DNA from: Moorella humiferrea
GTDB taxonomy: Bacteria > Bacillota > DSM-521 > Neomoorellales > Neomoorellaceae
Length of the DNA: 64,000 nucleotides
Direction of reading: 5' to 3'
Assembly: GCF_039233145.1 (NCBI RefSeq)
Contig: NZ_CP136419.1
Location: 2,392,001-2,456,000 of the forward strand
Below, piece by piece: positions 1 through 64,000 of the stretch; positions within the stretch are counted from its first letter, which is position 1, and each line of letters begins with the position of its first letter. The notes beneath the pieces were generated by a model. It worked only from the letters and a program-made list of their open reading frames with translations. It had not been told where the DNA came from and ran no database searches. The position numbers and the translations under genes were made by a program.

Positions 1-2
1 TT

Positions 3-728
3 TATTTTTCACTGCTCCTCATCAGCCTTTTTTCCGGGCTCCTGGTAGCCTGGCAGTGGCGTTCCCATCAGGCGACCGCCGCCTTAGAAAAGCAGGATCC
101 GGCCCTCATCGATATTATCCATTCCCTGGAACAAGAAGACGCCTCCCTGGAAAATACCATCGCCAATCTGCGCGGCCAAATCGATGCCCTGCAGAAAGCA
201 CGTTCTAAGGGCGAAGATCGCCTGACCGCCATCCAGCAGGAAATCGACGCCTTAAAACTTGCCGCTGGCCTGATTTCTGTAACCGGACCGGGCATCGTCG
301 TCACCCTGGATGATAACAGTGCCGGCGCCCAGGCGGCCAAGAACAGCTCTCCGGCTACCTACAAACCGGAAGACTATATCATCCACGATAAAAATATCCT
401 TTACCTTGTCAATGAATTAAGGTCTGCCGGCGCTGAGGCCATTGCTGTCAACGGCCAGCGCATAGTTACCAACTCGGACATCCGTTGCGTCGGCACCGTG
501 ATCCTAGTAAATTCTACGCGTCTGGCGCCGCCATATGAAATTCAGGCCGTCGGCAATCCCGACGCCCTGGAAGCGGCAGTACTAAAGTCGGTGGACTTTA
601 ACTTCTTGAAGAGCCGCGATTTTCCGGTCAAGGTAACCAGATCCCCCGCCCTAAGCCTGCCGGCGTATAACGGCAGTTTTTCGCAAGAACACGTCCGCTT
701 GGTTAATAAGGAAGGTGAGCAGCCATGA
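3..728 (+). CDS. DUF881 family membrane protein (5' truncated)
   Basis: The reading frame is open from base 3 to a TGA at 726-728, so the start lies before the window. The visible part begins inside a hydrophobic segment (LLLISLFSGLLVAW), followed by a coiled-coil-like stretch rich in Glu, Leu and Gln, then the DUF881 core with the motifs VTGPGIVVTLDD, YLVNELRSAGAEAIAVNGQR and VGTVILVN. This is the YlxW/YlxX type of single-pass membrane protein found near cell-division genes in Firmicutes. The biochemical role is unknown. It overlaps the next DUF881 gene by four bases (ATGA), which implies translational coupling. Confidence 0.85.
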   Translation, partial: YFSLLLISLFSGLLVAWQWRSHQATAALEKQDPALIDIIHSLEQEDASLENTIANLRGQIDALQKARSKGEDRLTAIQQEIDALKLAAGLISVTGPGIVVTLDDNSAGAQAAKNSSPATYKPEDYIIHDKNILYLVNELRSAGAEAIAVNGQRIVTNSDIRCVGTVILVNSTRLAPPYEIQAVGNPDALEAAVLKSVDFNFLKSRDFPVKVTRSPALSLPAYNGSFSQEHVRLVNKEGEQP

Positions 729-1453
729 CGGTCACCAAAGGCTGGTCTATCTCCCTGATAGTAGTTTTCTTAATCCTGGGCCTGCTTTTATCCCTTCAGT
801 TCCGCACCCAGCGGCTTCTGACCAGTTCCCTGGAAGCTCAGAAAACCGAAGACCTGGTGGCCATGTGGAAAAAGTTAAACGAAAAGCGGACGAAACTCCA
901 GGATGAAATAGCCCAACTACAGCAGCAACTCTTCACCCTCCAGACCGGTTCTGATCAGGACAGTGAAGCCAAAATTTCTTTAGAGAAGGATCTGGCCAGG
1001 CTGCAGGTGATTACCGGCACAACTCCCGTCAAAGGACCCGGGGTGACGGTTACCATTACCGGCGACGCGCCCCTCCTTTATGAAGATCTGGTGGACATCG
1101 TCAACGAGCTGTGGGCCTCGGGGGCAGAGGCCATCGCCATCAACGACCACCGCGTCAACGCCTTCACGGCCATCGCCGATAAAGAAGAGGGCTCCAGAAT
1201 TTACATCACCGTCAACGGCGAAAAGCTCCTTTACCCCATTGTAATAAAGGCCATCGGCGACCCCCACACCCTGGAAAAGGGGCTCACCTTTACCGGCGGC
1301 CTTATCGAAAACCTCAATACCATGTTCAATATATACCCTGATATTAAAAAAGAGCAAAACCTGAGCCTGCCGGCGGCGTCCCTGCCACGCTGGCAGCATG
1401 CCAAACCCCTGCCCGCCTCCAGCACGGCAGCACAGCAAAGCCAGGCAAAATAA
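725..1453 (+). CDS. DUF881 family membrane protein
   Basis: This 242-residue protein has one N-terminal membrane segment (about residues 8-26), a coiled-coil region (about 36-80), then a DUF881 core with VKGPGVTVTITGD, DLVDIVNELWASGAEAIAIN and ITVNGEKLLYP. It parallels the upstream gene in domain order, so the two look like tandem paralogues. The ATG overlaps the upstream stop codon, with GAAGGTGAG as ribosome binding site. In Bacillus relatives such genes lie next to small basic proteins and ftsA/ftsZ. A role at the division site or envelope is inferred from that context only. Confidence 0.85.
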   Translation: MTVTKGWSISLIVVFLILGLLLSLQFRTQRLLTSSLEAQKTEDLVAMWKKLNEKRTKLQDEIAQLQQQLFTLQTGSDQDSEAKISLEKDLARLQVITGTTPVKGPGVTVTITGDAPLLYEDLVDIVNELWASGAEAIAINDHRVNAFTAIADKEEGSRIYITVNGEKLLYPIVIKAIGDPHTLEKGLTFTGGLIENLNTMFNIYPDIKKEQNLSLPAASLPRWQHAKPLPASSTAAQQSQAK

Positions 1454-1466
1454 GGGCCTGGCTTTT
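1437..1466 (+). terminator. Intrinsic terminator of the DUF881 block
   Basis: A 10-bp stem (AAAGCCAGGC with GCCTGGCTTT) overlaps the stop codon of the second DUF881 gene and runs into a T tract on the plus strand. cimA converges from the other side. The stem could also work on the minus strand, but the T tract there is weak. Confidence 0.75.
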
Positions 1467-3042
1467 AATTTGGTTTTAAATTACGGGACTGTTTCAATAA
1501 GGCGTATTCCATGCTGTCCAGGAGGGCTTCCCAGCTGGCCTCGATGATGTTGGTAGAAACGCCGACGGTGTTCCATGAACCGCTGCCGTCCCGGGACTCT
1601 ATCAACACCCTCACCCTGGCGCTGGTGGCGTCCTTTTCATCGAGTACCCGCACCTTGTAGTCGGTGAGGCGCATGCGGCCGATGACGGGAAAGACTTCTT
1701 CCAGGGCCTTACGCAGGGCATTGTCCATGGCGTTGACGGGGCCGTTGCCTTCCGCCGCGGTATGGACTACCTGTTCGCCTACTTTAAGCTTCACGATGGC
1801 TTCCGACGTGGCCTCCCGGCCGGGCCGTTTTTCCACCAGGGTCTTGACGTATTCTACCTCAAAGGGCCGGCGGTACTCGCCCAGCGTCTTTCGTAGGAAA
1901 AGCTCCAGGGAAGCGTCGGCCCCTTCAAACTGGTAGCCCCTTCGTTCCATCTCCTTGATACCGTTGATCAGGGCCTGTTCCTTTTCTTTGGAAAGCTCCA
2001 CTCCCAATTCTTCCGCCTTGCAGCGCAGGTTACTGGCCCCGGCCTGATCGGAGACGAGGATGCGGCGTTCGTTGCCCACCAGATGGGGACTGATATGCTC
2101 GTAGGTTTGGGAGGCCTTCAGGACGGCGCTGACGTGGATGCCGCCTTTATGGGCAAAGGCGCTGTAACCGACGAAGGGTTGATTGCCGGGGGGTACCACA
2201 TTGGCTATTTCGCTCACATAACGGGAAACCTCGGTAAGGTGGCTCAACTGCCCTGCGGGGAGGCATTGGTATCCCATCTTCAGCTCCAGATTGGGTAAAA
2301 CCGAACATAAATTGGCATTGCCGCAGCGTTCGCCAAAACCGTTAACGGTCCCCTGGACCTGACGACAGCCGGCCTTGACGGCGGCCAGGGTATTGGCCAC
2401 CGCCAGATCGCCGTCATTATGGGCATGGATACCCAGGGGCACCTGGATTTCCTGGCGCACCCGAGTGACGATGGCGGCCACCTCGTCGGGCAGGCAGCCG
2501 CCGTTGGTGTCGCACAGCACCACCCATCCGGCCCCGGCCGCCGCCGCGGCTTTTAATGTCGCCAGGGCATAATCGGGATTGGCTTTAAAGCCGTCAAAGA
2601 AATGCTCGGCATCATAAATTACTTCCATCCCCGCCGCCACCAAAAAGGCAACGCTGTCGGCGATCATGGCCAGGTTCTCCTCCAGCGTTGTCTCCAGGGC
2701 GGCCGTTACATGGAGGTCCCACGACTTGCCGAAGAGGGCCGCCGTTTTTACCCCAGCCTCTTTGATGGCCAGCAAGTTGGGGTCAGAATCGGCCCTTCCC
2801 CCGGGCTTGCGGGTGCGGCCAAAGGCCGTAAGTTTCGCCTGCCGCCAGGTCATCTCCCTGGCCCTGCGGAAAAACTCCATATCTTTGGGGTTGGCCCAGG
2901 GCCAGCCTCCTTCTATATAATCCACGCCCAGGCGATCCAGGCAGGCGGCGATTTTTATTTTATCTTCAACCGACAGGCTGATACCTTCACCCTGGCTGCC
3001 GTCCCGCAGGGTGGTGTCGTAGATATAGAGTTTCTCAGCCAT
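1465..3042 (-). CDS. cimA: (R)-citramalate synthase
   Basis: This 525-residue enzyme of the HMGL-like/LeuA superfamily condenses acetyl-CoA with pyruvate to (R)-citramalate, the entry to the threonine-independent isoleucine route. Seen: the catalytic loop YDTTLRDGSQ near residue 8, the metal-binding HAHNDGDLA, the glycine-rich NGFGERCGN, and a C-terminal LeuA-type regulatory dimer domain. The N-terminus reads GSQGEGISLSVEDK rather than the GEQSPGVS of LeuA, which fits the CimA branch. The ATG has an AGAGGGG site upstream and lies two bases after leuB, whose product can carry on with citramalate-derived intermediates. It is the last gene of the ilv-leu operon. Confidence 0.92.
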   Translation of the reverse strand: MAEKLYIYDTTLRDGSQGEGISLSVEDKIKIAACLDRLGVDYIEGGWPWANPKDMEFFRRAREMTWRQAKLTAFGRTRKPGGRADSDPNLLAIKEAGVKTAALFGKSWDLHVTAALETTLEENLAMIADSVAFLVAAGMEVIYDAEHFFDGFKANPDYALATLKAAAAAGAGWVVLCDTNGGCLPDEVAAIVTRVRQEIQVPLGIHAHNDGDLAVANTLAAVKAGCRQVQGTVNGFGERCGNANLCSVLPNLELKMGYQCLPAGQLSHLTEVSRYVSEIANVVPPGNQPFVGYSAFAHKGGIHVSAVLKASQTYEHISPHLVGNERRILVSDQAGASNLRCKAEELGVELSKEKEQALINGIKEMERRGYQFEGADASLELFLRKTLGEYRRPFEVEYVKTLVEKRPGREATSEAIVKLKVGEQVVHTAAEGNGPVNAMDNALRKALEEVFPVIGRMRLTDYKVRVLDEKDATSARVRVLIESRDGSGSWNTVGVSTNIIEASWEALLDSMEYALLKQSRNLKPN

Positions 3043-3044
3043 GT

Positions 3045-4118
3045 TTACCCCTCTTGCAGTTCCCGCCTTACCAGGGTTCCCATTTCCGCTGTGCCGACCA
3101 ATTTGGTTCCCGGTACATAAATGTCCGCGGTGCGGTAGCCCTTGGCCAGCACCCGCCCTACGGCATCTTCCACGGCCGCCGCCTCCCGGTGCATCTTAAA
3201 GGAATATTTAAGCATCATGGCGGCCGAAAGGATGGTGGCCAAGGGATTGGCCTTCTGCTGCCCGGCAATATCCGGGGCCGAACCGTGGACCGGTTCATAA
3301 AGGGCGGTGGAGCCCCCAATGCTCGCGGACGGCAGCATGCCGATGGAACCGGTCAGGACGGAAGCCTGGTCGCTTAAAATATCGCCGAAGGTATTTTCGG
3401 TGACGATGACGTCAAACTGGGTGGGGCGGCGTACAAGCTGCATGGCGCAGTTGTCGACATACATATGTTCCACCGTAACGTCGGGAAACTCGCCTTTCAG
3501 GCTTTCCACCGTATCCCGCCATAAACGCGAACTAGTAAGGACGTTGGCCTTATCGACGCTGGTTAAATGACGGCGGCGGCTGCGGGCAATCTGGAAGGCC
3601 AGACGCACGATACGTTCAATTTCCGCCCGGGTATAAAACATGGTGTCGTAGGCCACTTCGCCGTCTTCCGTCTTTTCCCGTTTTTTAGGACCGAAGTAGA
3701 GGCCACCGGTAAGCTCCCTGATTATGATGAGATCGGTGCCGCTGACTATCTCCCGCTTCAATGGCGAGGCATCGGCCAGGGGTTCAAAAAGATAGGCCGG
3801 CCTTAAATTGGCATAAAGGCCGAGTTCTTTACGCAGGGGCAAGAGGGCGGCCGTTTCCGGACGTTCCTCCGGCGGCAGGGCGTCCCATTTTGGACCGCCG
3901 ACGGCCCCCAAAAGCACCGCATCGCTCTGCCGGCAGAGCTCCAGGGTTTCCGGCGGCAGGGCGCGCCCACAGGCGTCAATGGCCGCCCCCCCTACCAGGG
4001 CTTCGGTAAACTTAAACTCAATTCCGGCACGCCTTGCGACGACCTCCAGGACCTTTACGGCCTCGGGGACAATCTCGGGACCAATGCCGTCACCGGGCAA
4101 AACGGCGATTTTATACAT
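3045..4118 (-). CDS. leuB: 3-isopropylmalate dehydrogenase
   Basis: This 357-residue cytosolic enzyme of the isocitrate/isopropylmalate dehydrogenase family oxidatively decarboxylates 3-isopropylmalate with NAD+. Seen: [13 protein letters not shown] at the N-terminus, the substrate-loop region [20 protein letters not shown], the DKANVL helix, and the nucleotide-site region [14 protein letters not shown]. Length is typical. The start overlaps the end of leuD by eight bases, which indicates coupled translation. In this operon it probably also handles 3-methylmalate from the citramalate pathway. Confidence 0.96.
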
Positions 4119-4611
4119 GCACCTTCACCTTCCTGGCCACGTAGGGCATGAGCCCCCCGGCGGCGATGAGTTCCTGCATAAAGGGCGGGAAGGGCGCCAC
4201 GGGGTAGGTTTCTCCCCTGGTCAGGTTGACTATCTCGCCCTTCTCGGCATCGATCTTTACTTCATCCCCCGCCTTTATCCCCGCCGCCGCGGCCGGGGAC
4301 TCAAAGATGGGCAGGCCGATGTTGATGGCGTTGCGGTAGAAAATGCGGGCGAAGGAGGCGGCGATGACCGCCGCCACCCCGGCGGCCTTAATGGCCACCG
4401 GCGCGTGTTCCCGAGAACTGCCGCAGCCGAAGTTTTTGCCGGCGACAATTATCTCTCCTTTTTGCACCCGCCCGGCAAAGGTGGGATCAGCGTCCTCCAT
4501 GCAGTGCCGGGCCAGTTCTTCGGGGTCGGAGGTATTCAGGTAACGCGCCGGAATAATGGCGTCGGTGTCGATGTCGTTGCCGAAGGTGTGGCATTTACCC
4601 TGGATGATCAT
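4111..4611 (-). CDS. leuD: 3-isopropylmalate dehydratase small subunit
   Basis: This 166-residue swivel domain of isopropylmalate isomerase shows [15 protein letters not shown] and the conserved [13 protein letters not shown] loop. It pairs with the large subunit to form the aconitase-like enzyme that interconverts 2- and 3-isopropylmalate. The separate-subunit form of about 165 residues is typical of the LeuC/LeuD type found in archaea and thermophilic Firmicutes. It overlaps leuC by four bases and leuB by eight. Confidence 0.95.
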
Positions 4612-5873
4612 TTTACTACCTCCTCGGGAGCGGCGATGCGCCCTTTAACGGCGCTGGCGGCGGCTACCGCCGGGCCGGCAAGATAGACTTCGCTTTCCGG
4701 ATGGCCCATGCGGCCCACAAAGTTGCGGTTGGTGGTGGACACGGCCCGCTCGCCTTTGGCCAGGATCCCCATGTGCCCGCCTAAACATGGACCGCAGGTG
4801 GGCGTGGATACCGCCGCCCCGGCTTCGATAAAGATGGTGATGAGCCCTTCGGCCAGGGCGTCGGCGTAGATCTTTTGCGTGCCGGGGATGATGATGAGGC
4901 GCACTTCGGGATGGACCTTTTGCCCTTTGAGAATTTGCGCCGCTATTCTTAAGTCCTCCAGCCGCCCGTTGGTGCAGCTACCGATGACTACCTGGTCAAT
5001 CTTTATTTCGCCTATTTCTTTGACGCTTTTGGCGTTCTCGGGCAGGTGGGGCAGGGCTACCTGGGGCTCGATGCCGGTTACGTCGATGTCTATTTCCCGG
5101 GCATACCTGGCATCAGGGTCGCTTTCATAGATGTGGTAGTCCCGTTTTAGCCGCCCCTGGATGTAGTCTATGGTCTTTTCGTCGACGTGGAAGATGCCGT
5201 TCTTGGCCCCGGCTTCGATGGCCATGTTGGCCATGGTGAAGCGGCCGTCCATGGATAGTTCGGCTATAGTTTCGCCGGTGAATTCCATGGCCATGTAGCG
5301 GGCACCGTCGACGCCGATTTGTCCTATGGTGTAGAGGATGAGGTCCTTGCCGCCGACCCAGGGCTTAAGCTTCCCATGGTAGCGGAAGAGGATGGTCTCG
5401 GGTACTTTAAACCACAGCTCGCCGGTGGCCATGGCGGCGGCGAGGTCCGTGGAGCCGACGCCGGTGGCGAAGGCCCCCAGGGCCCCGTAGGTGCAGGTGT
5501 GGGAGTCGGCCCCTATGACCAGGTCCCCGGGGCCGACCAGCCCCGCCTCGGGCAACAGGCAGTGCTCGATGCCCATGCGGCCGATTTCGAAGTAGTGGGC
5601 AAGCCCCTGCTCCCGGGCGAAATCACGCAAGATTTTCGCCTGCTCGGCGGATTTGATGTCTTTGGCCGGGGTGAAGTGGTCGGGCACCAGGACTACCCGT
5701 TCCGGATCGAAGACTTGCTTTAGACCGAGTTTCTTGAACTCCTGGATGGCTAGCGGTGCGGTGATGTCGTTCCCCAGGGCCAGGTCTACCTTGGCGTTGA
5801 TGAGCTGGCCTGGCTCCACGTGTTCAAGGCCGGCGTGGGCGGCCAGGATTTTTTCGGTGATGGTCATGCCCAT
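4608..5873 (-). CDS. leuC: 3-isopropylmalate dehydratase large subunit
   Basis: This 421-residue aconitase-family catalytic subunit shows the three [4Fe-4S] ligand cysteines in [11 protein letters not shown] and CGPCLGG, plus [21 protein letters not shown]. It works with LeuD on isopropylmalate and probably also on citramalate. The start MGMTITEK is preceded by GGAGGAAGG. The gene is separated from upstream leuA by an unusual 290-bp spacer, the largest gap within the operon, which holds an inverted-repeat element described separately. Confidence 0.95.
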
Positions 5874-5917
5874 GGAGTCTACCTTCTTCCTCCGAAAATA
5901 ACTTATCTTTGGCTGGC

Positions 5918-6111
5918 TATGTTTGCGCTCGCTCCGTGGTCTTCGCGGAGCGGCCTACAATTCAGCCTCGGGCTCGGGCGGGGTTCCCGGCCTATTCGGC
6001 ATCCTTGCCTCAAAGGCCGGCCTCGGACCTCCTGTCCTCGGCCCCGCCCTCGCTCCTCGGCTTCACTAAGGCCGCTTCACCGCTCAGACCAAGTCGCTCG
6101 CTACAAACAAA
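5918..6111 (-). repeat. Inverted-repeat-bounded hairpin element between leuA and leuC
   Basis: Imperfect inverted ends (5918-5955 and 6070-6111, sharing TGTTTG, TGGTCT and GCGGCC blocks) bound a GC-rich core. The core contains a GGCGGGG/CCCCGCC stem and small hairpins at 6025-6037 (GGAC, loop AGGAG, GTCC) and 5998-6009 (GGCA, loop AGGA, TGCC) when read on the minus strand. No convincing ORF is present. It resembles a dispersed intergenic repeat, but only one copy is seen in this window. Confidence 0.5.
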
Positions 6112-6163
6112 TGCACCCCCACACTATCATGGTTCGCTCTGTTCCGACTTCAGACTTACTGTT

Positions 6164-7711
6164 TCATGCTTCCATAACCTGCAGGTTTTCTTCCCCGATC
6201 TCGTAGACGACTTTATTAATCGCGTTCACGTAAGCGCGGGCACTGGCTTCCAGAACGTCGGTGCTAATGCCCCGCCCGATGAAGACCCGGCCGGCGTATT
6301 CGACCTTGACGGTAACCTCGCCCACGGCATCTTTGCCGCCGGTTACAGCGTTCAAAGTGTAGGATTTGAGGCAGACGGGTATGCGTGTGATCTTGTCGAT
6401 GGCCTTGAAGGCGGCGTCCACCGGGCCTTCGCCGCAAGCCGCCTCTTCCATTAATTCCTCGCCCACCCGCAGGCCGATGGTGGCCGTGGGCACGACCCGG
6501 TTGCCGGTGGAAATATGGATATGTTCCAGGACGAATTTTTCAGGTATCTGCTTAATCTCGTGCTCGACGATGGCTTCCAGGTCGCGGTCGCTGATCTCCT
6601 TCTTGCGGTCGGCCAGCTCTTTGAAGCGGGCAAAGGCTTTGTCCAGTTCCGCTTCATTGAGTTTGAAGCCCAGCTCTTCCAGGCGGGTGCGCAGGGCGTG
6701 GCGGCCGGAGTGCTTGCCCAGGACGATATTGTTCTGCACCAGGCCGATCATGGCCGGGTTCATAATCTCGTAGGTGGTGCGCTCCTTCAGGACGCCGTCC
6801 TGGTGGATGCCGGCCTCGTGGGCGAAGGCATTCTTGCCGACGATGGCCTTGTTGTACTGGACGGGCATACCCGTCAAACTGCTCACCAGCCTGCTGGTGC
6901 GGTAGATCTCCTCGGTGACGATGCCCGTATGGCAGCCGTAATAATCGCGGCGGGTGTAGAGGGCCATAATCAACTCTTCCAGGGCCGTATTGCCAGCCCG
7001 CTCGCCGATGCCGTTAATGGCCCCTTCGACCTGAAGGGCGCCGTTCTCAATGGCCGCCAGGGAATTGGCAACGGCCAGCCCCAGATCGTTGTGGCAGTGG
7101 ACGCTGATCTGCACCCTGTCAATACCCGGTACCCGCCGGCGGATCTCGGCGATCAGGCGGCCGAACTCGGCCGGAGTGGCATAGCCGACGGTGTCCGGGA
7201 TGTTGAGGACGGTGGCCCCGGACTCGATGGCTGTCGCCAGCACCTGACAGAGAAAGTCGATGTCGCTGCGGGAAGCGTCCTCCGGGGAAAACTCCACGTC
7301 CTGGCAGTAACTTTTGGCCCGGGCCACCCCTTTGCGGACGGCAGCCAGGACCTCTTCCCGCGTCATACGCAGCTTGTATTTTAAATGAATGTCGGAGGTG
7401 GCAATAAAGACGTGGATGCGCGGCCGTTTGGCGTCTTGCAGAGCTTCCCAGGCGCGGTCGATGTCCCGGTCGTTGATGCGTGCCAATCCGGCAATGATCG
7501 GGCCTTCCACTTCCCGGGCTATAGCCCTGACGGCTTCAAAATCACCGGGCGAGGCTATGGGAAAACCGGCTTCAATAACGTCCACCCCCAAGCGGGCCAG
7601 CTGGCGGGCGATCTTCAACTTTTCTTCCACATTAAGGCTTACCCCCGGCGACTGCTCGCCGTCGCGCAGGGTAGTATCAAAGATATAAATCCTTCTGCTC
7701 GTTTCCGTCAC
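6164..7711 (-). CDS. leuA: 2-isopropylmalate synthase
   Basis: This 515-residue enzyme condenses acetyl-CoA with 2-oxoisovalerate, the committed step of leucine synthesis. Seen: [16 protein letters not shown] at the N-terminus, the metal ligands of [14 protein letters not shown], the NGIGERAGN loop, and a C-terminal LeuA dimer/regulatory domain (about residue 385 onward), expected to bind leucine for feedback inhibition. The start is a GTG with an AAGGAAGG site upstream; the nearby ATG at 7718 is out of frame. It lies 25 bases after the second ilvB. Confidence 0.95.
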
Positions 7712-7736
7712 GAACCATCAACCTTCCTTGGCCAGT

Positions 7737-9419
7737 CTATTCCGGGAGGAGCATTTCGTTTAAAGCGGCGCCATTCAAAACCATGGGATAAACCATTTCC
7801 TCCTCGCTGATGCGGCAGTCGATGAGGACAAGGCACTCTTCCTGCATGGCCTGAGCGAGTACCGGTACCACTTCTTCCTGTTTAGTAATACGCAACCCCT
7901 TGGCGCCATAGCACTCCACCAAGCGGACGAAGTCGGGATTACCGGTAAACTTTACCGCTGTGTAGCGTTTGTCATAATAAAAATGCTGCAGCTGGCGTAC
8001 CATGGCCAGACTTTCGTTGTTAAATAACAGAATTTTTAAAGGTAATCCCTGCTCGACGGCCGTACCAATCTCGGCCATGGCCATCTGGAAGCTACCGTCG
8101 CCGGTAATCAGCCACACCTGTTTGTCGGGGCAGGCCAGGGCGGCGCCGATGGCCGCCGGCAGGCCGTAGCCCATGGTTCCCAGACCGCAGGAAGAGATAA
8201 AGGTCCGGGGCTCGGTATAGCCGTAAAAGAGGGCCGCCCACATCTGGTGCTGGCCGACGTCGGTGGCGATAATCGCCCGGCCGCGGGTCATTTCCCCCAG
8301 CCGCTCGATTACCCACTGGGGCCGCACCTCACCCCCCGGGCCGTAGGTGAGAGGGTAATTATTGCGCAAGGTTTTAATCCGCTCCAACCACACCGGGTGC
8401 CTGGCCGGCTCCACCAGGGGCAGGAGTTCCTTTAGCACACAGCCTATATCTCCCACCAGGGGCAAATCAACCCGCACGTTTTTGCCAATTTCCGCCGGGT
8501 CAATGTCGACGTGGGCTATTTTAGCCTGGGGCGCGAATTTTTCAACGGCCCCCGTCACCCGGTCGTCAAACCGCACCCCCAGGCCCACCAGCAGGTCGCA
8601 TTCCATAACGGCATGGTTGGCGCACGGCTTGCCGTGCAAACCGACCATCCCTAAAGATAAGGGATGGTCCTCCGGAAAGGCCCCCAGCCCGGTAAGGGAG
8701 GTGGCCACCGGTGCTTGGATCTTTTCTGCCAGTTCACGCAGATAACCTTCCGCCCCCGAGGCGATCACTCCGCCGCCGGCAAACAGTAACGGACGCCGGG
8801 CTTCCTTAAGAAGCCTGGCCAGGGCGCGGAGCTGGCCGGGATGGCCCTGGTAGGTAGGTTTGTATCCCCGTAATTCGACCTTTTCCGGAATCGGTGTCTG
8901 ACAGGGAGCCAGGGCCACATCCTTTGGTATATCTATCAACACCGGTCCGGGGCGGCCCGTACCGGCAATGTAAAAGGCCTCTTTAACAATGCGGGGCAGT
9001 TCATCGACATCCTTGACCAGATAGTTATGCTTGGTTATGGGCAGAGTGATTCCCGTTATATCGGTTTCCTGGAAGGCGTCGCTGCCCACCATGCTCGTGG
9101 GCACCTGGCCGGTGAAAATTACCACCGGTACGGAATCCATATACGCCGTGGCAATGCCCGTTACCAGGTTGGTAGCGCCGGGACCGGAGGTGGCAAAACA
9201 GACGCCCGTCCTGCCGCTGGTGCGGGCGTAACCGCTGGCGGCGTGGACGGCGTTCTGTTCATGGCGGACCAGGACGTGACGGATGGACGTCTGGGCCAGC
9301 TCATGGTAGAGGGGCAGGACGGCGCCGCCGGGATAGCCGAATACCAGTTCCACCCCTTCGGCTTCCAGCACTTCCATAACGGCCCTGGCACCCGTCCGCA
9401 TCCTAGTCTCCTGTCCCAT
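7737..9419 (-). CDS. ilvB: Acetolactate synthase, large subunit (second copy)
   Basis: This is a roughly 560-residue thiamine-diphosphate enzyme making acetolactate or acetohydroxybutyrate. Seen: the catalytic Glu in RHEQNAVHAASGYAR, the GPGATNLVTG loop, FAD-binding middle domain, and the ThDP motif GDGSFQMAMAEIGT followed by LLFNNESLAMVRQ. Its C-terminus continues past the domain to EEEMVYPMVLNGAALNEML, the usual ALS end. An in-frame GTG at 9422 directly precedes the ATG chosen (GGAGG nine bases upstream). It overlaps ilvN by about 17 bases. It occupies the place where ilvC usually sits in such operons, and is clearly diverged from the first copy, so it is not a recent duplication. Confidence 0.9.
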   Translation of the reverse strand: MGQETRMRTGARAVMEVLEAEGVELVFGYPGGAVLPLYHELAQTSIRHVLVRHEQNAVHAASGYARTSGRTGVCFATSGPGATNLVTGIATAYMDSVPVVIFTGQVPTSMVGSDAFQETDITGITLPITKHNYLVKDVDELPRIVKEAFYIAGTGRPGPVLIDIPKDVALAPCQTPIPEKVELRGYKPTYQGHPGQLRALARLLKEARRPLLFAGGGVIASGAEGYLRELAEKIQAPVATSLTGLGAFPEDHPLSLGMVGLHGKPCANHAVMECDLLVGLGVRFDDRVTGAVEKFAPQAKIAHVDIDPAEIGKNVRVDLPLVGDIGCVLKELLPLVEPARHPVWLERIKTLRNNYPLTYGPGGEVRPQWVIERLGEMTRGRAIIATDVGQHQMWAALFYGYTEPRTFISSCGLGTMGYGLPAAIGAALACPDKQVWLITGDGSFQMAMAEIGTAVEQGLPLKILLFNNESLAMVRQLQHFYYDKRYTAVKFTGNPDFVRLVECYGAKGLRITKQEEVVPVLAQAMQEECLVLIDCRISEEEMVYPMVLNGAALNEMLLPE

Positions 9420-9921
9420 CACCGCTGGCCTCCATTCCCTTCGTTTTCGCCCCCCGGAGCATGGCGATTTTACCCGTGCGCACTACTTCCCTGATGCCGA
9501 AGGGACGCAGGGCATTTTCCAGGGCGTCGATTTTGTCGGCGTCGCCCGTTGCTTCGATAATAAGGCTGTTGCGGGCAATGTCCACAATCCGCGCCCGGAA
9601 GATGTCAACGATCTGCATGATCTCCCCGCGAACCGCAGGTTCGGCATTGACCTTAATGAGCATCAGTTCCCGCCCCACATGGGGGTCATCGGTGATGTCG
9701 CTGAGTTTAATGACGTCGATGAGCTTATTTAACTGCTTGCAGACCTGCTCGATAATCTGCTCATCGCCGTCCACCACTATGGTCATGCGGGATATGGAGG
9801 GATTTTCCGTACGCCCTACCGCCAGACTGTCGATGTTATAACCCCGGCGGCTGAAAAGGCCGGCCACGCGGGTCAAAACTCCGGGGCGATTTTCCACCAG
9901 AACCGAAAGGGTACGTTTCAC
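9403..9921 (-). CDS. ilvN: Acetolactate synthase, small regulatory subunit
   Basis: This 172-residue protein carries the N-terminal ACT domain (RTLSVLVENRPGVLTRVAGLFSRRGYNIDSL) and the C-terminal ALS_ss domain ending with ALRPFGIREVVRTGK. It binds valine and activates the catalytic subunit. The GTG start overlaps the upstream ilvB stop (GTGA) and follows an AGGAGG site. It is the only regulatory subunit gene visible, flanked by two catalytic subunit genes. Confidence 0.95.
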   Translation of the reverse strand: MKRTLSVLVENRPGVLTRVAGLFSRRGYNIDSLAVGRTENPSISRMTIVVDGDEQIIEQVCKQLNKLIDVIKLSDITDDPHVGRELMLIKVNAEPAVRGEIMQIVDIFRARIVDIARNSLIIEATGDADKIDALENALRPFGIREVVRTGKIAMLRGAKTKGMEASGDGTGD

Positions 9922-11615
9922 TGCTGCCTACCTCCTGTTACCATCTTGTTCAAGGTACCACCCGGGGGCACCATGGGGAAGACATTTTCTTCCCGGTCGA
10001 TTAAGAATTCCACCAGGAAAGGCCCTTCCGTTTCCAGGGCTTCCTGGAGGGCCGGGACCACTTCCTCCCTGCTGGCCACCCGCCGGGCCGGTAGGCGATA
10101 AGCTTCGGCCACCTTGACAAAATCCGGGTTGCCGCCGAGTTCGGAATAGGCATAGCGCCGTTCAAAGAAGAATTCCTGCCACTGACGCACCATACCCAGA
10201 TAACCGTTGTTGAGAAGGATGATCTTTACAGGGATGTTATAATGCCGTAAAGTAGCTAATTCCTGGATGTTCATCTGAAAGCTGCCGTCCCCTGTGATGG
10301 CCACCACCGTTTCCCCGGGCCTGGCAACGGCCGCTCCCATGGCGGCGGGCACGCCGAAGCCCATGGTTCCCAGGCCGCAGGATGAAAGGAAAGAGCGCGG
10401 CCGCTCGACGGGATAGTACTGCACCGCCCACATCTGGTGCTGGCCGACGTCGGTGCTGATGATGGCCCTTCCCTCAGTTAAGCGATACAACTCTTCGATC
10501 ACATACTGGGGTTTGAGGCCACACTCATCATAGCGCAGGGGGTTTTCTTCCTGCCAGCGCCAAATCCTTTGCCGCCATTCCGGATGTTCTTTCCTCTCGG
10601 GGAGCTTCGCCAGAATGGCCTGGAGGGCCTGGCGGGCATCGGCGACGATGGGAATGTGGGCCGGGACAACCTTGCCGATTTCGGCGGCGTCGATATCAAT
10701 GTGGATGATCTTTGCCTGGGGCGCAAAGGCCTCGATCTTCCCCGTCACCCTGTCGTCAAAGCGGACGCCGACGCCGATAATCAGATCCGTCTCGCAAACG
10801 GCGTAGTTGGCGGCTACGGTGCCGTGCATTCCCACCATGCCGACGAAGAGGGGATGGTTTTCCGGAAAAGCCCCTTTACCCATCATGCTGATGACGACGG
10901 GAATATCCTGTTCTTCGGCCAGCTGCCGCACTTCTTCATGGGCCCCCGAGGTAATCACCCCACCTCCGACAAACAACAGGGGCCTGGCGGCGGCTTGAAT
11001 GGCGGCGGCGGCCTGGGCCACCTGCAGGACATGGGGCTCTACTCGGCTGCGATAACCAGGAAGGCGTAGTTTGGGGGGATATTGAAAGGCCGCCCGCTGG
11101 GTGGTCACGTCTTTGGGGATATCTATAAGAACCGGACCCGGCCGGCCGGTGGTTGCCACGTAAAAGGCCTCGTGGATGGTGGCCGCCAGATCCCTGATGT
11201 TTTTCACCAGGTAGTTGGCTTTGGTGATGGGCATGGTAATACCGGTAATGTCGGCTTCCTGGAAGGAATCCCGGCCGATCATAGCCACACCGACCTGTCC
11301 GGTAATGGCAACGATGGGAATGGAATCCATGTAGGCGTTGGCTATGCCCGTCACAAGGTTGGTAGCGCCGGGGCCGGAGGTGGCTATACAAACGCCGGGT
11401 TTACCCGTGGCCCGGGCATAGCCCTCGGCGGCATGGGCGGCCGCCTGCTCATGGCGGGTCAAAATATGACGGAGGCCGGATACTGCCAGTTCATGATAAA
11501 GGGGCAAAACCGCCCCTCCGGGAATACCAAATACTGTATCCACGCCTTCTGCCTGCAGGGCTTTGATGATGATTTCCGATCCGGTTAATTTTTTCGTTTC
11601 CGCACGATCCCCAAT
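9918..11615 (-). CDS. ilvB: Acetolactate synthase, large subunit (first copy)
   Basis: ThDP/FAD enzyme of valine and isoleucine synthesis, with catalytic Glu in TRHEQAAAHAAEGYA, GPGATNLVTGIANAY, and GDGSFQMNIQELATL with LLNNGYLGMVRQ. The first usual start codon in frame is a GTG at 11543, but this falls inside the conserved N-terminal helix: codons for KLTGSEIIIKALQAEG lie in frame just before it. The frame is open back to a TAA at 11619-11621. The only plausible in-frame initiator there is an ATT at 11615, ten bases after an AAAGGAG site. A start at TTG 11614 with a -1 shift on an A6 run is the alternative. The interval given assumes the ATT start (565 codons); the start is uncertain, the function is not. 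Confidence 0.88.
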   Translation of the reverse strand: MGDRAETKKLTGSEIIIKALQAEGVDTVFGIPGGAVLPLYHELAVSGLRHILTRHEQAAAHAAEGYARATGKPGVCIATSGPGATNLVTGIANAYMDSIPIVAITGQVGVAMIGRDSFQEADITGITMPITKANYLVKNIRDLAATIHEAFYVATTGRPGPVLIDIPKDVTTQRAAFQYPPKLRLPGYRSRVEPHVLQVAQAAAAIQAAARPLLFVGGGVITSGAHEEVRQLAEEQDIPVVISMMGKGAFPENHPLFVGMVGMHGTVAANYAVCETDLIIGVGVRFDDRVTGKIEAFAPQAKIIHIDIDAAEIGKVVPAHIPIVADARQALQAILAKLPERKEHPEWRQRIWRWQEENPLRYDECGLKPQYVIEELYRLTEGRAIISTDVGQHQMWAVQYYPVERPRSFLSSCGLGTMGFGVPAAMGAAVARPGETVVAITGDGSFQMNIQELATLRHYNIPVKIILLNNGYLGMVRQWQEFFFERRYAYSELGGNPDFVKVAEAYRLPARRVASREEVVPALQEALETEGPFLVEFLIDREENVFPMVPPGGTLNKMVTGGRQQ

Positions 11616-11647
11616 GGTTTAAGCACTCCTTTGCGCATGGGATAGAT

Positions 11648-13306
11648 TTACTCCAATACCGCGCCTTTAGCCCCGGAAGTCACCATCCGGGCATAGCGGG
11701 CCAGGTAACCGCTGTTAATTTTGGGCGGCGGCGCCTGCCACTGGGCCCGGCGGCAGGCCAGTTCTTCTTCCGGCACCTCCAGCTCCAACTTGCCGGCCTC
11801 GATGTCGATGGAGATAATGTCCCCTTCTTCAACCAGGGCGATGGGCCCTCCTACCGCCGCCTCGGGTGAAACGTGGCCGATGGAGGCGCCGCGGCTGGCG
11901 CCGGAAAAGCGGCCGTCGGTAATGAGGGCCACGGAGCTGTCCAGGCCCATTCCCGCCAGGGCGGCCGTGGGGCTGAGCATTTCCTGCATACCCGGCCCGC
12001 CCTTGGGCCCTTCGTAACGGATGACGACAACGTCGCCCGGCTTTATCTTCTGGGCCATTATGGCCGCAAAGGCTTCTTCCTCGCTGTTGAAAACGCGGGC
12101 CGGTCCTTTATGCCGCATCATCTCCGGCAGGACGGCGCCCTTCTTTACCACTGCACCTTCCGGGGCGAGATTCCCGTACAGGACCGCCAGCCCTCCTTCG
12201 GGGCTGTAGGGATCCTCGACGGGCCGAATGACGTCCCGCCGCCGTACTTCCCGACCGGCGACGTTTTCCGCCACCGTTTTACCGGTTACCGTCAGGGCGC
12301 TGCCGTCGATGAGGCCGTGGCGGTAAAGTTCCAGCATTACCGCCGGGATGCCGCCGGCTTCATCTAAATCCTGAATGTGCTGACTGCCGGCCGGGCTCAA
12401 CTTGCAGATCTGGGGCGTTCCCTTGCTTACGGCGTCGAAGGTGGATAAATCGAGGTCCACCCCCGCTTCCCTGGCCACTGCCGGCAAATGGAGGCAGGTA
12501 TTGGTGGAACCGCCCAGAGCCATATCGACGGCCACGGCATTGTGGAAGGCGGCCGCCGTCATTATATCCTGCGGGCGAATGTTCTCCTTCAGCAATTCCA
12601 TAATGCGCATGCCGGCCTCTTTCGCCAGGCGGATGCGGGCGGCGCTTACGGCCGGGATGGTACCGTTGCCCGGCAGGGCCATCCCTAAAGCTTCCGTCAT
12701 GCAGTTCATGGTGTTGGCCGTAAACATCCCCGCGCACGAACCGCATCCCGGGCAGGCACACTCCTCCAGCTCGGCCACTTCGGCTTCCGTCATCCTGCCG
12801 GCCTGGGCGGCGCCTACGGCCTCGAACATGGTGCTGAGGGAAACGTCGCGTCCCTTGAAGCGTCCGGCCAGCATGGGGCCGCCGCTAACAAAAATTGAAG
12901 GCAGGTTTAAACGGGCCGCGGCCATGAGCATGCCCGGAACGATTTTATCGCAGTTAGGAATGAAGACCAGGGCGTCAAAGGGGTGGGCCATGGCCATTAC
13001 TTCAATCATATCTGCTATTAGCTCTCTGCTGGCCAGGGAATACTTCATCCCCACATGGTTCATGGCCAATCCGTCGCAGACGCCGATGGTGGGAAACTCC
13101 AGGGGCGTCCCGCCGGCCAGGCGTACCCCCGCTTTGACCGCTTCAGCCAAAGTATTTAAATGGATATGACCGGGAATGAGTTCGTTATGAGCGTTAACAA
13201 TGCCGATGATCGGACGTTCTATTTCGGCATCGGTAAGGCCCATGGCCTTAAGGAGCGACCGGTGCGGGGCCCGGGCCAGACCTTTTTTCATGCCATCGCT
13301 GCGCAT
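11648..13306 (-). CDS. ilvD: Dihydroxy-acid dehydratase
   Basis: This 552-residue Fe-S enzyme dehydrates 2,3-dihydroxy-isovalerate and -methylvalerate to the 2-oxo acids. Seen: cluster ligands in NCDKIVPGM and [18 protein letters not shown], the [12 protein letters not shown] loop, and the C-terminal [21 protein letters not shown]. Start ATG fits MRSDGMKKG. It sits 15 bases after ilvE. Its substrates come from ketol-acid reductoisomerase (ilvC), which is not in this window. Confidence 0.96.
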
Positions 13307-13321
13307 ATTCCGTTCCCCACC

Positions 13322-14200
13322 CTAAACAAAAATTTGCGGGCCGTCGACTTTGGTCAGTTCCCTGAACCTGTGGATGAGGTCCCGGGTGATGGGGCCAGGT
13401 CGGCCGTCCCCTATAATACGTTCGTCCACTTTAACTACCGGCACGATCTCTGCCGCCGTACCTGTTAAAAAGCATTCATCGGCGGTGTAAACATCGTGGC
13501 GGGTGAAGACTTTTTCAAATACGGGTATCCCCGCTTCCATCGCAAGCTCCATGACGGCATTACGGGTAATGCCTTCCAAGAGCCCGACAAAGGGGGGCGG
13601 GGTAATCAACTGACCGTTTTTGATAATAAAAATGTTGTCACCCGTTGCTTCGGTCACATAGCCCTCTTTATTGAGGAACAGCCCTTCCGGGGCACCAGCC
13701 CGCGTGGCTTCCATCTTGGCCATGATGTTGTTCAGGTAATTGAGGGATTTAATCCGCGGATCCAGGGCGTCGGGAGGGTTGCGACGGGTGCCCACGGTGA
13801 CCAGTTCAAGGCCTTTTTCGTATAACTCCGCCGGGTAGAGTTCAATGGCCGCGGCGATGCAAAATACCGACGGCCGGGGGCACTTGCGGGGATCAAGGCC
13901 CAAATCCCCTTTGCCCCTGGTGACAACCAGGCGGATATAGGCATCCCGCAGGTTATTGCGGCGGCAGGTTTCCAGGACAACCTGGGTCATTTCCTCTCTG
14001 GTCAGCCCGGGATCGAGGTTAATGGAACGGGCGGATTCATAGAGGCGGTCTATATGGGCCTTAAGGCGAAAAACCCGCCCGTGATAGGCGCGTATCCCCT
14101 CGAAAACGCCGTCGCCATAGAGTAGCCCGTGATCGAAAACAGACAGCTTTGCCTCTTCTTCGTCCACATACTGCCCGTCAAGGTAGATAATAAGCCCCAC
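13322..14200 (-). CDS. ilvE: Branched-chain amino-acid aminotransferase
   Basis: This 292-residue fold-type IV PLP enzyme makes the final transamination to Val, Leu and Ile. Seen: DHGLLYGDGVFEGIRAYHG at the N-terminus, the PLP lysine in IKSLNYLNNIMAK, EGYVTEATGDNIF, and the GITRNAVMELA phosphate-binding turn. GTG start with an AGGAGG site. It is the first gene of the operon, behind the consensus promoter at 14278-14306. Confidence 0.94.
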   Translation of the reverse strand: MGLIIYLDGQYVDEEEAKLSVFDHGLLYGDGVFEGIRAYHGRVFRLKAHIDRLYESARSINLDPGLTREEMTQVVLETCRRNNLRDAYIRLVVTRGKGDLGLDPRKCPRPSVFCIAAAIELYPAELYEKGLELVTVGTRRNPPDALDPRIKSLNYLNNIMAKMEATRAGAPEGLFLNKEGYVTEATGDNIFIIKNGQLITPPPFVGLLEGITRNAVMELAMEAGIPVFEKVFTRHDVYTADECFLTGTAAEIVPVVKVDERIIGDGRPGPITRDLIHRFRELTKVDGPQIFV

Positions 14201-14234
14201 GCTTCTTCCTCCTCTTTTTATCGGTCGGCAGCAG

Positions 14235-14262
14235 TTTGCGGCCGGGCGACAAATGCCGCAAA
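14235..14262 (-). promoter_or_regulatory. Hairpin in the ilvE leader
   Basis: An 8-bp perfect stem (TTTGCGGC with GCCGCAAA) lies in the short untranslated leader of ilvE. There is no T tract after it and no T-box consensus, so it is more likely an mRNA structure than an attenuator. Confidence 0.4.
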
Positions 14263-14277
14263 ATATGTTTAAGTTTC

Positions 14278-14306
14278 AGTATAAATAACCGCCATTTAAG
14301 TGTCAA
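14278..14306 (-). promoter_or_regulatory. Sigma-A promoter of the ilv-leu operon
   Basis: On the minus strand: -35 TTGACA (14301-14306), a 17-bp spacer and -10 TATACT (14278-14283), close to consensus. The transcript would start near 14271 and carry a leader of about 70 bases. Confidence 0.8.
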
Positions 14307-14342
14307 GGATTTTTAAAAAATTACCAGGTCGGGCTTAATCAA

Positions 14343-14377
14343 AATAAAAAGGCCACCCCCAGCAATTGGGGTAGCCT
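14343..14377 (-). terminator. Intrinsic terminator of lctP
   Basis: A stem of about 10 bp (GGCTACCCC pairing with GGGGGTGGCC) is followed on the minus strand by TTTTTATTTT, 22 bases after the lactate permease stop. It separates lctP from the ilv operon promoter. Confidence 0.85.
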
Positions 14378-14398
14378 GAAAGATAAACAGTAAGTTTT

Positions 14399-16141
14399 TT
14401 ATGGTGTAAAGGGCACCTGCATGCCCGTAAAGACGTAGGCCTGCAGCCAGATAAGGGCGCTTAAAAGGATGGCCAGGGCCAGGCTGTGCCAGACCACGTT
14501 GCGGAAAATTGGGCCGACGGCCGCCATGCCCTCTTCATGGTCCTCATAACAGGCAACCGTGGCTACCACGATGCTCTGGGCGTCGATCATCTTACCCATA
14601 ACACCACCGGTGCTGTTGGCGGTAACTATGAGGACAGGGTTCAGGCCTAGCTGCTCGGCGGTAATGCGCTGCAGGCTGCCGAACATGGCGTTGGAGGAGG
14701 TATCGCTACCGGTCAGGAAGACGCCCAGCCAGCCGAGCATGGAAGCGAAGAAGGGATATGCGGCTCCCGTCTTGGTAAAGGCCAGGCCCAGGATGGCGTC
14801 AGTACCGGCATAACGAGTGACATAACCCAGGCCCACGACGGTAGAGATAACGGTGATGGGTACCTTCATACGTACTACTGTGCGCCGGATGGTTTCTGAC
14901 CACTGGGCCGGTGTAAGGCGCAGGACAAAGAGGCCGGATATTAACGCCGCCACCATGATGCCGGTCCCGGCGGCAGACAGCCAGTTAAAGGTATAGACCG
15001 CCGCTTCTAGTTCGGGCTTATTGCCGTGGGCCACCGGCGGCGTACGGAAAACTATGCCGTGGAGATAAGGCATATTGAATTTAGGGCAAGAAATACTATT
15101 TAAAAATGCCTTCCAACCGCCCATGCCCCAGAGGAAGACCGCGCCGGCCAGCAACACCCAGGGCAACCAGGCCTGGACCAGTTCGCCGGTGGTGTACCTG
15201 GGGAGCTGCTGCTTTTTAACCGCCACGGCGCTGGTCGCCGCCGCTTCGCCGGAAAGGGCGTCTTCGGTGGCAATAATGTGTTTGGGCTGCCACACCTTCA
15301 AGAAGAGGGCCGTTACCACCATGCTGACAATGCCGCTGGCGATGTCCACCAGCATGACATTGCCGGCTTGAGACATGGCGTACTGGGTCAAGGCAAAGGA
15401 AGCGCCGCAGACCAGGGTGGCCGGCCAGACCTCCCAAACGTCCTTCCATTTACCTTTATCCATAAAGACCAAAGTGGCAACCAACCAGAAAGGAACGATG
15501 ATGGAGAAAAAGGGCAGCTGGCGCCCCGCCATCTTGGTGATCAGCTCGGCGGGGATGCCGCTGACGTTGGCCAGGGTGAGAATGGGCGTACCGATTGCAC
15601 CCCACGCCACCGGCGCTGTGTTGGCAATCAGGCAGATTACGGCGGCGGTTATGGGACGGAAGCCCAATCCCACCATTAGGGCACCGGCCACGGCTACCGG
15701 GGTGCCGAAACCGGCCGCACCTTCCATGAAGGCGCCGAAGCTGAAGGCCACCAGCAGGGCCTGCAGACGACGGTCTGGCGAGATGCTGGCCACGCTGTTC
15801 TTAACGATCTCAAATTTCCCTGTTACCAGAGTCATCGTATAAAGAAAAATTGCCGAAAAAACGATCCAGCCTATTGGCAGCAGGCCATACATGGCGCCCA
15901 TGACAAAGGCGCTGATGGCCGAAGGAACGGGCATCTTCATTACCATCACAGCAATCAGAATTCCAACTACCGCAGCGGTAATGGCCGCATAAGGAGCGAA
16001 TATACCTCGCTCAATACGCCCGTACTTGTTCTTATGGGGGTGGATGGCCAGCAGGTACAGCAACACGACAATGGGCAGAGCGGCTACAACCGTGGATAAA
16101 AAGACGTTATTCAGCGGGTTATAATTCTGCAAGTATTGCAA
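14399..16141 (-). CDS. lctP: L-lactate permease
   Basis: This 580-residue polytopic membrane protein of the LctP/LldP family has a dozen or more hydrophobic segments and the family motifs GAFMEGAAGFGTPVAVAGAL, NTAPVAWGAIGTP and GSDTSSNAMFG. It imports lactate (and probably glycolate) with protons. The start is a TTG with an AGGAGGG site eight bases upstream. It is monocistronic, with its own terminator. A palindrome typical of FadR-type regulators lies about 115 bases upstream. Confidence 0.93.
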   Translation of the reverse strand: MQYLQNYNPLNNVFLSTVVAALPIVVLLYLLAIHPHKNKYGRIERGIFAPYAAITAAVVGILIAVMVMKMPVPSAISAFVMGAMYGLLPIGWIVFSAIFLYTMTLVTGKFEIVKNSVASISPDRRLQALLVAFSFGAFMEGAAGFGTPVAVAGALMVGLGFRPITAAVICLIANTAPVAWGAIGTPILTLANVSGIPAELITKMAGRQLPFFSIIVPFWLVATLVFMDKGKWKDVWEVWPATLVCGASFALTQYAMSQAGNVMLVDIASGIVSMVVTALFLKVWQPKHIIATEDALSGEAAATSAVAVKKQQLPRYTTGELVQAWLPWVLLAGAVFLWGMGGWKAFLNSISCPKFNMPYLHGIVFRTPPVAHGNKPELEAAVYTFNWLSAAGTGIMVAALISGLFVLRLTPAQWSETIRRTVVRMKVPITVISTVVGLGYVTRYAGTDAILGLAFTKTGAAYPFFASMLGWLGVFLTGSDTSSNAMFGSLQRITAEQLGLNPVLIVTANSTGGVMGKMIDAQSIVVATVACYEDHEEGMAAVGPIFRNVVWHSLALAILLSALIWLQAYVFTGMQVPFTP

Positions 16142-16254
16142 AATAAGTCCCTCCTCTCATTTTTCAAAGCTCCCTTTTTATAAAACAATTCGTTCATACG
16201 ATCTCCTCCCCTTTTATCACCTCCCGTTGTTTCTTTTCGGGACCAATGTCCTGC

Positions 16255-16265
16255 TGGTTAGACCA
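16255..16265 (-). promoter_or_regulatory. FadR/LldR-type operator candidate upstream of lctP
   Basis: The 11-bp palindrome TGGTCTAACCA (minus strand) matches the TGGT-N3-ACCA form bound by GntR-family regulators of the FadR subgroup, some of which control lactate transport. It lies in the 294-bp gap 16142-16435 between lctP and a divergent small gene. The same gap holds an AT-rich imperfect inverted repeat at 16302-16330. No regulator gene adjoins lctP. Confidence 0.45.
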
Positions 16266-16435
16266 CACCGTGATATTATTAATATATTCAACGAACCATG
16301 TAATTTTCCTGCTGAATCATGCAGAAAATTTTTATTTGCCTTTAAACTTGTGATTACTATAACTTTTTTCCGTACATAAACGATACATCTATGCACATGA
16401 TAAAAAAGAACACGAGGTGGAAAGGAGGCTTTGTT

Positions 16436-16567
16436 ATGGCCAGATTAAACGAGCTAGAAATCGCCCAGTTAAGTGATGAACAAATAAAAAAGCTGCAGGA
16501 GACGGAAAGGATGATCAACACCGCCGGCAACCTGGATATCTACCTCCTCGCCCTTAAAAAAAAGTAA
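16436..16567 (+). CDS. Small hypothetical protein, 43 aa
   Basis: A short reading frame on the plus strand starts with ATG nine bases after AAAGGAGG, an excellent site, and ends with TAA. The product is charged and helical-looking (begins MARLNELEIAQLSDEQIKK, ends with three lysines), without a membrane segment or cysteines. It is followed by a hairpin and a clear terminator, as a real transcription unit would be. I do not recognise the family. It is divergent from lctP and convergent with the zinc-ribbon gene. Confidence 0.65.
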   Translation: MARLNELEIAQLSDEQIKKLQETERMINTAGNLDIYLLALKKK

Positions 16568-16620
16568 CTCGGCCAAGGTTCAACCTTGCAACCGAGCTGA
16601 AACGTTTATAACTGCCATGC

Positions 16621-16642
16621 GCCCCTGGGAAGGGGCTTTTTT
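16621..16642 (+). terminator. Intrinsic terminator after the 43-aa gene
   Basis: Stem GCCCCT/AGGGGC with a GGGA loop and six T residues on the plus strand. A second hairpin at 16569-16596 (CTCGG...CCGAG) precedes it. Confidence 0.8.
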
Positions 16643-16856
16643 AATGACAGCCGCTGCAGGTACTGCAGCTGCCGCCGCTGCAGCTGCTGCCGGAAGAAGT
16701 ACCCGGTTCGCCTTTGCGAACATATAAAAATCCGGTAAAGCGCTGGCTGACCTGACCGCCGCACTCAGGGCAGCGGACTTTCTCTCTATCCTTAATGGCT
16801 ACGAACTGGCTGAACTGGTGTCCGCACTCGTTGCATTTAAAGTCATAGGTCGGCAT
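16641..16856 (-). CDS. FmdB-family zinc ribbon protein
   Basis: This 71-residue protein starts MPTYDFKCNECGHQF, the hallmark of FmdB-type putative regulatory zinc ribbons. Two CxxC pairs (CNEC, CPEC) would bind one zinc. The tail is rich in Gly, Ser and Cys (GSSCSGGSCSTCSGCH), also common in the family. A longer in-frame start at 16910 is possible, but the ATG at 16856 has AAGGAG eight bases upstream and fits the family start. Function is unknown beyond a proposed regulatory role. Confidence 0.88.
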   Translation of the reverse strand: MPTYDFKCNECGHQFSQFVAIKDREKVRCPECGGQVSQRFTGFLYVRKGEPGTSSGSSCSGGSCSTCSGCH

Positions 16857-16881
16857 AGTTTCATCTCCTTCCTCGGCAAAA

Positions 16882-18033
16882 TTATAACACCCTATAGTCC
16901 TTTTTGTCATCCTCGGCGACCTTCAGTGTACTGGACGAAGGGGTTAAATAGTCTGGCGGAAGAACCCGGCAGACGTAATAATCAAGGGCTTCCACCAGAT
17001 CGATGATGGGATTATCCTTATAAGGTTCACCGGAAGGAGAATAAAGTAGCCGCACCCGAGGGCGGAGGGCGTGACCCCACGCTGTCCCGGTGACCACGCC
17101 AACGTCACCGCTGTTGAGCTGCACCAAGGTGCCGACGGGGTAGACGGCAACATTGGTCAAAAAGGCTTTGACAATCTCATAATCATGGGTAAAATTGCCG
17201 GAAGCCGCCAGCATCTCATAAGCCTCGTGGGGCGGATAGGCACGGCGGTACACCCGGTCGGCGGTTAAGGCGTCGTAAACGTCGACCACCCCGGTAATTC
17301 TGGCAAATTCATGGATTTCATTACCCTTTAGCCCCTGGGGATAGCCGCTGCCGTTGTAACGCTCATGGTGTTCCAGAGCTACCCGTGCGGAAACGAGGCT
17401 CACTTCCTTCTGCATGCGTAGTATTTCAAAACCTTGGCGGGCATGCTTACATACGAGTTCATATTCCTCCACCGTTAGCTTGCCTGGTTTGTTCAAGATA
17501 TGGAGGGGCACGCAGGTCTTACCGATATCGTGGAGCAGGGCGCCAATGCCGAGCAGCAGCAGGGCTTCCCGACTGTAACGCAGGGTTAATCCTGTAACCA
17601 TAGCCAAAATACACACGTTCACCGAATGGCCGAAGGTATAATCATCCAGGGCGCGAATATCGGTGAGGTTGACCATCAGTTCTTTACGATCTAAAAGATC
17701 TTCGAGGAGGCTCTCAACAATGCGCTGGATGCGGCCCGAATCGACCAGCAGCGGCACGTGGCCCCTTTCCCATTCCCGGCAGCTGTCGAAAAGCTCCCTG
17801 ACTGCCTTGACGGCAGCCAGGCGCGTTTCTTCACGCACTATGTCTTCTACTTCCACATCTTCTAGAAAATCGTCGCGAATATATACCGCCGGCACGCCCA
17901 GCTCCTTTAAGCGCACTATGTAGCTGGGTTTTATTACCACGCCTTTGTTAAGCAAAACTCGCCCTTCGGCATTATAAATGGTCCGGGCCACCACCATACC
18001 CGGTTTTAAAGCGGTGACCGCTATTTTACGCAC
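16882..18033 (-). CDS. HD-GYP domain protein, probable c-di-GMP phosphodiesterase
   Basis: A protein of about 383 residues with an N-terminal region starting VRKIAVTALKPGMVVA and a central HD-GYP domain: LLHDIGKTCVPLHILNK, EHHERYNGSGYPQGL and RITGVVDVYDALTADR. All metal-ligand His and Asp positions of active HD-GYP enzymes appear present. Such proteins hydrolyse cyclic di-GMP or act as output modules. No transmembrane or receiver domain is visible. GTG at 18033 is preferred because an AAGGG site is correctly spaced; a GTG at 18042 is too close to it. Confidence 0.88.
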   Translation of the reverse strand: MRKIAVTALKPGMVVARTIYNAEGRVLLNKGVVIKPSYIVRLKELGVPAVYIRDDFLEDVEVEDIVREETRLAAVKAVRELFDSCREWERGHVPLLVDSGRIQRIVESLLEDLLDRKELMVNLTDIRALDDYTFGHSVNVCILAMVTGLTLRYSREALLLLGIGALLHDIGKTCVPLHILNKPGKLTVEEYELVCKHARQGFEILRMQKEVSLVSARVALEHHERYNGSGYPQGLKGNEIHEFARITGVVDVYDALTADRVYRRAYPPHEAYEMLAASGNFTHDYEIVKAFLTNVAVYPVGTLVQLNSGDVGVVTGTAWGHALRPRVRLLYSPSGEPYKDNPIIDLVEALDYYVCRVLPPDYLTPSSSTLKVAEDDKKDYRVL

Positions 18034-18125
18034 AGGCGGCACTTCCCTTCTTCAGTCGCCCCTTAATCTTGCAATAATTATAACCGCGGCTCCTTTATTT
18101 AATATCGACGCTAAATCTACCATCT

Positions 18126-18152
18126 TAAAAAATAAACCACCCTTTAGGGTGG
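18126..18152 (-). terminator. Intrinsic terminator after the decarboxylase/small ORF unit
   Basis: Perfect 6-bp stem CCACCC/GGGTGG with a TAAA loop, followed on the minus strand by TTTATTTTTT. It lies just after the small membrane-protein ORF and upstream of the HD-GYP gene. Confidence 0.85.
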
Positions 18153-18159
18153 CCCGCCT

Positions 18160-18297
18160 TTAATAAGCCTGCCGGTTGTGGGGGAAGATGCCGTAACCCG
18201 GATCCTTTTGCTGGCGGTAGAGGTAATAAATTAGGGCCGCCAGGGCACCGCCGAGGATCACGATCCCGTAGATCACTTCCTTCACCCCCTCATACAC
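18160..18297 (-). CDS. Small single-pass membrane protein (up to 45 aa)
   Basis: A short frame on the minus strand directly follows the decarboxylase stop and ends just before a strong terminator. The product has one hydrophobic segment (IYGIVILGGALAALIYYLY) and a polar tail with Tyr, Pro and His. Three in-frame GTG codons could start it: 18297, 18285 or 18276. The last has a GAGGGGG site eight bases upstream and would give 38 residues. No family is recognised. Position between gene and terminator supports it being expressed. Confidence 0.55.
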   Translation of the reverse strand: MYEGVKEVIYGIVILGGALAALIYYLYRQQKDPGYGIFPHNRQAY

Positions 18298-18303
18298 TGA
18301 CCC

Positions 18304-19803
18304 TCAAGCCAGCCCGGCGCGGCTGACTTTCTCGTGTTCGATAAGGCTTACCGTATCCTTTAAAATGCGGATGAATCTCAGCTCCGGGTCTTCCGGGCCT
18401 TGCAGGTCGGCATGTTCTTTCTTCAATAGATTAACATAATCTATAATCTCCCGGGTAATAACCTCTCCCGGGCAGACAAGGGGAATCCCCGGAGGATAGG
18501 CCGTAATGGCCTCGGCGCTGATTTCTCCTTCGGCATACTCGAGCTCTACACTGCGTGTCTGGCTGTAAAAAGCGGCCCGCGGCAGCACGGCCATCCTGGG
18601 AATGGCCGGCAGGGGCGGACAGAACTTAACTACGTTTTTCAAGGAATGCCGGCCCGCGACATCCTCAAAGGCCGCAACTAAACGGCCGGCCGTTTCCCAA
18701 TCGTCACCGATAGATACGAGGAGCAGAACGTTATAGAGATCGGAGAGCTCTACCTGGATTTTGTACTCCCGGCGCAGGATGGCTTCCATTTCATAGCCCG
18801 AAAGGCCCAATCCCTGGACGTTGACGGTAATTTTGGTGGGATCGATGGCCACGCATCCAGGTAGTGTTGCCGCTTCTTCACCCATTATATTTAGCCCCTC
18901 AATACGGGAAAGCTGCCTGCGAATCCAGCGGCTGATTTCCAGGGTGCGCGCCAGGAGCTCCCGGCCTTTAAGGGCCATCTGTTTTCTGGCCACATCCAAG
19001 GAGGCCAGTAAAATATACGAGGGGCTCGTCGTCTGGCTGAGGTTGAGAACGGCCTTCACGTGTTTAGGGTCCAACCTTTTTCCCTGCAGGAGAAGGAAAG
19101 AGCTTTGCGTCATGGAGCCCGCCAACTTATGGGCGCTCGCCGCGGCCAAATCGGCACCGGCCGCCATGGCCGACAGCGGCAGATCCGGGTGAAATGGGAG
19201 GTGGGCCCCATGGGCCTCATCAACCAGCACGGGTACGTCATACTTATGGGCCACTTCCACTATTTCTTTCAGGGGCGGTACGGTGCCATAGTAGTTGGGG
19301 CTGATGACAAATACCGCCTTTGCGTCGGGGTGCTCTTTTAAGGCCCTCTCCACCTTTTCTGGCGTAACACCCATAGATATGCCAAAATCCTCGTTAATCT
19401 CGGGTTCAATATAAACGGGATGGGCTCCGCTCAATATAAGTCCGCCCAAGGCGGAACGGTGGGCATTGCGGGGAATGATGATTTTATCCCCCGGCTGGCA
19501 GACGGCCATGATCATCGCCTGAATGCCGGAAGTAGTGCCGTTGACAAGGAAAAAGGCGTAATCCGCCCCGTAGGCGTCGGCCGCCAGCGCCTCCGCTTCC
19601 CGGATAACGTCGCGGGGGTTGCAGATATTATCCAACCCGGGAACACAGGTGAGGTCCATGGCCAGGACCCGCTCGCCGACGTATTCTTTCAATTCCGCCA
19701 GGGCCCGGCCCTGTTTATGACCTGGTACGTGAAAGGGCAGGACACCTTCATCTATATACTGTTTGATGGCCGTAAACACCGGTGTTCTGGTTTGGTCCAG
19801 CAT
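18304..19803 (-). CDS. Orn/Lys/Arg decarboxylase family protein
   Basis: This 500-residue PLP fold-type I enzyme has PFHVPGHKQGRA at the N-terminus, DLTCVPGLDNICNP, VDEAHGAHLPFHP, the PLP lysine in SAHKLAGSMTQSS, and the family C-terminal domain (AYPPGIPLVCPGEVITREI). Length and lack of the N-terminal wing domain fit the compact Bacillus SpeA-type enzymes (arginine decarboxylase for polyamine synthesis); lysine specificity cannot be excluded. The frame extends to 19905, but ATG 19803 (MLDQTRTPVF) matches the family start. Confidence 0.9.
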   Translation of the reverse strand: MLDQTRTPVFTAIKQYIDEGVLPFHVPGHKQGRALAELKEYVGERVLAMDLTCVPGLDNICNPRDVIREAEALAADAYGADYAFFLVNGTTSGIQAMIMAVCQPGDKIIIPRNAHRSALGGLILSGAHPVYIEPEINEDFGISMGVTPEKVERALKEHPDAKAVFVISPNYYGTVPPLKEIVEVAHKYDVPVLVDEAHGAHLPFHPDLPLSAMAAGADLAAASAHKLAGSMTQSSFLLLQGKRLDPKHVKAVLNLSQTTSPSYILLASLDVARKQMALKGRELLARTLEISRWIRRQLSRIEGLNIMGEEAATLPGCVAIDPTKITVNVQGLGLSGYEMEAILRREYKIQVELSDLYNVLLLVSIGDDWETAGRLVAAFEDVAGRHSLKNVVKFCPPLPAIPRMAVLPRAAFYSQTRSVELEYAEGEISAEAITAYPPGIPLVCPGEVITREIIDYVNLLKKEHADLQGPEDPELRFIRILKDTVSLIEHEKVSRAGLA

Positions 19804-19920
19804 GGCAAACGCCCCCCATCTCGCCTTGCAACAGATTTTATTACACCATAAATGACGTCGTATTGCAAGCATAATTCTCTCTATATTTTTATGGGGGCAG
19901 GCCATACCGGGTTACATGGA

Positions 19921-19948
19921 AATACAAAGAGCCGTCAACCGACGGCTC
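19921..19948 (-). terminator. Intrinsic terminator of the FBP aldolase/phosphatase gene
   Basis: Perfect 8-bp stem GAGCCGTC/GACGGCTC with a GGTT loop, then TTTGTATTT on the minus strand, 14 bases after the upstream stop codon. Confidence 0.85.
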
Positions 19949-19962
19949 ATAAGTTTTAAGCT

Positions 19963-21099
19963 TTATTTCGCCCCCAGCTCGGCGGCGATTTTCTTCCTTT
20001 CGGTCCTATCGATCTTTACAAAACGGCCCTTGAGCTTGGTCATTACTTCCGGCATTGTCGTGTATTCCATATCCTCTAAGGGCAGGCGGTGGGGCTCGAA
20101 GGGACCCAGAGAACGCAGGTAGTTGGCTATTTCGTTGGCCGTCTGCCGGGCTTTGTCAAAGGCAACATCGGCAAAGAGGTCCTGGGGACCCACCAGGCGC
20201 CCACCGGACAGCTGGAACCCCATGGCCACCACCCGCGGCGGGCCGTCAAACCGCGTCGGCGTCGCTTGATTCAAACCTACGGGCATTAAAGGTCCGATGT
20301 GGGAACCGCGCATCCAGCCGGCCACCAGATGGGGGTTGGCGAAGGGCTCCAGGGCTTCGCCCACGGCCGGCAGGCCGCTCTGGCAGCGGACGATGCATAC
20401 CGGATCGTCTTTGCCTACATAGCGACCGGCCATGAGGTTCAAGCGTTGGGTGCTGGACACGGCGGCAATTTCACCCGTCGATTTAGAATAAACGGCCTTG
20501 ATGCAGTAGCGCCCCGGCGCACCGATGAAAACAAGGAGGTCGTACATCTCTTCTGGCAGAGAAAACTCCACCCGCTCATTTTTGATGAGGTCGTAAACCT
20601 CGAAACGGAATCCCTGGTGCATCTTGGGATCGATGACCAGACCGATGGTGTTGAAGGGATCGGCAAACATCTTGTAGAGGGGAAAGTTCCAGGCGCCGGG
20701 CTCCGTCTTGTCGGCGGCGAATACGATTACCGGCTCGCTCTTGCGTTCCTCAAACTCCATTTCGGCGACTCCCGGCCCCATACCCTTGACGTTGCCGGAG
20801 AAGGCATCAGAAAGGAGATCCTGACCGGCACCGTAAAGCTTCAATTCCCGGGCCACTTCGGTGCACTGCAGAAAAACGTTCCAGGCCAGGTGATGAATTT
20901 CCGGGCAGTCAACGCCATATTTATGAGTCATGATGAGGTTGATGTCGTCGCCCACATGGGTAACCCGGTAATCTATAAGCAGCTTGCTGGCGGCAAGACA
21001 GCGCTCCGCTGTCTCTAACAGGCGCGGGTGCACGCTGGAGTGGCCTACATAGCCGCCAATATCAGCTTTGATGACGCTTAATGTAATCCTTTCACCCAC
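19963..21099 (-). CDS. fbp: Fructose-1,6-bisphosphate aldolase/phosphatase (archaeal type)
   Basis: This 378-residue bifunctional gluconeogenic enzyme (FBPase class V) makes fructose 6-phosphate from triose phosphates. Seen: KADIGGYVGHSSVHP near the N-terminus, THVGDDINLIMTH metal ligands, KTEPGAWNFPLYKMFADPFNT, and MRGSHIGPLMPVG. The enzyme is found mainly in archaea and deep-branching thermophilic bacteria, including acetogens that grow autotrophically. The frame runs on to 21186, but GTG 21099 has AAGGGGG nine bases upstream and matches the family start. It is flanked by terminators, so it is monocistronic. Confidence 0.95.
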   Translation of the reverse strand: MGERITLSVIKADIGGYVGHSSVHPRLLETAERCLAASKLLIDYRVTHVGDDINLIMTHKYGVDCPEIHHLAWNVFLQCTEVARELKLYGAGQDLLSDAFSGNVKGMGPGVAEMEFEERKSEPVIVFAADKTEPGAWNFPLYKMFADPFNTIGLVIDPKMHQGFRFEVYDLIKNERVEFSLPEEMYDLLVFIGAPGRYCIKAVYSKSTGEIAAVSSTQRLNLMAGRYVGKDDPVCIVRCQSGLPAVGEALEPFANPHLVAGWMRGSHIGPLMPVGLNQATPTRFDGPPRVVAMGFQLSGGRLVGPQDLFADVAFDKARQTANEIANYLRSLGPFEPHRLPLEDMEYTTMPEVMTKLKGRFVKIDRTERKKIAAELGAK

Positions 21100-21206
21100 A
21101 GTTACGAACCCCCTTACCCAGAAATAAAATATATGTGCTATACTATATGCTTTTTTATTCGATATAGAATAGCAGATTTCCTGCATCGGCTATAAAATTT
21201 TTTGCA

Positions 21207-21234
21207 ATAAAAAAGCCTTCCCCGTGGGGAAGGC
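21207..21234 (-). terminator. Intrinsic terminator of the tct transporter operon
   Basis: Perfect 9-bp stem GCCTTCCCC/GGGGAAGGC with a 2-base loop, followed by TTTTTTATT on the minus strand; it ends the operon after tctA. Confidence 0.85.
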
Positions 21235-21260
21235 CTGATGAATGAACATTTTGTCCTCAT

Positions 21261-22748
21261 TTAGCACACCTGGCTATTTTTATGTTTCTGCAGGCTCCGT
21301 ATGATGGTAATTACCAAAAAAACCAGAGCCATCAGATACAGGGAAATAGAAATCGGTGTGGCAAATAAGCTGCTTATTTCACCCCGGCCCATTATCAGGG
21401 CCTGGCGCAAAGAGCGTTCCATTATCGGCCCCATTACCAGACCGATTAACAAGGGGGCAGGGTCGTATTCAAATTTACGCATCAAATAACCAACCAATCC
21501 GGCACCCAGCATAACCCAGACGTCAAATATATTGTTATTGTCTGCATAGGCCCCGACCATACAAAAGAGCAGGACCACCGGCATCAGGTATTTCTGCGGT
21601 ATGCGAGTTATGCTCGCCCAGATACCGACCAGGGGCAAATTTAAAATTAACAGCATGATGTTGCCGATGTACATGCTGCCTATGACGCCCCAGAAGGCGT
21701 CCGGATGCTCCCGCAGGAAAAGGGGACCGGGCGTCACGCCCATTAAGAGCATGCCGCTTAAAAGGACGGCAATGGCGGGCGAAAAGGGTATCCCCAGGGA
21801 TAACAACGGTACCATGGCACCGGCGCTGGCGGCGTTGTTGGCCGATTCCGGCCCGGCCACGCCCTCAATGGCGCCTTCGCCGAACTCTTCTTTATGCTTG
21901 GAAACGCCTTTTTCCAGGCTATAGGAAGCAAAGGAAGCTATGGTAGAAGCGGGACCCGGCACCAGACCAATTAAAAATCCCAGGAAACTTCCGCGTAATA
22001 TAGGGGGTAAGGCCCGCCGGAGCTCTTCTTTCGTCGGGTAAAGGTCGCGCAGGCCCACTTTCATTACTTCCATTGGTTGATCGACCTGGCTGGCCAACCA
22101 GAAAATCTCGCCCACCCCGAACAGGCCGGCGGCAATGGCAATGAAACTCAGCCCAGTACCCGCGCCAGCATAGTTAAAGGTGAAACGATTGACGCCCCCC
22201 AGGGGGTCCAAACCTACTGTAGAGAGTAACAACCCGAAGGCGATCATTAAGAAGGCCTTAAGGCCGCCTTTGCCCGACAGATTTGATAAAAGGATTATAC
22301 TGACAATAGTCAGTGCAAAAAATTCAGCCGGGCCGAATTTCAGAGCCACCTTGGCCAGGGGCGGCGCGAAAAGCTGGAGGAGGATAACGCCGAGGGTTCC
22401 TGCAACAAACGAACCCAGGGCGCTGACGGCAAGGGCCGCCCCGGCCCGTCCTTTCCGGGCCAATTTGTATCCTTCCAGGCAGGTTACCACGCTGGCCGGT
22501 TCGCCGGGAACGTTGACTAAAATTGAAGTTGTCGATCCGCCGTACATGGCGCCGTAGTAAATCCCGGCCAGCATAATAAGTCCGGCTGTCGGCCCCATTT
22601 TCACCGTCAGGGGTAATAACATGGCCATAGCAGCGGCCGGACCTAACCCGGGAAGTACACCGGTCAAGGTTCCGACAATAACTCCGATTAGGCAGGCAAA
22701 AAGGTTAAAAGGCGTTAGAGCCAGTTGCAAGCCTTCCAGTAAAGGCAT
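21261..22748 (-). CDS. tctA: Tripartite tricarboxylate transporter, large membrane subunit
   Basis: This 495-residue membrane protein of the TctA family has the signature GVLPGLGPAAAMAMLLPLT, GSTTSILVNVPGEPASVVT and a mirrored second half with GLVPGPASTIASFASY and SLGIPFSPA. It forms the Na+- or H+-coupled channel of the TTT transporter with TctB and the binding protein TctC. It is the last gene of the LacI-headed locus, 11 bases after tctB. Confidence 0.95.
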   Translation of the reverse strand: MPLLEGLQLALTPFNLFACLIGVIVGTLTGVLPGLGPAAAMAMLLPLTVKMGPTAGLIMLAGIYYGAMYGGSTTSILVNVPGEPASVVTCLEGYKLARKGRAGAALAVSALGSFVAGTLGVILLQLFAPPLAKVALKFGPAEFFALTIVSIILLSNLSGKGGLKAFLMIAFGLLLSTVGLDPLGGVNRFTFNYAGAGTGLSFIAIAAGLFGVGEIFWLASQVDQPMEVMKVGLRDLYPTKEELRRALPPILRGSFLGFLIGLVPGPASTIASFASYSLEKGVSKHKEEFGEGAIEGVAGPESANNAASAGAMVPLLSLGIPFSPAIAVLLSGMLLMGVTPGPLFLREHPDAFWGVIGSMYIGNIMLLILNLPLVGIWASITRIPQKYLMPVVLLFCMVGAYADNNNIFDVWVMLGAGLVGYLMRKFEYDPAPLLIGLVMGPIMERSLRQALIMGRGEISSLFATPISISLYLMALVFLVITIIRSLQKHKNSQVC

Positions 22749-22759
22749 TGTCCATCCTC

Positions 22760-23215
22760 CTAAATTAAAAGGCCCGTCGGAAAAGATACTTTAAGCCAAA
22801 ACCCGAAAATCAAATAAGCTCCAAGTACGGCACCTGCGGCAATGAAAACAGCCTTAGACCATTCTGTCACACCCAGCAGTTTGCAGCACAAAAGGATCAA
22901 AAGAAAGCTGGTGACAAAGAAGCCCAAAGTTCCCATAAATAAGAGGGCGGCAATAACTAACACAGTTAAAAATAATACCCTGATGTTATTTTCCGCCGCG
23001 TTTTCGCTTTTTTCCTCTTCCTGTGATTTTGTTTTAAATATACTGACTATAAAAAGCCAACCGGCGAGGACGATGACGGCCACTGCAATAAGCATGGGAA
23101 AAACCGCTTCACCCGGTGCGGTCAAAGTACCAAGCTCGTACTGGCGGGAATAAAGTAAGAAAAATAACCCTATTCCCAGCAGTATTAAGCTGCTAAGAGC
23201 ATCTTTTTTAGCCAT
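22760..23215 (-). CDS. tctB: Tripartite tricarboxylate transporter, small membrane subunit
   Basis: This 151-residue hydrophobic protein has four predicted membrane segments, the usual TctB topology, with a charged loop between the second and third. ATG 23215 has a strong AAGGAGGAGG site; the frame extends upstream to 23278, but that stretch overlaps an intercistronic hairpin and is not coding-like. TctB stabilises TctA. Confidence 0.88.
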   Translation of the reverse strand: MAKKDALSSLILLGIGLFFLLYSRQYELGTLTAPGEAVFPMLIAVAVIVLAGWLFIVSIFKTKSQEEEKSENAAENNIRVLFLTVLVIAALLFMGTLGFFVTSFLLILLCCKLLGVTEWSKAVFIAAGAVLGAYLIFGFWLKVSFPTGLLI

Positions 23216-23245
23216 GCTCCTCCTCCTTGACGGCTTATAAAACCG

Positions 23246-23281
23246 CCCGTGGAGTGCTGCGTACTTGGAGCACTCCACGGG
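23246..23281 (-). other. Strong intercistronic hairpin between tctC and tctB
   Basis: Perfect 13-bp stem (CCCGTGGAGTGCT with AGCACTCCACGGG) in the 95-bp gap after the binding-protein gene, followed on the minus strand by CGGTTTTATAA. It probably protects or partly terminates the tctC mRNA, so that the binding protein is made in excess over the membrane subunits. Confidence 0.7.
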
Positions 23282-23310
23282 ACGAACTGAGCTGCTACGT
23301 AGACTGCTGC

Positions 23311-24339
23311 TTACTGTTTTTTCATATTAATTTGGGCCATTAGGGCTGCCAACTCCTGATCCTGCTTGGCTATAAACTGATCAAAGTCTTTGGCGTTGCG
23401 GAACTCGATATTGGCACCCATTTCGGCGGCGAATTTCTTAAACTCTTCGTTTTCAGTAACTTTCTTCATGGCAGCTTCCAATTTGCTGATTACGCCTTCC
23501 GGAGTGCCGGCCGGCACGGCGATGCCCCGCCACAGGGAGAGGGTCAAATCGATGCCCTTTTCTTTAAAAGTGGGTACATCCGGTAAGGCCTGCAGCCGCT
23601 GCTCGCTGGTGACCGCCAGGATCCTGACCTGACCGGCTTTGACCTGGGACATGATTTCCGCCGGCAGCTGGGAGCTGGCTTCAATCTGGCCGCCTAAAAG
23701 GCTGGACACGGCCAAACCCTGGCCAAAGGGCACATGGGTAAATTTAGCCCCGGTTTTGTTTTCTAAAGCCACGGCTACGAGATGGGTAAAGCTGCCGTTG
23801 CCGGAATTACCGATTCTTACTTTACCCGGATTCTTTTTGGCGTACTCGATGAACTCATTGATGTCTTTCCAGGGGGCATCGGCCCTGACGGCAATGCTCA
23901 CCGGCTCGGTGGTCAGCTCGGCTACGCCGCTGAAAGCCTTGTAGTCAAAATTCATATTGCCAGCATGATAGGCGGTGTTGATGGAATTGGAGTTCCAGAC
24001 GATGCTGTAGCCGTCCGGCTTCTGACTCTTGACATAGGTGTAACCCGTGGCACCGCCGGCGCCAGTACGGTTGACGACGGAAATGGGCTGGCCTAATTCC
24101 TTACCGGCTATTTCCGCCACCTTGCGCGCCAGCAAATCGGCGCCGCTGCCCGCGCCAAAAAGAACTGTCATTTCGATGGGTTTATTTGGATAGTCGACTG
24201 CCGCCTTGTTCTCGCCTTGCCCACTACTTTTTGCGCCTTCCTGGGTCTGCTTGGTGCCGCCGCAGGCGGTAAGGGTGAGGCTGAGCACCAGCATCGTGAC
24301 CAGCAATGCAGCTAAGCCTTTTGACCTCCACCTTTTCAT
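23311..24339 (-). CDS. tctC: Tripartite tricarboxylate transporter, substrate-binding lipoprotein
   Basis: This 342-residue extracytoplasmic binding protein (Bug/TctC family) starts with a signal peptide and lipobox LTLTACGG, so it is anchored by lipid on the outer face of the membrane. Core motifs include YPNKPIEMTVLFGAGSGADL and NRTGAGGATGY, the carboxylate-binding loops. ATG 24339 follows AAGGAGGG. Ligands of the family are carboxylates; the exact one cannot be read from sequence. Confidence 0.93.
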   Translation of the reverse strand: MKRWRSKGLAALLVTMLVLSLTLTACGGTKQTQEGAKSSGQGENKAAVDYPNKPIEMTVLFGAGSGADLLARKVAEIAGKELGQPISVVNRTGAGGATGYTYVKSQKPDGYSIVWNSNSINTAYHAGNMNFDYKAFSGVAELTTEPVSIAVRADAPWKDINEFIEYAKKNPGKVRIGNSGNGSFTHLVAVALENKTGAKFTHVPFGQGLAVSSLLGGQIEASSQLPAEIMSQVKAGQVRILAVTSEQRLQALPDVPTFKEKGIDLTLSLWRGIAVPAGTPEGVISKLEAAMKKVTENEEFKKFAAEMGANIEFRNAKDFDQFIAKQDQELAALMAQINMKKQ

Positions 24340-24367
24340 GATAACCCTCCTTAAAATAATGTTTTTA

Positions 24368-25822
24368 TTAATGCAGCGGTACACCCGCCGGCATTCCGGC
24401 TACAATAAGCCCTAACGCAATGGCTATTGCGCTAACGAGGGTTAATATCACGCCGATTTTGAAAAGATCTTTAAAGCTGAAGTACCCGTAAGCATAGGGC
24501 AGGACAAAGGAAGGGCTCTCGGTTACCAGAATAAAATGGGTCGAGGAAGCGAACCCTGCGGCCATGGCCAAGGCAAGCACCGGCAGGCCGTTTTGCTGGG
24601 CATAGGCAATGATAAAGGGTACATTAACCGATGCCGCCGCCGTAAAGCTGGAAAAACCCAAAGAATCTACGGCCACTAATAGGGTTACAGCAAAGGGCTG
24701 TAAGGCCAGTGGTAGTTTGGCCATGGGTTTTAAAGCATGTTCGGCCACCCACTGGGCCAGTCCGCTCTGGCTGGCAGCCAGGCCCAGGGCAAAACCGCCC
24801 ACCACCAGCATCAAAGCGCCCCATTCCAAATGCTTCTCAACGTCGCTCCATTTTTTAAACACACCGATGCCCGGCATTGCCAGGAGCCCTAGTATAAGCA
24901 GGGAAACCAGAGCTATCGGTAATTTATTCCATGTTCCGGTAAGCCAAAGGACTACCGCTATCAGGAAAACCGCCAGGGTGGTGATTTCTTCCGTAGACCA
25001 GGGGCCCATATCTTTGAGTTCTTTTTTAATAACTTCTTTTCCATAGGGCAACTCTTTAATCTCAGGTGGAAACAGCTTAAGAATCAGCCACCAGGAAATC
25101 AGGCTAACTACTGCAAAAATTGGGGTAGCTATGGCCGTCCAGTCTAAAAACGTTACCCCTATTTTGGCTTTGTTAAGAAAACTCATGGTAATCACGTTGG
25201 AAGCGACTCCCGAAGGTGTGCAGATGCCCCCCAGGGTCGATCCGAACATGATGGCCATCATCAACCCCCGGCCAAGGTTGCTCTCCCCCGGTTTGGCATC
25301 TACCGACTGGAGCAGTCCAATTACAATGGGCAACATCATAGCCACCACGGCGACGTCGGTAACAAACATCGATATAACAAATGAAACTAGGAAGTAAATC
25401 CCTATTACCCTGCTTACTTTGGTGCCGGAAAGGGCAAGGAGCAAATAAGTGATCCTTTTCCCTAACCCCGATTTGGTAAAGGCCACCGACAGGGCCAATA
25501 CACCGATCAAAAAGGGTACAAAACTGTCGCCAAAACTCTGGCCGATAGATTTGTCCAAACTGAGGATACCGGTTACATGCAGCATTACCGGTACCATTAA
25601 TGCCGTTACCGGAATGGGTAACGTCTCTGTTAGCCACCAAAAAACGGTGGTGATCATGACCCCCAAGGTACGTATGGCCTCAGGCTTCATTCCCGCCGGA
25701 GCAGGTAAAAAATGAAAGAAAACAAGAACCACTATTCCTGCGATAAAATAAGCAAGGTTGATACCAAGACTTTTTTCAGCAACTTTGGTCTGAATTTTAT
25801 TTGCATGTTGTGCTACAGCCAT
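24368..25822 (-). CDS. DASS/SLC13-family anion transporter
   Basis: This 484-residue polytopic protein of the divalent anion:Na+ symporter (DASS, CitT-like) family shows the paired motifs WWLTETLPIPVTALMVPVM and GSTLGGICTPSGVASN, and a second-half SSTHFILVTESPSF. It imports di- or tricarboxylates or related anions. ATG 25822 has GGAG ten bases upstream. It lies between the alcohol dehydrogenase and tctC, so one operon carries two unrelated carboxylate uptake systems. Confidence 0.92.
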   Translation of the reverse strand: MAVAQHANKIQTKVAEKSLGINLAYFIAGIVVLVFFHFLPAPAGMKPEAIRTLGVMITTVFWWLTETLPIPVTALMVPVMLHVTGILSLDKSIGQSFGDSFVPFLIGVLALSVAFTKSGLGKRITYLLLALSGTKVSRVIGIYFLVSFVISMFVTDVAVVAMMLPIVIGLLQSVDAKPGESNLGRGLMMAIMFGSTLGGICTPSGVASNVITMSFLNKAKIGVTFLDWTAIATPIFAVVSLISWWLILKLFPPEIKELPYGKEVIKKELKDMGPWSTEEITTLAVFLIAVVLWLTGTWNKLPIALVSLLILGLLAMPGIGVFKKWSDVEKHLEWGALMLVVGGFALGLAASQSGLAQWVAEHALKPMAKLPLALQPFAVTLLVAVDSLGFSSFTAAASVNVPFIIAYAQQNGLPVLALAMAAGFASSTHFILVTESPSFVLPYAYGYFSFKDLFKIGVILTLVSAIAIALGLIVAGMPAGVPLH

Positions 25823-25863
25823 AAACACACCGCTCCATTAATAGTAATTTATTGCAGCCACAC

Positions 25864-25914
25864 GGGATAATGGAGAGGGGAGGAGAGGAGCCACTTCTCT
25901 CCCCCCTTATCTCC
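25864..25914 (-). other. Long imperfect hairpin between dehydrogenase and DASS genes
   Basis: A purine-rich arm (about 25864-25888) pairs with a pyrimidine-rich arm (about 25895-25914) to give an imperfect stem of about 20 bp. No T tract follows on either strand, so it is more likely an mRNA stability element than a terminator. Confidence 0.4.
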
Positions 25915-25952
25915 TACCAGTTAACAGGCAGCCAGAAGCATTCCTGATAAAT

Positions 25953-27029
25953 TTAAGGATTGATAACTACCTTCATGGCCCCGTCTTTACGGTTGACGAA
26001 GTAATCCAACCCCTTGTGGAACTCCTCTAACGGGAAGGCGTGGGTCATGATGGGCTTGGCGTCGATTTTGCCCTGGGCCATCAGGGACAGGGCGCGCTTG
26101 CAGTTCTGGTTGCCTTCACCGCGTACCGTCAACAGGCTGATCTGGTTCATGACGACGTAGTCAAGATTGGCCGTGACAGGCTCTTTATAGAAGGACACCA
26201 GGACCATGACGCCGCCTTTTTTAGTCGACTTGATGCCGTATTCAAAGGCCTGGGAATTGCCGCCGCACTCGAATACCCTTTCGGCCCCTTTGCCGTCGGT
26301 AAGGGCCATGACTTCGGCAACGGGATCGGCAACCTCGCGGATGTTGATGGTATGGGTTGCGCCGAGCTTGCGACCCTTGGCTAAACGGTCTTCACGGGTA
26401 CCCATAAGGATGATCTTTTCCGCCCCTAAGGCACGGGCCCCTTGGACCACAGACAAACCGATGGGACCGGGACCGATAACCAGAACCGTATCGCCGGCGA
26501 TGTAGCCGCCACTCTTATCGATGGCGTACAGAGCGCAGCCGGCTGTCGTCACATAGGTGGCCTCGTTGAAAGAAATGTTATCGGGAATTTTATAAACAGA
26601 ATTTACGTGTTGGACGGCGTACTCGGCGAAACCGCCGTCGACCGTCATGCCGGCGGCCCGGTGCCCTTTGTCCAGGCGTCCGTAATTCAAGCAGGCGGTA
26701 TACTTGCCGTCGATGCAGTTTTCGCAACGGCCGCAGCCTTTATGGGCCTCAATGGCCACCCGATCGCCCACTTTGAACTCGTCTACCGTGTCACCAACGG
26801 CCACTACCGTACCGGCCCATTCATGACCAAAGGTAAACTCGCCGTAGGGCGGCATCTTGGGCATACCTTTGGTTATAATTTTCACATCGGTACCGCAGAT
26901 GCCGCAGGCCGCCACCCTCACCAGCACCTCGCCCGGTCCGGGTTTGGGGACTGGCTTTTCAACCAAACGCACATCGTTAGGTCCGAATAGAACCAGGGCC
27001 TTCATTTTTTCCGGGATTTTATAGTCCAT
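25953..27029 (-). CDS. Zinc-dependent alcohol dehydrogenase family protein
   Basis: This 358-residue medium-chain dehydrogenase has the catalytic zinc motif CGICGTD and GHEWAG, the structural zinc lobe CGRCENCIDGKYTAC, and the nucleotide-binding VIGPGPIGLSVVQGARALGA. The family includes sorbitol, threonine and sugar-acid dehydrogenases. ATG 27029 is chosen; the longer frame to 27107 lacks a good site. In this operon it probably oxidises a hydroxyl of the imported acid or a sugar-like intermediate. Specificity is not known. Confidence 0.9.
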   Translation of the reverse strand: MDYKIPEKMKALVLFGPNDVRLVEKPVPKPGPGEVLVRVAACGICGTDVKIITKGMPKMPPYGEFTFGHEWAGTVVAVGDTVDEFKVGDRVAIEAHKGCGRCENCIDGKYTACLNYGRLDKGHRAAGMTVDGGFAEYAVQHVNSVYKIPDNISFNEATYVTTAGCALYAIDKSGGYIAGDTVLVIGPGPIGLSVVQGARALGAEKIILMGTREDRLAKGRKLGATHTINIREVADPVAEVMALTDGKGAERVFECGGNSQAFEYGIKSTKKGGVMVLVSFYKEPVTANLDYVVMNQISLLTVRGEGNQNCKRALSLMAQGKIDAKPIMTHAFPLEEFHKGLDYFVNRKDGAMKVVINP

Positions 27030-27110
27030 TTTAACGTATAACCTCCTCCGAATGATTATGCCGTAAATTGTATCTGCTACTTGGGGATATGTCCCTCCGC
27101 CGCTCAAGAG

Positions 27111-28349
27111 TTACGCGCCTGCCAGCCAGACTTCCATTAATTGATGCATCACGGCTGCCGCGCTGGAAGAAAAGACCGGGTCGTTGATATTGGCGTCCAG
27201 TTTCATTATCTTCACCCTGGGTTCCAGGTTGGCCTCCAGGGCCGCAACCAGGGCGGCGTCGGCCGCCGGGTCGTGGAGGGGCCCGCCGGCGCGGCCGTTT
27301 TCCGACCAGCCCTTGAGGGGTACCATGACGGCCACCGGTCCCCGGGCCGCGTTCAACCTGGCGGCCAGCTCTTCGCCCACCCGGGTCAACTCTTCTTTGG
27401 TAGCCCGGACGTTAGTGTTGTAGGGGTTATGGTAGTGGGTCGGCCGTCCCCGGTAGGCCGGAGGGATGCTCTCCGCCGGGCCAAAACAGAAGTAATCCAG
27501 CCCCCCAAGGGAGATCACCATGGGAATGCCCTTTTCACCTGCCGCCTTCAGGCGCGGCCGCATGGGCGTATAGATGTCGCCCGCTTCAGGGAAAACCTCG
27601 GCCAGCAGTTCATGGGTAGTTAAATCTAATACTCCTTGGATCAACCCGGCTTCGATCAACTCTTCCATGGCCGAACCGCACGCGCCAGACGCATGGAAGG
27701 CAATGACTTCGTAGCCCAAATCCACCAGATTTTCCCGGGCGGCGACGACCGCCGCATTGGTATTGCCGAAGGCGGTAGTGGCAATAACCGTCTGTTTACC
27801 GGGCCTTAAGGGTTCTCCGTGGGACGCCATGCCCATGACCGCTCCCGCGGCGTTGCTCAAAATGGTCCGGCTGACAGTGTTGGGGCCGCCCAGCAGATCG
27901 GCCACCGAGAACATCATGATGATGTCCTTGTACTCGATATAGGGACGGATGTTGCCGGATGCGACCGTCGAGACGATCACCTTGGGCAGCCCGATGGGCA
28001 GGGCTCGCATGGCGATGGCCGCAATGGCCGTGCCCTGGTTGCCGCCGATGCCCAGAACGCCCGCCAGTTCGCCCTGCTTGTAAAGATCGAGCAGCACCCG
28101 CGCCGCTCCCATTCCCATGGTCTGCATCATGGCATCGCGGCGCAATGAGGGAAGTTCCTTATATTCCACTCCGCCCAATCGGCAAATCTCTTCCCTGGGG
28201 TAGGTGGCTTTAAAGCTGTGAGGAAGATAGGTGCTGACGTCCAGCACCGGCGCCTCCCATCCCCGGGAAGCGATGAATTCCTGTAAAAATCGGGTTTCTG
28301 CTTCTTTTGTATCGACGGTAGCAACTATGGCAATTGCCTTGTGCGGCAC
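27111..28349 (-). CDS. Tm-1-like ATP-binding domain protein (UPF0261)
   Basis: This 412-residue protein of the UPF0261/Tm-1-like family has VATVDTKEAETRFLQEFI at the N-terminus, GIGGNQGTAIAA, VSTVASGNIRPYIEYKDI and VIAFHASGACGSAMEELI. Family structures show an N-terminal nucleotide-binding part and a C-terminal TIM-barrel-like part. No enzymatic activity is established to my knowledge. GTG start with GGAGGAGAA. Its conserved place between dehydrogenase and isomerase genes suggests a catabolic step. Confidence 0.85.
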   Translation of the reverse strand: MPHKAIAIVATVDTKEAETRFLQEFIASRGWEAPVLDVSTYLPHSFKATYPREEICRLGGVEYKELPSLRRDAMMQTMGMGAARVLLDLYKQGELAGVLGIGGNQGTAIAAIAMRALPIGLPKVIVSTVASGNIRPYIEYKDIIMMFSVADLLGGPNTVSRTILSNAAGAVMGMASHGEPLRPGKQTVIATTAFGNTNAAVVAARENLVDLGYEVIAFHASGACGSAMEELIEAGLIQGVLDLTTHELLAEVFPEAGDIYTPMRPRLKAAGEKGIPMVISLGGLDYFCFGPAESIPPAYRGRPTHYHNPYNTNVRATKEELTRVGEELAARLNAARGPVAVMVPLKGWSENGRAGGPLHDPAADAALVAALEANLEPRVKIMKLDANINDPVFSSSAAAVMHQLMEVWLAGA

Positions 28350-28370
28350 GCTATTCTCCTCCAGGACGTT

Positions 28371-29288
28371 TTAAGCCAGGGCCCAGGCTTCTTTAATGAC
28401 CCTCTTGGCATTGGCCAGTATCAATTCTGAGGTTTCACCGGGAAGCAACGGGCGCACTTCGGCGCTTAAAACCGGTCGCTTCTCCGGACCGATGAGGCCC
28501 ATATTGGCCAGCAGGCGGAAATAGGCGCTGACATCCTTGGTGTCTATTTCCCCGTCTTCCACACCGAAGCGCGGCTGCAGATCGCCGTACAGGGGATGTC
28601 GCCGGTCCTTCATGACGCAGTTGCCGATGTGGAAGGCCATTACATAATCTTTTACCAGGGGCAGGGCTTCCTCGGGCTTTTCCCGAAGCAGGGGGAAGTG
28701 GGACAGATCCGCCAGGAGCCCAAATTTAGGATAGCTGGGCCGGAGTTCTTTAGCAATATCAAATGCATCCCTGAAATGGCCGATTAAGGATTCTTTGTCA
28801 ATATCCCGGTCAAAAATCTTTAAGGTGATGGCCGGGTCACCCATCTCTTTGGCATACTCGCAGATCTGTGCCAGGGAGTCTACTAGCAGCTTCTTGGCTT
28901 CCTCGCGCTTTTCCGGGCCGGGATCCTTACCAGCGGGGATGCGTACAGCGGAAGCACCTAAATCGGAGGCTTCCTTCAGACAGTTAAAGACCTGCTTGAT
29001 GGCCCTTTTCCTTTCGCCAGGATCGAAAGAGTTCAGGTTTAATTTCTGGGAAAAAATGGCCGGCTGACAGGCATAACATACTTCCATATGGGCAATTTTT
29101 AACAAATGGGCCGCTTCGGTACGCTGTTTAATGTCCTTGATCCAGCCGACTTCCACCGCGGTAAAGAAGTCGTCTTCGGCGATGCGGCGTAGTGTCTCAA
29201 CAACCGGGCCGGTACCGTTGACTACTTCGGGAAAAGCTTTAAAATGCACAATCCCGACCTTCATGAACTCGTAAATGGAAGCCCGCAT
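28371..29288 (-). CDS. Sugar phosphate isomerase/epimerase-like TIM barrel
   Basis: This 305-residue protein of the xylose isomerase-like TIM-barrel (AP endonuclease 2) superfamily keeps metal-ligand-type residues in LADLSHFPL, FHIGNC and SAEVRPLL. The superfamily interconverts keto and aldo sugars or epimerises ketoses and sugar acids. ATG follows GGAGG. It is 21 bases upstream of the Tm-1-like gene. Substrate is unknown; a hydroxypyruvate-isomerase- or IolO-like step fits the neighbours. Confidence 0.82.
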   Translation of the reverse strand: MRASIYEFMKVGIVHFKAFPEVVNGTGPVVETLRRIAEDDFFTAVEVGWIKDIKQRTEAAHLLKIAHMEVCYACQPAIFSQKLNLNSFDPGERKRAIKQVFNCLKEASDLGASAVRIPAGKDPGPEKREEAKKLLVDSLAQICEYAKEMGDPAITLKIFDRDIDKESLIGHFRDAFDIAKELRPSYPKFGLLADLSHFPLLREKPEEALPLVKDYVMAFHIGNCVMKDRRHPLYGDLQPRFGVEDGEIDTKDVSAYFRLLANMGLIGPEKRPVLSAEVRPLLPGETSELILANAKRVIKEAWALA

Positions 29289-29371
29289 TTTTTAACCTCC
29301 CCTTAAATTTACGCCACTTTCACCATTCGCCAAAAGTGTAGATGAATTCTGGCTAACCCCAGCAAAAAAAT

Positions 29372-29965
29372 TTAACCTAACTGGGATAACAAAAAGGCAA
29401 CTTTGGCATTATCTTCTAACACATCAGCCAGATAAAAAGCGTGATGGATGTCCTTGCCGACAGTAACAAATCCGTGGCGCTTAAGGACGGCGGCTTTGAG
29501 ATCGTTATCCTTAAAGGCGTTAATGACCATCTCCGCCAGCTCTATTGAACCAGGTTCAGCATATTCGACAATCCCTACCCGGTTCAGGCCCATTTCGGCG
29601 GCCGCTGTAACCACCGGCAGCTCTCCCCTCGCCGTAACATATGCCGTTGCATACGCCGAATGGCCGTGGACTACGGCCTGAACGTCGGGACGGACTTTCA
29701 TAATTCCCAGATGAAAGCGTATTTCCTTTGAGGGTTTGCCCTCACCCGCCAGAATATTGCCTTCAAGATCAACAAGAACAAAATCTTCGGGACCTACATC
29801 GCCCAAGGATTTGCCGCTGGTTTTAATAAGGACTTGGTCCGGATGCCCCGGAACGCGGGCGCTGGTGTTGCCACTGGTAGCCGACGTAAGTCCGCGGGCA
29901 AAAATCTGCCTGCCGACCTGTACCATTTCCTCCCGCAGCCGGGCCACTGCATCTAAATCAATCAT
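29372..29965 (-). CDS. Class II aldolase/adducin family protein
   Basis: This 197-residue protein of the fuculose/rhamnulose-phosphate aldolase family has SATSGNTSARV, IKTSGKSLGDV, the catalytic Glu in PSKEIRFHLG, zinc ligands in VHGHSAYAT and KRHGFVTVG. The family cleaves or decarboxylates phosphorylated sugars and sugar acids. ATG 29965 has GGGAGG eight bases upstream; the extension to 30046 contains an intercistronic hairpin and is not coding. It would give the C-C cleavage step of this locus. Confidence 0.88.
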   Translation of the reverse strand: MIDLDAVARLREEMVQVGRQIFARGLTSATSGNTSARVPGHPDQVLIKTSGKSLGDVGPEDFVLVDLEGNILAGEGKPSKEIRFHLGIMKVRPDVQAVVHGHSAYATAYVTARGELPVVTAAAEMGLNRVGIVEYAEPGSIELAEMVINAFKDNDLKAAVLKRHGFVTVGKDIHHAFYLADVLEDNAKVAFLLSQLG

Positions 29966-29992
29966 TTTATTTTCCTCCCAACCTTGCCCACA

Positions 29993-30025
29993 GGTACAAG
30001 CCGGCCTTTCAGCCCGGCTTGTACC
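29993..30025 (-). other. Intercistronic hairpin between hydrolase and aldolase genes
   Basis: Perfect 12-bp stem (GGTACAAGCCGG with CCGGCTTGTACC) with a 9-base loop in the 84-bp gap. There is no T tract, so it is likely an mRNA processing or stability element. Confidence 0.65.
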
Positions 30026-30049
30026 TTGAGCCAAGGGTTTACGCAAGTA

Positions 30050-30901
30050 CTATGCCCTCTCGGGGAAATCGCGATTTTCCACCTTGAAGGGGAATTTCTT
30101 AACTTCCTCGATAAACGCGGCCAGGTGTTCAGCTTCCTTCTCGAAGAGTTTCAAGCCTTTCTCGGGAGTACCCCGGAAGGGGTTGCCGATGGTGGCGTGG
30201 TCGGAGTATTCATGGTGTTCCATGGGGACGATGATGTTTTCGGAACCGCGGAACTTAACGGTTGCCGTACCGTCGATCTTGGAGAACTCAGGTCCCATCC
30301 ACCGCGGGGCATGGGCGCGGTCGTTTACCGCCCGGCTCATGTCTACCAGCTCGATGTTGTAGGCCATTACCTGAGCCGTCTCCATCTCACCGGCGTGCCA
30401 GCCCGGGGTTTCCTCGGGAGGCCCTTCGAGAATGCCTTTAACTACTTCGCATTCCCTCTCGGTGGGCGTCTTGTACCAGGCTACAAAAGCCCCGGTGTGG
30501 TAACGGAGTTTGCGCAGGAGCTCATCGATGGGTTTGGTATTAGAACCATGGTGGGATACAAAGACGATCTTGTTGGCGCCGTGGAAAATCAAGCTGCGAG
30601 CGATATCATGGAGCACGCGACGGAAAGTTTCGGCGGCAAGGGTGATGGTGCCGCAACCTTCCCCGACTTCACCCATGTGATGGGGAGAGTAACCGAAGGG
30701 TAACAGCGGAGTATGAGGAACATTGGCCAGCTTGGCCGCCCGCTCGGTAACGGAAATGGTGGTAAAGCTGTCCGTTCCCAGGGGTACGTGGGCGCCGTGC
30801 TTTTCACAGCTGCCTACCGGTACGAGAACGGTGTCGGTTTCCTTAAACCATTCCTGGGCGTCAACAAAGGAGCATTCCAAGAGGTTGTGTCGTTTGGCCA
30901 T
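30050..30901 (-). CDS. Creatininase-family amidohydrolase/hydrolase
   Basis: This 283-residue protein of the creatinine amidohydrolase superfamily has metal-ligand motifs VGSCEKHGAHVPLGTD, FVSHHGSN and WHAGEMETAQ. The superfamily includes creatininase, an enzyme of cofactor synthesis and, in Thermotoga, IolN, a hydrolase opening a diketo-inositol ring. The association here with a Zn dehydrogenase and a TIM-barrel isomerase resembles that IolM-IolN-IolO set. First structural gene after lacI. The reaction is inferred only as hydrolysis of a cyclic or keto substrate. Confidence 0.85.
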   Translation of the reverse strand: MAKRHNLLECSFVDAQEWFKETDTVLVPVGSCEKHGAHVPLGTDSFTTISVTERAAKLANVPHTPLLPFGYSPHHMGEVGEGCGTITLAAETFRRVLHDIARSLIFHGANKIVFVSHHGSNTKPIDELLRKLRYHTGAFVAWYKTPTERECEVVKGILEGPPEETPGWHAGEMETAQVMAYNIELVDMSRAVNDRAHAPRWMGPEFSKIDGTATVKFRGSENIIVPMEHHEYSDHATIGNPFRGTPEKGLKLFEKEAEHLAAFIEEVKKFPFKVENRDFPERA

Positions 30902-30924
30902 TTTAGCAAACCTCCTGCCAGTAT

Positions 30925-31926
30925 TTATTTTAATAAAGATGATTCTCTGACCTCGAGGTGGGTCGCCAGAACGGTAACCGGCGGCACCTTCCGGCCGGCA
31001 AGGAGCTCGGCCAGTACCCGCATGGCGGTCACCCCCAGATCATAGACTGGAACTGCCACTGTAGACAAAGCCGGCGTTATAAAGGAGGCGAGGGGAATGT
31101 TATCAAAACCTACCACAGCGACGTCTTCCGGTACTTTTAGGCCTTTTTCCTGCAAGGCTTTAATTGCGCCGATAGCCATAAGATCATTATGCGCAAAAAT
31201 TGCCGTTATCTTTTCCGGCCCCTGCAAAGGTAGCTTCCCTACGGCCTGATAACCGCTGTTAAATTCAAAATCCCCTTCGACAATCCAAGCGGATTCGATA
31301 GCTATTCCTTCGGCCTCCATAGCGCGACGGTAACCTTCCAGGCGGTCCCTGGCCGTTGTTGAAACGGCGGGTCCGGTTATCGTAGCAATCCGCCGGTGAC
31401 CTAGCTTTATTAAATGTTCAACCGCTTCCTGGGCGGACTGCACGTTGTCTACCTGTACCGCCGGCAGATCGGCTTTATGACGGCCAATGACCACCGTGGC
31501 TATCTGGCCATGATCGAAAAAGTGCTCCCGGCTGGCGTCTTCAACGGCGCCGCCGCCGGTAAAAATAACGCCGTCGACCCTCTTTTCCCTAAGGACGCGC
31601 AGATACGCCTTCGTCCGTTCCCGGGAACGGTCGGTATTGCATAGGATAACCGTATAGCCCTTTTCATGGGCTACGTCCTCCACTCCCCGGACGATCCCAG
31701 GATAGTAAGGGTTGGCAATGTCCGGGAGGATTAAACCGATGGTCTTGGTTTCATGCAGCTGCAGGCTACGGGCCATGGCGTTGGGGTAAAAGCCAAGTTC
31801 TTTGATGGCTGCCAGAACGCGCTCCCTTGTCTCGGGGCTGATAGGATGCCGGCTGTTGTTAAGGACGCGGGACACAGTTGTCACGGAAACACCGGCGTGT
31901 TTTGCTACGTCTTTTATCGTCACCAT
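30925..31926 (-). CDS. LacI-family transcriptional regulator
   Basis: This 333-residue protein has an N-terminal helix-turn-helix (TIKDVAKHAGVSVTTVSRVLNN) and hinge SLQLHETKTIGLI, then a periplasmic-binding-like effector domain ending with the LacI-type VVGFDNIPLASFITPALSTV. It is first gene of the catabolic locus, 23 bases before the hydrolase gene. A palindromic operator overlapping its own transcription start suggests autoregulated repression relieved by a small sugar-like inducer. Confidence 0.94.
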   Translation of the reverse strand: MVTIKDVAKHAGVSVTTVSRVLNNSRHPISPETRERVLAAIKELGFYPNAMARSLQLHETKTIGLILPDIANPYYPGIVRGVEDVAHEKGYTVILCNTDRSRERTKAYLRVLREKRVDGVIFTGGGAVEDASREHFFDHGQIATVVIGRHKADLPAVQVDNVQSAQEAVEHLIKLGHRRIATITGPAVSTTARDRLEGYRRAMEAEGIAIESAWIVEGDFEFNSGYQAVGKLPLQGPEKITAIFAHNDLMAIGAIKALQEKGLKVPEDVAVVGFDNIPLASFITPALSTVAVPVYDLGVTAMRVLAELLAGRKVPPVTVLATHLEVRESSLLK

Positions 31927-31944
31927 CGGCCTTTACCCCCTTTC

Positions 31945-31958
31945 GGAAAACGTTTTCC
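31945..31958 (-). promoter_or_regulatory. LacI-family operator
   Basis: Perfect 14-bp palindrome GGAAAACGTTTTCC with the central CG typical of LacI/GalR sites, placed just downstream of the -10 element of the lacI promoter (about +4 to +17). Two weaker relatives lie upstream at 32030-32043 and 32062-32075 (GGTAAACGTTTCCC). Confidence 0.8.
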
Positions 31959-31968
31959 TCGTCTTTAA

Positions 31969-31997
31969 ATTTATCATGGTTTAGCCCCCTATGTCAA
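31969..31997 (-). promoter_or_regulatory. Promoter of the lacI catabolic operon
   Basis: Minus strand: -35 TTGACA (31992-31997), 17-bp spacer, -10 ATAAAT (31969-31974). The operator at 31945-31958 covers the start region. Confidence 0.7.
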
Positions 31998-32061
31998 CAA
32001 GAAATATCAAAACGTGAACTTTTTCTTTTGGCAATCGTTTTCCGTATGTTTTTTAAAACAT

Positions 32062-32075
32062 GGTAAACGTTTCCC
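32062..32075 (-). promoter_or_regulatory. Auxiliary LacI-type operator
   Basis: GGTAAACGTTTCCC, a near palindrome with the central AACGTT core, lies about 70 bases upstream of the lacI -35. Another half-conserved site (32030-32043) is centred 32 bp from it, about three helical turns. Together with the main operator it could allow looping. Confidence 0.5.
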
Positions 32076-32132
32076 TTTTTACAAATACCCAGGTTAATCG
32101 ACAAATCTTCACATACCGCGCCGTTTTTTGCC

Positions 32133-32169
32133 CAAAAAAATCGCCCCGCGCTCTTCTTACAACGCGGGG
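32133..32169 (-). terminator. Intrinsic terminator of the gntR gene
   Basis: Perfect 7-bp stem CCCCGCG/CGCGGGG followed by CGATTTTTTT on the minus strand, 12 bases after the stop codon; it isolates gntR from lacI. Confidence 0.85.
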
Positions 32170-32180
32170 AGATTGCCCTC

Positions 32181-32876
32181 CTAGCGCAACTGCCTGGCCA
32201 CAAAACTGAGGTGCTTACCCATTGCCCGGCGGGCCGATTCCGCGGCTCCGGAAACGATGGCCTGTACAATCTCCCGGTGCTGCTCAAAAAGAAGACGGGC
32301 GTTCTCCGGATCCGAGTAAAGGCGATTACGCTTGTTGGCCAGAGTCTGGGTAATGGTGTCGGCAATGGTGTACATTAGGCGGGAAAGTATAGGATTATGG
32401 GACATACCGGCAATAGTCAGGTGGAATTTGACATCCGTATCCTCCTGAAGGTAACCCCTGACCAGTTCGCTGTTCATCTGCTGAACTATTTCCACCAGTT
32501 TTTCTTTTTCTTCGGTCGTGGCCCGCTGGGCCGCCAGGTACGCCAATTCCCTTTCTAAGATTTTCCTGGCTTCAAGCAAATAAATCGTTTGCTGTTCCTC
32601 CAGCAGCATGGCCATAACCAGGGGTTGTACTATATCGCAATTCTGCACTTTACGGACGAAGGTCCCTTCCCCGGGTTTTACCTCTAAAACGCCCATGGTA
32701 GTCAGGGCACGGATGGCCTCCCGGACGGAGGCCCGGCTGACCCCCAGCTTCTCCGACAGCTCCCGTTCCGAGTAAAAACGGTCCCCGGGCATGAGCTTGC
32801 CTTCGCTCAGGGACTTTTTGACCTGCTCGACTATTTCTTCATAAATTTTTTTCGTTTTGATTGGCTGCAGTTCCAT
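32181..32876 (-). CDS. FadR-subfamily GntR regulator
   Basis: This 231-residue protein has an N-terminal winged helix (GDRFYSERELSEKLGVSRASVREAIRAL) and a C-terminal all-helical FCD ligand domain with metal/ligand residues (DVKFHLTIAG, EQHREIVQAI). Such proteins respond to carboxylates such as lactate, glycolate or malonate. It lies between the acyl-CoA synthetase terminator and its own terminator, behind its own promoter, so its target is not fixed by operon position. It may control the neighbouring oxidoreductase unit or lctP. Confidence 0.92.
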   Translation of the reverse strand: MELQPIKTKKIYEEIVEQVKKSLSEGKLMPGDRFYSERELSEKLGVSRASVREAIRALTTMGVLEVKPGEGTFVRKVQNCDIVQPLVMAMLLEEQQTIYLLEARKILERELAYLAAQRATTEEKEKLVEIVQQMNSELVRGYLQEDTDVKFHLTIAGMSHNPILSRLMYTIADTITQTLANKRNRLYSDPENARLLFEQHREIVQAIVSGAAESARRAMGKHLSFVARQLR

Positions 32877-32905
32877 CGTCCCTACCTCGTATGTTTTTTT
32901 AGATT

Positions 32906-32934
32906 ATTATCGCATTATTTTAGGGCGATGGCAA
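32906..32934 (-). promoter_or_regulatory. Promoter of gntR
   Basis: Minus strand: -35 TTGCCA (32929-32934), 17-bp spacer, -10 GATAAT (32906-32911), in the 294-bp gap 32877-33170. The rest of the gap holds the upstream terminator and an AT-rich stretch with an 11-bp palindrome (33026-33036); I see no gene in it. Confidence 0.7.
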
Positions 32935-33081
32935 CTGGCTGTATATGGAACCTTAAAATTAAATTGTAATCTTAACCGAGCTTTACATAAAAACTGATCT
33001 CCTCATTAAATAAAGAATAAAGCGGTTGATAATCAATAATGAACACACCTGGATTAACCTGTTCGGTGTATCCGGGTAAGG

Positions 33082-33127
33082 AAAATAAAAAGCCAAGGAA
33101 GCAGCTAAAGAAAATTGCTTCCTTGGC
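33082..33127 (-). terminator. Intrinsic terminator of the oxidoreductase/acyl-CoA synthetase operon
   Basis: Perfect 12-bp stem GCCAAGGAAGCA/TGCTTCCTTGGC followed by TTTTTATTTT on the minus strand, ending the operon after the sucD-like gene. Confidence 0.9.
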
Positions 33128-33170
33128 AGAAGAATTTCGACCCCAGGGGGGAAAGGGCCGTCTTACCATT

Positions 33171-34052
33171 TTAAGCCATAGCTTCCAGCAGCAGCCGCCC
33201 CACTTCCGAGGGCCTCTGGGCAATTTTTACGCCTGCTGAACTTAAGGCACTTTCTTTGCTCTGGACCGAACCGCGGCCCAGGGTCATAATGGCGCCGGCA
33301 TGGCCCATCTTTTTTCCGGGCGGTGCCGAGCGTCCGGCGATAAAGGCCACTGCTGGTTTGGTAAAACCGCCCGCCTTCATGAATTCGGCTGCATCTTCTT
33401 CCATGCTCCCGCCTACCTCGCCTATAATCACTATGCCCTTGGTATGTTCATCTTTCTGGAAAAGGTCAAGGACTTCGGTAAGGGTGGTACCGGGAACTGG
33501 ATCACCGCCAAGACCTATACACGTGCTAATACCCAGGCCGGCGGCCACAATATGCGAGCATACCTCGTTAATCAAGCTGCCGCTACGGGCGACCACACCG
33601 ATATTGCCGGGTTGGTAAACATAAGACAGCCATACGGGTATAAAACCTAGCATGGCTTCCCCAATGGTAGCCATACCAGGATTGTTGGGGCCGATGACAT
33701 AAGCCCCCGTCTCCTTGGCATAGGTCCTTACTTCCATGGCGTCCTGGACCGGCAGGCCGTCTACCAATAAAACCACCAGCTTCAGACCGGCCTCTAAGGC
33801 CTCAAAGGTGGCATCTTTAGCAAAGGGCGGCGGTACGAAAATTACCGACGCTTCCGCGCCATGTTTATCCACTACTTCGCGTACCGTATTATAGACCGGC
33901 ACGCCGTGTACCACGGCGCCGCCTTTTCCCGGGGTAACGCCGCCTACAATGTTAGTACCGGCTGCCAGCATCCGTTCCGTCCAAAAAGTGCCTTCATTAC
34001 CTGTTATGCCCTGCACTACAACCCGTGTTTCCTTCGACAAGAGGATTCCCAT
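33171..34052 (-). CDS. sucD: ADP-forming acyl-CoA synthetase alpha subunit (SucD-like)
   Basis: This 293-residue subunit has the CoA-binding Rossmann fold (VQGITGNEGTFWTERML), the GEVGG turn and the phosphohistidine in MGHAGAIM, so the catalytic relay is intact. It departs from ordinary succinyl-CoA synthetase in the segment NNPGMATIGEAMLGFIP followed by an extra VWLSYVYQ stretch where the standard enzyme has PGHIHKPG. The partner beta gene is four bases upstream. It would conserve ATP from the acyl-CoA formed by the oxidoreductase; succinyl-CoA is likely but not certain. Confidence 0.87.
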   Translation of the reverse strand: MGILLSKETRVVVQGITGNEGTFWTERMLAAGTNIVGGVTPGKGGAVVHGVPVYNTVREVVDKHGAEASVIFVPPPFAKDATFEALEAGLKLVVLLVDGLPVQDAMEVRTYAKETGAYVIGPNNPGMATIGEAMLGFIPVWLSYVYQPGNIGVVARSGSLINEVCSHIVAAGLGISTCIGLGGDPVPGTTLTEVLDLFQKDEHTKGIVIIGEVGGSMEEDAAEFMKAGGFTKPAVAFIAGRSAPPGKKMGHAGAIMTLGRGSVQSKESALSSAGVKIAQRPSEVGRLLLEAMA

Positions 34053-34056
34053 CTCT

Positions 34057-35187
34057 TTAACCTCCTGCTAATTTTACGGCTGCCCGGACCGCCTCTTCCA
34101 CATTGGTATAGGGTTCGAGGCCCACTTCTTTACGTAAAATCTCCCGGGCTTCTTCTTCCCCTGTTCCGCGTATCGAAGCTATGATCGGTTGAGGGGGTTT
34201 TAGTTCTTTAATAGCCTGGGCCAGACCCTGGCTGATTACATCGGCCCGGGCCACCAACCCGAAGGTGTTGATCAGAATTACCTTGACATCGGGGTCTTCT
34301 AACACGAGCTGCATGGCATAATAGGAATTTTTATAGGTGGCGCCGCCGAATTCCAGGAAGTTGGCCGGCTTGCCGCCATAATAGTTAATCAAATCCAGAA
34401 CGGTCATTGTCAGGCCGGCACCGGTACAAAGAACGCCGATATTGCCGTCCAGCTTTACGTAACCCAGACCGTACTGGGCCGCGCGATATTCCCGCTCGTT
34501 ATCATATCGCTCCGGCCCTTTAACAATATCCTTCTGGCGGAAAAGGGCGCCATCATAGATATTTACCTTGGCATCGGCCGCCACCATCTTACCGTCGCCC
34601 GTAACGACCAAAGGATTGATCTCTGCAAGTTCCGCGTCAAAGGACCGGAATACGCGGTAAAGTTTAAGGAGAATATCGGTAAAATTGTTGGCATCCTTGC
34701 CTTCCAAACCAAGCCGGTAAGCTATCCGGCGGGCCTGGAAGGGCATTAGGCCGCGGAAAATGGGAACTGTTTCCCGCACAATTTTCTCCGGCGTTTCCCG
34801 GGCCACTTCTTCAATATCCATACCCCCGGCCGCACTGGCCATAATCAAGGGCGAAGCCTTAACCGGGTCGATGGTAATGGCAAGATAGAGTTCCCGGGCA
34901 ATGGCCAGCTTTTCCTCAACTAAAAGTTTGCTTACCGTCTCGGCTTTGAGCTGGCTGCCCAGAATGGCCGCTGCGGCCTCCCTGGCCGCTTCGGGGGTGG
35001 CGGCAAACTTGATGCCGCCGGCCTTGCCCCGCCCTCCCTGTAAAATTTGAGATTTAATTACTACTTCCGACCCCAGCTGTGCGGCGGCCTCTGCCGCCGC
35101 CTCAGCTGAAGTTATCATCATTCCCCGGGGAACAGGGATCCCCATTTTCTTAAAGAGCTCTTTGCCTTCGTATTCATACAATTTCAT
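34057..35187 (-). CDS. sucC: ADP-forming acyl-CoA synthetase beta subunit (SucC-like)
   Basis: This 376-residue ATP-grasp subunit starts MKLYEYEGKELFKKMGIPVP and has VIKSQILQGGRGKAGGI, AEINPLVVTGDGKMVAADAKV and NFLEFGGA, all typical of SucC. The frame extends to 35217, but ATG 35187 has AAAGGAG ten bases upstream. It lies seven bases after the gamma subunit of the oxidoreductase, so CoA-thioester production and hydrolysis are encoded together. Confidence 0.92.
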   Translation of the reverse strand: MKLYEYEGKELFKKMGIPVPRGMMITSAEAAAEAAAQLGSEVVIKSQILQGGRGKAGGIKFAATPEAAREAAAAILGSQLKAETVSKLLVEEKLAIARELYLAITIDPVKASPLIMASAAGGMDIEEVARETPEKIVRETVPIFRGLMPFQARRIAYRLGLEGKDANNFTDILLKLYRVFRSFDAELAEINPLVVTGDGKMVAADAKVNIYDGALFRQKDIVKGPERYDNEREYRAAQYGLGYVKLDGNIGVLCTGAGLTMTVLDLINYYGGKPANFLEFGGATYKNSYYAMQLVLEDPDVKVILINTFGLVARADVISQGLAQAIKELKPPQPIIASIRGTGEEEAREILRKEVGLEPYTNVEEAVRAAVKLAGG

Positions 35188-35194
35188 CTTGGCA

Positions 35195-35731
35195 TTACTC
35201 CTTTGACATGAGGGCATAACCTAACTCAAAGGCCTTTTTGTTCTCCTCATGGAAGCGGGGTATTCTTTCCAGCATGGCCTTCAAGATATTCTCTTTATCA
35301 ACCAGCCCCGTCATCATCCTGGCCATGGCACCTAAAACGACGGCATTGGCATAGAGTTCCCGCCCCAGCTCCTTTACGGCGGTATCCCGGGCCGCCAGGG
35401 GTATTTGTTTGATCGGCAGAGAAGCATCCGGCTCAACGTAAGCCGGGTCGTATATTACCGTACCTTCTTTGACCAGGGAAATAAAGCGATTATAGGCCGC
35501 CTTGGAAAGAGCGACAAAATAATCCGGGTTCTCCACCACCGGGCTATCGATAATGTCCGAGGCCATAACCACCTGGGTTCGGACATAGCCGCCCCGGGTT
35601 TCCGTCCCGTGGCTGACAAGCATGGTTGTATTTAAACCCTGGTATACGGCCGCCGTGCTGAGGGTCTGGCCAATGCGGACCACTCCCTGACCGCCGAAAC
35701 CGCTCACAAGCACTTCCGTCCGTTTGGCCAT
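35195..35731 (-). CDS. korC: 2-oxoacid:ferredoxin oxidoreductase gamma subunit
   Basis: This 178-residue protein of the pyruvate/ketoisovalerate oxidoreductase gamma family has VSGFGGQGVVRIGQTLS and TMLVSHGTETRGGYVRTQVV. It contributes to CoA binding in OFOR enzymes. Start overlaps the stop of the beta gene by one base. KorC is the best guess from the succinyl-CoA synthetase neighbours; a 2-ketoisovalerate enzyme (VorC) is the alternative. Confidence 0.9.
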   Translation of the reverse strand: MAKRTEVLVSGFGGQGVVRIGQTLSTAAVYQGLNTTMLVSHGTETRGGYVRTQVVMASDIIDSPVVENPDYFVALSKAAYNRFISLVKEGTVIYDPAYVEPDASLPIKQIPLAARDTAVKELGRELYANAVVLGAMARMMTGLVDKENILKAMLERIPRFHEENKKAFELGYALMSKE

Positions 35732-36567
35732 CAGCTATACCTCCTTTGGATCTCTGCGACCCATGTCCTCATATAATTGGAAAACTCGGGACGGCTATTG
35801 CTGGCATCATAGTAAATTCCAGTTCGGAAGGCAAAGTCCTCAGGACCCTTTTCGTGTAAGCTACAGGTATGCTCTTCAAACCATTTATAAATCTCTACCG
35901 GTTTCCGCGTTCCCAGTGCCCGTTCCGCAAAATTCGTAACGCAAGGATACGGCATATGCACCAGGGAAAAACCGTTGTTCATGATGGCCTTTTTGATGGC
36001 CTCCACCGCTTCCTGGCCCTGGAGGCTGGTATAGCGGGCCAGAAATGTAGCGCCGGCCTCGCGTAAAATATTGAGCACGTCCCGGCCTTCCTGGGTCCAG
36101 TTGGGCTCGCGATTACCATAGGGGCTGCTGTCGGTACGGTATCCCTGGGGCGTCGTCCATCCGTATTGGCCGCCTGTAGACTGGTAACCCAGGTTGTCCA
36201 GAACTATAACGGTCATGCCGACATTACGCCGGGCGCAGTTTAGCAAGTGAAGGAACCCAATGCCAAAAGCGTCACCGTCACCGACGGTCATGATAATTTT
36301 TTTGTCCGGCGGCAGGGCCATTCTGAGCCCTGTGGCAATAGCGTAGGCCCTACCGTGGGTACCGGCAAAATTGTCACCCTTCCAGGTGTTAAAGGTCTGC
36401 CGACCGGCGCAGCCGATGCCGGTTCCCCAAATTACATCGCCAATGTCTAAGCCCAGCTCATCAATGGCCTTGACGACTTTTTTATGAGCCTGACCCAGGC
36501 CGCAACCACTACAGGCAGTGCTGGGTATTTTTCGGGGTCGCAGATATTTAGTGGCCAAATAATCCAT
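35731..36567 (-). CDS. korB: 2-oxoacid:ferredoxin oxidoreductase beta subunit
   Basis: This 278-residue ThDP-binding subunit has the cluster cysteines in ACSGCGLGQ, WGTGIGCAGR, and the ThDP motif VGDGDAFGIGFLHLLNCARRN with LDNLGYQSTGGQYG. It decarboxylates a 2-oxo acid and passes electrons to ferredoxin. One base separates it from the alpha gene. Confidence 0.92.
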   Translation of the reverse strand: MDYLATKYLRPRKIPSTACSGCGLGQAHKKVVKAIDELGLDIGDVIWGTGIGCAGRQTFNTWKGDNFAGTHGRAYAIATGLRMALPPDKKIIMTVGDGDAFGIGFLHLLNCARRNVGMTVIVLDNLGYQSTGGQYGWTTPQGYRTDSSPYGNREPNWTQEGRDVLNILREAGATFLARYTSLQGQEAVEAIKKAIMNNGFSLVHMPYPCVTNFAERALGTRKPVEIYKWFEEHTCSLHEKGPEDFAFRTGIYYDASNSRPEFSNYMRTWVAEIQRRYS

Positions 36568-36568
36568 T

Positions 36569-37741
36569 TTACCACGCCTCCCATTCCCATTTGCGCGCTT
36601 TAATTTCTTTACCTGCTAGCAACGCCTGCATCATTTCTTCCAGTTCGGCCACCGTCGGCAACTCGCCACATTTACCAAAGAAATGGACTTCGCTGCCTTT
36701 GGGCATGGCCCGCTGCACTTCCCGCACCAGCTGGCCGTCATAATTTAATTCCACACTTAAATACTTGGCCTGCACCTTAAAAATCTCGTCCGGGAAGGGC
36801 CACAAGGAGATAAGCCTCAAAGCTCCGACCTTCATTCCTTTCTCCCGGGCCTGTTTGACGGCGCTGATAACCACCCGCGAGGGACTACCATAAGCCACCA
36901 AGATTAGTTCGGGGTTATCGTCGACAAAATAAGATTCATAGCGGGTAATTAGGTCTTTATGGTTTCTTACTTTATAAATTAAGCGATAGGCATGCTTATG
37001 TTGGAAATCTACTTCTTCGGTATCGTAACCTTCCGGCGTCGGTGTCCAGTCGGAACAGGCCGCTCCCGTGTTGTGGCCAAGAACCACCGGAGGAATGTCA
37101 ATTTCATCGGTAGCGGGATAAAATTCCGGTCCTTTATTAATACGGCGTGGAACAACTTTCAAACCCATAGCTTCAACTTCTTCCGGCGTCTCCGGGATGC
37201 TCAAACTCTCCCAGCCGTCGGTAACCAGCTGATCGGCAAGGATAATAACCGGCATACGGAAACGTTCGGCCAGATAGAAGGCCTCGACGGTTATAGAAAA
37301 GGCCTCCTGGACGCTATTGGGGGCCAGGACAATTGTCTCATAATTGCCGCCCTGGGTAGGATAACGGCTCATGTAAAATTCGCCCTGTCCCGGAGCTCCG
37401 GTGATCCCGCTCACAGGACCGACCCGCTGGGCATTGACTACTACCAGCGGAATTTCGCTGCCCAGGGCCCAGCCCATGGGATCGGCATAGAGGATAAAAC
37501 CCGGCCCAGAGGTGGCTGTCATGGTCTTTAAACCACCCAATGAACCGCCGATACAGATATGCAGGGCCGTCATTTCGTCTTCGGCCTGGACGTAATACCC
37601 GCCCACCTGGGGTAAGCGCCGGGACATATTTTCCGCGATTTCCGTAGCCGGGGTGATGGGGTAACCGGCGAAAAGCCTGCACCCGGCTATAATAGCTCCT
37701 TCCGTGATAGCGGCATTGCCAGTATCTAACGTTCGTCTCAT
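36569..37741 (-). CDS. korA: 2-oxoacid:ferredoxin oxidoreductase alpha subunit
   Basis: This 390-residue subunit has GNAAITEGAIIAGCRLFAGYPITP, AEDEMTALHICIGGSLGG and TATSGPGFILYADPMGWA, the substrate-binding ThDP-pyrimidine half of the enzyme, and the C-terminal domain ending near GKCGELPTV. KorA/VorB-type length. It follows the GltD-like gene by 14 bases. No separate ferredoxin delta subunit gene is present; the GltD-like partner carries the ferredoxin domain. Confidence 0.92.
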   Translation of the reverse strand: MRRTLDTGNAAITEGAIIAGCRLFAGYPITPATEIAENMSRRLPQVGGYYVQAEDEMTALHICIGGSLGGLKTMTATSGPGFILYADPMGWALGSEIPLVVVNAQRVGPVSGITGAPGQGEFYMSRYPTQGGNYETIVLAPNSVQEAFSITVEAFYLAERFRMPVIILADQLVTDGWESLSIPETPEEVEAMGLKVVPRRINKGPEFYPATDEIDIPPVVLGHNTGAACSDWTPTPEGYDTEEVDFQHKHAYRLIYKVRNHKDLITRYESYFVDDNPELILVAYGSPSRVVISAVKQAREKGMKVGALRLISLWPFPDEIFKVQAKYLSVELNYDGQLVREVQRAMPKGSEVHFFGKCGELPTVAELEEMMQALLAGKEIKARKWEWEAW

Positions 37742-37755
37742 GTCATTCCTTCCCC

Positions 37756-39378
37756 CTATACGTTTTTCTCTATGCTAATGGAAAAGTCAGGGCAAACAAA
37801 GAAGCATTTCAGGCAGCCGATGCATTTCTCGGGGTGTACTGCGACCATGGGCTTATAACCGCGGTCGTTAAAGTAATTAGCCGGTGCAAAGACACCCAAT
37901 GTACAGACGTGGGCGCAATAGCCGCATTCTTTACAACCGTTACCATCCACTTCAACGTAAAATTCACGCAGATCGCAGGCCAGGCATCTTTTGGCTTCTT
38001 TTTGCGCCGCCACGGTATCAAAACCCAGTTCTACACCGGCAAAGCTGTGCAACCTATCCCCCAAGGGAATAACAGGTACATATGTCCGCGCGGTAGGAGT
38101 TAGAATTACTTCCGGTTCGTTTGCGGCAGACTTTTCTAATTCATATCCGTTGATCTTGCCTTCGCCGCCGAGGAATTTATCGATGCTAACGGCCGCCCTT
38201 TTGCCCTGGGCGATAGCTTCGATAATCGAGGCAGGACCGCTTACTACATCGCCCGCGGCAAATACACCTTCTTTATTTGTTGCCAGGGTTTCTGCACATG
38301 CCTTTAACTGACCGCCCTCGGCAACTTCCAATCCCCAAGTTGCCGGCACTTCCGGAGCCTGACCGATGGCCACAATAACCGTATCGAATATGTTGCTGAA
38401 TTCACTCCCGGCAACCGGAACAGGTTTTGGCCTGCCGCTGGCGTCCTTACCCTTAAGCTCCATCCTCTGGCAGGTAAGGTTTAGACTTCCGCCCACCTGG
38501 TCTATGCTAACCGGAGCGGCCAGGAACTCAATCCGCACACCTTCTTCTAAAGCACCGTTGATTTCTTCCTCACTGGCCGGCATTTCCGCCCGCGTACGCC
38601 GGTAGAATATGGTTACTTCCTTGGCCCCCAAGCGCCGGGCGGTTCTGGCGGCGTCGATGGCCGTATTACCACCACCAATAACGGCAACCTTTTTCCCAAT
38701 GGAAACCGCTTGACCGCCGTTGACTTCCTCCAGGAAGGCCAGGCCGTCCTTAACACCAGGCAAATCCTCACCGGAGATGCCCAGTTTACTGGTCTTCCAG
38801 CTGCCGCAGGCTACCAGGACGGCATCATAATCTTTTTTAAGCTCGTCCAGGGAAGTAACCGGGCTGTTAACCCTGATCTCCACGCCCGCTTCCTTGATAG
38901 CCGCAATTTCCTTATCTAAAATTTCCCGCGGCAGGCGGTAAGCCGGAATGCCATAACGCATCATACCGCCCGCTTCAGGCTTGGCCTCAAAGACCGTAAC
39001 CTGATGGCCGCAACGGGCCAGATAATAGGCTGCCGTCAACCCGCTGGGACCGGCGCCGATGACGGCCACTTTTTTGCCTGTTGCCGCCTTGGCGTTTGCC
39101 CCTTCCTTGCAGCCGGCTTCAACAGCTCCTTGTTCAGCAGCAAAGCGCTTGAGCAACCTTATGGCTACCGGAGCATCCAATTGGTTGCGAGCGCACTTGC
39201 TTTCGCAAGGATGCACGCAGGCATAACCGCAGATAGCTGGAAACGGTATACTTTCTTTAATGACTTCCAGCGCCTTTTGAAGTTCTCCCTGCCGGATATA
39301 TCTGACATAGCGCGGTACATCTACGCCCGCCGGGCAGGCCTCCTTACACGGGGCTAGCTTACAATTTAAATCTCCCAT
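37756..39378 (-). CDS. GltD-like NAD(P)-dependent oxidoreductase with C-terminal 2[4Fe-4S] ferredoxin domain
   Basis: This 540-residue fusion has an N-terminal cysteine cluster (CKEACPAGVDVPRYV and CGYACVHPCESKC), a two-dinucleotide-binding flavoprotein core (VAVIGAGPSGLTAAYYLARCG and VAVIGGGNTAIDAARTARRLG) as in glutamate synthase small subunits and NfnB, and a C-terminal ferredoxin domain with CKECGYCAHVC and CIGCLKCFFVCP. It probably links NAD(P)H to the adjacent 2-oxoacid oxidoreductase, supplying both the delta-subunit ferredoxin and the pyridine-nucleotide site. First of the six tightly spaced genes 39378 to 33171. Confidence 0.9.
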   Translation of the reverse strand: MGDLNCKLAPCKEACPAGVDVPRYVRYIRQGELQKALEVIKESIPFPAICGYACVHPCESKCARNQLDAPVAIRLLKRFAAEQGAVEAGCKEGANAKAATGKKVAVIGAGPSGLTAAYYLARCGHQVTVFEAKPEAGGMMRYGIPAYRLPREILDKEIAAIKEAGVEIRVNSPVTSLDELKKDYDAVLVACGSWKTSKLGISGEDLPGVKDGLAFLEEVNGGQAVSIGKKVAVIGGGNTAIDAARTARRLGAKEVTIFYRRTRAEMPASEEEINGALEEGVRIEFLAAPVSIDQVGGSLNLTCQRMELKGKDASGRPKPVPVAGSEFSNIFDTVIVAIGQAPEVPATWGLEVAEGGQLKACAETLATNKEGVFAAGDVVSGPASIIEAIAQGKRAAVSIDKFLGGEGKINGYELEKSAANEPEVILTPTARTYVPVIPLGDRLHSFAGVELGFDTVAAQKEAKRCLACDLREFYVEVDGNGCKECGYCAHVCTLGVFAPANYFNDRGYKPMVAVHPEKCIGCLKCFFVCPDFSISIEKNV

Positions 39379-39547
39379 GAGTCTCTTGCCAACTCCTTTC
39401 TATCGTTTAAGCCTTTGTCATTTTTTAGGGAAACGAAATGATTATTTTAATAAAACCTGTCTTCACCTCCCGTCTTCATTCTAAACATTAGTTTAAAGCT
39501 TTGTAAATGAAATTGTATTTATAATGATATTAATGGGTTTTATTCTT

Positions 39548-41053
39548 TTATAGTTTATAAATCCCAGTCAGGCTACCAATAACAGCCACTGTTAACATAA
39601 CACATATAGCCGCTGCAATGGTCATAATTACACCTACTTTAGCAAACTCTTTTATGGTAAAGTAACCGGCACTATATGGAATAACATTGGTAGGCGTTTC
39701 TGTTACCAAAATAAACGCCAAGGACATTGTAAAGGCGGCTGGAGCGACAAGTGTCCAAGGATTGCCCCCCAGATCTTTAGTTAAAGTTATAACTAGTGGA
39801 ATTATAATTACACCAGTCACACTATTACTCGAAAAAGCGATATGGAGAATGGCTACTATCAAAGAGATTGCTCCGATTCTCAAAATGGGATTAATTTGCG
39901 AGGCCGGACCTAAAAGAATCCAAGCTAACCAACGTGCTGCACCTGTATCATAAATGGCCATTCCCAAAGAAACGCCACCTACAATTAAAATAATGCTGTC
40001 CCACGAAATATCTTTTTCAGCCTCTTTCCAATTCATCACACCAACGCCTGGTAAAAACAGCAGTATTCCGGCCAAAATAGCTATATATTCATCTCCATAA
40101 GGAAAGCCGCCTAAAAACTTATACGGCTGAATAAAAGGACGGGTTATCCACAGTAAAACAGCTATTCCAAAAATAACTAAAGTCTTTTTTTCAGTTATGG
40201 TGAGGGGACCTAATTTGTTAAGTTCTTCTTTAATATGTTGAACGCCGTAGGGTAGTTCTTTAATTTCTGGAGGATAAATTTTTATGAGAATAACCCAACC
40301 AACTATAGCTAATAAGAGGGCAGTAGGTACACCTATTGTCATCCAGCCGGGGAAGGTGAGCACATACCCCGTCATCTCCCTCAACATAGTCATAGCCACT
40401 ACATTCGGACCGCAACCTACCGGTGTCCCAATACCGCCAAAAAGGGCTCCCCAGGCACACCCCATAAGAAGGGCCCGACCGAAATTGCTTTGCAAGGGTT
40501 TTGCATCAATTTCTTGTAATAAAGCTACGGCTAGGGGGGTAAGCATGGCCGCCACGGCGACGTCGGTAACCCACATGGAAATAATAGTTCCAACCAAAAT
40601 AAAACCTAACACTACTCGTTCTGTTTTAGTCCCTATCTTTGTTAAAAGAATTAAAGTTAGTCTCCTTCCCAAGCCGGAATTTACAAAAGCCGCACCCAGC
40701 GCTAAAACACCCAAGAAGAAGACAAAAAGAGTATCGCCGAAACTTGTTTGAATTGCTTTTTTAAAGTCATAGATTCCATATACAGGTAAAAGCAAGTTGG
40801 CAATTAAGACAGTTACCGCGAAGGGAATGGCTTCTGTCATCCATAGAATAATGCAAAATATTAAAATTCCAATAGCAGTCTTACCAGCCATTGTAAGCGG
40901 AATTTCCTGACCGTTGCGCACAAGGGGTTGGGGAGAAGGTATAAAATGTATAAATAACATCGCTAATATGGCAATAATAAATATAATAATTTTTGTATAT
41001 TGATTATTAACCGCTTGTTTATTAATCATTGTTTGTCTTCCAATAGAAGTCAT
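39548..41053 (-). CDS. DASS/SLC13-family dicarboxylate transporter
   Basis: This 501-residue polytopic protein of the DASS family has LWMTEAIPFAVTVLIANLLLP, GALFGGIGTPVGCGPN, and SLAFILVTETPTNVIPYSAGYF. It is homologous to, but clearly diverged from, the DASS gene at 24368-25822. Codon use is far more A/T-rich than in the flanking operons. ATG with AAGGAGGG. It probably imports the dicarboxylate that feeds the adjacent oxidoreductase module. Confidence 0.9.
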   Translation of the reverse strand: MTSIGRQTMINKQAVNNQYTKIIIFIIAILAMLFIHFIPSPQPLVRNGQEIPLTMAGKTAIGILIFCIILWMTEAIPFAVTVLIANLLLPVYGIYDFKKAIQTSFGDTLFVFFLGVLALGAAFVNSGLGRRLTLILLTKIGTKTERVVLGFILVGTIISMWVTDVAVAAMLTPLAVALLQEIDAKPLQSNFGRALLMGCAWGALFGGIGTPVGCGPNVVAMTMLREMTGYVLTFPGWMTIGVPTALLLAIVGWVILIKIYPPEIKELPYGVQHIKEELNKLGPLTITEKKTLVIFGIAVLLWITRPFIQPYKFLGGFPYGDEYIAILAGILLFLPGVGVMNWKEAEKDISWDSIILIVGGVSLGMAIYDTGAARWLAWILLGPASQINPILRIGAISLIVAILHIAFSSNSVTGVIIIPLVITLTKDLGGNPWTLVAPAAFTMSLAFILVTETPTNVIPYSAGYFTIKEFAKVGVIMTIAAAICVMLTVAVIGSLTGIYKL

Positions 41054-41086
41054 TACTTTTCCCTCCTTAACTCACTAAATTTCTCT

Positions 41087-41112
41087 TTATAATCACTTAT
41101 TATAATCACTTA
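41087..41112 (-). repeat. Perfect 13-bp tandem duplication in the DASS leader
   Basis: TTATAATCACTTA occurs twice head to tail (41087-41099, 41100-41112, plus-strand reading), between the promoter and the start codon of the transporter gene. Confidence 0.85.
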
Positions 41113-41209
41113 CACGTCTTTTGGCATAAATGGTTTATCCCCTCCCCTTCACAATGTTCCTTGAGGTAACATTCCCTTTCCGATGTTATTTTAATATACC
41201 TCATTTTGA

Positions 41210-41238
41210 ATTTTACCGTTTACTCTTTCTTCAAGCAA
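41210..41238 (-). promoter_or_regulatory. Promoter candidate of the DASS transporter/oxidoreductase operon
   Basis: Minus strand: -35 TTGCTT (41233-41238), 17-bp spacer, -10 TAAAAT (41210-41215), in the 224-bp AT-rich gap between the LUD gene and the transporter gene. Confidence 0.55.
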
Positions 41239-41277
41239 ATCAATAAAAGTTATTAACCTATAAATATCCTTTATAAG

Positions 41278-41943
41278 CTAATAGCCGCATTCCTCTCCTA
41301 CTAAAAATATATAAAACTCCGGGTTCCCCTTAGGGCACATCTCAATAATGGTCGTTACCCGGCACGATTTATCCGGTAAATTACACTCAACGCAATGACC
41401 GGCCACGGCACAGGCCTTGCCCCAGTGACGACGGTGGGAATTCAAGGGGGTAGCCACATCTTTGATCCGTCGCAGACCTGCTTCTACATCACGTACGATT
41501 TTATTGATGCCGGCAACCAATATAGTCTTTTTAGGGCCAAAGATCATGGCCGCCACCCGGTTACCGGTAAAATCGATGTTAATCAACCGGCCATCCAAAG
41601 TGATGGCATTGCAACCGGTCAAGAATACGTCGCAGGTGAGCTGCCGTCGACGGATGGCCAGGTCCTCTTCCTGAGAAATCCCGGGAATCCAATGATCAAA
41701 TATTTCATGTCCCCGGTTTTTTATTTCTTCGATCAGCCCCATCTTGCGAATAGTTACCGACCCACCTATTCCAACAGTAGCGCCACTAGGAATAAGGTTT
41801 AAAACCTGTTCCCTGGCATCCAAGGCTGTTTTACAATAACTCGCATGAAAGCCCCTCTTTTTTAATGCCTCTATTACTCTGGCGGCCACTTGTTCATGAC
41901 GCCAAATTATGCTTTGATCAAAATCGGTAAATATGGTGGCCAT
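41278..41943 (-). CDS. LUD domain protein (LutC/YkgG-like)
   Basis: This 221-residue protein of the lactate-utilisation (LUD) superfamily has VGIGGSVTIRKMGL, DVFLTGCNAITLDGRLINID, RVAAMIFGPKKTILVAGINKIV and a cysteine-rich C-terminal part (HCVECNLPDKSC). Stand-alone LUD proteins of this length are common in anaerobes. Their role, perhaps in redox handling of hydroxy acids, is not settled. It sits between LysR and the DASS transporter on the same strand. Confidence 0.85.
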   Translation of the reverse strand: MATIFTDFDQSIIWRHEQVAARVIEALKKRGFHASYCKTALDAREQVLNLIPSGATVGIGGSVTIRKMGLIEEIKNRGHEIFDHWIPGISQEEDLAIRRRQLTCDVFLTGCNAITLDGRLINIDFTGNRVAAMIFGPKKTILVAGINKIVRDVEAGLRRIKDVATPLNSHRRHWGKACAVAGHCVECNLPDKSCRVTTIIEMCPKGNPEFYIFLVGEECGY

Positions 41944-41978
41944 TGCTATGCCCCTTTCATATTATTATTTATGCGGAT

Positions 41979-42884
41979 TTAAAGCATACTAAGAAAACGA
42001 GTCTTATTTACCCGGCAAAACCTAAGAAATTTTTCTGCAACCGGGTGCAGACGGTGTTTGGGATAAATTAGGTTGATGTTGCGACATAGAGATAGCCCTT
42101 CAATGTTTACTTTAGCAAGGGTTTTTAACTCTACCTCTTTGATTATCACCCACTCAGAAAGCACAGAAACACCGAAATTAAGCTCAACCCACTTTTTGAT
42201 GGCTTCATGGTTGTTTAATTCCAAAAAGACATTTAACTTAGCCGGTTCAAAGCCTTTTTCTCTCAAGGCGTTTTCCCAAAGCTGCCGGGAACTGGAACCA
42301 ACCTCCCTGAGGATAAATCTTTCTTCAAAAAGTTCATCAGGAGCAATCCTCCCCCGTTCAGCCCAGGGATGATCGCTATTAACAACTAATACCAGGGTAT
42401 CTGTTAGCCAATTTTCGCAAATTACTTTCTTGCTGTGGCAGTCCCCAGCTACCAGAATAATATCGCAACGTTCTTCGTTAAGGGCTCGAAAAATTTCTTC
42501 TCTATTACCGAGGCAAATGGCTATTTCGACTTCAGGATATTCTGTCTTAAAAAAGCCGATAATCTGTGGTAATATATATTCTGCTATGGTATAGGTCGCG
42601 CCGACGCTTAAACGGCCATGGATAATACCTCCCAACTCTTTAATATCGGCATAGGCATGATTATAAAGATCAATAATCTGGCGCGCATACTCATAGAGCT
42701 TCTGCCCGGCCGGCGTAAGCCGGACATATTTATTGTCGCGATTGAATAACTTAACCCCATAATGTTTTTCCATATTATGGATTTGGGCGGTGACCGCTGG
42801 TTGCGTTAAATGGAGTTCCCGGGCAGCAAGGGAAAAACTTTTCTTCTCGACCACGGTTACAAAAGTGAGAAGCTGGCTGTCCAC
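41979..42884 (-). CDS. LysR-family transcriptional regulator
   Basis: This protein of about 301 residues has an N-terminal winged helix (FVTVVEKKSFSLAARELHLTQPAVTAQIHNME) and a LysR substrate-binding domain. GTG at 42884 is preferred because the GAGG site is eight bases upstream, giving a normal LysR start; a GTG at 42893 overlaps the site. It is divergent from the TauE gene, with an inverted repeat of LysR type between, and upstream of the LUD gene on its own strand. Confidence 0.92.
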   Translation of the reverse strand: MDSQLLTFVTVVEKKSFSLAARELHLTQPAVTAQIHNMEKHYGVKLFNRDNKYVRLTPAGQKLYEYARQIIDLYNHAYADIKELGGIIHGRLSVGATYTIAEYILPQIIGFFKTEYPEVEIAICLGNREEIFRALNEERCDIILVAGDCHSKKVICENWLTDTLVLVVNSDHPWAERGRIAPDELFEERFILREVGSSSRQLWENALREKGFEPAKLNVFLELNNHEAIKKWVELNFGVSVLSEWVIIKEVELKTLAKVNIEGLSLCRNINLIYPKHRLHPVAEKFLRFCRVNKTRFLSML

Positions 42885-42903
42885 GGGATACACCTCACTT
42901 TGT

Positions 42904-42917
42904 ATTACCTTAGTAAT
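42904..42917. promoter_or_regulatory. LysR-type operator candidate
   Basis: The inverted repeat ATTAC-N4-GTAAT (T-N11-A form) lies in the 79-bp divergent promoter region between lysR and the TauE permease gene. Confidence 0.55.
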
Positions 42918-42972
42918 AATTCGTCACAGCCCTCTTTTTTCCTTTTCAATTTGATTAAAGGGGGTCTACAGT

Positions 42973-43716
42973 TTGCCCGGCTTTTTGTTATGGGTACCTG
43001 CATCCCTGGCCGTTTTGCTGGCCGCTTTGCTCCAGGGAATTACGGGTTTTGGCTTCGCCTTGATCGCCGTTCCATTATTGTTATTGGTTTTTGACGCCCA
43101 CACGGCAGTGATTTTAAACCTTCTCGTCTCTTTTTGCACCCAATTAGCCCTAAGTTATCGGGTACGAAAGGAAATAATCCACTCTCTCCTTATGAATCTC
43201 TTTAAAGGCAGCCTTTTGGGCATCCCCATCGGTTTATACGTCTTTACACATTTTAACGTCAAGGACCTCAAAATATTAATCAGCATTTTAACTATTATCT
43301 TTGCCCTAGTTATCTTCAAGCTAAAATCTATAAAAAAAATAACCCAAGAAGAAAACCCTTGGGCAGAACGCCTTATCGGCAGCCTTTCTGGATTTTTGAG
43401 TACGAGTACCGGCATCGCCGGACCTCCAGTAGTATTGTTTTTAAATTACCGGGATCTAAGGAAGGACAAATTCCGCGCTACGGCTTCCGCCTACTTCACC
43501 CTGTTGTACGGTGCCAGTCTTGCACTCCTAATTCTTTTTAGAAACGTCAATACCCACATCGTTCTCAGCGCCATTTCCCTTCTACCGCCGGCCTTCTTGG
43601 GCAGCTATCTGGGGATATATCTTTTTCCACGCGTTTCCCAAAAACATTTTTATTACAGCGTACCTTTAATCGTGATTGCTACCGGCCTGTACTCCTTGCT
43701 AACCTCTATACTCTAA
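42973..43716 (+). CDS. TauE/SafE-family sulfite/anion exporter
   Basis: This 247-residue membrane protein has about seven or eight hydrophobic segments and the two family repeats, GITGFGFALIAVPLLLL in the first half and GFLSTSTGIAGPPVVLFL in the second. The family exports or imports sulfite, sulfonates, sulfoacetate and other organic acids. TTG start with AAAGGGGG eight bases upstream. It is one of the few plus-strand genes and is probably controlled by the divergent LysR protein. Confidence 0.88.
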   Translation: MPGFLLWVPASLAVLLAALLQGITGFGFALIAVPLLLLVFDAHTAVILNLLVSFCTQLALSYRVRKEIIHSLLMNLFKGSLLGIPIGLYVFTHFNVKDLKILISILTIIFALVIFKLKSIKKITQEENPWAERLIGSLSGFLSTSTGIAGPPVVLFLNYRDLRKDKFRATASAYFTLLYGASLALLILFRNVNTHIVLSAISLLPPAFLGSYLGIYLFPRVSQKHFYYSVPLIVIATGLYSLLTSIL

Positions 43717-43720
43717 AACC

Positions 43721-45025
43721 TCAATCAATCACCTCATACACCAGCGGCCGGGGGGAGGGCGGTTCCGGCGCCAGGGTATAGGCGGCCAGGAACTTCTTCC
43801 GGGCCGTCTCCAGGTTGGTTCGGTCGTTGACGTGGAAGACGGCCAAGGGCTCGCTGGCGTTAACATAATCTCCGTACCGTTTTTTCAATTCAATACCCAC
43901 CGCCGGATCGATAACGCTTTCCTTGATCGCCCGCCCGGCGCCCAGGAGCATGGCCGCTTCACCTATCAAGCGCGCCCTGACGGAGCTGATGTAGCCGCCG
44001 GCAGGTGAGGTTATAGTTATCTGCTCCCTGGTTGCAGGCAGGAGTTCCGGCCTGTCCGCCACTTCAGGGTTGCCACCCTGGGCGGCGATAAACTGCCGGA
44101 ATTTGGCCAGCGCCTCGCCGCCGTCCAGGAGATCTTCCAAGCGCCGGCGGGCCTCCCCTTCACTGCCGGCCGCACCGGCAAGCAGAAGCATCCGAGCGCC
44201 CAGGGTGAGGCAGACCTCCCGCAGTTCCTTTGGCCCGCCGCCGCGTAGGACCGCTAAAGCCTCCTTTACCTCCAGGGCGTTGCCCACCATCATTCCCAGA
44301 GGTTCGTCCATATTGGTAATAACCGCCACTGTACGCCGGCCCATCTCCCGGCCCAAATCCACCATGGTCCGGGCCAGTTCCCGGGCCGAAGCCAGGTCGG
44401 GCATAAAGGCACCGCTGCCAACCTTAACATCGAGAACTATGGCATCGGCGCCGGCAGCGATTTTTTTGCTCATGACGCTGCTGGCGATAAGGGGGATGCT
44501 TTCCACCGTCGCCGTCACGTCCCGCAGGGCGTAAAGCTTGCCGTCGGCCGGCACCAGGTTCCCAGTTTGGGCGGTGATGGCCAGCCCGATTTCCTTGACC
44601 TGGCGGACCATTTCTTCCCGGGAAAGGTGCACCCGGAAGCCGGGGATGGCTTCCAGCTTGTCGATGGTGCCGCCGGTGTGCCCAAGGCCCCGGCCGGACA
44701 TCTTGACCACCGGCACTCCGGCGGCCGCCACCAATGGCGCCAGGACCAGGGTTGTGGTATCGGCTACGCCGCCGGTGCTGTGCTTGTCAACCTTGACGCC
44801 GGGGATGGCGCTCCAGTCCATTTCCTCGCCGGAGGCCACCATGGCCCTGGTTAAGGCGGCCGTTTCTTCCCGATTCAGGCCGCGAAAGTAAACGGCCATG
44901 AGGAAGGCGGCCATCTGGTAATCGGGAATCGCCCCGCCGGTGTACTCACGAATCATCCATTCAATCTCCGGCGGCCGTAAAGTTTCCCCATCCCTTTTAC
45001 GGCGTATTAAATCCGGCATGTTCAT
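43721..45025 (-). CDS. pdp: Pyrimidine-nucleoside phosphorylase
   Basis: This 434-residue enzyme of the thymidine/pyrimidine-nucleoside phosphorylase family has VDKHSTGGVADTTTLVLAPLVA, KMSGRGLGHTGGTIDKLEAI, the phosphate site SSVMSKKIAAGADAIVLDVKVG, and the C-terminal domain. It splits uridine, thymidine or deoxyuridine with phosphate for pyrimidine salvage. Converges on the TauE gene with a four-base gap. Confidence 0.95.
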   Translation of the reverse strand: MNMPDLIRRKRDGETLRPPEIEWMIREYTGGAIPDYQMAAFLMAVYFRGLNREETAALTRAMVASGEEMDWSAIPGVKVDKHSTGGVADTTTLVLAPLVAAAGVPVVKMSGRGLGHTGGTIDKLEAIPGFRVHLSREEMVRQVKEIGLAITAQTGNLVPADGKLYALRDVTATVESIPLIASSVMSKKIAAGADAIVLDVKVGSGAFMPDLASARELARTMVDLGREMGRRTVAVITNMDEPLGMMVGNALEVKEALAVLRGGGPKELREVCLTLGARMLLLAGAAGSEGEARRRLEDLLDGGEALAKFRQFIAAQGGNPEVADRPELLPATREQITITSPAGGYISSVRARLIGEAAMLLGAGRAIKESVIDPAVGIELKKRYGDYVNASEPLAVFHVNDRTNLETARKKFLAAYTLAPEPPSPRPLVYEVID

Positions 45026-45093
45026 TTTATGTAAACAACCTCCACTTCTTTTAACCCATCATATCATATCCACTCCCCATTAAAAAAGGGATT

Positions 45094-45118
45094 AAAAAAG
45101 CCCGGATAAGCTCCGGGC
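45094..45118 (-). terminator. Intrinsic terminator of the iorAB unit
   Basis: Perfect 7-bp stem GCCCGGA/TCCGGGC with a 5-base loop followed by TTTTTTAAT on the minus strand, directly after the iorB stop. Confidence 0.85.
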
Positions 45119-45119
45119 C

Positions 45120-45713
45120 CTAAAGTCCTTCCTCCCAGCCCAATTGGAAGGCATTTTTGTTTACCGTTAAAAACCTTTCCGGTACGGATTCCGCCAGGGC
45201 TTTTTCCCAGGCCTCGCGCTCCATGGGTAAGCGCCTGGCCAGGGCCCCCATGAGAACCATATTGACGGCTTTGACGTTCCCGGCCCTGCGGGCTAGTTCC
45301 AGGGCGTCGAGGACGACCATATTGGACACCTTTTTCCCCATTTCCCCGATTAAGTTTTCTGGATAAGTAGCGGCCCCGGTGAGGACGGGGAGGGGGGGGA
45401 GTTCCTGGTCGTTTACAATGAGCCAGCCGTCGTTCTTCAAATAATGAAGCCAGCGCCGGGCTTCCAGCTTTTCAAAGGCCACCAGAAAGTCGGCTGTGCC
45501 GGGCGCCATTACAGGGGAATATACCCGCGTACCGAAGCGGACCTGGGTTACGACGCTTCCACCCCGTTGAGCCATGCCGTGGATGTCGGAGACTTTGACT
45601 TCTCCTCCCAGGGAAATGGCGGCCCTGGACAGCACGCGGCCGGCAAGTATCGTTCCCTGGCCGCCAACTCCGACCAGCAGGACGTTGATCACCCCGTTAT
45701 GCATCTTCCTCAC
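45120..45713 (-). CDS. iorB: Indolepyruvate ferredoxin oxidoreductase beta subunit
   Basis: This 197-residue protein has VLLVGVGGQGTILAGRVLSRAA, HGMAQRGGSVVTQVRFG and the gamma-type OFOR fold. With IorA it converts aryl pyruvates (from Trp, Phe, Tyr) to aryl-acetyl-CoA and reduced ferredoxin. It overlaps iorA by 17 bases. Confidence 0.94.
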   Translation of the reverse strand: MRKMHNGVINVLLVGVGGQGTILAGRVLSRAAISLGGEVKVSDIHGMAQRGGSVVTQVRFGTRVYSPVMAPGTADFLVAFEKLEARRWLHYLKNDGWLIVNDQELPPLPVLTGAATYPENLIGEMGKKVSNMVVLDALELARRAGNVKAVNMVLMGALARRLPMEREAWEKALAESVPERFLTVNKNAFQLGWEEGL

Positions 45714-47526
45714 CCGCCTTTATGATGGCCTCGCTGGGACAGACCTGGCGGCAGACGCCGCACCCATTGCACTGGATGGGGTCGATTACGGCGTGTATAC
45801 CATTGAATGATAGGGCGGGACAGCCCAGGTCTAGACAATAACGACATCCCAGACAGTTGTCCGGTAAGACTGTATAACTTCCTTTTTTTCCCTTTACGAT
45901 TAGAGCACAGGGACGGCGGACGATGATTACCGACGGCTCCGGAGCCTCTGTTTCTTCCCGGACGGCCTTTTCCACCGCCTCCAGGTCGTAGCTGTCGACC
46001 ACTTGCACCCGTCGCACTCCCAGGGCCCGGACGATCGCTTCAAGGTCGGCCTTTGGTGCCTCCCGGTGGGCAGCGGTATAACCTGTGCCGGGGTGATCCT
46101 GGTGTCCGGTCATGGCCGTAGTCCCGTTATCCAAAATAATCAGCGTGCCTTTACTCCCGTTGTAAACCATGTCCAAAAGGCCGGTCATGCCCGAGTGGAG
46201 GAAGGTGGAATCGCCGATAACACCCACCACCCGTCGGGCGAATTCCGTCCCACGCGCCTTCTCCAGACCCATGGCTACCCCCAGGCTGGCCCCCATACAG
46301 ATGCAGGTGTCCATGGCATTAAGGGGTGGTGTGGCACCCAGGGTGTAGCAGCCGATGTCCCCGGCTACTACGAGGTCAAGTTTTTTGAGTACGTAAAACA
46401 CGCCGCGGTGGGGACAGCCGGGGCACATCAGGGGTGGCCGGCCGGGAAGAGGAGGAGTAGGTTCTGCCGTCTTCCCGGCGGCCGCTAACGGCCTGACCGG
46501 TCCCACGGCCGTAGCTGCGGGCGCAGGCAAAAATTCCGGGGCGACCAGTTCCGGCGCTGTCGCGGCTACATGTGCCCCCACCGTCCGGGCGATAATGAGG
46601 CTGCTCAACTCATCGACCCGCGGTACAAGTTCCTTGCCGGTCACGGGCAATCCCTGGGCGCGGATCTGGTCTTCCAGAAAAGGCTCCAGCTCTTCCACTA
46701 CATAACAGGTTTCTACGCCAAACACAAAATCGCGAATTAACTTTTCCGGCAGCGGGTAGCTCAATCCTAACTTAAGCACTGACACTCCGGGGAGGGCTTC
46801 CTTGACGTACTGGTAGGCGACGCCACTGGTAATAACGCCTACCCGCCGGTCGGCCCACTCTACCCGGTTTAAAGGGGTTATTTCCGCATATTCCATGAGC
46901 CTATGCCGCCGTTCTTCCACCGCCAGGTGGCGTTTCTTACCGAAGGCCGGCAGCATGACGTATTTGGCAGGCTGTTTGACATAATCCTTTAAGGGTACTT
47001 CCCGTCGCTCCCCCAGTTCCACCAAGCTGTAGGAATGGGCGATACGCGTCGTCAGGCGCAGCATTACCGGCGTATCGAATTTTTCGCTCAGCTCAAAGGC
47101 CAACATGGTCATATCTTTGACTTCCTGGCTGTCGGCCGGTTCCAGGCAGGGTATCTGGGCCATGCGGGCGTAAAAGCGGTTGTCCTGCTCGTTCTGGGAA
47201 CTAAAAAGTCCGGGATCGTCGGCCGATACCAGTACCAGGCCGGCGTTGACGCCGGTGTAGGCCAGGGTCATCAAGGGATCGGCGGCGACGTTTACACCGA
47301 CGTGTTTCATGGCCGCCAGGGCCCTGGCCCCACCGATGGCCGCGCCGATAGCCACTTCCAGGGCCACCTTTTCATTGGGTGCCCATTCAGCGTATACTTC
47401 CGGGTACCCGGCCAGGGCTTCGATTATTTCTGTACTAGGCGTGCCCGGGTAGGCCGCGGCGACCTTAAGCCCTGCTTCCCAGGCGCCCCTGGCCAGGGCA
47501 TGGTTGCCGATTAACAGTTCCCGCAC
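45697..47526 (-). CDS. iorA: Indolepyruvate ferredoxin oxidoreductase alpha subunit
   Basis: This 609-residue subunit has an N-terminal GNHALARGAWEAGLKVAAAYPGTPSTE domain, a long Ala/Pro-rich linker (about residues 325-365), the ThDP-binding LMCPGCPHRGVFYVLKKL and GDSTFLHSGMTGLLDMVYN, and a C-terminal ferredoxin domain with NCLGCRYCLDLGCP and CNGCGVCRQVCP. GTG start eight bases after GGAGAGG. Clear IorA architecture. Confidence 0.95.
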   Translation of the reverse strand: MRELLIGNHALARGAWEAGLKVAAAYPGTPSTEIIEALAGYPEVYAEWAPNEKVALEVAIGAAIGGARALAAMKHVGVNVAADPLMTLAYTGVNAGLVLVSADDPGLFSSQNEQDNRFYARMAQIPCLEPADSQEVKDMTMLAFELSEKFDTPVMLRLTTRIAHSYSLVELGERREVPLKDYVKQPAKYVMLPAFGKKRHLAVEERRHRLMEYAEITPLNRVEWADRRVGVITSGVAYQYVKEALPGVSVLKLGLSYPLPEKLIRDFVFGVETCYVVEELEPFLEDQIRAQGLPVTGKELVPRVDELSSLIIARTVGAHVAATAPELVAPEFLPAPAATAVGPVRPLAAAGKTAEPTPPLPGRPPLMCPGCPHRGVFYVLKKLDLVVAGDIGCYTLGATPPLNAMDTCICMGASLGVAMGLEKARGTEFARRVVGVIGDSTFLHSGMTGLLDMVYNGSKGTLIILDNGTTAMTGHQDHPGTGYTAAHREAPKADLEAIVRALGVRRVQVVDSYDLEAVEKAVREETEAPEPSVIIVRRPCALIVKGKKGSYTVLPDNCLGCRYCLDLGCPALSFNGIHAVIDPIQCNGCGVCRQVCPSEAIIKAGEEDA

Positions 47527-47584
47527 AGTTTCACCTCTCCATTATTCAGGCCTGCAGTCATAAGGCCCAGAAGGCTTTTTTGTT

Positions 47585-47944
47585 CTATATCTCAATACCA
47601 AGGGCGAAGCATATAGCTACACCAGCTTCAGCCATTTTATCATCTGAAAGGGTTGTGATCAATTCCCCTAATCTATCTTTGGCTACAGTTTGGATATGAT
47701 CAAAATTTACCGCGCAACGATAGGGCATGCCGTCTTCGGGACCGATTACTATTTCCGAAGGTATATCCCGGATATTTGACGTTACAGGAGCAATGGTTAC
47801 CTCATTAAGGAAAGAAATAGCTGAATTACGGGTTAAAATTAAAACAGGCCGCCTTTTATCCGGCGGCTTAAAGGAATAGTTTCTCCCACTCCTGTTCGGC
47901 TTCCCAGATATCAAATTCACCTGCTTCAACAGGTTTTTGGGCAT
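47585..47944 (-). CDS. MazF/PemK-family toxin, start uncertain
   Basis: The core PDKRRPVLILTRNSAISFLNEVTIAPVT, then DIPSEIVIGPEDGMPYRCAVN and the FDHIQTVAKDRLG helix, identifies an endoribonuclease toxin of the MazF/PemK type. The usual N-terminal MRRGEIYW-like strand is represented only by a degraded RSGRNYSF. The ATG used (47944) lies 77 bases inside the antitoxin gene in another frame and has no good ribosome site. Nearer TTG or GTG codons (47914-47929) are possible. It may be a coupled or a decaying toxin. Confidence 0.78.
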   Translation of the reverse strand: MPKNLLKQVNLISGKPNRSGRNYSFKPPDKRRPVLILTRNSAISFLNEVTIAPVTSNIRDIPSEIVIGPEDGMPYRCAVNFDHIQTVAKDRLGELITTLSDDKMAEAGVAICFALGIEI

Positions 47945-48107
47945 AACCCTCGCGGTGCTTGCGTTCCAACAATGAGATTTTTTGCTGCTTTAAAGCGAGT
48001 TGTAAGGCGTGGCGAATAAAGGCCGACCGCGTTATGCCAAGCTGTTGCGTAACCCGGTCTACCTCTATTAACATAGGTTCATCTATAGTAATTTGGATAG
48101 TACGCAT
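47868..48107 (-). CDS. Ribbon-helix-helix antitoxin
   Basis: This 79-residue protein begins MRTIQITIDEPMLIEVDRV with SAFIRHALQLALKQQ, a ribbon-helix-helix DNA-binding fold, and ends with an acidic, Trp-containing toxin-binding tail (GEFDIWEAEQEWEKLFL). ATG 48107 is chosen with GGGGG upstream; a longer frame to 48179 covers the promoter. It overlaps the toxin gene and has its own promoter, a standard autoregulated type II cassette. Confidence 0.85.
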   Translation of the reverse strand: MRTIQITIDEPMLIEVDRVTQQLGITRSAFIRHALQLALKQQKISLLERKHREGYAQKPVEAGEFDIWEAEQEWEKLFL

Positions 48108-48150
48108 GGAGTCGCCACCCCCTAACTTTATGTGGAATCTATTCAACATC

Positions 48151-48179
48151 ATAATAAATATTAATAATCCGGACGTCAA
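48151..48179 (-). promoter_or_regulatory. Promoter of the toxin-antitoxin cassette
   Basis: Minus strand: -35 TTGACG (48174-48179), 17-bp spacer, -10 TATTAT (48151-48156), immediately after the paaK stop. The AT-rich spacer is nearly palindromic and could bind the antitoxin. Confidence 0.75.
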
Positions 48180-48194
48180 TAAGGCATTATTAAC

Positions 48195-49493
48195 TTACTT
48201 CGGCCGCAGGTCAATAACCCGCCGGGCCTTGCCCTCGCTCCGGGGAATGCTATAGGGCTCCACCAGACGCACCCGCGCCTTTAACTGCAGCACCGTATGC
48301 AGGCGATCGGCCACCTTTTCTTCCAGTTCCTCGAGTTCCCGGTAGCGGTCGCTGAAAAACTCCGGGTTAACTTCCACCCGGATTTCCAGCTCATCTAGAT
48401 AGTTGCGCCGGCTGACGATAAGCTGGTAGTGGGGGGCCACCCCTTCAATTTCCATAAGGACGCTTTCCACCTGGGAGGGAAAAACGTTAACGCCGCGGAT
48501 AATGAGCATGTCATCGGTGCGGCCGGTAATTTTGGCCAGGCGCGCCGTGGTGCGGCCACAGCGGCACGGCTCAAAATTTAAAGAGGAAACATCCCGGGTG
48601 CGATAACGCAGCACCGGCAGGGCTTCCTTGGTCAAGGTCGTTATGACCACTTCACCCTTGACACCCGGCGGACAGGGCTCCCCAGTTACCGGGTCCAGGA
48701 TCTCCACCAGGAAATGATCTTCTGCCACGTGCTGTCCGTCCTGATACTGGCACTCGCCGGAAACGCCGGGCCCCATGACTTCCGACAGGCCGTAGTTGTC
48801 GGTGGCCAGCATCCCCCATCTGCGCTCAATCTCTTTGAGCATTTCGCGGCTGGAGGCTTCGCCGCCGAACAACCCCAGGCGAACGGGAAGTTCCCGCGGA
48901 TTTATACCCTCTTGTTCCGCCACCTCGGCCAGGTGGAGGACGTAGGAAGGCGTTCCCACCAGCACGGTGGTGCCGAAATCCTGTATTAACATGATGTGCC
49001 GCTTGGAGTTCCCGGCCGACGCCGGTACCACCGTCGCCCCCAATCGTTCCATGCCGTAGTGCAGGCCGAAACCGCCGGTAAAAAGGCCGTAGCCGAAAAC
49101 TATCTGGACTACGTCATCCGCCGTTACCCCGGCCATAGCACCTAAACGCGCCACGAGATCTGTCCAGGTCTCTAGGTCGCGACGAGTATAACCCACGACG
49201 ATGGGTTTACCGGTTGTACCGGAAGAGGCGTGAAGGCGAACGACTTCTTTTAAAGGCACGGCGAAAAGGCCATAAGGATAATTGCGCCGGAAGTCGTCCT
49301 TGGTGGTCATGGGCAGGAGGCGGACGTCGTCCAGGGTACGGATGTCAGAAGGCCTTATACCTTTGGCATCCATAGCCTGGCGGTAAAAAGGAACCCTCTC
49401 GTACACCCTGGCCACCGTTTCCTGGAGCCTGGCCAGCTGCAGAGCCTCGATTTCCGCCCGGGGACGACATTCATTTGCCGAATCCCAGATCAT
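48195..49493 (-). CDS. paaK: Phenylacetate-CoA ligase
   Basis: This 432-residue AMP-forming ligase has the phosphate-binding LHASSGTTGKPIVVGYT, NYGLSEVMGPGVSGEC, VLRYRTRDVSSL and the C-terminal lysine region IPRSEGKARRVIDLRPK. It activates arylacetates to CoA esters, or runs in reverse to make ATP from the aryl-acetyl-CoA made by IorAB. Overlaps the symporter gene by 23 bases. Together with iorAB it defines an aromatic amino-acid fermentation module. Confidence 0.94.
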   Translation of the reverse strand: MIWDSANECRPRAEIEALQLARLQETVARVYERVPFYRQAMDAKGIRPSDIRTLDDVRLLPMTTKDDFRRNYPYGLFAVPLKEVVRLHASSGTTGKPIVVGYTRRDLETWTDLVARLGAMAGVTADDVVQIVFGYGLFTGGFGLHYGMERLGATVVPASAGNSKRHIMLIQDFGTTVLVGTPSYVLHLAEVAEQEGINPRELPVRLGLFGGEASSREMLKEIERRWGMLATDNYGLSEVMGPGVSGECQYQDGQHVAEDHFLVEILDPVTGEPCPPGVKGEVVITTLTKEALPVLRYRTRDVSSLNFEPCRCGRTTARLAKITGRTDDMLIIRGVNVFPSQVESVLMEIEGVAPHYQLIVSRRNYLDELEIRVEVNPEFFSDRYRELEELEEKVADRLHTVLQLKARVRLVEPYSIPRSEGKARRVIDLRPK

Positions 49494-50985
49494 TGGACAC
49501 CAATCCCTCTGCTTTTTCTATCTCCACCCTGCCGGGGCCGAAAACTTTGGCCAAATGCTCCCAGGAAAAGGCAGGAGTCATTAGACTGACAAGGGGAACG
49601 ACACCCAGGGGGATGAGCATGGCCAGGGTGCCGATGGTGGGAATGACGCCGCCGTCAAGGTGGTAATAAAAGGATAAACCCAGGGAAATTATAAGCCCAC
49701 TCACCAGTCCCGCCCAGGCCCCTGCTTTGGTGGTGCGGGGCCAGTAGAGGCCATACAGGTAAGGTGCCAGGAAAGCCCCGGCCACTGTGCCCCAGGACAG
49801 GGACATGAGGACCAGGATAATGGTGGGCTTTAAAGCGATATAAACAGAAAGTCCGATAAAGAAGACGCACAAAAACCTCAAAAGAAACATGACCGTCCGC
49901 CGGGAAATCTGTGGCACGACCCACTGGATTAAATCAATAGCCACGGCCGAACTGGATACCAGCACCAGGGAAGCCAGGGTGGACATGGAGGCCGCCAGCA
50001 CCAGTAAGAGCAGGAGCAACCCGACCCAGGACGGCAGGTACTGGTTGATAATCTGGGGCATTATCAGGTCCGGATTGGGTTTGCCGTTAAGTAAGGGCAT
50101 CTGGTTGTTGAAAAAAAGGCGGCCAAAGGCTCCCGTGAAATAGGCGCCGGTGGCAATAATCAGGGCAAACAGGGTGGAAACCACCGTCGCCGGCCAGATG
50201 GAACGCTCATCCTTAATGGCATAGAACTTCTGTACCATCTGGGGTAGACCCCAGGGCCCCAGGCTGGTGAGAAGCACTAAAGATAAAAGGGCGAACCAAT
50301 TGGGCCCCGTCGGGGAAACCAGGGCGGGATTGATGGCTGCCAGGCGGCTGATCCCGCTAAACAGACCGCCCACCGGAGGGGCAGTGATGACATAATATAT
50401 CAAAACAAACACGCCGGCGATCATTATGAGGCCTTGCAGGAAATCAGTCAAAGTAACGGCGATGTAGCCGCCCAGGACCAGGTAGAGGGCCGTAAAAGCG
50501 GCCATAATGACGAGGGCCGTGGCAAAATCTATCTGGAAGACCTGCTCAAAAAGGTAGCTCAAGCCCATATACACAGAGGCGGAATAGGGAACCAGGAAAA
50601 TGAAGATTATCAACGCCCCGACCGTGCGCAAGGCCGGGCTGTCGTAGCGTGCCGCCAGGAACTCAGGCATGGTCATGGCATTTAAGCGCACCGTCATTTC
50701 CCGTGTCGGCCGCGCCAGCACCTTCCAGGCCAGGAAACTGCCGATAAAAGCGTTGCCGATGACGATCCATAAATCCGAAAGGCCGAAGCCCCAACCCACT
50801 TTACCGGCGTAGCCGATAAAAATAACGGCGGAGAAATAGGTCGTCCCGTAGGCGAAGGCCGAGATCCAGGGGCCCACGGTCCGGTTACCCAGAAAAAACC
50901 CGCCGACGTCTCGCGATTTTCTTAAGCTGTAAAAACCGATGGCAATCAGTGTTGCAAAATAAAGCCCCAAAAGAAAAAACTTCAT
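49471..50985 (-). CDS. Sodium:solute symporter (SSS) family transporter
   Basis: This 504-residue protein has about 13 membrane segments and SSS motifs such as AYGTTYFSAVIFIGYAGKVG, RYDSPALRTVGALIIF and ASMSTLASLVLVSSSAVAIDL. It imports an organic acid or amino acid with Na+. Its overlap with paaK suggests an aryl acid or aromatic substrate, but specificity is not visible. ATG follows GGGAGG. Confidence 0.9.
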   Translation of the reverse strand: MKFFLLGLYFATLIAIGFYSLRKSRDVGGFFLGNRTVGPWISAFAYGTTYFSAVIFIGYAGKVGWGFGLSDLWIVIGNAFIGSFLAWKVLARPTREMTVRLNAMTMPEFLAARYDSPALRTVGALIIFIFLVPYSASVYMGLSYLFEQVFQIDFATALVIMAAFTALYLVLGGYIAVTLTDFLQGLIMIAGVFVLIYYVITAPPVGGLFSGISRLAAINPALVSPTGPNWFALLSLVLLTSLGPWGLPQMVQKFYAIKDERSIWPATVVSTLFALIIATGAYFTGAFGRLFFNNQMPLLNGKPNPDLIMPQIINQYLPSWVGLLLLLLVLAASMSTLASLVLVSSSAVAIDLIQWVVPQISRRTVMFLLRFLCVFFIGLSVYIALKPTIILVLMSLSWGTVAGAFLAPYLYGLYWPRTTKAGAWAGLVSGLIISLGLSFYYHLDGGVIPTIGTLAMLIPLGVVPLVSLMTPAFSWEHLAKVFGPGRVEIEKAEGLVSNDLGFGK

Positions 50986-51093
50986 CCTGCCATCCTCCCG
51001 TTCTGCCTTGAAGTAAGTGACGTCGTTATTTATTCCACAATAAACACCAAAATCCTTCCGGTAGAATTAAATTTTAAATGCTAACATTTTTTA

Positions 51094-51702
51094 TTACCAT
51101 CCAGTACTGGCTTTTAGCATCTCAATTTCAATATGCTGACGGCCAAATTCACCTGCGAGAACATTTAACTGCCGTTCGAGTTTTTTATGTTGGGCCGTAT
51201 TTTCGGCACGCATGTCGGCCATCCCTTCTTTAACCCGCGCCATTTCCACCTTAAGCTCAGCTACATCTGCTTTTACGGCTGCCATCTCCGTTTTCAACTC
51301 AGCTACGTCGGCCTTGACGGCGGCCATCTCCGCCTTTAACTCGGCAACATCGGCCTTTACGGCCGCCATCTCCGTCTTTAACTCAGCTACGTCGGCCTTG
51401 ACGGCGGCCATCTCCGTCTTCAGCTCGGCCACGTCGGCCTTGACGACTGCCATCTCGGTCTTCAGCTCGGCGACATCTCCCTTAAGGGATACTATATCTC
51501 CTTGAATTGTACCTACTTCCTGCCTTAGTTCTTTGACAGCATGAGCGGCCCATTGCATCTTTTCTTTAAGGCAATCAACGCCTTCTTCCAATGCCGTCAG
51601 GCGCCTTGCAAAGGCCTCTTCAAAAGCCTTTTGCCCTTCCAAACTGGCTTTCACCATCGCCTGGATATTTTCCAGTAGCAAAAAAACTTTTTGTTCCTCC
51701 AC
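51094..51702 (-). CDS. Coiled-coil protein with six 14-residue repeats
   Basis: This 202-residue protein is almost entirely helical with heptad spacing. Residues 76-159 are six nearly identical 14-residue units of the form DVAELKTEMAAVKA, encoded by 42-bp DNA repeats (51226-51477). No membrane segment or signal peptide. Similar repeat proteins occur in Firmicutes without assigned function. GTG start after GGGGGGAG. It lies between the symporter operon and the argH terminator, as a single gene. Confidence 0.8.
   Translation of the reverse strand: MEEQKVFLLLENIQAMVKASLEGQKAFEEAFARRLTALEEGVDCLKEKMQWAAHAVKELRQEVGTIQGDIVSLKGDVAELKTEMAVVKADVAELKTEMAAVKADVAELKTEMAAVKADVAELKAEMAAVKADVAELKTEMAAVKADVAELKVEMARVKEGMADMRAENTAQHKKLERQLNVLAGEFGRQHIEIEMLKASTGW
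51226..51477 (-). repeat. Six tandem 42-bp repeats (coding)
   Basis: Near-identical 42-bp units, each coding for two heptads. High DNA identity between units suggests recent expansion or gene conversion and possible copy-number variation between strains. Confidence 0.85.
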
Positions 51703-51752
51703 CTTTTCTCCCCCCTATAAAATCTTACCATGGCAGCAAAAACCAGACAAGA

Positions 51753-51790
51753 AAAACATAAAAGCCCGGCCTTTTATCTCAAACCGGGCT
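51753..51790 (-). terminator. Intrinsic terminator of the arginine operon
   Basis: Perfect 7-bp stem AGCCCGG/CCGGGCT followed by TTTATGTTTTT on the minus strand, eight bases after the argH stop. Confidence 0.85.
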
Positions 51791-51797
51791 ATAATTT

Positions 51798-53174
51798 TTA
51801 AATTGTCGCCAGAATCCTTCTGGCCCGTTCCAGGGCCTGCTTGACTGCGGCCGGGGCGGGTCCGCCAGGGAGGTCGCGGCCACGGATGCAGGCTTCTAAC
51901 GTAATGTGGCTAAAAATGTCTTCCGAGAAATATGGAGAAAAGGATCGCCATTCATCTAAAGTAAGGTCGTAGAAGGATTTGCCACTTTCCAAACAATGGA
52001 GGACCAGGGCACCCACCACGGCGTGGGCTTCGCGGAAAGGGAGCCCTTTGCGCACCAGGTACTCGGCCACGTCGGTGGCGGCAGCGAAGCCCCGCTCCGC
52101 ATCCTCCCGCATTCGTTCAACCTTGAATTTAGCCGTGGCCAGCATGGGGGTGAAGACCATAAGGCAGCCCTTCACCGTATCCAGGGCGTCGAAAAGGGCT
52201 TCCTTATCTTCCTGCAGGTCCTTGTTGTAGGCCAGGGGTAAACCCTTCAGTACCGTCAACATGCCTATCAGGTGCCCGTACACCCGCCCCGTTTTCCCCC
52301 GCACCAGCTCGGCCACGTCGGGGTTTTTTTTCTGGGGCATCATGCTGGAACCGGTGCTGTAGGCGTCGTCCAGCTCGATGAAGCCGAATTCCTCGCTGGC
52401 CCAGAGGATTATCTCTTCCGCCAGGCGGCTTAAATGCATCATGATGAGGGAAGCCGCCGCCAGAAATTCTACTACAAAATCGCGGTCGGCCACAGCGTCC
52501 AGGGAGTTGGCGCTGATTTCTTTAAAGCCGAGCTTCCGGGCCACCATCTCCCGGTCGATGGGCAGGGTCGTCCCCGCCAGGGCGCCGGCGCCCAGGGGCA
52601 TGACGTCCACCCGCTCAAGGCAGCCGTCCAGGCGTTTTTGGTCGCGGTAAAACATTTCAAAGTAGGCCAGGAGGTGGTGGGCCAGGGTGACGGGCTGGGC
52701 CTTCTGCAGGTGGGTATAGCCGGGCATGATGGTGTTGATGTGCTTCTCTGCCAGGTCCACCAGGACCTTCTGCAGGCCGGCCAGGAGTTTTTTAACCTCC
52801 CGGATTTCTTCTTTTAAATATAGGCGCAGATCCAGGGCCACCTGATCGTTACGGCTGCGGGCCGTATGGAGCTTTTTGCCGGGTTCGCCGATGCGTTCCG
52901 TGAGGAGCTTTTCGATGTTCATGTGGATGTCCTCGGCGCCAACATCAAATTCCACCCGCCCAGCCTCGATGTCGGCCCGGATTTCTTCTAAACCTTTGAT
53001 GATGGTCTCTCCTTCTTCCTGAGTGATGAGCCCCACCGCTGCCAGCATCCGGGCATGGGCTATAGACCCGGCAATGTCCTGCCGGTAAAGGCGCCGGTCG
53101 AAGCTGATGGAGGAATGGAAGTCCTCCACCAGCCGGTCGGTCGTCCTGGTAAAACGTCCGCCCCAGAGTTTCAT
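51798..53174 (-). CDS. argH: Argininosuccinate lyase
   Basis: This 458-residue enzyme of the fumarase/aspartase superfamily has MKLWGGRFT at the start, [16 protein letters not shown], and the signature [16 protein letters not shown]. It splits argininosuccinate to arginine and fumarate. The frame extends to 53201, but ATG 53174 has AAAGGAG 11 bases upstream and fits the family start. It is separated from argG by 311 bases holding a structured element. Confidence 0.95.
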
Positions 53175-53206
53175 CGCAATATATTCTCCTTTATGCGACA
53201 TATTTA

Positions 53207-53459
53207 GCCGGATATATCCCGAAGCTGCGAATAGTGAAGCGCCGGTAACAGAACAGGCGAGGTGAGGTTACCGTTGCTGCCGCTTAAGGCACGCCTGAAT
53301 ATGCCTATGAGAGGTAATAGACGAAACTCATAGAAGGATATAAGTTTGTGGAATCAGAAGCCTGATCATGGGCAATCCGCAGGCGGCATGGCAACGGTCC
53401 GAACCGAGCCGTCGTTCTGTCGGCGCGTAACTTCTGAGCAGCGGAGGGATATATCCGGC
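53207..53459 (+). ncRNA. Candidate stand-alone structured RNA/mobile element between argG and argH (HEARO/OMEGA-RNA-like?)
   Basis: The 311-bp gap 53175-53485 holds no convincing ORF. A 253-bp element is bounded by perfect 14-bp inverted repeats (GCCGGATATATCCC at 53207-53220, its complement at 53446-53459), extending imperfectly to about 38 bp. Inside, three perfect stems are visible: 53243-53249 with 53267-53273, 53254-53259 with 53292-53297 (crossing the first, so a pseudoknot), and 53305-53311 with 53327-53333. Segments such as GGCAACGGTCCGAACCG and GGCGCGTAAC look like an RNA of the HEARO (IscB/IsrB-associated) class as I remember it. That match is from memory and unverified. No IscB/IsrB/TnpB gene is present. 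Strand is a guess. Confidence 0.45.
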
Positions 53460-53485
53460 CTATCCCGTAATCTTACGGCCTCTCT

Positions 53486-54694
53486 TTACCTCAAACCCGT
53501 CTTCTTTTCCATCAACGCCCGGACCTTCAAAGGCAGGCCGAAGAGATTGATAAACCCGCTGGCATCTTTGTGATCGTAGTCGCCGCCGGCACCGAAGGTC
53601 ACCAGATCCTCGCTGTAGATGGAATAGGGGGATTTGACCCCTGCGGGAGTGCAGTTGCCCTTGTACAGCTTCATGCGCACGCTGCCTGTGACCGTTTCTT
53701 GGGTGCTGTCGACAAAGGCGTCCAGGGCTTTTTTGAGGGGCGAGAACCAGTTGCCGTCGTAGACCAGCTCGGCGTACTTTGCGGCCACCATTTCCTTGAA
53801 GTGCATGGTCATGCGGTCCAGGGTGATGGCTTCCAGCTCCCGGTGAGCAAGGTAAAGGACGGTCCCTCCGGGGGTTTCATAGACGCCCCGGGACTTCATG
53901 CCCACCAAGCGGTTTTCCACCATGTCATTGATGCCGACGCCGTTGGCCGCCGCCAGATCGTTCAATTTTTCCACCAGGGCCACGGCATCCAGCCTCTCCC
54001 CGTCCACGGCCACGGGGATGCCCTTTTCAAAATCGATGGTTACGTAAGTGGGTTTGTCCGGCGCCTTTTCCGGTGGGGTAATGATTAAATATAGATCGTC
54101 CTGGGGCTCGTTCCAGGGGTCCTCCAGGTCGGCACCCTCATGGCTCAAATGCCAGAGGTTGCGATCCATGCTGTAGGGCCGGTCTTTCGTCACCGGAACG
54201 GGGATGTTGCGGGCCATGGCATAGTCGATGGCCTCTTCCCGGGAACGAATATTCCAGATGCGCCAAGGGGCGATGACCTTTAAATCGGGGTTTAAAGCCT
54301 TGACCCCCAGCTCAAAGCGCACCTGGTCGTTGCCTTTGCCGGTGGCGCCATGGGCCACGGCGGTAGCTCCTTCCTTCTCCGCCACCTCTACCAGGCACTT
54401 GGCGATGAGGGGGCGGGCAAAGGAGGTGCCGAGGAGATATTTGCCTTCATAGATGGCCCCGGCCTTTAACGTGGGCCAGATGTACTCTTCCACGAACTCC
54501 TTTTTCTTATCGAGGATGTATATCTTGCTGGCCCCGCTTTTGATGGCCTTCTCCTCCAGGGGTGCCAATTCTTCTCCCTGACCGAGATCCACGGCCATGG
54601 CAATAACCTCGTAGCCGTAGGTTTCTTTGAGCCAGGGAATGATAATGGATGTATCGAGCCCGCCGGAATAGGCGAGGACTACTTTCTCCGCCAT
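53486..54694 (-). CDS. argG: Argininosuccinate synthase
   Basis: This 402-residue ATP-pyrophosphatase-fold enzyme has [20 protein letters not shown] at the N-terminus, [17 protein letters not shown], and [21 protein letters not shown]. It joins citrulline and aspartate with ATP. ATG follows AAGGAG. It sits 84 bases after argF. Confidence 0.97.
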
Positions 54695-54778
54695 AGTAGA
54701 AACTCCTTCCTCCTGGGAAAATAGGGTTTTGCCAGCCTGTACTCTCCTGCCTTCTACTTGAGCTTGTATTTTTATAAT

Positions 54779-55723
54779 TTAGCCCATCAGGGCCGCCATA
54801 ATGGCCTTATGGGCGTGGAGGCGGTTTTCGGCCTCGTCGAAGACGGCCGACTGCGGCCCGTCGATCACCTCGTCGGTAATCTCCTCGCCCCGGTGGGCCG
54901 GCAAGCAGTGCATGACCATGGCGTCGGGTTTGGCAAGCTTCAACACTTCGCTGTTAAGCTGGTATTTCTGGAAGGCCTGACGCCGTTTTTCCGCCTCTTC
55001 TTCCTGGCCCATGCTGGCCCAGACGTCGGTATATAAAATGTCGGCTCCTTCGACGGCTTCCCGGATATTGTTGGTCACCGCTATCTGGCAGCCGTTGTAG
55101 GCGGCTATACGCCGGGCTTCTTCCACCACCTGGGGCAGGGGCTCATAACCTGGAGGACAGGCGATGGTCACGTTTAAACCTACCTTGGCGCCGCCGTACA
55201 TGAGGGAATGGGCCACGTTATTGCCGTCGCCGATAAAGGTAAGGTTCAAGCCTTTAATCTTGCCCTTCCATTCGCGGATGGTCATGATGTCGGCCAGGGC
55301 CTGGGTGGGATGTAATAAATCCGTCAGCCCGTTGATGACGGGAATGGTGGCGTGGGCCGCCAGTTCTTCCACATCTTTATGGGCAAAGGTACGGATCATA
55401 ATGCCGTCCAGGTACCGTGATAAAACCCGGGCCGTATCGGCAATGGTCTCGCCCCGGCCCAGTTGCAAATCGTCTTTGGTAAGAAACAGGGCGTAACCGC
55501 CGAGCTGGTACATACCCACTTCAAAGGCCACCCGGGTACGGGTGGAACGCTTGGTGAAGATCATGCCCAGGGTTTTGCCGGCCAGAAGGGGGTGGGGTTC
55601 ACCCTTTTTCAATTTGGCTTTGAGCTCGTCGGCCAGATCCAGAAGATAGAGGATCTCTTCGGTGGTAAAATCCTTGAGGGAAATAAAATCACGACCTTTT
55701 AACCCTTTGGCGATGTCATTCAT
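54779..55723 (-). CDS. argF: Ornithine carbamoyltransferase
   Basis: This 314-residue enzyme has the carbamoyl-phosphate motif KRSTRTRVAFEVG, GLTDLLHPTQALADI, and the ornithine-site HCLPAHRGEEITDEV. ATG 55723 has AAAGGAG eight bases upstream; the frame extends to 55741. Converts ornithine to citrulline. Confidence 0.96.
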   Translation of the reverse strand: MNDIAKGLKGRDFISLKDFTTEEILYLLDLADELKAKLKKGEPHPLLAGKTLGMIFTKRSTRTRVAFEVGMYQLGGYALFLTKDDLQLGRGETIADTARVLSRYLDGIMIRTFAHKDVEELAAHATIPVINGLTDLLHPTQALADIMTIREWKGKIKGLNLTFIGDGNNVAHSLMYGGAKVGLNVTIACPPGYEPLPQVVEEARRIAAYNGCQIAVTNNIREAVEGADILYTDVWASMGQEEEAEKRRQAFQKYQLNSEVLKLAKPDAMVMHCLPAHRGEEITDEVIDGPQSAVFDEAENRLHAHKAIMAALMG

Positions 55724-55764
55724 TAAAAACTCTCCTTTCACTTTAGGTTATTTACCTTTTTCCA

Positions 55765-56973
55765 TTAATTCGCCTTTTGCCCTAAAACTTCCTGTAAAGC
55801 ATCTTTTAAAATCGCAACAGCCCGGTCAATTTCTTCTTTGGTAACATTTAGAGGAGGCAGGAAACGCAGGACGTGGCCGTGGAGGGAGTTGATTAGCAGG
55901 CCCCGCTCCATGCAGGCGGCCACCACCGCGTCGGCCGGACCGTCCATTTCCAGTCCCAGGAGCAGTCCGCGGCCCCTGACCTCTATCAATTGGGGAAATT
56001 CCCGTACCAGCTTCTCCAGCTCTCCACGGAAATACTCCCCCATAACGCGGACGTTATCCACCAGTCCCTCTTCCAGCAGGGCCTTAAAGGCCGCCACCCC
56101 CGCGGCCGTAGCCAGGGGATTGCCGCCGAAGGTAGAGGCATGATCGCCGGGGGCGAAGGAGGCGGCCACCTTTTCCTTGGCCAGCATGGCGCCGATGGGC
56201 ACCCCGCCGGCCAGGGCCTTGGCCAGGGTCATGATATCTGGTTCCACGCCGTAATACTGGTAGGCGAAGAGGTAACCTGTCCGGCCCAGGCCGCACTGCA
56301 CTTCGTCGAAAATAAGAAGCAAACCTTCGTCATCGCAGAGGGCCCGCACCGCCTGAAGGTAATCTTTGTTGGCCGCGTAGACACCGCCTTCCCCCTGGAC
56401 GGGTTCCAGCATGACGGCACAGGTCCGGGGCCCCACCGCCGCCCGGAGGCTGGCCAGGTCGTTAAAGGGAACATAGCGAAAACCCGGCGGCAGGGGAGCA
56501 AAACCGCGGTGGAATTTCTCCTGGCCGGTAGCCGTCAGGGTGGCCAGGGTGCGGCCGTGGAAGGAACGGCGCATGGTGATAATCTCGTAGCTTTCCGGCC
56601 CCCTGTGTTCCTTGGCAAATTTTCGGGCAAGTTTGATGGCCCCTTCATTGGCCTCCGCGCCGCTGTTGCAGAAAAAGACTTTATCCAGGGCCGAATTTTC
56701 CACCAGTAGCCGCGCCAGCTCCACCTGGGGTTCTATCCAGTAAAGGTTGGAGCAGTGGAGAAGCTTCCCCGCCTGTTCCCTGATGGCCGCCACCACCCGG
56801 GGATGGCAGTGTCCCAAAGAGTTGACCGCCAGGCCGCCTACAAAATCAAGGTATTCCCGGCCGTCGGCGTCCCAAACCCTAGTCCCTTCGCCCCGCACCA
56901 GGGCCACGGGGTAGCGGCCGTAGGTCCGCATTACATATTTTTCTCCCAGGGCGACAATAGCTGCATTATCCAT
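55765..56973 (-). CDS. argD: Acetylornithine aminotransferase
   Basis: This 402-residue class III PLP aminotransferase has NSGAEANEGAIKLARKFA, FDEVQCGLGRTGYLFAYQ, the PLP lysine in TLAKALAGGVPIGAM, and ASTFGGNPLATAAG. ATG 56973 has GGAGG eight bases upstream; a GTG at 56982 is in frame but too close. Overall order argC-J-B-D-F-G-H is that of an acetyl-cycling pathway. Confidence 0.95.
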   Translation of the reverse strand: MDNAAIVALGEKYVMRTYGRYPVALVRGEGTRVWDADGREYLDFVGGLAVNSLGHCHPRVVAAIREQAGKLLHCSNLYWIEPQVELARLLVENSALDKVFFCNSGAEANEGAIKLARKFAKEHRGPESYEIITMRRSFHGRTLATLTATGQEKFHRGFAPLPPGFRYVPFNDLASLRAAVGPRTCAVMLEPVQGEGGVYAANKDYLQAVRALCDDEGLLLIFDEVQCGLGRTGYLFAYQYYGVEPDIMTLAKALAGGVPIGAMLAKEKVAASFAPGDHASTFGGNPLATAAGVAAFKALLEEGLVDNVRVMGEYFRGELEKLVREFPQLIEVRGRGLLLGLEMDGPADAVVAACMERGLLINSLHGHVLRFLPPLNVTKEEIDRAVAILKDALQEVLGQKAN

Positions 56974-56990
56974 GCCGGCCACCTCCGTCT

Positions 56991-57881
56991 TTATGGCACC
57001 ACCATGGTGCCTACACCGGTATCGGTGAATATTTCCAGCAAAATGGAGTGGGGTATACGCCCATCAATAATGTGGGTTTTCTTGACGCCGCCCTCCAAGG
57101 CGCGGATACAGCAGTTGACCTTGGGGATCATGCCGCCTTCGATAACGCCCCGGCGGATGAGCTCCGGCACCCGGCCGACCTCCAGGGCGGAGATCAAAGA
57201 ATCGGGGTCGTTACGGTCGGCTAAAATCCCTGCCACATCCGTGAGCAGCACCAGCTTGTCGGCCTGCAACGCCACGGCCAGTTCCCCCGCCACCAGATCG
57301 GCGTTTATATTGTAGCTTTCCCCGTCCGGTCCGACGCCGATGGGCGCCACCACAGGGATGTAGCCCTCGGCGATGACGGTTTCAATAATACCGGGATTGA
57401 TCCTTTCCACCCGGCCGACGAATCCCAGATCCAGGTCTACCTCGCTTCCATCTTCCTGCAGGACGCGGGCCATCTGCTTCTGGGCTTCTATAAGGCCGCC
57501 GTCCTTGCCGCACAGACCTATCGCCTTGCCGCCGTAACGGTGGATGTTGGTAACGATCTCCTTGTTAATCTTCCCCACCAGGACCATTTCCACAATCTCC
57601 ATAGTTTCGGCATCGGTTACGCGCTGGCCTTGGACAAACTCCGACTGTTTTCCCAGACGCTTCAGCATACCGGTAATCTCCGGTCCGCCGCCGTGGACGA
57701 TTACCGGCCGCATGCCCACCAGGTGCATGAGGACGACGTCCTGCATGACGGCCCTTTTAAGATCGCAGTTGGTCATGGCGTGGCCGCCGTACTTGATAAC
57801 TACCGTTTTGCCGTAAAACTGGCGGATGTAGGGCAGGGCTTCAATGAGGATTTCCGTTTTTTCCAGGGGGGAAAGGGGCAT
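56991..57881 (-). CDS. argB: Acetylglutamate kinase
   Basis: This 296-residue amino-acid-kinase-family protein has KTVVIKYGGHAM, VIVHGGGPEITGMLKRLG, NINADLVAGELAVAL and GGMIPKVNCCIRAL. It phosphorylates N-acetylglutamate and is the usual target of arginine feedback in operons where ArgJ recycles acetyl groups. It starts 40 bases after argJ ends. Confidence 0.96.
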   Translation of the reverse strand: MPLSPLEKTEILIEALPYIRQFYGKTVVIKYGGHAMTNCDLKRAVMQDVVLMHLVGMRPVIVHGGGPEITGMLKRLGKQSEFVQGQRVTDAETMEIVEMVLVGKINKEIVTNIHRYGGKAIGLCGKDGGLIEAQKQMARVLQEDGSEVDLDLGFVGRVERINPGIIETVIAEGYIPVVAPIGVGPDGESYNINADLVAGELAVALQADKLVLLTDVAGILADRNDPDSLISALEVGRVPELIRRGVIEGGMIPKVNCCIRALEGGVKKTHIIDGRIPHSILLEIFTDTGVGTMVVP

Positions 57882-57921
57882 ATTGCATTCCTCCGGTAAA
57901 CTTTTTAGAGGAGAAGGCTAC

Positions 57922-59139
57922 TTAAGTCCGGTAAGAGGCATTGATCTTTACATAATCATAGGTCAGGTCACAGCCCCAGGCGGTGGCCGCAGCCGTTCCC
58001 TGCTTCAAGTCAAGGATTATGGTAATTTCCTCTTCCCGTAAAATGGCCGCCGCCCTTTCTTCGCAAAAGGGCAACGCCTCACCGTCTCTAGCCATCTGCT
58101 CGCAGCCGGCACGGCTTTCCAGGTAAATGTCTACCCTGTCCGGATCTATTTCTGCCCCGGAGTATCCTGCGGCGCAGATAATGCGTCCCCAGTTGGCGTC
58201 GGCGCCGAAAACGGCGCTCTTTACCAGGTTAGAACCGGCCACGGTCCGGGCGACCAAACGGGCTTCTCCCTCGCTGGTCGCTCCCCGCACCTTGACGGTG
58301 ATGAGCTTGGTTGCCCCCTCGCCGTCCCGGGCAATCAGGCGGGCCAGCTCCCGGCAGACGTATTCCAGGGCGGCGCGAAAGGCGGCGTGATCTTCAATGG
58401 TCAAGGGCGGGTTGCCGGCGCAGCCATTGGCCAGGATGACGGCCATGTCGTTGGTGCTGGTGTCGCCGTCCACCGTGACCATGTTGAAGGTCCGGTCCAC
58501 TACCGCCCTCAAGGCCTGCTCCAGATCTTCCCTTTCCATGGCCACATCGGTTGTCAAAAAGCAGAGCATGGTTCCCATGTTGGGGTGGATCATGCCGGAA
58601 CCCTTGGCGATGCCGCCGATGGTGACCGTGACCCCTCCCAGGGACAGCTGAACGGCAATTTCCTTTTTTATAGTATCGGTGGTCATAATGGCCGCCGCGG
58701 CATCACTGCCGCCGTCCACTGCCAGCTTTTCTGCTGCCGCCCGGATGCCGGCGCTGATTTTATCCATGGGCAGGGGTACGCCGATAACGCCGGTGGAGGC
58801 CACCACCACCTGCCAGGGTTCGCAACCCACGGCGGCGGCGGTAAGGGCCGCCATCTCCCGGGCGTCGCGGTAACCCCGCTCTCCCGTACAGGCGTTGGCA
58901 TTGCCGCTGTTGCAGACGATGGCCCGGGCGATCCCGCTTTTGAGGTGCTCCCTGGTAACCAGCAGGGGGGCGGCCTTTACCCGGTTCCTGGTGTAAACGG
59001 CCGCGGCCGTGGCCGGCACCTCGCTGACAATCAGGGCCAGATCCATCTTTTCCTTTTTTAGTCCGGCGTGGACGCCGGCGGCGACGAACCCTTTGGGAGC
59101 GGTAATGCCGCCGGCAACCGGCTGGATATCTCCTGTCAT
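57922..59139 (-). CDS. argJ: Bifunctional glutamate N-acetyltransferase/ornithine acetyltransferase
   Basis: This 405-residue Ntn-type protein has the self-cleavage site in VASTGVIGVPLPM (the Thr becomes the nucleophile), CNSGNANACTGERG, and the C-terminal half with DGDTSTNDM and NLVKSAVFGADANWG. It transfers the acetyl group from acetylornithine back to glutamate. The frame extends to 59280, but ATG 59139 follows GGAGGAAGG and matches family starts. Confidence 0.95.
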   Translation of the reverse strand: MTGDIQPVAGGITAPKGFVAAGVHAGLKKEKMDLALIVSEVPATAAAVYTRNRVKAAPLLVTREHLKSGIARAIVCNSGNANACTGERGYRDAREMAALTAAAVGCEPWQVVVASTGVIGVPLPMDKISAGIRAAAEKLAVDGGSDAAAAIMTTDTIKKEIAVQLSLGGVTVTIGGIAKGSGMIHPNMGTMLCFLTTDVAMEREDLEQALRAVVDRTFNMVTVDGDTSTNDMAVILANGCAGNPPLTIEDHAAFRAALEYVCRELARLIARDGEGATKLITVKVRGATSEGEARLVARTVAGSNLVKSAVFGADANWGRIICAAGYSGAEIDPDRVDIYLESRAGCEQMARDGEALPFCEERAAAILREEEITIILDLKQGTAAATAWGCDLTYDYVKINASYRT

Positions 59140-59228
59140 CCTTTCCTTCCTCCAGATACAAATCTTTCTCAGGACGGTATTTCCTGCTTTAACGCCCGGC
59201 CTTGCCGCCGCGAAAGGCTTTTCCGTAT

Positions 59229-60269
59229 TTAAGGGCATAGTCCCGGGGCGGCCAGGGCCGTACTTTCCGCAAAACCGCACATGAGGTTAAAGTTCTGCAC
59301 TGCCTGGCCTGATGCGCCCTTGGTCAGATTATCTATAGCGCTGGCGACAACCACCCGGCCGGTGCGGCCGTCCACCGTCAAGTTGATATGGCAGTTGTTG
59401 CTGCCGTAAACCCAGCGGGTGTGGGGCCAGGTGCCCCTGGGCAGTAGGTGGACGAAGGGTTCCCCGGCATAGAAATCCCGGTAAACCTGCCGGAGTTCCC
59501 CTTCCGTCGCCGGTCGAACCAAGGCGGCGTACATGGTACTTAAGATCCCCCGGCTGATGGGCAGGAGGTGGGGCGTAAAAGTCACCTTAACTTCCCGGCC
59601 GGCTAGTAAGCTCAGTTCCTGCTCGATCTCCGGGGTATGGCGGTGGCCGGCCACGCCGTAGGGGTTGATATTTTCATTGCATTCCACAAAAAGGCTGGTT
59701 ACCCTGGCCTCGCGGCCGGCCCCGGACACCCCCGATTTGGCATCGATGATGATGGTCGCCGGATCGATGTAACCGGCCTTAAGGAGGGGTGCCAGGCCCA
59801 GGATGACGCTTGTAGGGTAACAGCCGGGATTGGCCACCACCCGGGCCTTGCGTATTGCCTCGCGATGGATCTCCGGCAGGCCGTAGACGGCATTTGCCGC
59901 CAGTTCATGATCGGCGTGGGATACTTTATACCATTCCTCGTAAACCGCAGCGTCCCGGAAGCGCAGATCGGCCCCCAGGTCGATGACCTTCACTCCCATT
60001 TCAACGGCCCGGCCGGCCACCTTGACCGCGTGCCCATGGGGCAGGGCGATGAAAACAACCTCCGCCCTTTCCAGGACGTCCTCCGGTGTTAAGTCTTCGC
60101 AAGGGGATGCCACATAACCTGTTAAGGCAGGATAAACGTCGGCCATCTCCTCACCGGCATAATGCCGGGAAGTCAAAGCCACCAGTTCTATCTCCGGGTG
60201 CCTGCTTAAGATCCGCACCAGCTCGGCGCCGGTATACCCTGTGGCGCCAATGATACCTACTTTGACCAA
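59229..60269 (-). CDS. argC: N-acetyl-gamma-glutamyl-phosphate reductase
   Basis: This 346-residue NADPH-dependent reductase has VGIIGATGYTGAELVRIL, the catalytic Cys in VANPGCYPTSV, and GVSGAGREA. The start is a TTG with AAGGAGG nine bases upstream; the longer frame to 60308 covers the promoter. First gene of the arginine operon. Confidence 0.95.
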   Translation of the reverse strand: MVKVGIIGATGYTGAELVRILSRHPEIELVALTSRHYAGEEMADVYPALTGYVASPCEDLTPEDVLERAEVVFIALPHGHAVKVAGRAVEMGVKVIDLGADLRFRDAAVYEEWYKVSHADHELAANAVYGLPEIHREAIRKARVVANPGCYPTSVILGLAPLLKAGYIDPATIIIDAKSGVSGAGREARVTSLFVECNENINPYGVAGHRHTPEIEQELSLLAGREVKVTFTPHLLPISRGILSTMYAALVRPATEGELRQVYRDFYAGEPFVHLLPRGTWPHTRWVYGSNNCHINLTVDGRTGRVVVASAIDNLTKGASGQAVQNFNLMCGFAESTALAAPGLCP

Positions 60270-60299
60270 CGGCGGGAACCTCCTTGAGGTGATGTTATA

Positions 60300-60329
60300 A
60301 TTATACATCTCTAATGCATATTAATGCAA
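60300..60329 (-). promoter_or_regulatory. Promoter of the arginine operon
   Basis: Minus strand: -35 TTGCAT (60324-60329), 18-bp spacer, -10 TATAAT (60300-60305), about 31 bases upstream of the argC start. Confidence 0.7.
60315..60328. promoter_or_regulatory. ARG-box-like operator
   Basis: TGCAT-N4-ATGCA, a 14-bp inverted repeat, overlaps the -35 and spacer of the argC promoter. It differs from the classical TGAAT-N4-ATTCA ARG box at one position per half. Binding would block transcription when arginine is plentiful. No argR gene is in the window. Confidence 0.6.
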
Positions 60330-60356
60330 TACCCGGCAAAAAATATTTTATTTTCG

Positions 60357-60385
60357 TTGACAATGATTGCCATGAAAACTATGAT
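60357..60385 (+). promoter_or_regulatory. Promoter of the MFS gene with Fur-box-like sequence
   Basis: -35 TTGACA (60357-60362), 17-bp spacer, -10 TATGAT (60380-60385). The segment 60358-60372 (TGACAATGATTGCCA) matches the 7-1-7 Fur consensus at about 12 of 14 positions and overlaps the -35. Confidence 0.65.
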
Positions 60386-60411
60386 AGATTAAGGTGAAAG
60401 GAAGAAAAGCC

Positions 60412-61641
60412 ATGCCCCTCTGGCAGCGCAACCTCTACTTCATGGTCGCCGTTCAAACATTGGTCACAGGGACCTTTCATATCGCCACACCCTTTTTGCC
60501 CTTCTTCGTCAACGAGCTGGGGGTGAGTGACCCTCGCCACCTGCAAAGCTGGTCCGGCATTCTCCTCGGCGTCAACGCCCTCTTTACCGGCCTAATGTCA
60601 CCCCTTTGGGGCAGCTTCGCCGACCGTTACGGCCGCAAGCCCATGCTGGTCCGTTCATCGGCGAGCATTGCCATATTTACCATGTTGCCGGCCTTCGTCA
60701 CCAGCCCCTATCAACTCTTAATCTGCCGCATCCTCATGGGTGTATTCAGCGGTTATTCGGCTGCGGCCCTGGCCCTGGCCGCCAGCATCACCCCGGCAAA
60801 TTATCTGGGATTTGCCCTAGGCTGGCTACAGACGGGCCAGGTTCTGGGTCTAGTGCTGGGTCCTTTAATCGGCGGCGTGCTGGCTGATCGCTTCCCCCTC
60901 CGCAGCGTTTTTATTATCGCGGGTTGCCTCGGTCTTATCGGCGCCCTTCTGGCGGCGACCATGGTCCACGAAGACTTTCACCCCGTCGCCACACCGCCAA
61001 CTGAACCAAAAGAAAAAAACGGCCTGGTCGGCTTGCTTTCCTGGCCGCTTACCATTTATATCATGTTTGTCGTTATTTTCCTTTCCCAGTTTGCCACGCG
61101 GGGCGTGGAACCCCTCATGCCCCTGTACGTCCGGGAACTGGCCGGCAACAACGTCAACATCAACACCCTGGTAGGCCTTACCGTGGCCATGACCGGCCTG
61201 GCCCAGGTGATAGCCGTCACCGTCCTCGGCCGCCACGCCCGTTCCTGGGGTTACAAACGCTGCCTCCTCATCTGTCTGGCAGGTTCGGCGTTATTTTATT
61301 TCCCCCAGGGTATGGTCGCCCGGGTTTCCCCCCTAATCGCCCTGCGTTTCATCCAGGGGCTCTTTCTCGGGGGACTGCTGCCGATGGCCAATGCCCTCAT
61401 CGCCCTTTTTACCCCTTCCGCAAAAAGGGGGCGGGTTTACGGCCTCACCCAGAGCGCCTTCTTTTTGGGCAACTTCTCCGGCCCCCTGGCCGGGGGGTTC
61501 TGGGCGTCCCTTTTGGGACTGCGATCGATCTTTTACGTCGCCAGTATCCTCCTGGCCCTTAACTTTATCTGGGTGTGGCGGGAAGTGAAAGATCTACATG
61601 GGACTTCAAAACATAGCCGACACGACCGGTCCTCGTCTTGA
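60412..61641 (+). CDS. MFS transporter (DHA1-type exporter)
   Basis: This 409-residue protein has 12 predicted membrane segments, motif A GSFADRYGRKPMLV after segment 2, motif C-like GLVLGPLIGGVLADR in segment 5, and a repeated GLFLGGLLPMANAL in the second half. These are marks of drug/metabolite:H+ antiporters. ATG 60412 follows AAAGGAAG. Its 3' end overlaps the convergent SH3b-type gene by 77 bases. Substrate unknown; a Fur-like site hints at metal-linked control. Confidence 0.9.
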   Translation: MPLWQRNLYFMVAVQTLVTGTFHIATPFLPFFVNELGVSDPRHLQSWSGILLGVNALFTGLMSPLWGSFADRYGRKPMLVRSSASIAIFTMLPAFVTSPYQLLICRILMGVFSGYSAAALALAASITPANYLGFALGWLQTGQVLGLVLGPLIGGVLADRFPLRSVFIIAGCLGLIGALLAATMVHEDFHPVATPPTEPKEKNGLVGLLSWPLTIYIMFVVIFLSQFATRGVEPLMPLYVRELAGNNVNINTLVGLTVAMTGLAQVIAVTVLGRHARSWGYKRCLLICLAGSALFYFPQGMVARVSPLIALRFIQGLFLGGLLPMANALIALFTPSAKRGRVYGLTQSAFFLGNFSGPLAGGFWASLLGLRSIFYVASILLALNFIWVWREVKDLHGTSKHSRHDRSSS

Positions 61642-62530
61642 CCCGCCAGTATGAAGGTTCTCCGGCCTTCAGCCATGCCAGCAGGTCTTCATCTTCCAAA
61701 ACGGCTACTTCCTCTCCGGAGGGCAAATTAAAAACGTCGATATATTTATTCCCCCGGCGCTCTTTGAAAGGGGTCGTCTGGTTGACCTTGCCGACGGCCA
61801 TGACCATGGCCCCCCAGGCCGGTTCCCAGCGATAGGTATGGGCTACTGTGCGGCTCTGGAGGTTCGTCCGAGGTCCGTTTGCTTCCGGCGCCGACCAGAG
61901 GGTCTGGCTGCTAACGGTTTTAATCACCAGCCGCCCGTTCTCCCGGCTAAAATCCGTAGTCACCTGCTCGCTGACGCCCTGCCAGCCCTCCCCCTGCTCC
62001 AGCCATTTCTTTTGCCAGCGCTCTTCGTTGCCGGCTATTTTTCGCCAGATCTCCTGCAAACCATTCCCCTGCCAGTTATATAAAGCATAAAAGCTGCTCA
62101 AAAAGTAACCTCCGAAGCGCTCGTCAAGGAGCTCCCGGATTAAGACGGCATTCTGCCCGGCCTCCAGTTGAACTACCTTTACTTCCTGTAAGGGCAGAGT
62201 GTCCAGGCAGGCCAGCATAACCTGCCGGTTCCCCTCCGTGCCGAAAACGCCCAGCAGGCCGCGATCCTTGGAAACGGTCAGGCCGATGACCTTCTCCGTA
62301 CCGGCATTGGGGACGATGTCCCCTTCGGCCTGGAGATGATATACTCCGGTTTTCCGGCCCTCGGCAATTTCCTGCAGCAGTTCCCTTCCTTCCCGACTCC
62401 CTTCGCCCATGACGGCCAGGGCCCGGGCTTCATAGGCATTGATTTTTCCTGCGCCCGTCCGCTGCCAAAAGATGGTTGCCGCCAGGGCAAGGATTATCAA
62501 TGCCCGAAACCATCGCCGGCGATTATCCAT
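61565..62530 (-). CDS. Membrane-anchored protein with C-terminal SH3b-like domain
   Basis: This 321-residue protein has an N-terminal membrane anchor or signal (FRALIILALAATIFWQ), a middle region without recognised motifs, and a C-terminal bacterial SH3-like segment (KYIDVFNLPSGEEVAVLEDED, YWRVKTRTGRVGYVLKSHV). Likely faces outside and binds cell wall, but no catalytic domain is seen. ATG 62530 follows GGAGGGAGGGG. Its 3' end overlaps the MFS gene on the other strand. Confidence 0.75.
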   Translation of the reverse strand: MDNRRRWFRALIILALAATIFWQRTGAGKINAYEARALAVMGEGSREGRELLQEIAEGRKTGVYHLQAEGDIVPNAGTEKVIGLTVSKDRGLLGVFGTEGNRQVMLACLDTLPLQEVKVVQLEAGQNAVLIRELLDERFGGYFLSSFYALYNWQGNGLQEIWRKIAGNEERWQKKWLEQGEGWQGVSEQVTTDFSRENGRLVIKTVSSQTLWSAPEANGPRTNLQSRTVAHTYRWEPAWGAMVMAVGKVNQTTPFKERRGNKYIDVFNLPSGEEVAVLEDEDLLAWLKAGEPSYWRVKTRTGRVGYVLKSHVDLSLPATPR

Positions 62531-62557
62531 GTCCCCTCCCTCCATCCTTTTAAATTT

Positions 62558-63745
62558 TTATGCGTCGAAACGCTGTGTATGAATAGCGCCGGCGAATTCT
62601 TCTTTCATCTGCCGCAGCAATTTTTTATCGAGGATAACGTCGGCCGCCGTCCAGGCCAGAACCGTGGCCGCCAGGATTACAAGCCTTCGCCCGGCTTCAC
62701 CCCGGACGGCCCGGGCAAATTGGGGAGTGTGGGGTGCAAGCCTGCCGACATTCAGGGACAGGTAAGGATGGATGGCCGGCACCACCTGGCTGACGTTGCC
62801 CATATCCAGGGAACCACGGCTGTAACAGGGAGAACCGGAATCCGTTACGCCCAGCTTCTTTAAATTTTCGCGCCATGCCGCGGCCAGGGCCCGGTTGGTC
62901 ACCATAGGTTCATAAGAAGGTTCGTAATTGTGATACCAGTAGCGACAACCCGTCGCCAGGGCCGCCGCTGCGGCGCAGTTTTCCACCCTCTGGACAACCT
63001 TATTTAATGCGCTCCGGGTACGGGCGCGCACGTAAAAGCGAGCCACGGTCCTTTCAGGAATGACATTGGGAGAAGTCCCTCCTTCGGCGATAATACCCTG
63101 GATGCTGGCCCCATCCTGCAAATATGGACGCAGGCTGTTGATGTTATTAAAGAATTGGATCACCGCCTCCAGGGCGTTAATGCCTTCCTCAGGGCAGGCG
63201 GCGGCATGGGCGGCACGCCCCTCAAAAATAAATTCCAAAGCTTCCAGGGCCAGGGAATAAACCTCGACGGCGTTGGTATCGCCGGGATGAAACATCATAA
63301 CTGCATCCAGATCGTTGAAAACGCCCTGGCGGACCAGGGCCACCTTGGCCCCGCAGGTTTCTTCGGCCGGAGTTCCCAAAAGGACAACGGTACCCCCCAG
63401 CTCTTTAATTGTTTCGGCCAGGGCCAGGGCCGCCCCCAGGCTGGCGGCGGCTATCAAATTATGACCGCAGGCATGGCCCAGCCCCGGCAGGGCGTCGTAT
63501 TCGGCGATGAGGGCCACCCGCGGTCCGATACCGCCTTCCAGCTCGGCCCGGAAGGCCGTGGGCAGCTGGCAGAGGGGGCGGGTAATCTTAAAACCCCGCG
63601 CCGCCAGGATGCCCGCCAAAAGCTCTACGGCAAAGTATTCCTGGTTGCCTGTTTCCGGATGGTCGTATATGGCCTCGGCTACGTCGATAATCTGCTCTTT
63701 TAAAGCTTCAATTGTGTGGGCCATTTTTTCTTTGAGGGCATGCAT
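62558..63745 (-). CDS. M20-family amidohydrolase (AbgB/aminoacylase-like)
   Basis: This 395-residue metallopeptidase-family protein has AEYDALPGLGHACGHNLIAAAS, the catalytic Glu pair in GTPAEETCGAK, FHPGD, and the dimerisation domain (FEGRAAHAAACPEEGINAL). It fits the M20D group that cleaves N-acyl amino acids or p-aminobenzoyl-glutamate. ATG follows AGGGAG. It lies 27 bases upstream of the SH3b-type gene on the same strand. Confidence 0.9.
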   Translation of the reverse strand: MHALKEKMAHTIEALKEQIIDVAEAIYDHPETGNQEYFAVELLAGILAARGFKITRPLCQLPTAFRAELEGGIGPRVALIAEYDALPGLGHACGHNLIAAASLGAALALAETIKELGGTVVLLGTPAEETCGAKVALVRQGVFNDLDAVMMFHPGDTNAVEVYSLALEALEFIFEGRAAHAAACPEEGINALEAVIQFFNNINSLRPYLQDGASIQGIIAEGGTSPNVIPERTVARFYVRARTRSALNKVVQRVENCAAAAALATGCRYWYHNYEPSYEPMVTNRALAAAWRENLKKLGVTDSGSPCYSRGSLDMGNVSQVVPAIHPYLSLNVGRLAPHTPQFARAVRGEAGRRLVILAATVLAWTAADVILDKKLLRQMKEEFAGAIHTQRFDA

Positions 63746-63763
63746 AGCAAAACTCCCTGCATC

Positions 63764-63778
63764 AACAAATTAGTTGTT
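63764..63778. promoter_or_regulatory. Inverted repeat in divergent promoter region
   Basis: AACAA-N5-TTGTT in the 98-bp gap between the M20 gene and the divergent Cys-rich gene; a possible operator, otherwise unassigned. Confidence 0.3.
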
Positions 63779-63843
63779 TACTGCGGGGAATAATAAGCTT
63801 CAAAAGGGGAAATGAAAAAGGATAAACAAAAGGAGGAACGCGC

Positions 63844-64000
63844 ATGTTCCCCGCAACCTGCAACCATCCCTGCCCGTACTTTTACGGCGAAGGGTGCGAA
63901 TTGGAAGGCATGACGGGGGGGACGGGGGGATATATGGGTCCTTGTCCTTTTCGCATCCGGGGAAAAAACGTTCTTACGGGGGCTACCATTTTACCGGCGG
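63844..64000 (+). CDS. Cys-rich protein, 3' truncated
   Basis: An open frame starts at ATG 63844, seven bases after AAAGGAGG, and runs off the window after 52 codons. The N-terminus is MFPATCNHPCPYFYGEGCE, and further CPF and Gly-rich segments follow, suggesting a small metal-binding module. The family is not recognised; the visible part is too short for a call. Confidence 0.6.
   Translation, partial: MFPATCNHPCPYFYGEGCELEGMTGGTGGYMGPCPFRIRGKNVLTGATILPA

What the first reader, a model, noticed from the sequence alone, without database searches (positions are those of the whole stretch)
53207..53459. Inverted-repeat-bounded, pseudoknotted non-coding element inside the arginine operon
The gap between argG and argH is 311 bp, against less than 100 bp elsewhere in the operon. 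Seen: perfect 14-bp inverted ends (about 38 bp imperfect) and three internal perfect stems, two of which cross to form a pseudoknot. No ORF. Established: HEARO RNAs (the omega-RNAs of IscB/IsrB) often occur without their protein gene, and a well-studied IsrB comes from a related thermophilic Firmicute. Inference: a solo, guide-carrying omega-RNA or a MITE derived from one, placed in antisense to arg transcription. The similarity is recalled, not computed. A new RNA class is the alternative.
Basis: partly seen in the sequence, partly recalled or inferred. Interest (0 to 1): 0.72.

Follow-up and report, generated by a model that had tools for sequence, protein, structure and literature searches.

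The report
Mobile hairpin element between arginine genes
The odd stretch between two arginine genes is one of dozens of scattered, protein-free copies of a tightly folded mobile element; it belongs to a widespread but unexplained family of structured sequences, and comparing related bacteria shows that copies come, go, swap and sit in opposite directions at the same spots.

Summary
The structure is real (fold z about -10). The omega-RNA (HEARO) reading is rejected: no Rfam match to E<=10, no IscB/IsrB protein in this genome, and at two IscB loci of relatives that Rfam HEARO does recognise our model finds nothing. The window (genus Moorella) holds one of 4 full copies in its genome and about 40 full copies in the genus. 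A model from these copies finds relatives in other Firmicute families, including loci that Rfam calls TwoAYGGAY (function unknown). A wider model links the Moorella element, a second Moorella repeat and TwoAYGGAY into one superfamily with strong covariation (31 of 36 pairs). The pseudoknot is not supported. Copies sit between co-directional genes (35/37). At argG-argH, Moorella genomes carry the element in one direction (here), the other direction (G009), another repeat type, its remnant, or nothing; similar swaps occur at 7 of 8 sites. In two other genera superfamily members carry IS1182-type ends and lie inside duplicated terminator hairpins, as a published IS1182-family model predicts. Best reading: a non-autonomous, stem-loop-associated mobile element with a conserved fold. 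Mobilisation of the Moorella copies by an IS1182-type transposase is inference. New variant of a known kind.

The parts
53207..53459 (+). whole element (type A copy); the strand with the conserved motifs is +, antisense to argG/argH
53207..53220 (.). left terminal arm (P1), GCCGGATATATCCC
   Evidence: 96% of P1 cells paired, 10 of 14 pairs with changes on both sides
53446..53459 (.). right terminal arm (P1), GGGATATATCCGGC
53224..53228 (+). helix P2, 5' side (partner 53438-53442)
   Evidence: 96.3% paired, 2 pairs changed on both sides
53239..53254 (+). helices P3 and P4, 5' sides (partners 53421-53426 and 53414-53420)
53256..53267 (+). GGCGAGGTGAGG: helix with two tandem G-A mismatches, 5' side
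   Evidence: 98.4% of pairs kept; motif also in distant relatives
53399..53410 (+). CCGAACCGAGCC: partner side of the tandem G-A helix
53270..53277 (+). helix P6, 5' side (partner 53391-53398)
   Evidence: 97.6% paired; one pair switches U-A to C-G in 15 of 32 copies
53278..53390 (+). inner domain; variable between families, replaced or interrupted in relatives
53354..53360 (+). 5' side of the claimed pseudoknot (partner 53431-53437); not supported
27085..27119 (-). remnant of the 3' end of another copy inside the window (89% to query 228-262)
   Evidence: G000:C1:2419085-2419119

Best explanation
It is a dispersed, protein-free mobile element of about 250 bp whose one strand folds into a long rod with tandem G-A mismatches. 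SHOWN: multi-copy; genus-wide patchy presence; conserved fold with covariation; superfamily relation to Rfam TwoAYGGAY; location between co-directional genes; opposite orientations, alternative element types, remnants and empty states at the same intergenic sites. SHOWN for two relatives' genera (G266/G391 and G137): superfamily members carry ends like those of an IS1182-family insertion sequence (found in G391) and lie inside duplicated intrinsic-terminator hairpins. INFERRED for the window copy: it spreads and is swapped by a transposase acting in trans on stem-loops (stem-loop replacement as proposed for IS1272), its folded form being what the machinery recognises and exchanges; the in-place flip at argG-argH came from such an exchange or from recombination between the 14-bp arms. 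INFERRED: at argG-argH it is mainly a tolerated spacer, with at most a modest effect on the operon mRNA through its stable hairpin.
For: Copies: 4 full plus fragments in own genome, 10 of 11 genus genomes, relatives in 11 of 214 sampled genera with R1 and 28 of 267 with R2. Covariation: genus 18 pairs with changes on both sides, 0/500 shuffles; without terminal arms and pseudoknot 5 pairs (4/500), covariation score 0/500; superfamily 31 of 36 pairs, 87.8% vs 70.8% paired, 0/500. Orientation at argG-argH: flanks collinear (87-88%), element 89.4% identical only when inverted (61.3% otherwise). Site table: A, B and C types alternate at 7 of 8 sites. B inside A in own genome. Scar TGGGGATATGTCCCCA in place of the element in two genomes while a third keeps a partial copy. 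Near-identical copies in other genera with IS1182-type ends and duplicated terminator hairpins; an IS1182-family transposon with the same 5' end and target habit; stem-loop replacing/duplicating model for IS1272 (PMC5678879).
Against: Moorella copies show neither IS1182-like ends nor target duplications, and whether this genome has an IS1182 transposase was not tested. The IS1182 link rests on two other genera. The structure is conserved more strictly than a passive MITE interior needs, which suggests a function of the fold itself. Nothing is known about transcription.
Confidence: 0.6

Rival explanations
1. A functional structured RNA of the TwoAYGGAY superfamily (for example a protein-binding sRNA or a cis-acting mRNA element) that is dispersed like a repeat but kept for its RNA function.
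For: Strong covariation of inner helices, strand-specific tandem G-A mismatches, 35 of 37 Moorella copies between co-directional genes and 27:8 sense bias. CsrA binding has been proposed for TwoAYGGAY (PMC4333381).
Against: Orientation is not conserved: opposite at orthologous sites and 12 sense to 17 antisense outside the genus. Patchy presence and swapping with other repeats. The AYGGAY hairpins that suggested CsrA binding are not recognisable in the Moorella family. No dedicated promoter evident.
Confidence: 0.22
2. An ERIC/REP-like intergenic repeat whose role is in processing or stabilising polycistronic mRNA.
For: Same kind of place: intergenic, co-directional genes; very stable hairpin on either strand. 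ERIC is the reviewed precedent (PMC2229807).
Against: Many orthologous sites are empty without obvious consequence; orientation-free.
Confidence: 0.12
3. Flips and losses arise only from hairpin slippage or recombination between the near-palindromic arms; no transposase is involved in recent change.
For: Arms in the window are both direct and inverted repeats (GGATATATCC twice); scars consist of one arm; at argG-argH the element diverged about as much as its flanks.
Against: Does not explain swaps to unrelated repeat types, elements far more diverged than flanks (S7: element 82.7%, flanks 92-98%), nested insertion, or the 98-99% identical dispersed copies in other genera.
Confidence: 0.15
4. 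Solo HEARO/omega-RNA of an IscB/IsrB system.
For: Large structured RNA in a thermophilic Firmicute; near-absence of the protein is compatible with solo copies.
Against:: no model match while the positive control works; different consensus and fold.
Confidence: 0.01

Closest known systems
TwoAYGGAY RNA (Rfam RF01731)
   Same: Our models hit several TwoAYGGAY loci at the same place and strand (R1; R2: about half of the 23 RF01731 loci searched); both have tandem G-A mismatches in a long stem (reported for TwoAYGGAY in PMC4333381); both multi-copy in Firmicutes.
   Different: No RF01731 match in this window or in seven genus genomes; the two AYGGAY hairpins are absent; the element is longer, with a different inner domain and closed terminal arms.
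IS1182-family insertion sequences and their miniature (MITE) derivatives; IS1272 stem-loop-replacing transposition (PMC5678879)
   Same: Superfamily members in G266 share the 5' end TCAGTTTGTTGACAAAG with an IS1182-family element of G391 and, like it, sit in duplicated terminator hairpins; G137 members have ends of the same type. Moorella sites behave as if stem-loops replace one another.
   Different: Moorella copies lack such ends and duplications.
ERIC/IRU, REP/BIME, Correia and YPAL repeats
   Same: Protein-free palindromic repeats between genes, both orientations, stable folded transcripts (PMC2229807).
   Different: Larger, with a deeply conserved RNA-like core shared across Firmicute families and unrelated in sequence as far as known.
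HEARO (RF02033), omega-RNA of IscB/IsrB
   Same: Large structured non-coding RNA.
   Different: No covariance-model match, no protein gene, different fold.

Membership tests
HEARO / omega-RNA | match to the RF02033 covariance model | tested here: not met
   no match to E<=10; positive control at IscB loci works
HEARO / omega-RNA | IscB/IsrB gene in cis or in the genome | tested here: not met
   PF14239 absent from own genome, present in 1 of 11 genus genomes
TwoAYGGAY | match to RF01731 at gathering score | tested here: not met
   no match
TwoAYGGAY | homology to accepted members | tested here: met
   R1 hits L090, L097, L183, L185, L188 at RF01731 positions, same strand; R2 hits about half of the 23 RF01731 loci searched
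TwoAYGGAY | two hairpins with AYGGAY loops | tested here: not met
   no such loops in the aligned copies, by inspection
TwoAYGGAY | tandem G-A mismatches in the main stem | tested here: met
   GGC-GA-GGT-GA-GG / CC-GA-ACC-GA-GCC in nearly all copies
MITE (miniature inverted-repeat element) | short, protein-free, multi-copy, terminal inverted repeats | tested here: met
MITE (miniature inverted-repeat element) | ends shared with an autonomous transposon | tested here: inconclusive
   no IS1182-like ends near the Moorella copies; met for relatives in G266; other transposon families were not tested
MITE (miniature inverted-repeat element) | target-site duplication | tested here: not met
   none in Moorella; stem-loop duplications of about 18-26 bp in relatives
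Structured RNA | covarying base pairs beyond chance | tested here: met
Structured RNA | transcription as a discrete RNA | not testable with these tools
   no expression data

The most novel reading that the evidence does not exclude
The conserved fold is an active part of transposition: a structured RNA or single-strand module, carried inside elements with different ends in different lineages, that directs insertion into and replacement of stem-loops by IS1182-type transposases. TwoAYGGAY would then be the first known member of a transposon-borne class of that kind.
Probability: 0.12. Interest if true: 0.85.

Novelty: new variant of a known kind. Interest (0 to 1): 0.52.

Why it matters
TwoAYGGAY was described in 2010 and still has no known function. 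Placing it, together with a set of uncatalogued Moorella repeats, in one superfamily that in some genera is the body of IS1182-type miniature elements targeting terminator hairpins turns an orphan RNA into a testable mobile-element question. The site histories (empty, A, B, C, flipped, scar) are a natural record of stem-loop exchange, a transposition mode proposed from few cases.

Tried and rejected
HEARO/omega-RNA: rejected with a positive control. Pseudoknot: pairing no better than shuffled partners. Whole Rfam: no match on the element. Phage or plasmid origin: no similar DNA in either collection. IS200/IS605-type Y1 transposase as mobiliser: absent from own genome and from most carriers. 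IS110 element next to copies L039/L044 in G009: judged from the translated sequence to be an ordinary insertion beside them. Target duplications or IS1182 ends at Moorella copies: none. Literature on Moorella intergenic repeats or on IS1182 miniature elements with structured RNA: nothing relevant found (one search did give PMC5678879). A naive longest-ORF reading of gene direction was unreliable within the genus and was replaced there by a coding-potential model. Type C repeats are not hit by the models, so their membership is left open.

Full report
OBSERVATION. The argG-argH gap contains a 253-bp stretch with perfect 14-bp inverted ends that folds end to end far more stably than shuffled sequence on either strand, with no substantial internal ORF. 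The claimed pseudoknot is not supported by comparison of copies.

COPIES. The genome (2.67 Mb, one contig) holds three more full copies plus fragments. Among 61 genomes, DNA similarity finds it only in the genus, in 10 of 11 members. Alignment of 32 copies shows blocks conserved on one strand (for example GTCCGAACCGAGCCGT) and terminal arms whose sequence varies while pairing is kept. Counting pairs gives 90% paired cells and 18 pairs with changes on both sides, 0 of 500 shuffles as high. Leaving out the terminal arms, the apical hairpin and the pseudoknot still gives more covariation than every shuffle, though only 5 pairs with double changes (4 of 500 shuffles reach this).

WHAT IT IS NOT. 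No Rfam family reaches E 10. HEARO finds nothing in the genome; the IscB/IsrB domain is absent from it. As a control, HEARO matches above cut-off at two of the IscB loci of relatives, while our model has no convincing match at any of 14 such loci (best 11.5 bits). The omega-RNA reading is therefore rejected.

FAMILY. A covariance model of the copies (R1) finds full-length relatives in other Firmicute families (best 6e-32). Some of these are loci that Rfam calls TwoAYGGAY (RF01731), same place and same strand. A second model (R2) built from the two outer halves of diverse relatives hits a second Moorella repeat (type B) and about half of the TwoAYGGAY loci searched, and finds matches in 28 of 267 sampled genera. 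On its alignment 31 of 36 pairs have changes on both sides, 87.8% of cells pair against 70.8% in shuffles and 31-44% in slid controls; the structure was derived from that alignment, which favours it. The shared signature is a rod with tandem G-A mismatches, a feature also reported for TwoAYGGAY (PMC4333381). The AYGGAY hairpins are absent and RF01731 does not match, so the Moorella element is a relative, not a member, of TwoAYGGAY as defined.

WHERE IT SITS. With a coding-potential model, 35 of 37 Moorella copies lie between co-directional genes, 27 sense and 8 antisense; the window copy is antisense. Outside the genus, using longest ORFs, 29 of 34 callable loci lie between co-directional genes, 12 sense and 17 antisense.

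HOW SITES CHANGE. At argG-argH, genus-mate G009 has the element in the opposite direction: flanks are collinear at 87-88% and the element matches at 89.4% only when inverted. Other genomes have type B there (G002, G007), a B remnant (G001) or nothing (sequences). At 7 of 8 sites types A, B and C alternate between genomes. Opposite orientations of type A occur at five sites; at argG-argH and the sigE-sigG site (gene names here are my reading of the sequence) the copies are each other's closest relatives or nearly so, so a flip of a resident copy is likely, whereas at the others independent insertion or replacement is possible. In the own genome a type B element lies inside a type A copy. At one site two genomes have only TGGGGATATGTCCCCA, a single near-palindromic arm, where G009 has the full element and G001 a truncated copy sharing its diagnostic loop variant, so the element was lost there. 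In distant genome G118 three repeats have one arrangement of core and flank and a fourth has the core inverted.

MECHANISM LEAD. In G266, G137 and G271, 88-99% identical copies are dispersed. In G266 and G137 they have ends of the type TCAGACTGTAGACAAA...TTTGTCTACAGTCTGA and are flanked on both sides by the same intrinsic-terminator hairpin, a duplication of about 18-26 bp; G271 copies look similar. Copies in G137 and G271 match TwoAYGGAY above its cut-off, copies in G137 also R2. In G391 (same genus as G266) a 1,564-bp insertion sequence with the same 5' end and a related 3' end, flanked by the same kind of duplicated hairpin, encodes an IS1182-family transposase (interrupted frames; NF033551 E 4e-58 and 3e-56, each half below the cut-off set for the full-length protein). 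IS1272 of this family was reported to insert at stem-loops and replace them, and the authors' model also predicts stem-loop duplication (PMC5678879). Thus TwoAYGGAY-type sequences are, in these genera, very likely the bodies of IS1182-type miniature elements. For the Moorella element the same mechanism is an inference: its copies lack such ends and target duplications, but stem-loop replacement would explain both type swaps and opposite orientations at fixed sites.

JUDGEMENT. The window element is a non-autonomous, stem-loop-type mobile repeat with a deeply conserved fold. Whether the fold works as RNA, as single-stranded DNA during transposition, or both, is open. An mRNA-level effect on argG/argH is possible and untested.

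Noticed in passing
window 27085-27119: A remnant of the 3' end of another copy of the element lies in the same window.
   Followed up: no
L151 472-679; L111, L112, L169, L269: A second dispersed Moorella repeat (type B, about 207 nt, GCTGGCATTTGT...ACAATGCCAGC) related to the same superfamily by model R2.
   Followed up: partly
L120, L141, L116, L049: A third dispersed Moorella repeat (type C, GGGTACAGGCGGAGGGCGACTTGG...), about 240 nt, same intergenic sites, not hit by the models.
   Followed up: no
L029, L039, L045, L047, L050 and others, right flank: Many sense copies sit beside a short conserved hairpin CCAGAAGGnACCATTTCTGGCAGAACCCTATTTTCGGAGGAG that seems to supply the ribosome-binding site of the next gene.
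   Followed up: no
L039 and L044, downstream: An IS110-like transposase gene (judged from its translation) at 99% identity next to two different copies in G009, starting in a GGAGCCCCCCATGGGGGCT palindrome.
   Followed up: no
L167, L168, L133, L134, L239: Another inverted repeat, CCCAGCACTCA...TGAGTGCTGGG, is inserted inside type B elements and inside a relative in another genus.
   Followed up: no
L087 flanks (G265): Relatives in this genus are bounded by different inverted ends (GTAAATATTCAGT / ACTGAATATTTAC), so the same core occurs with different transposon-like ends.
   Followed up: no
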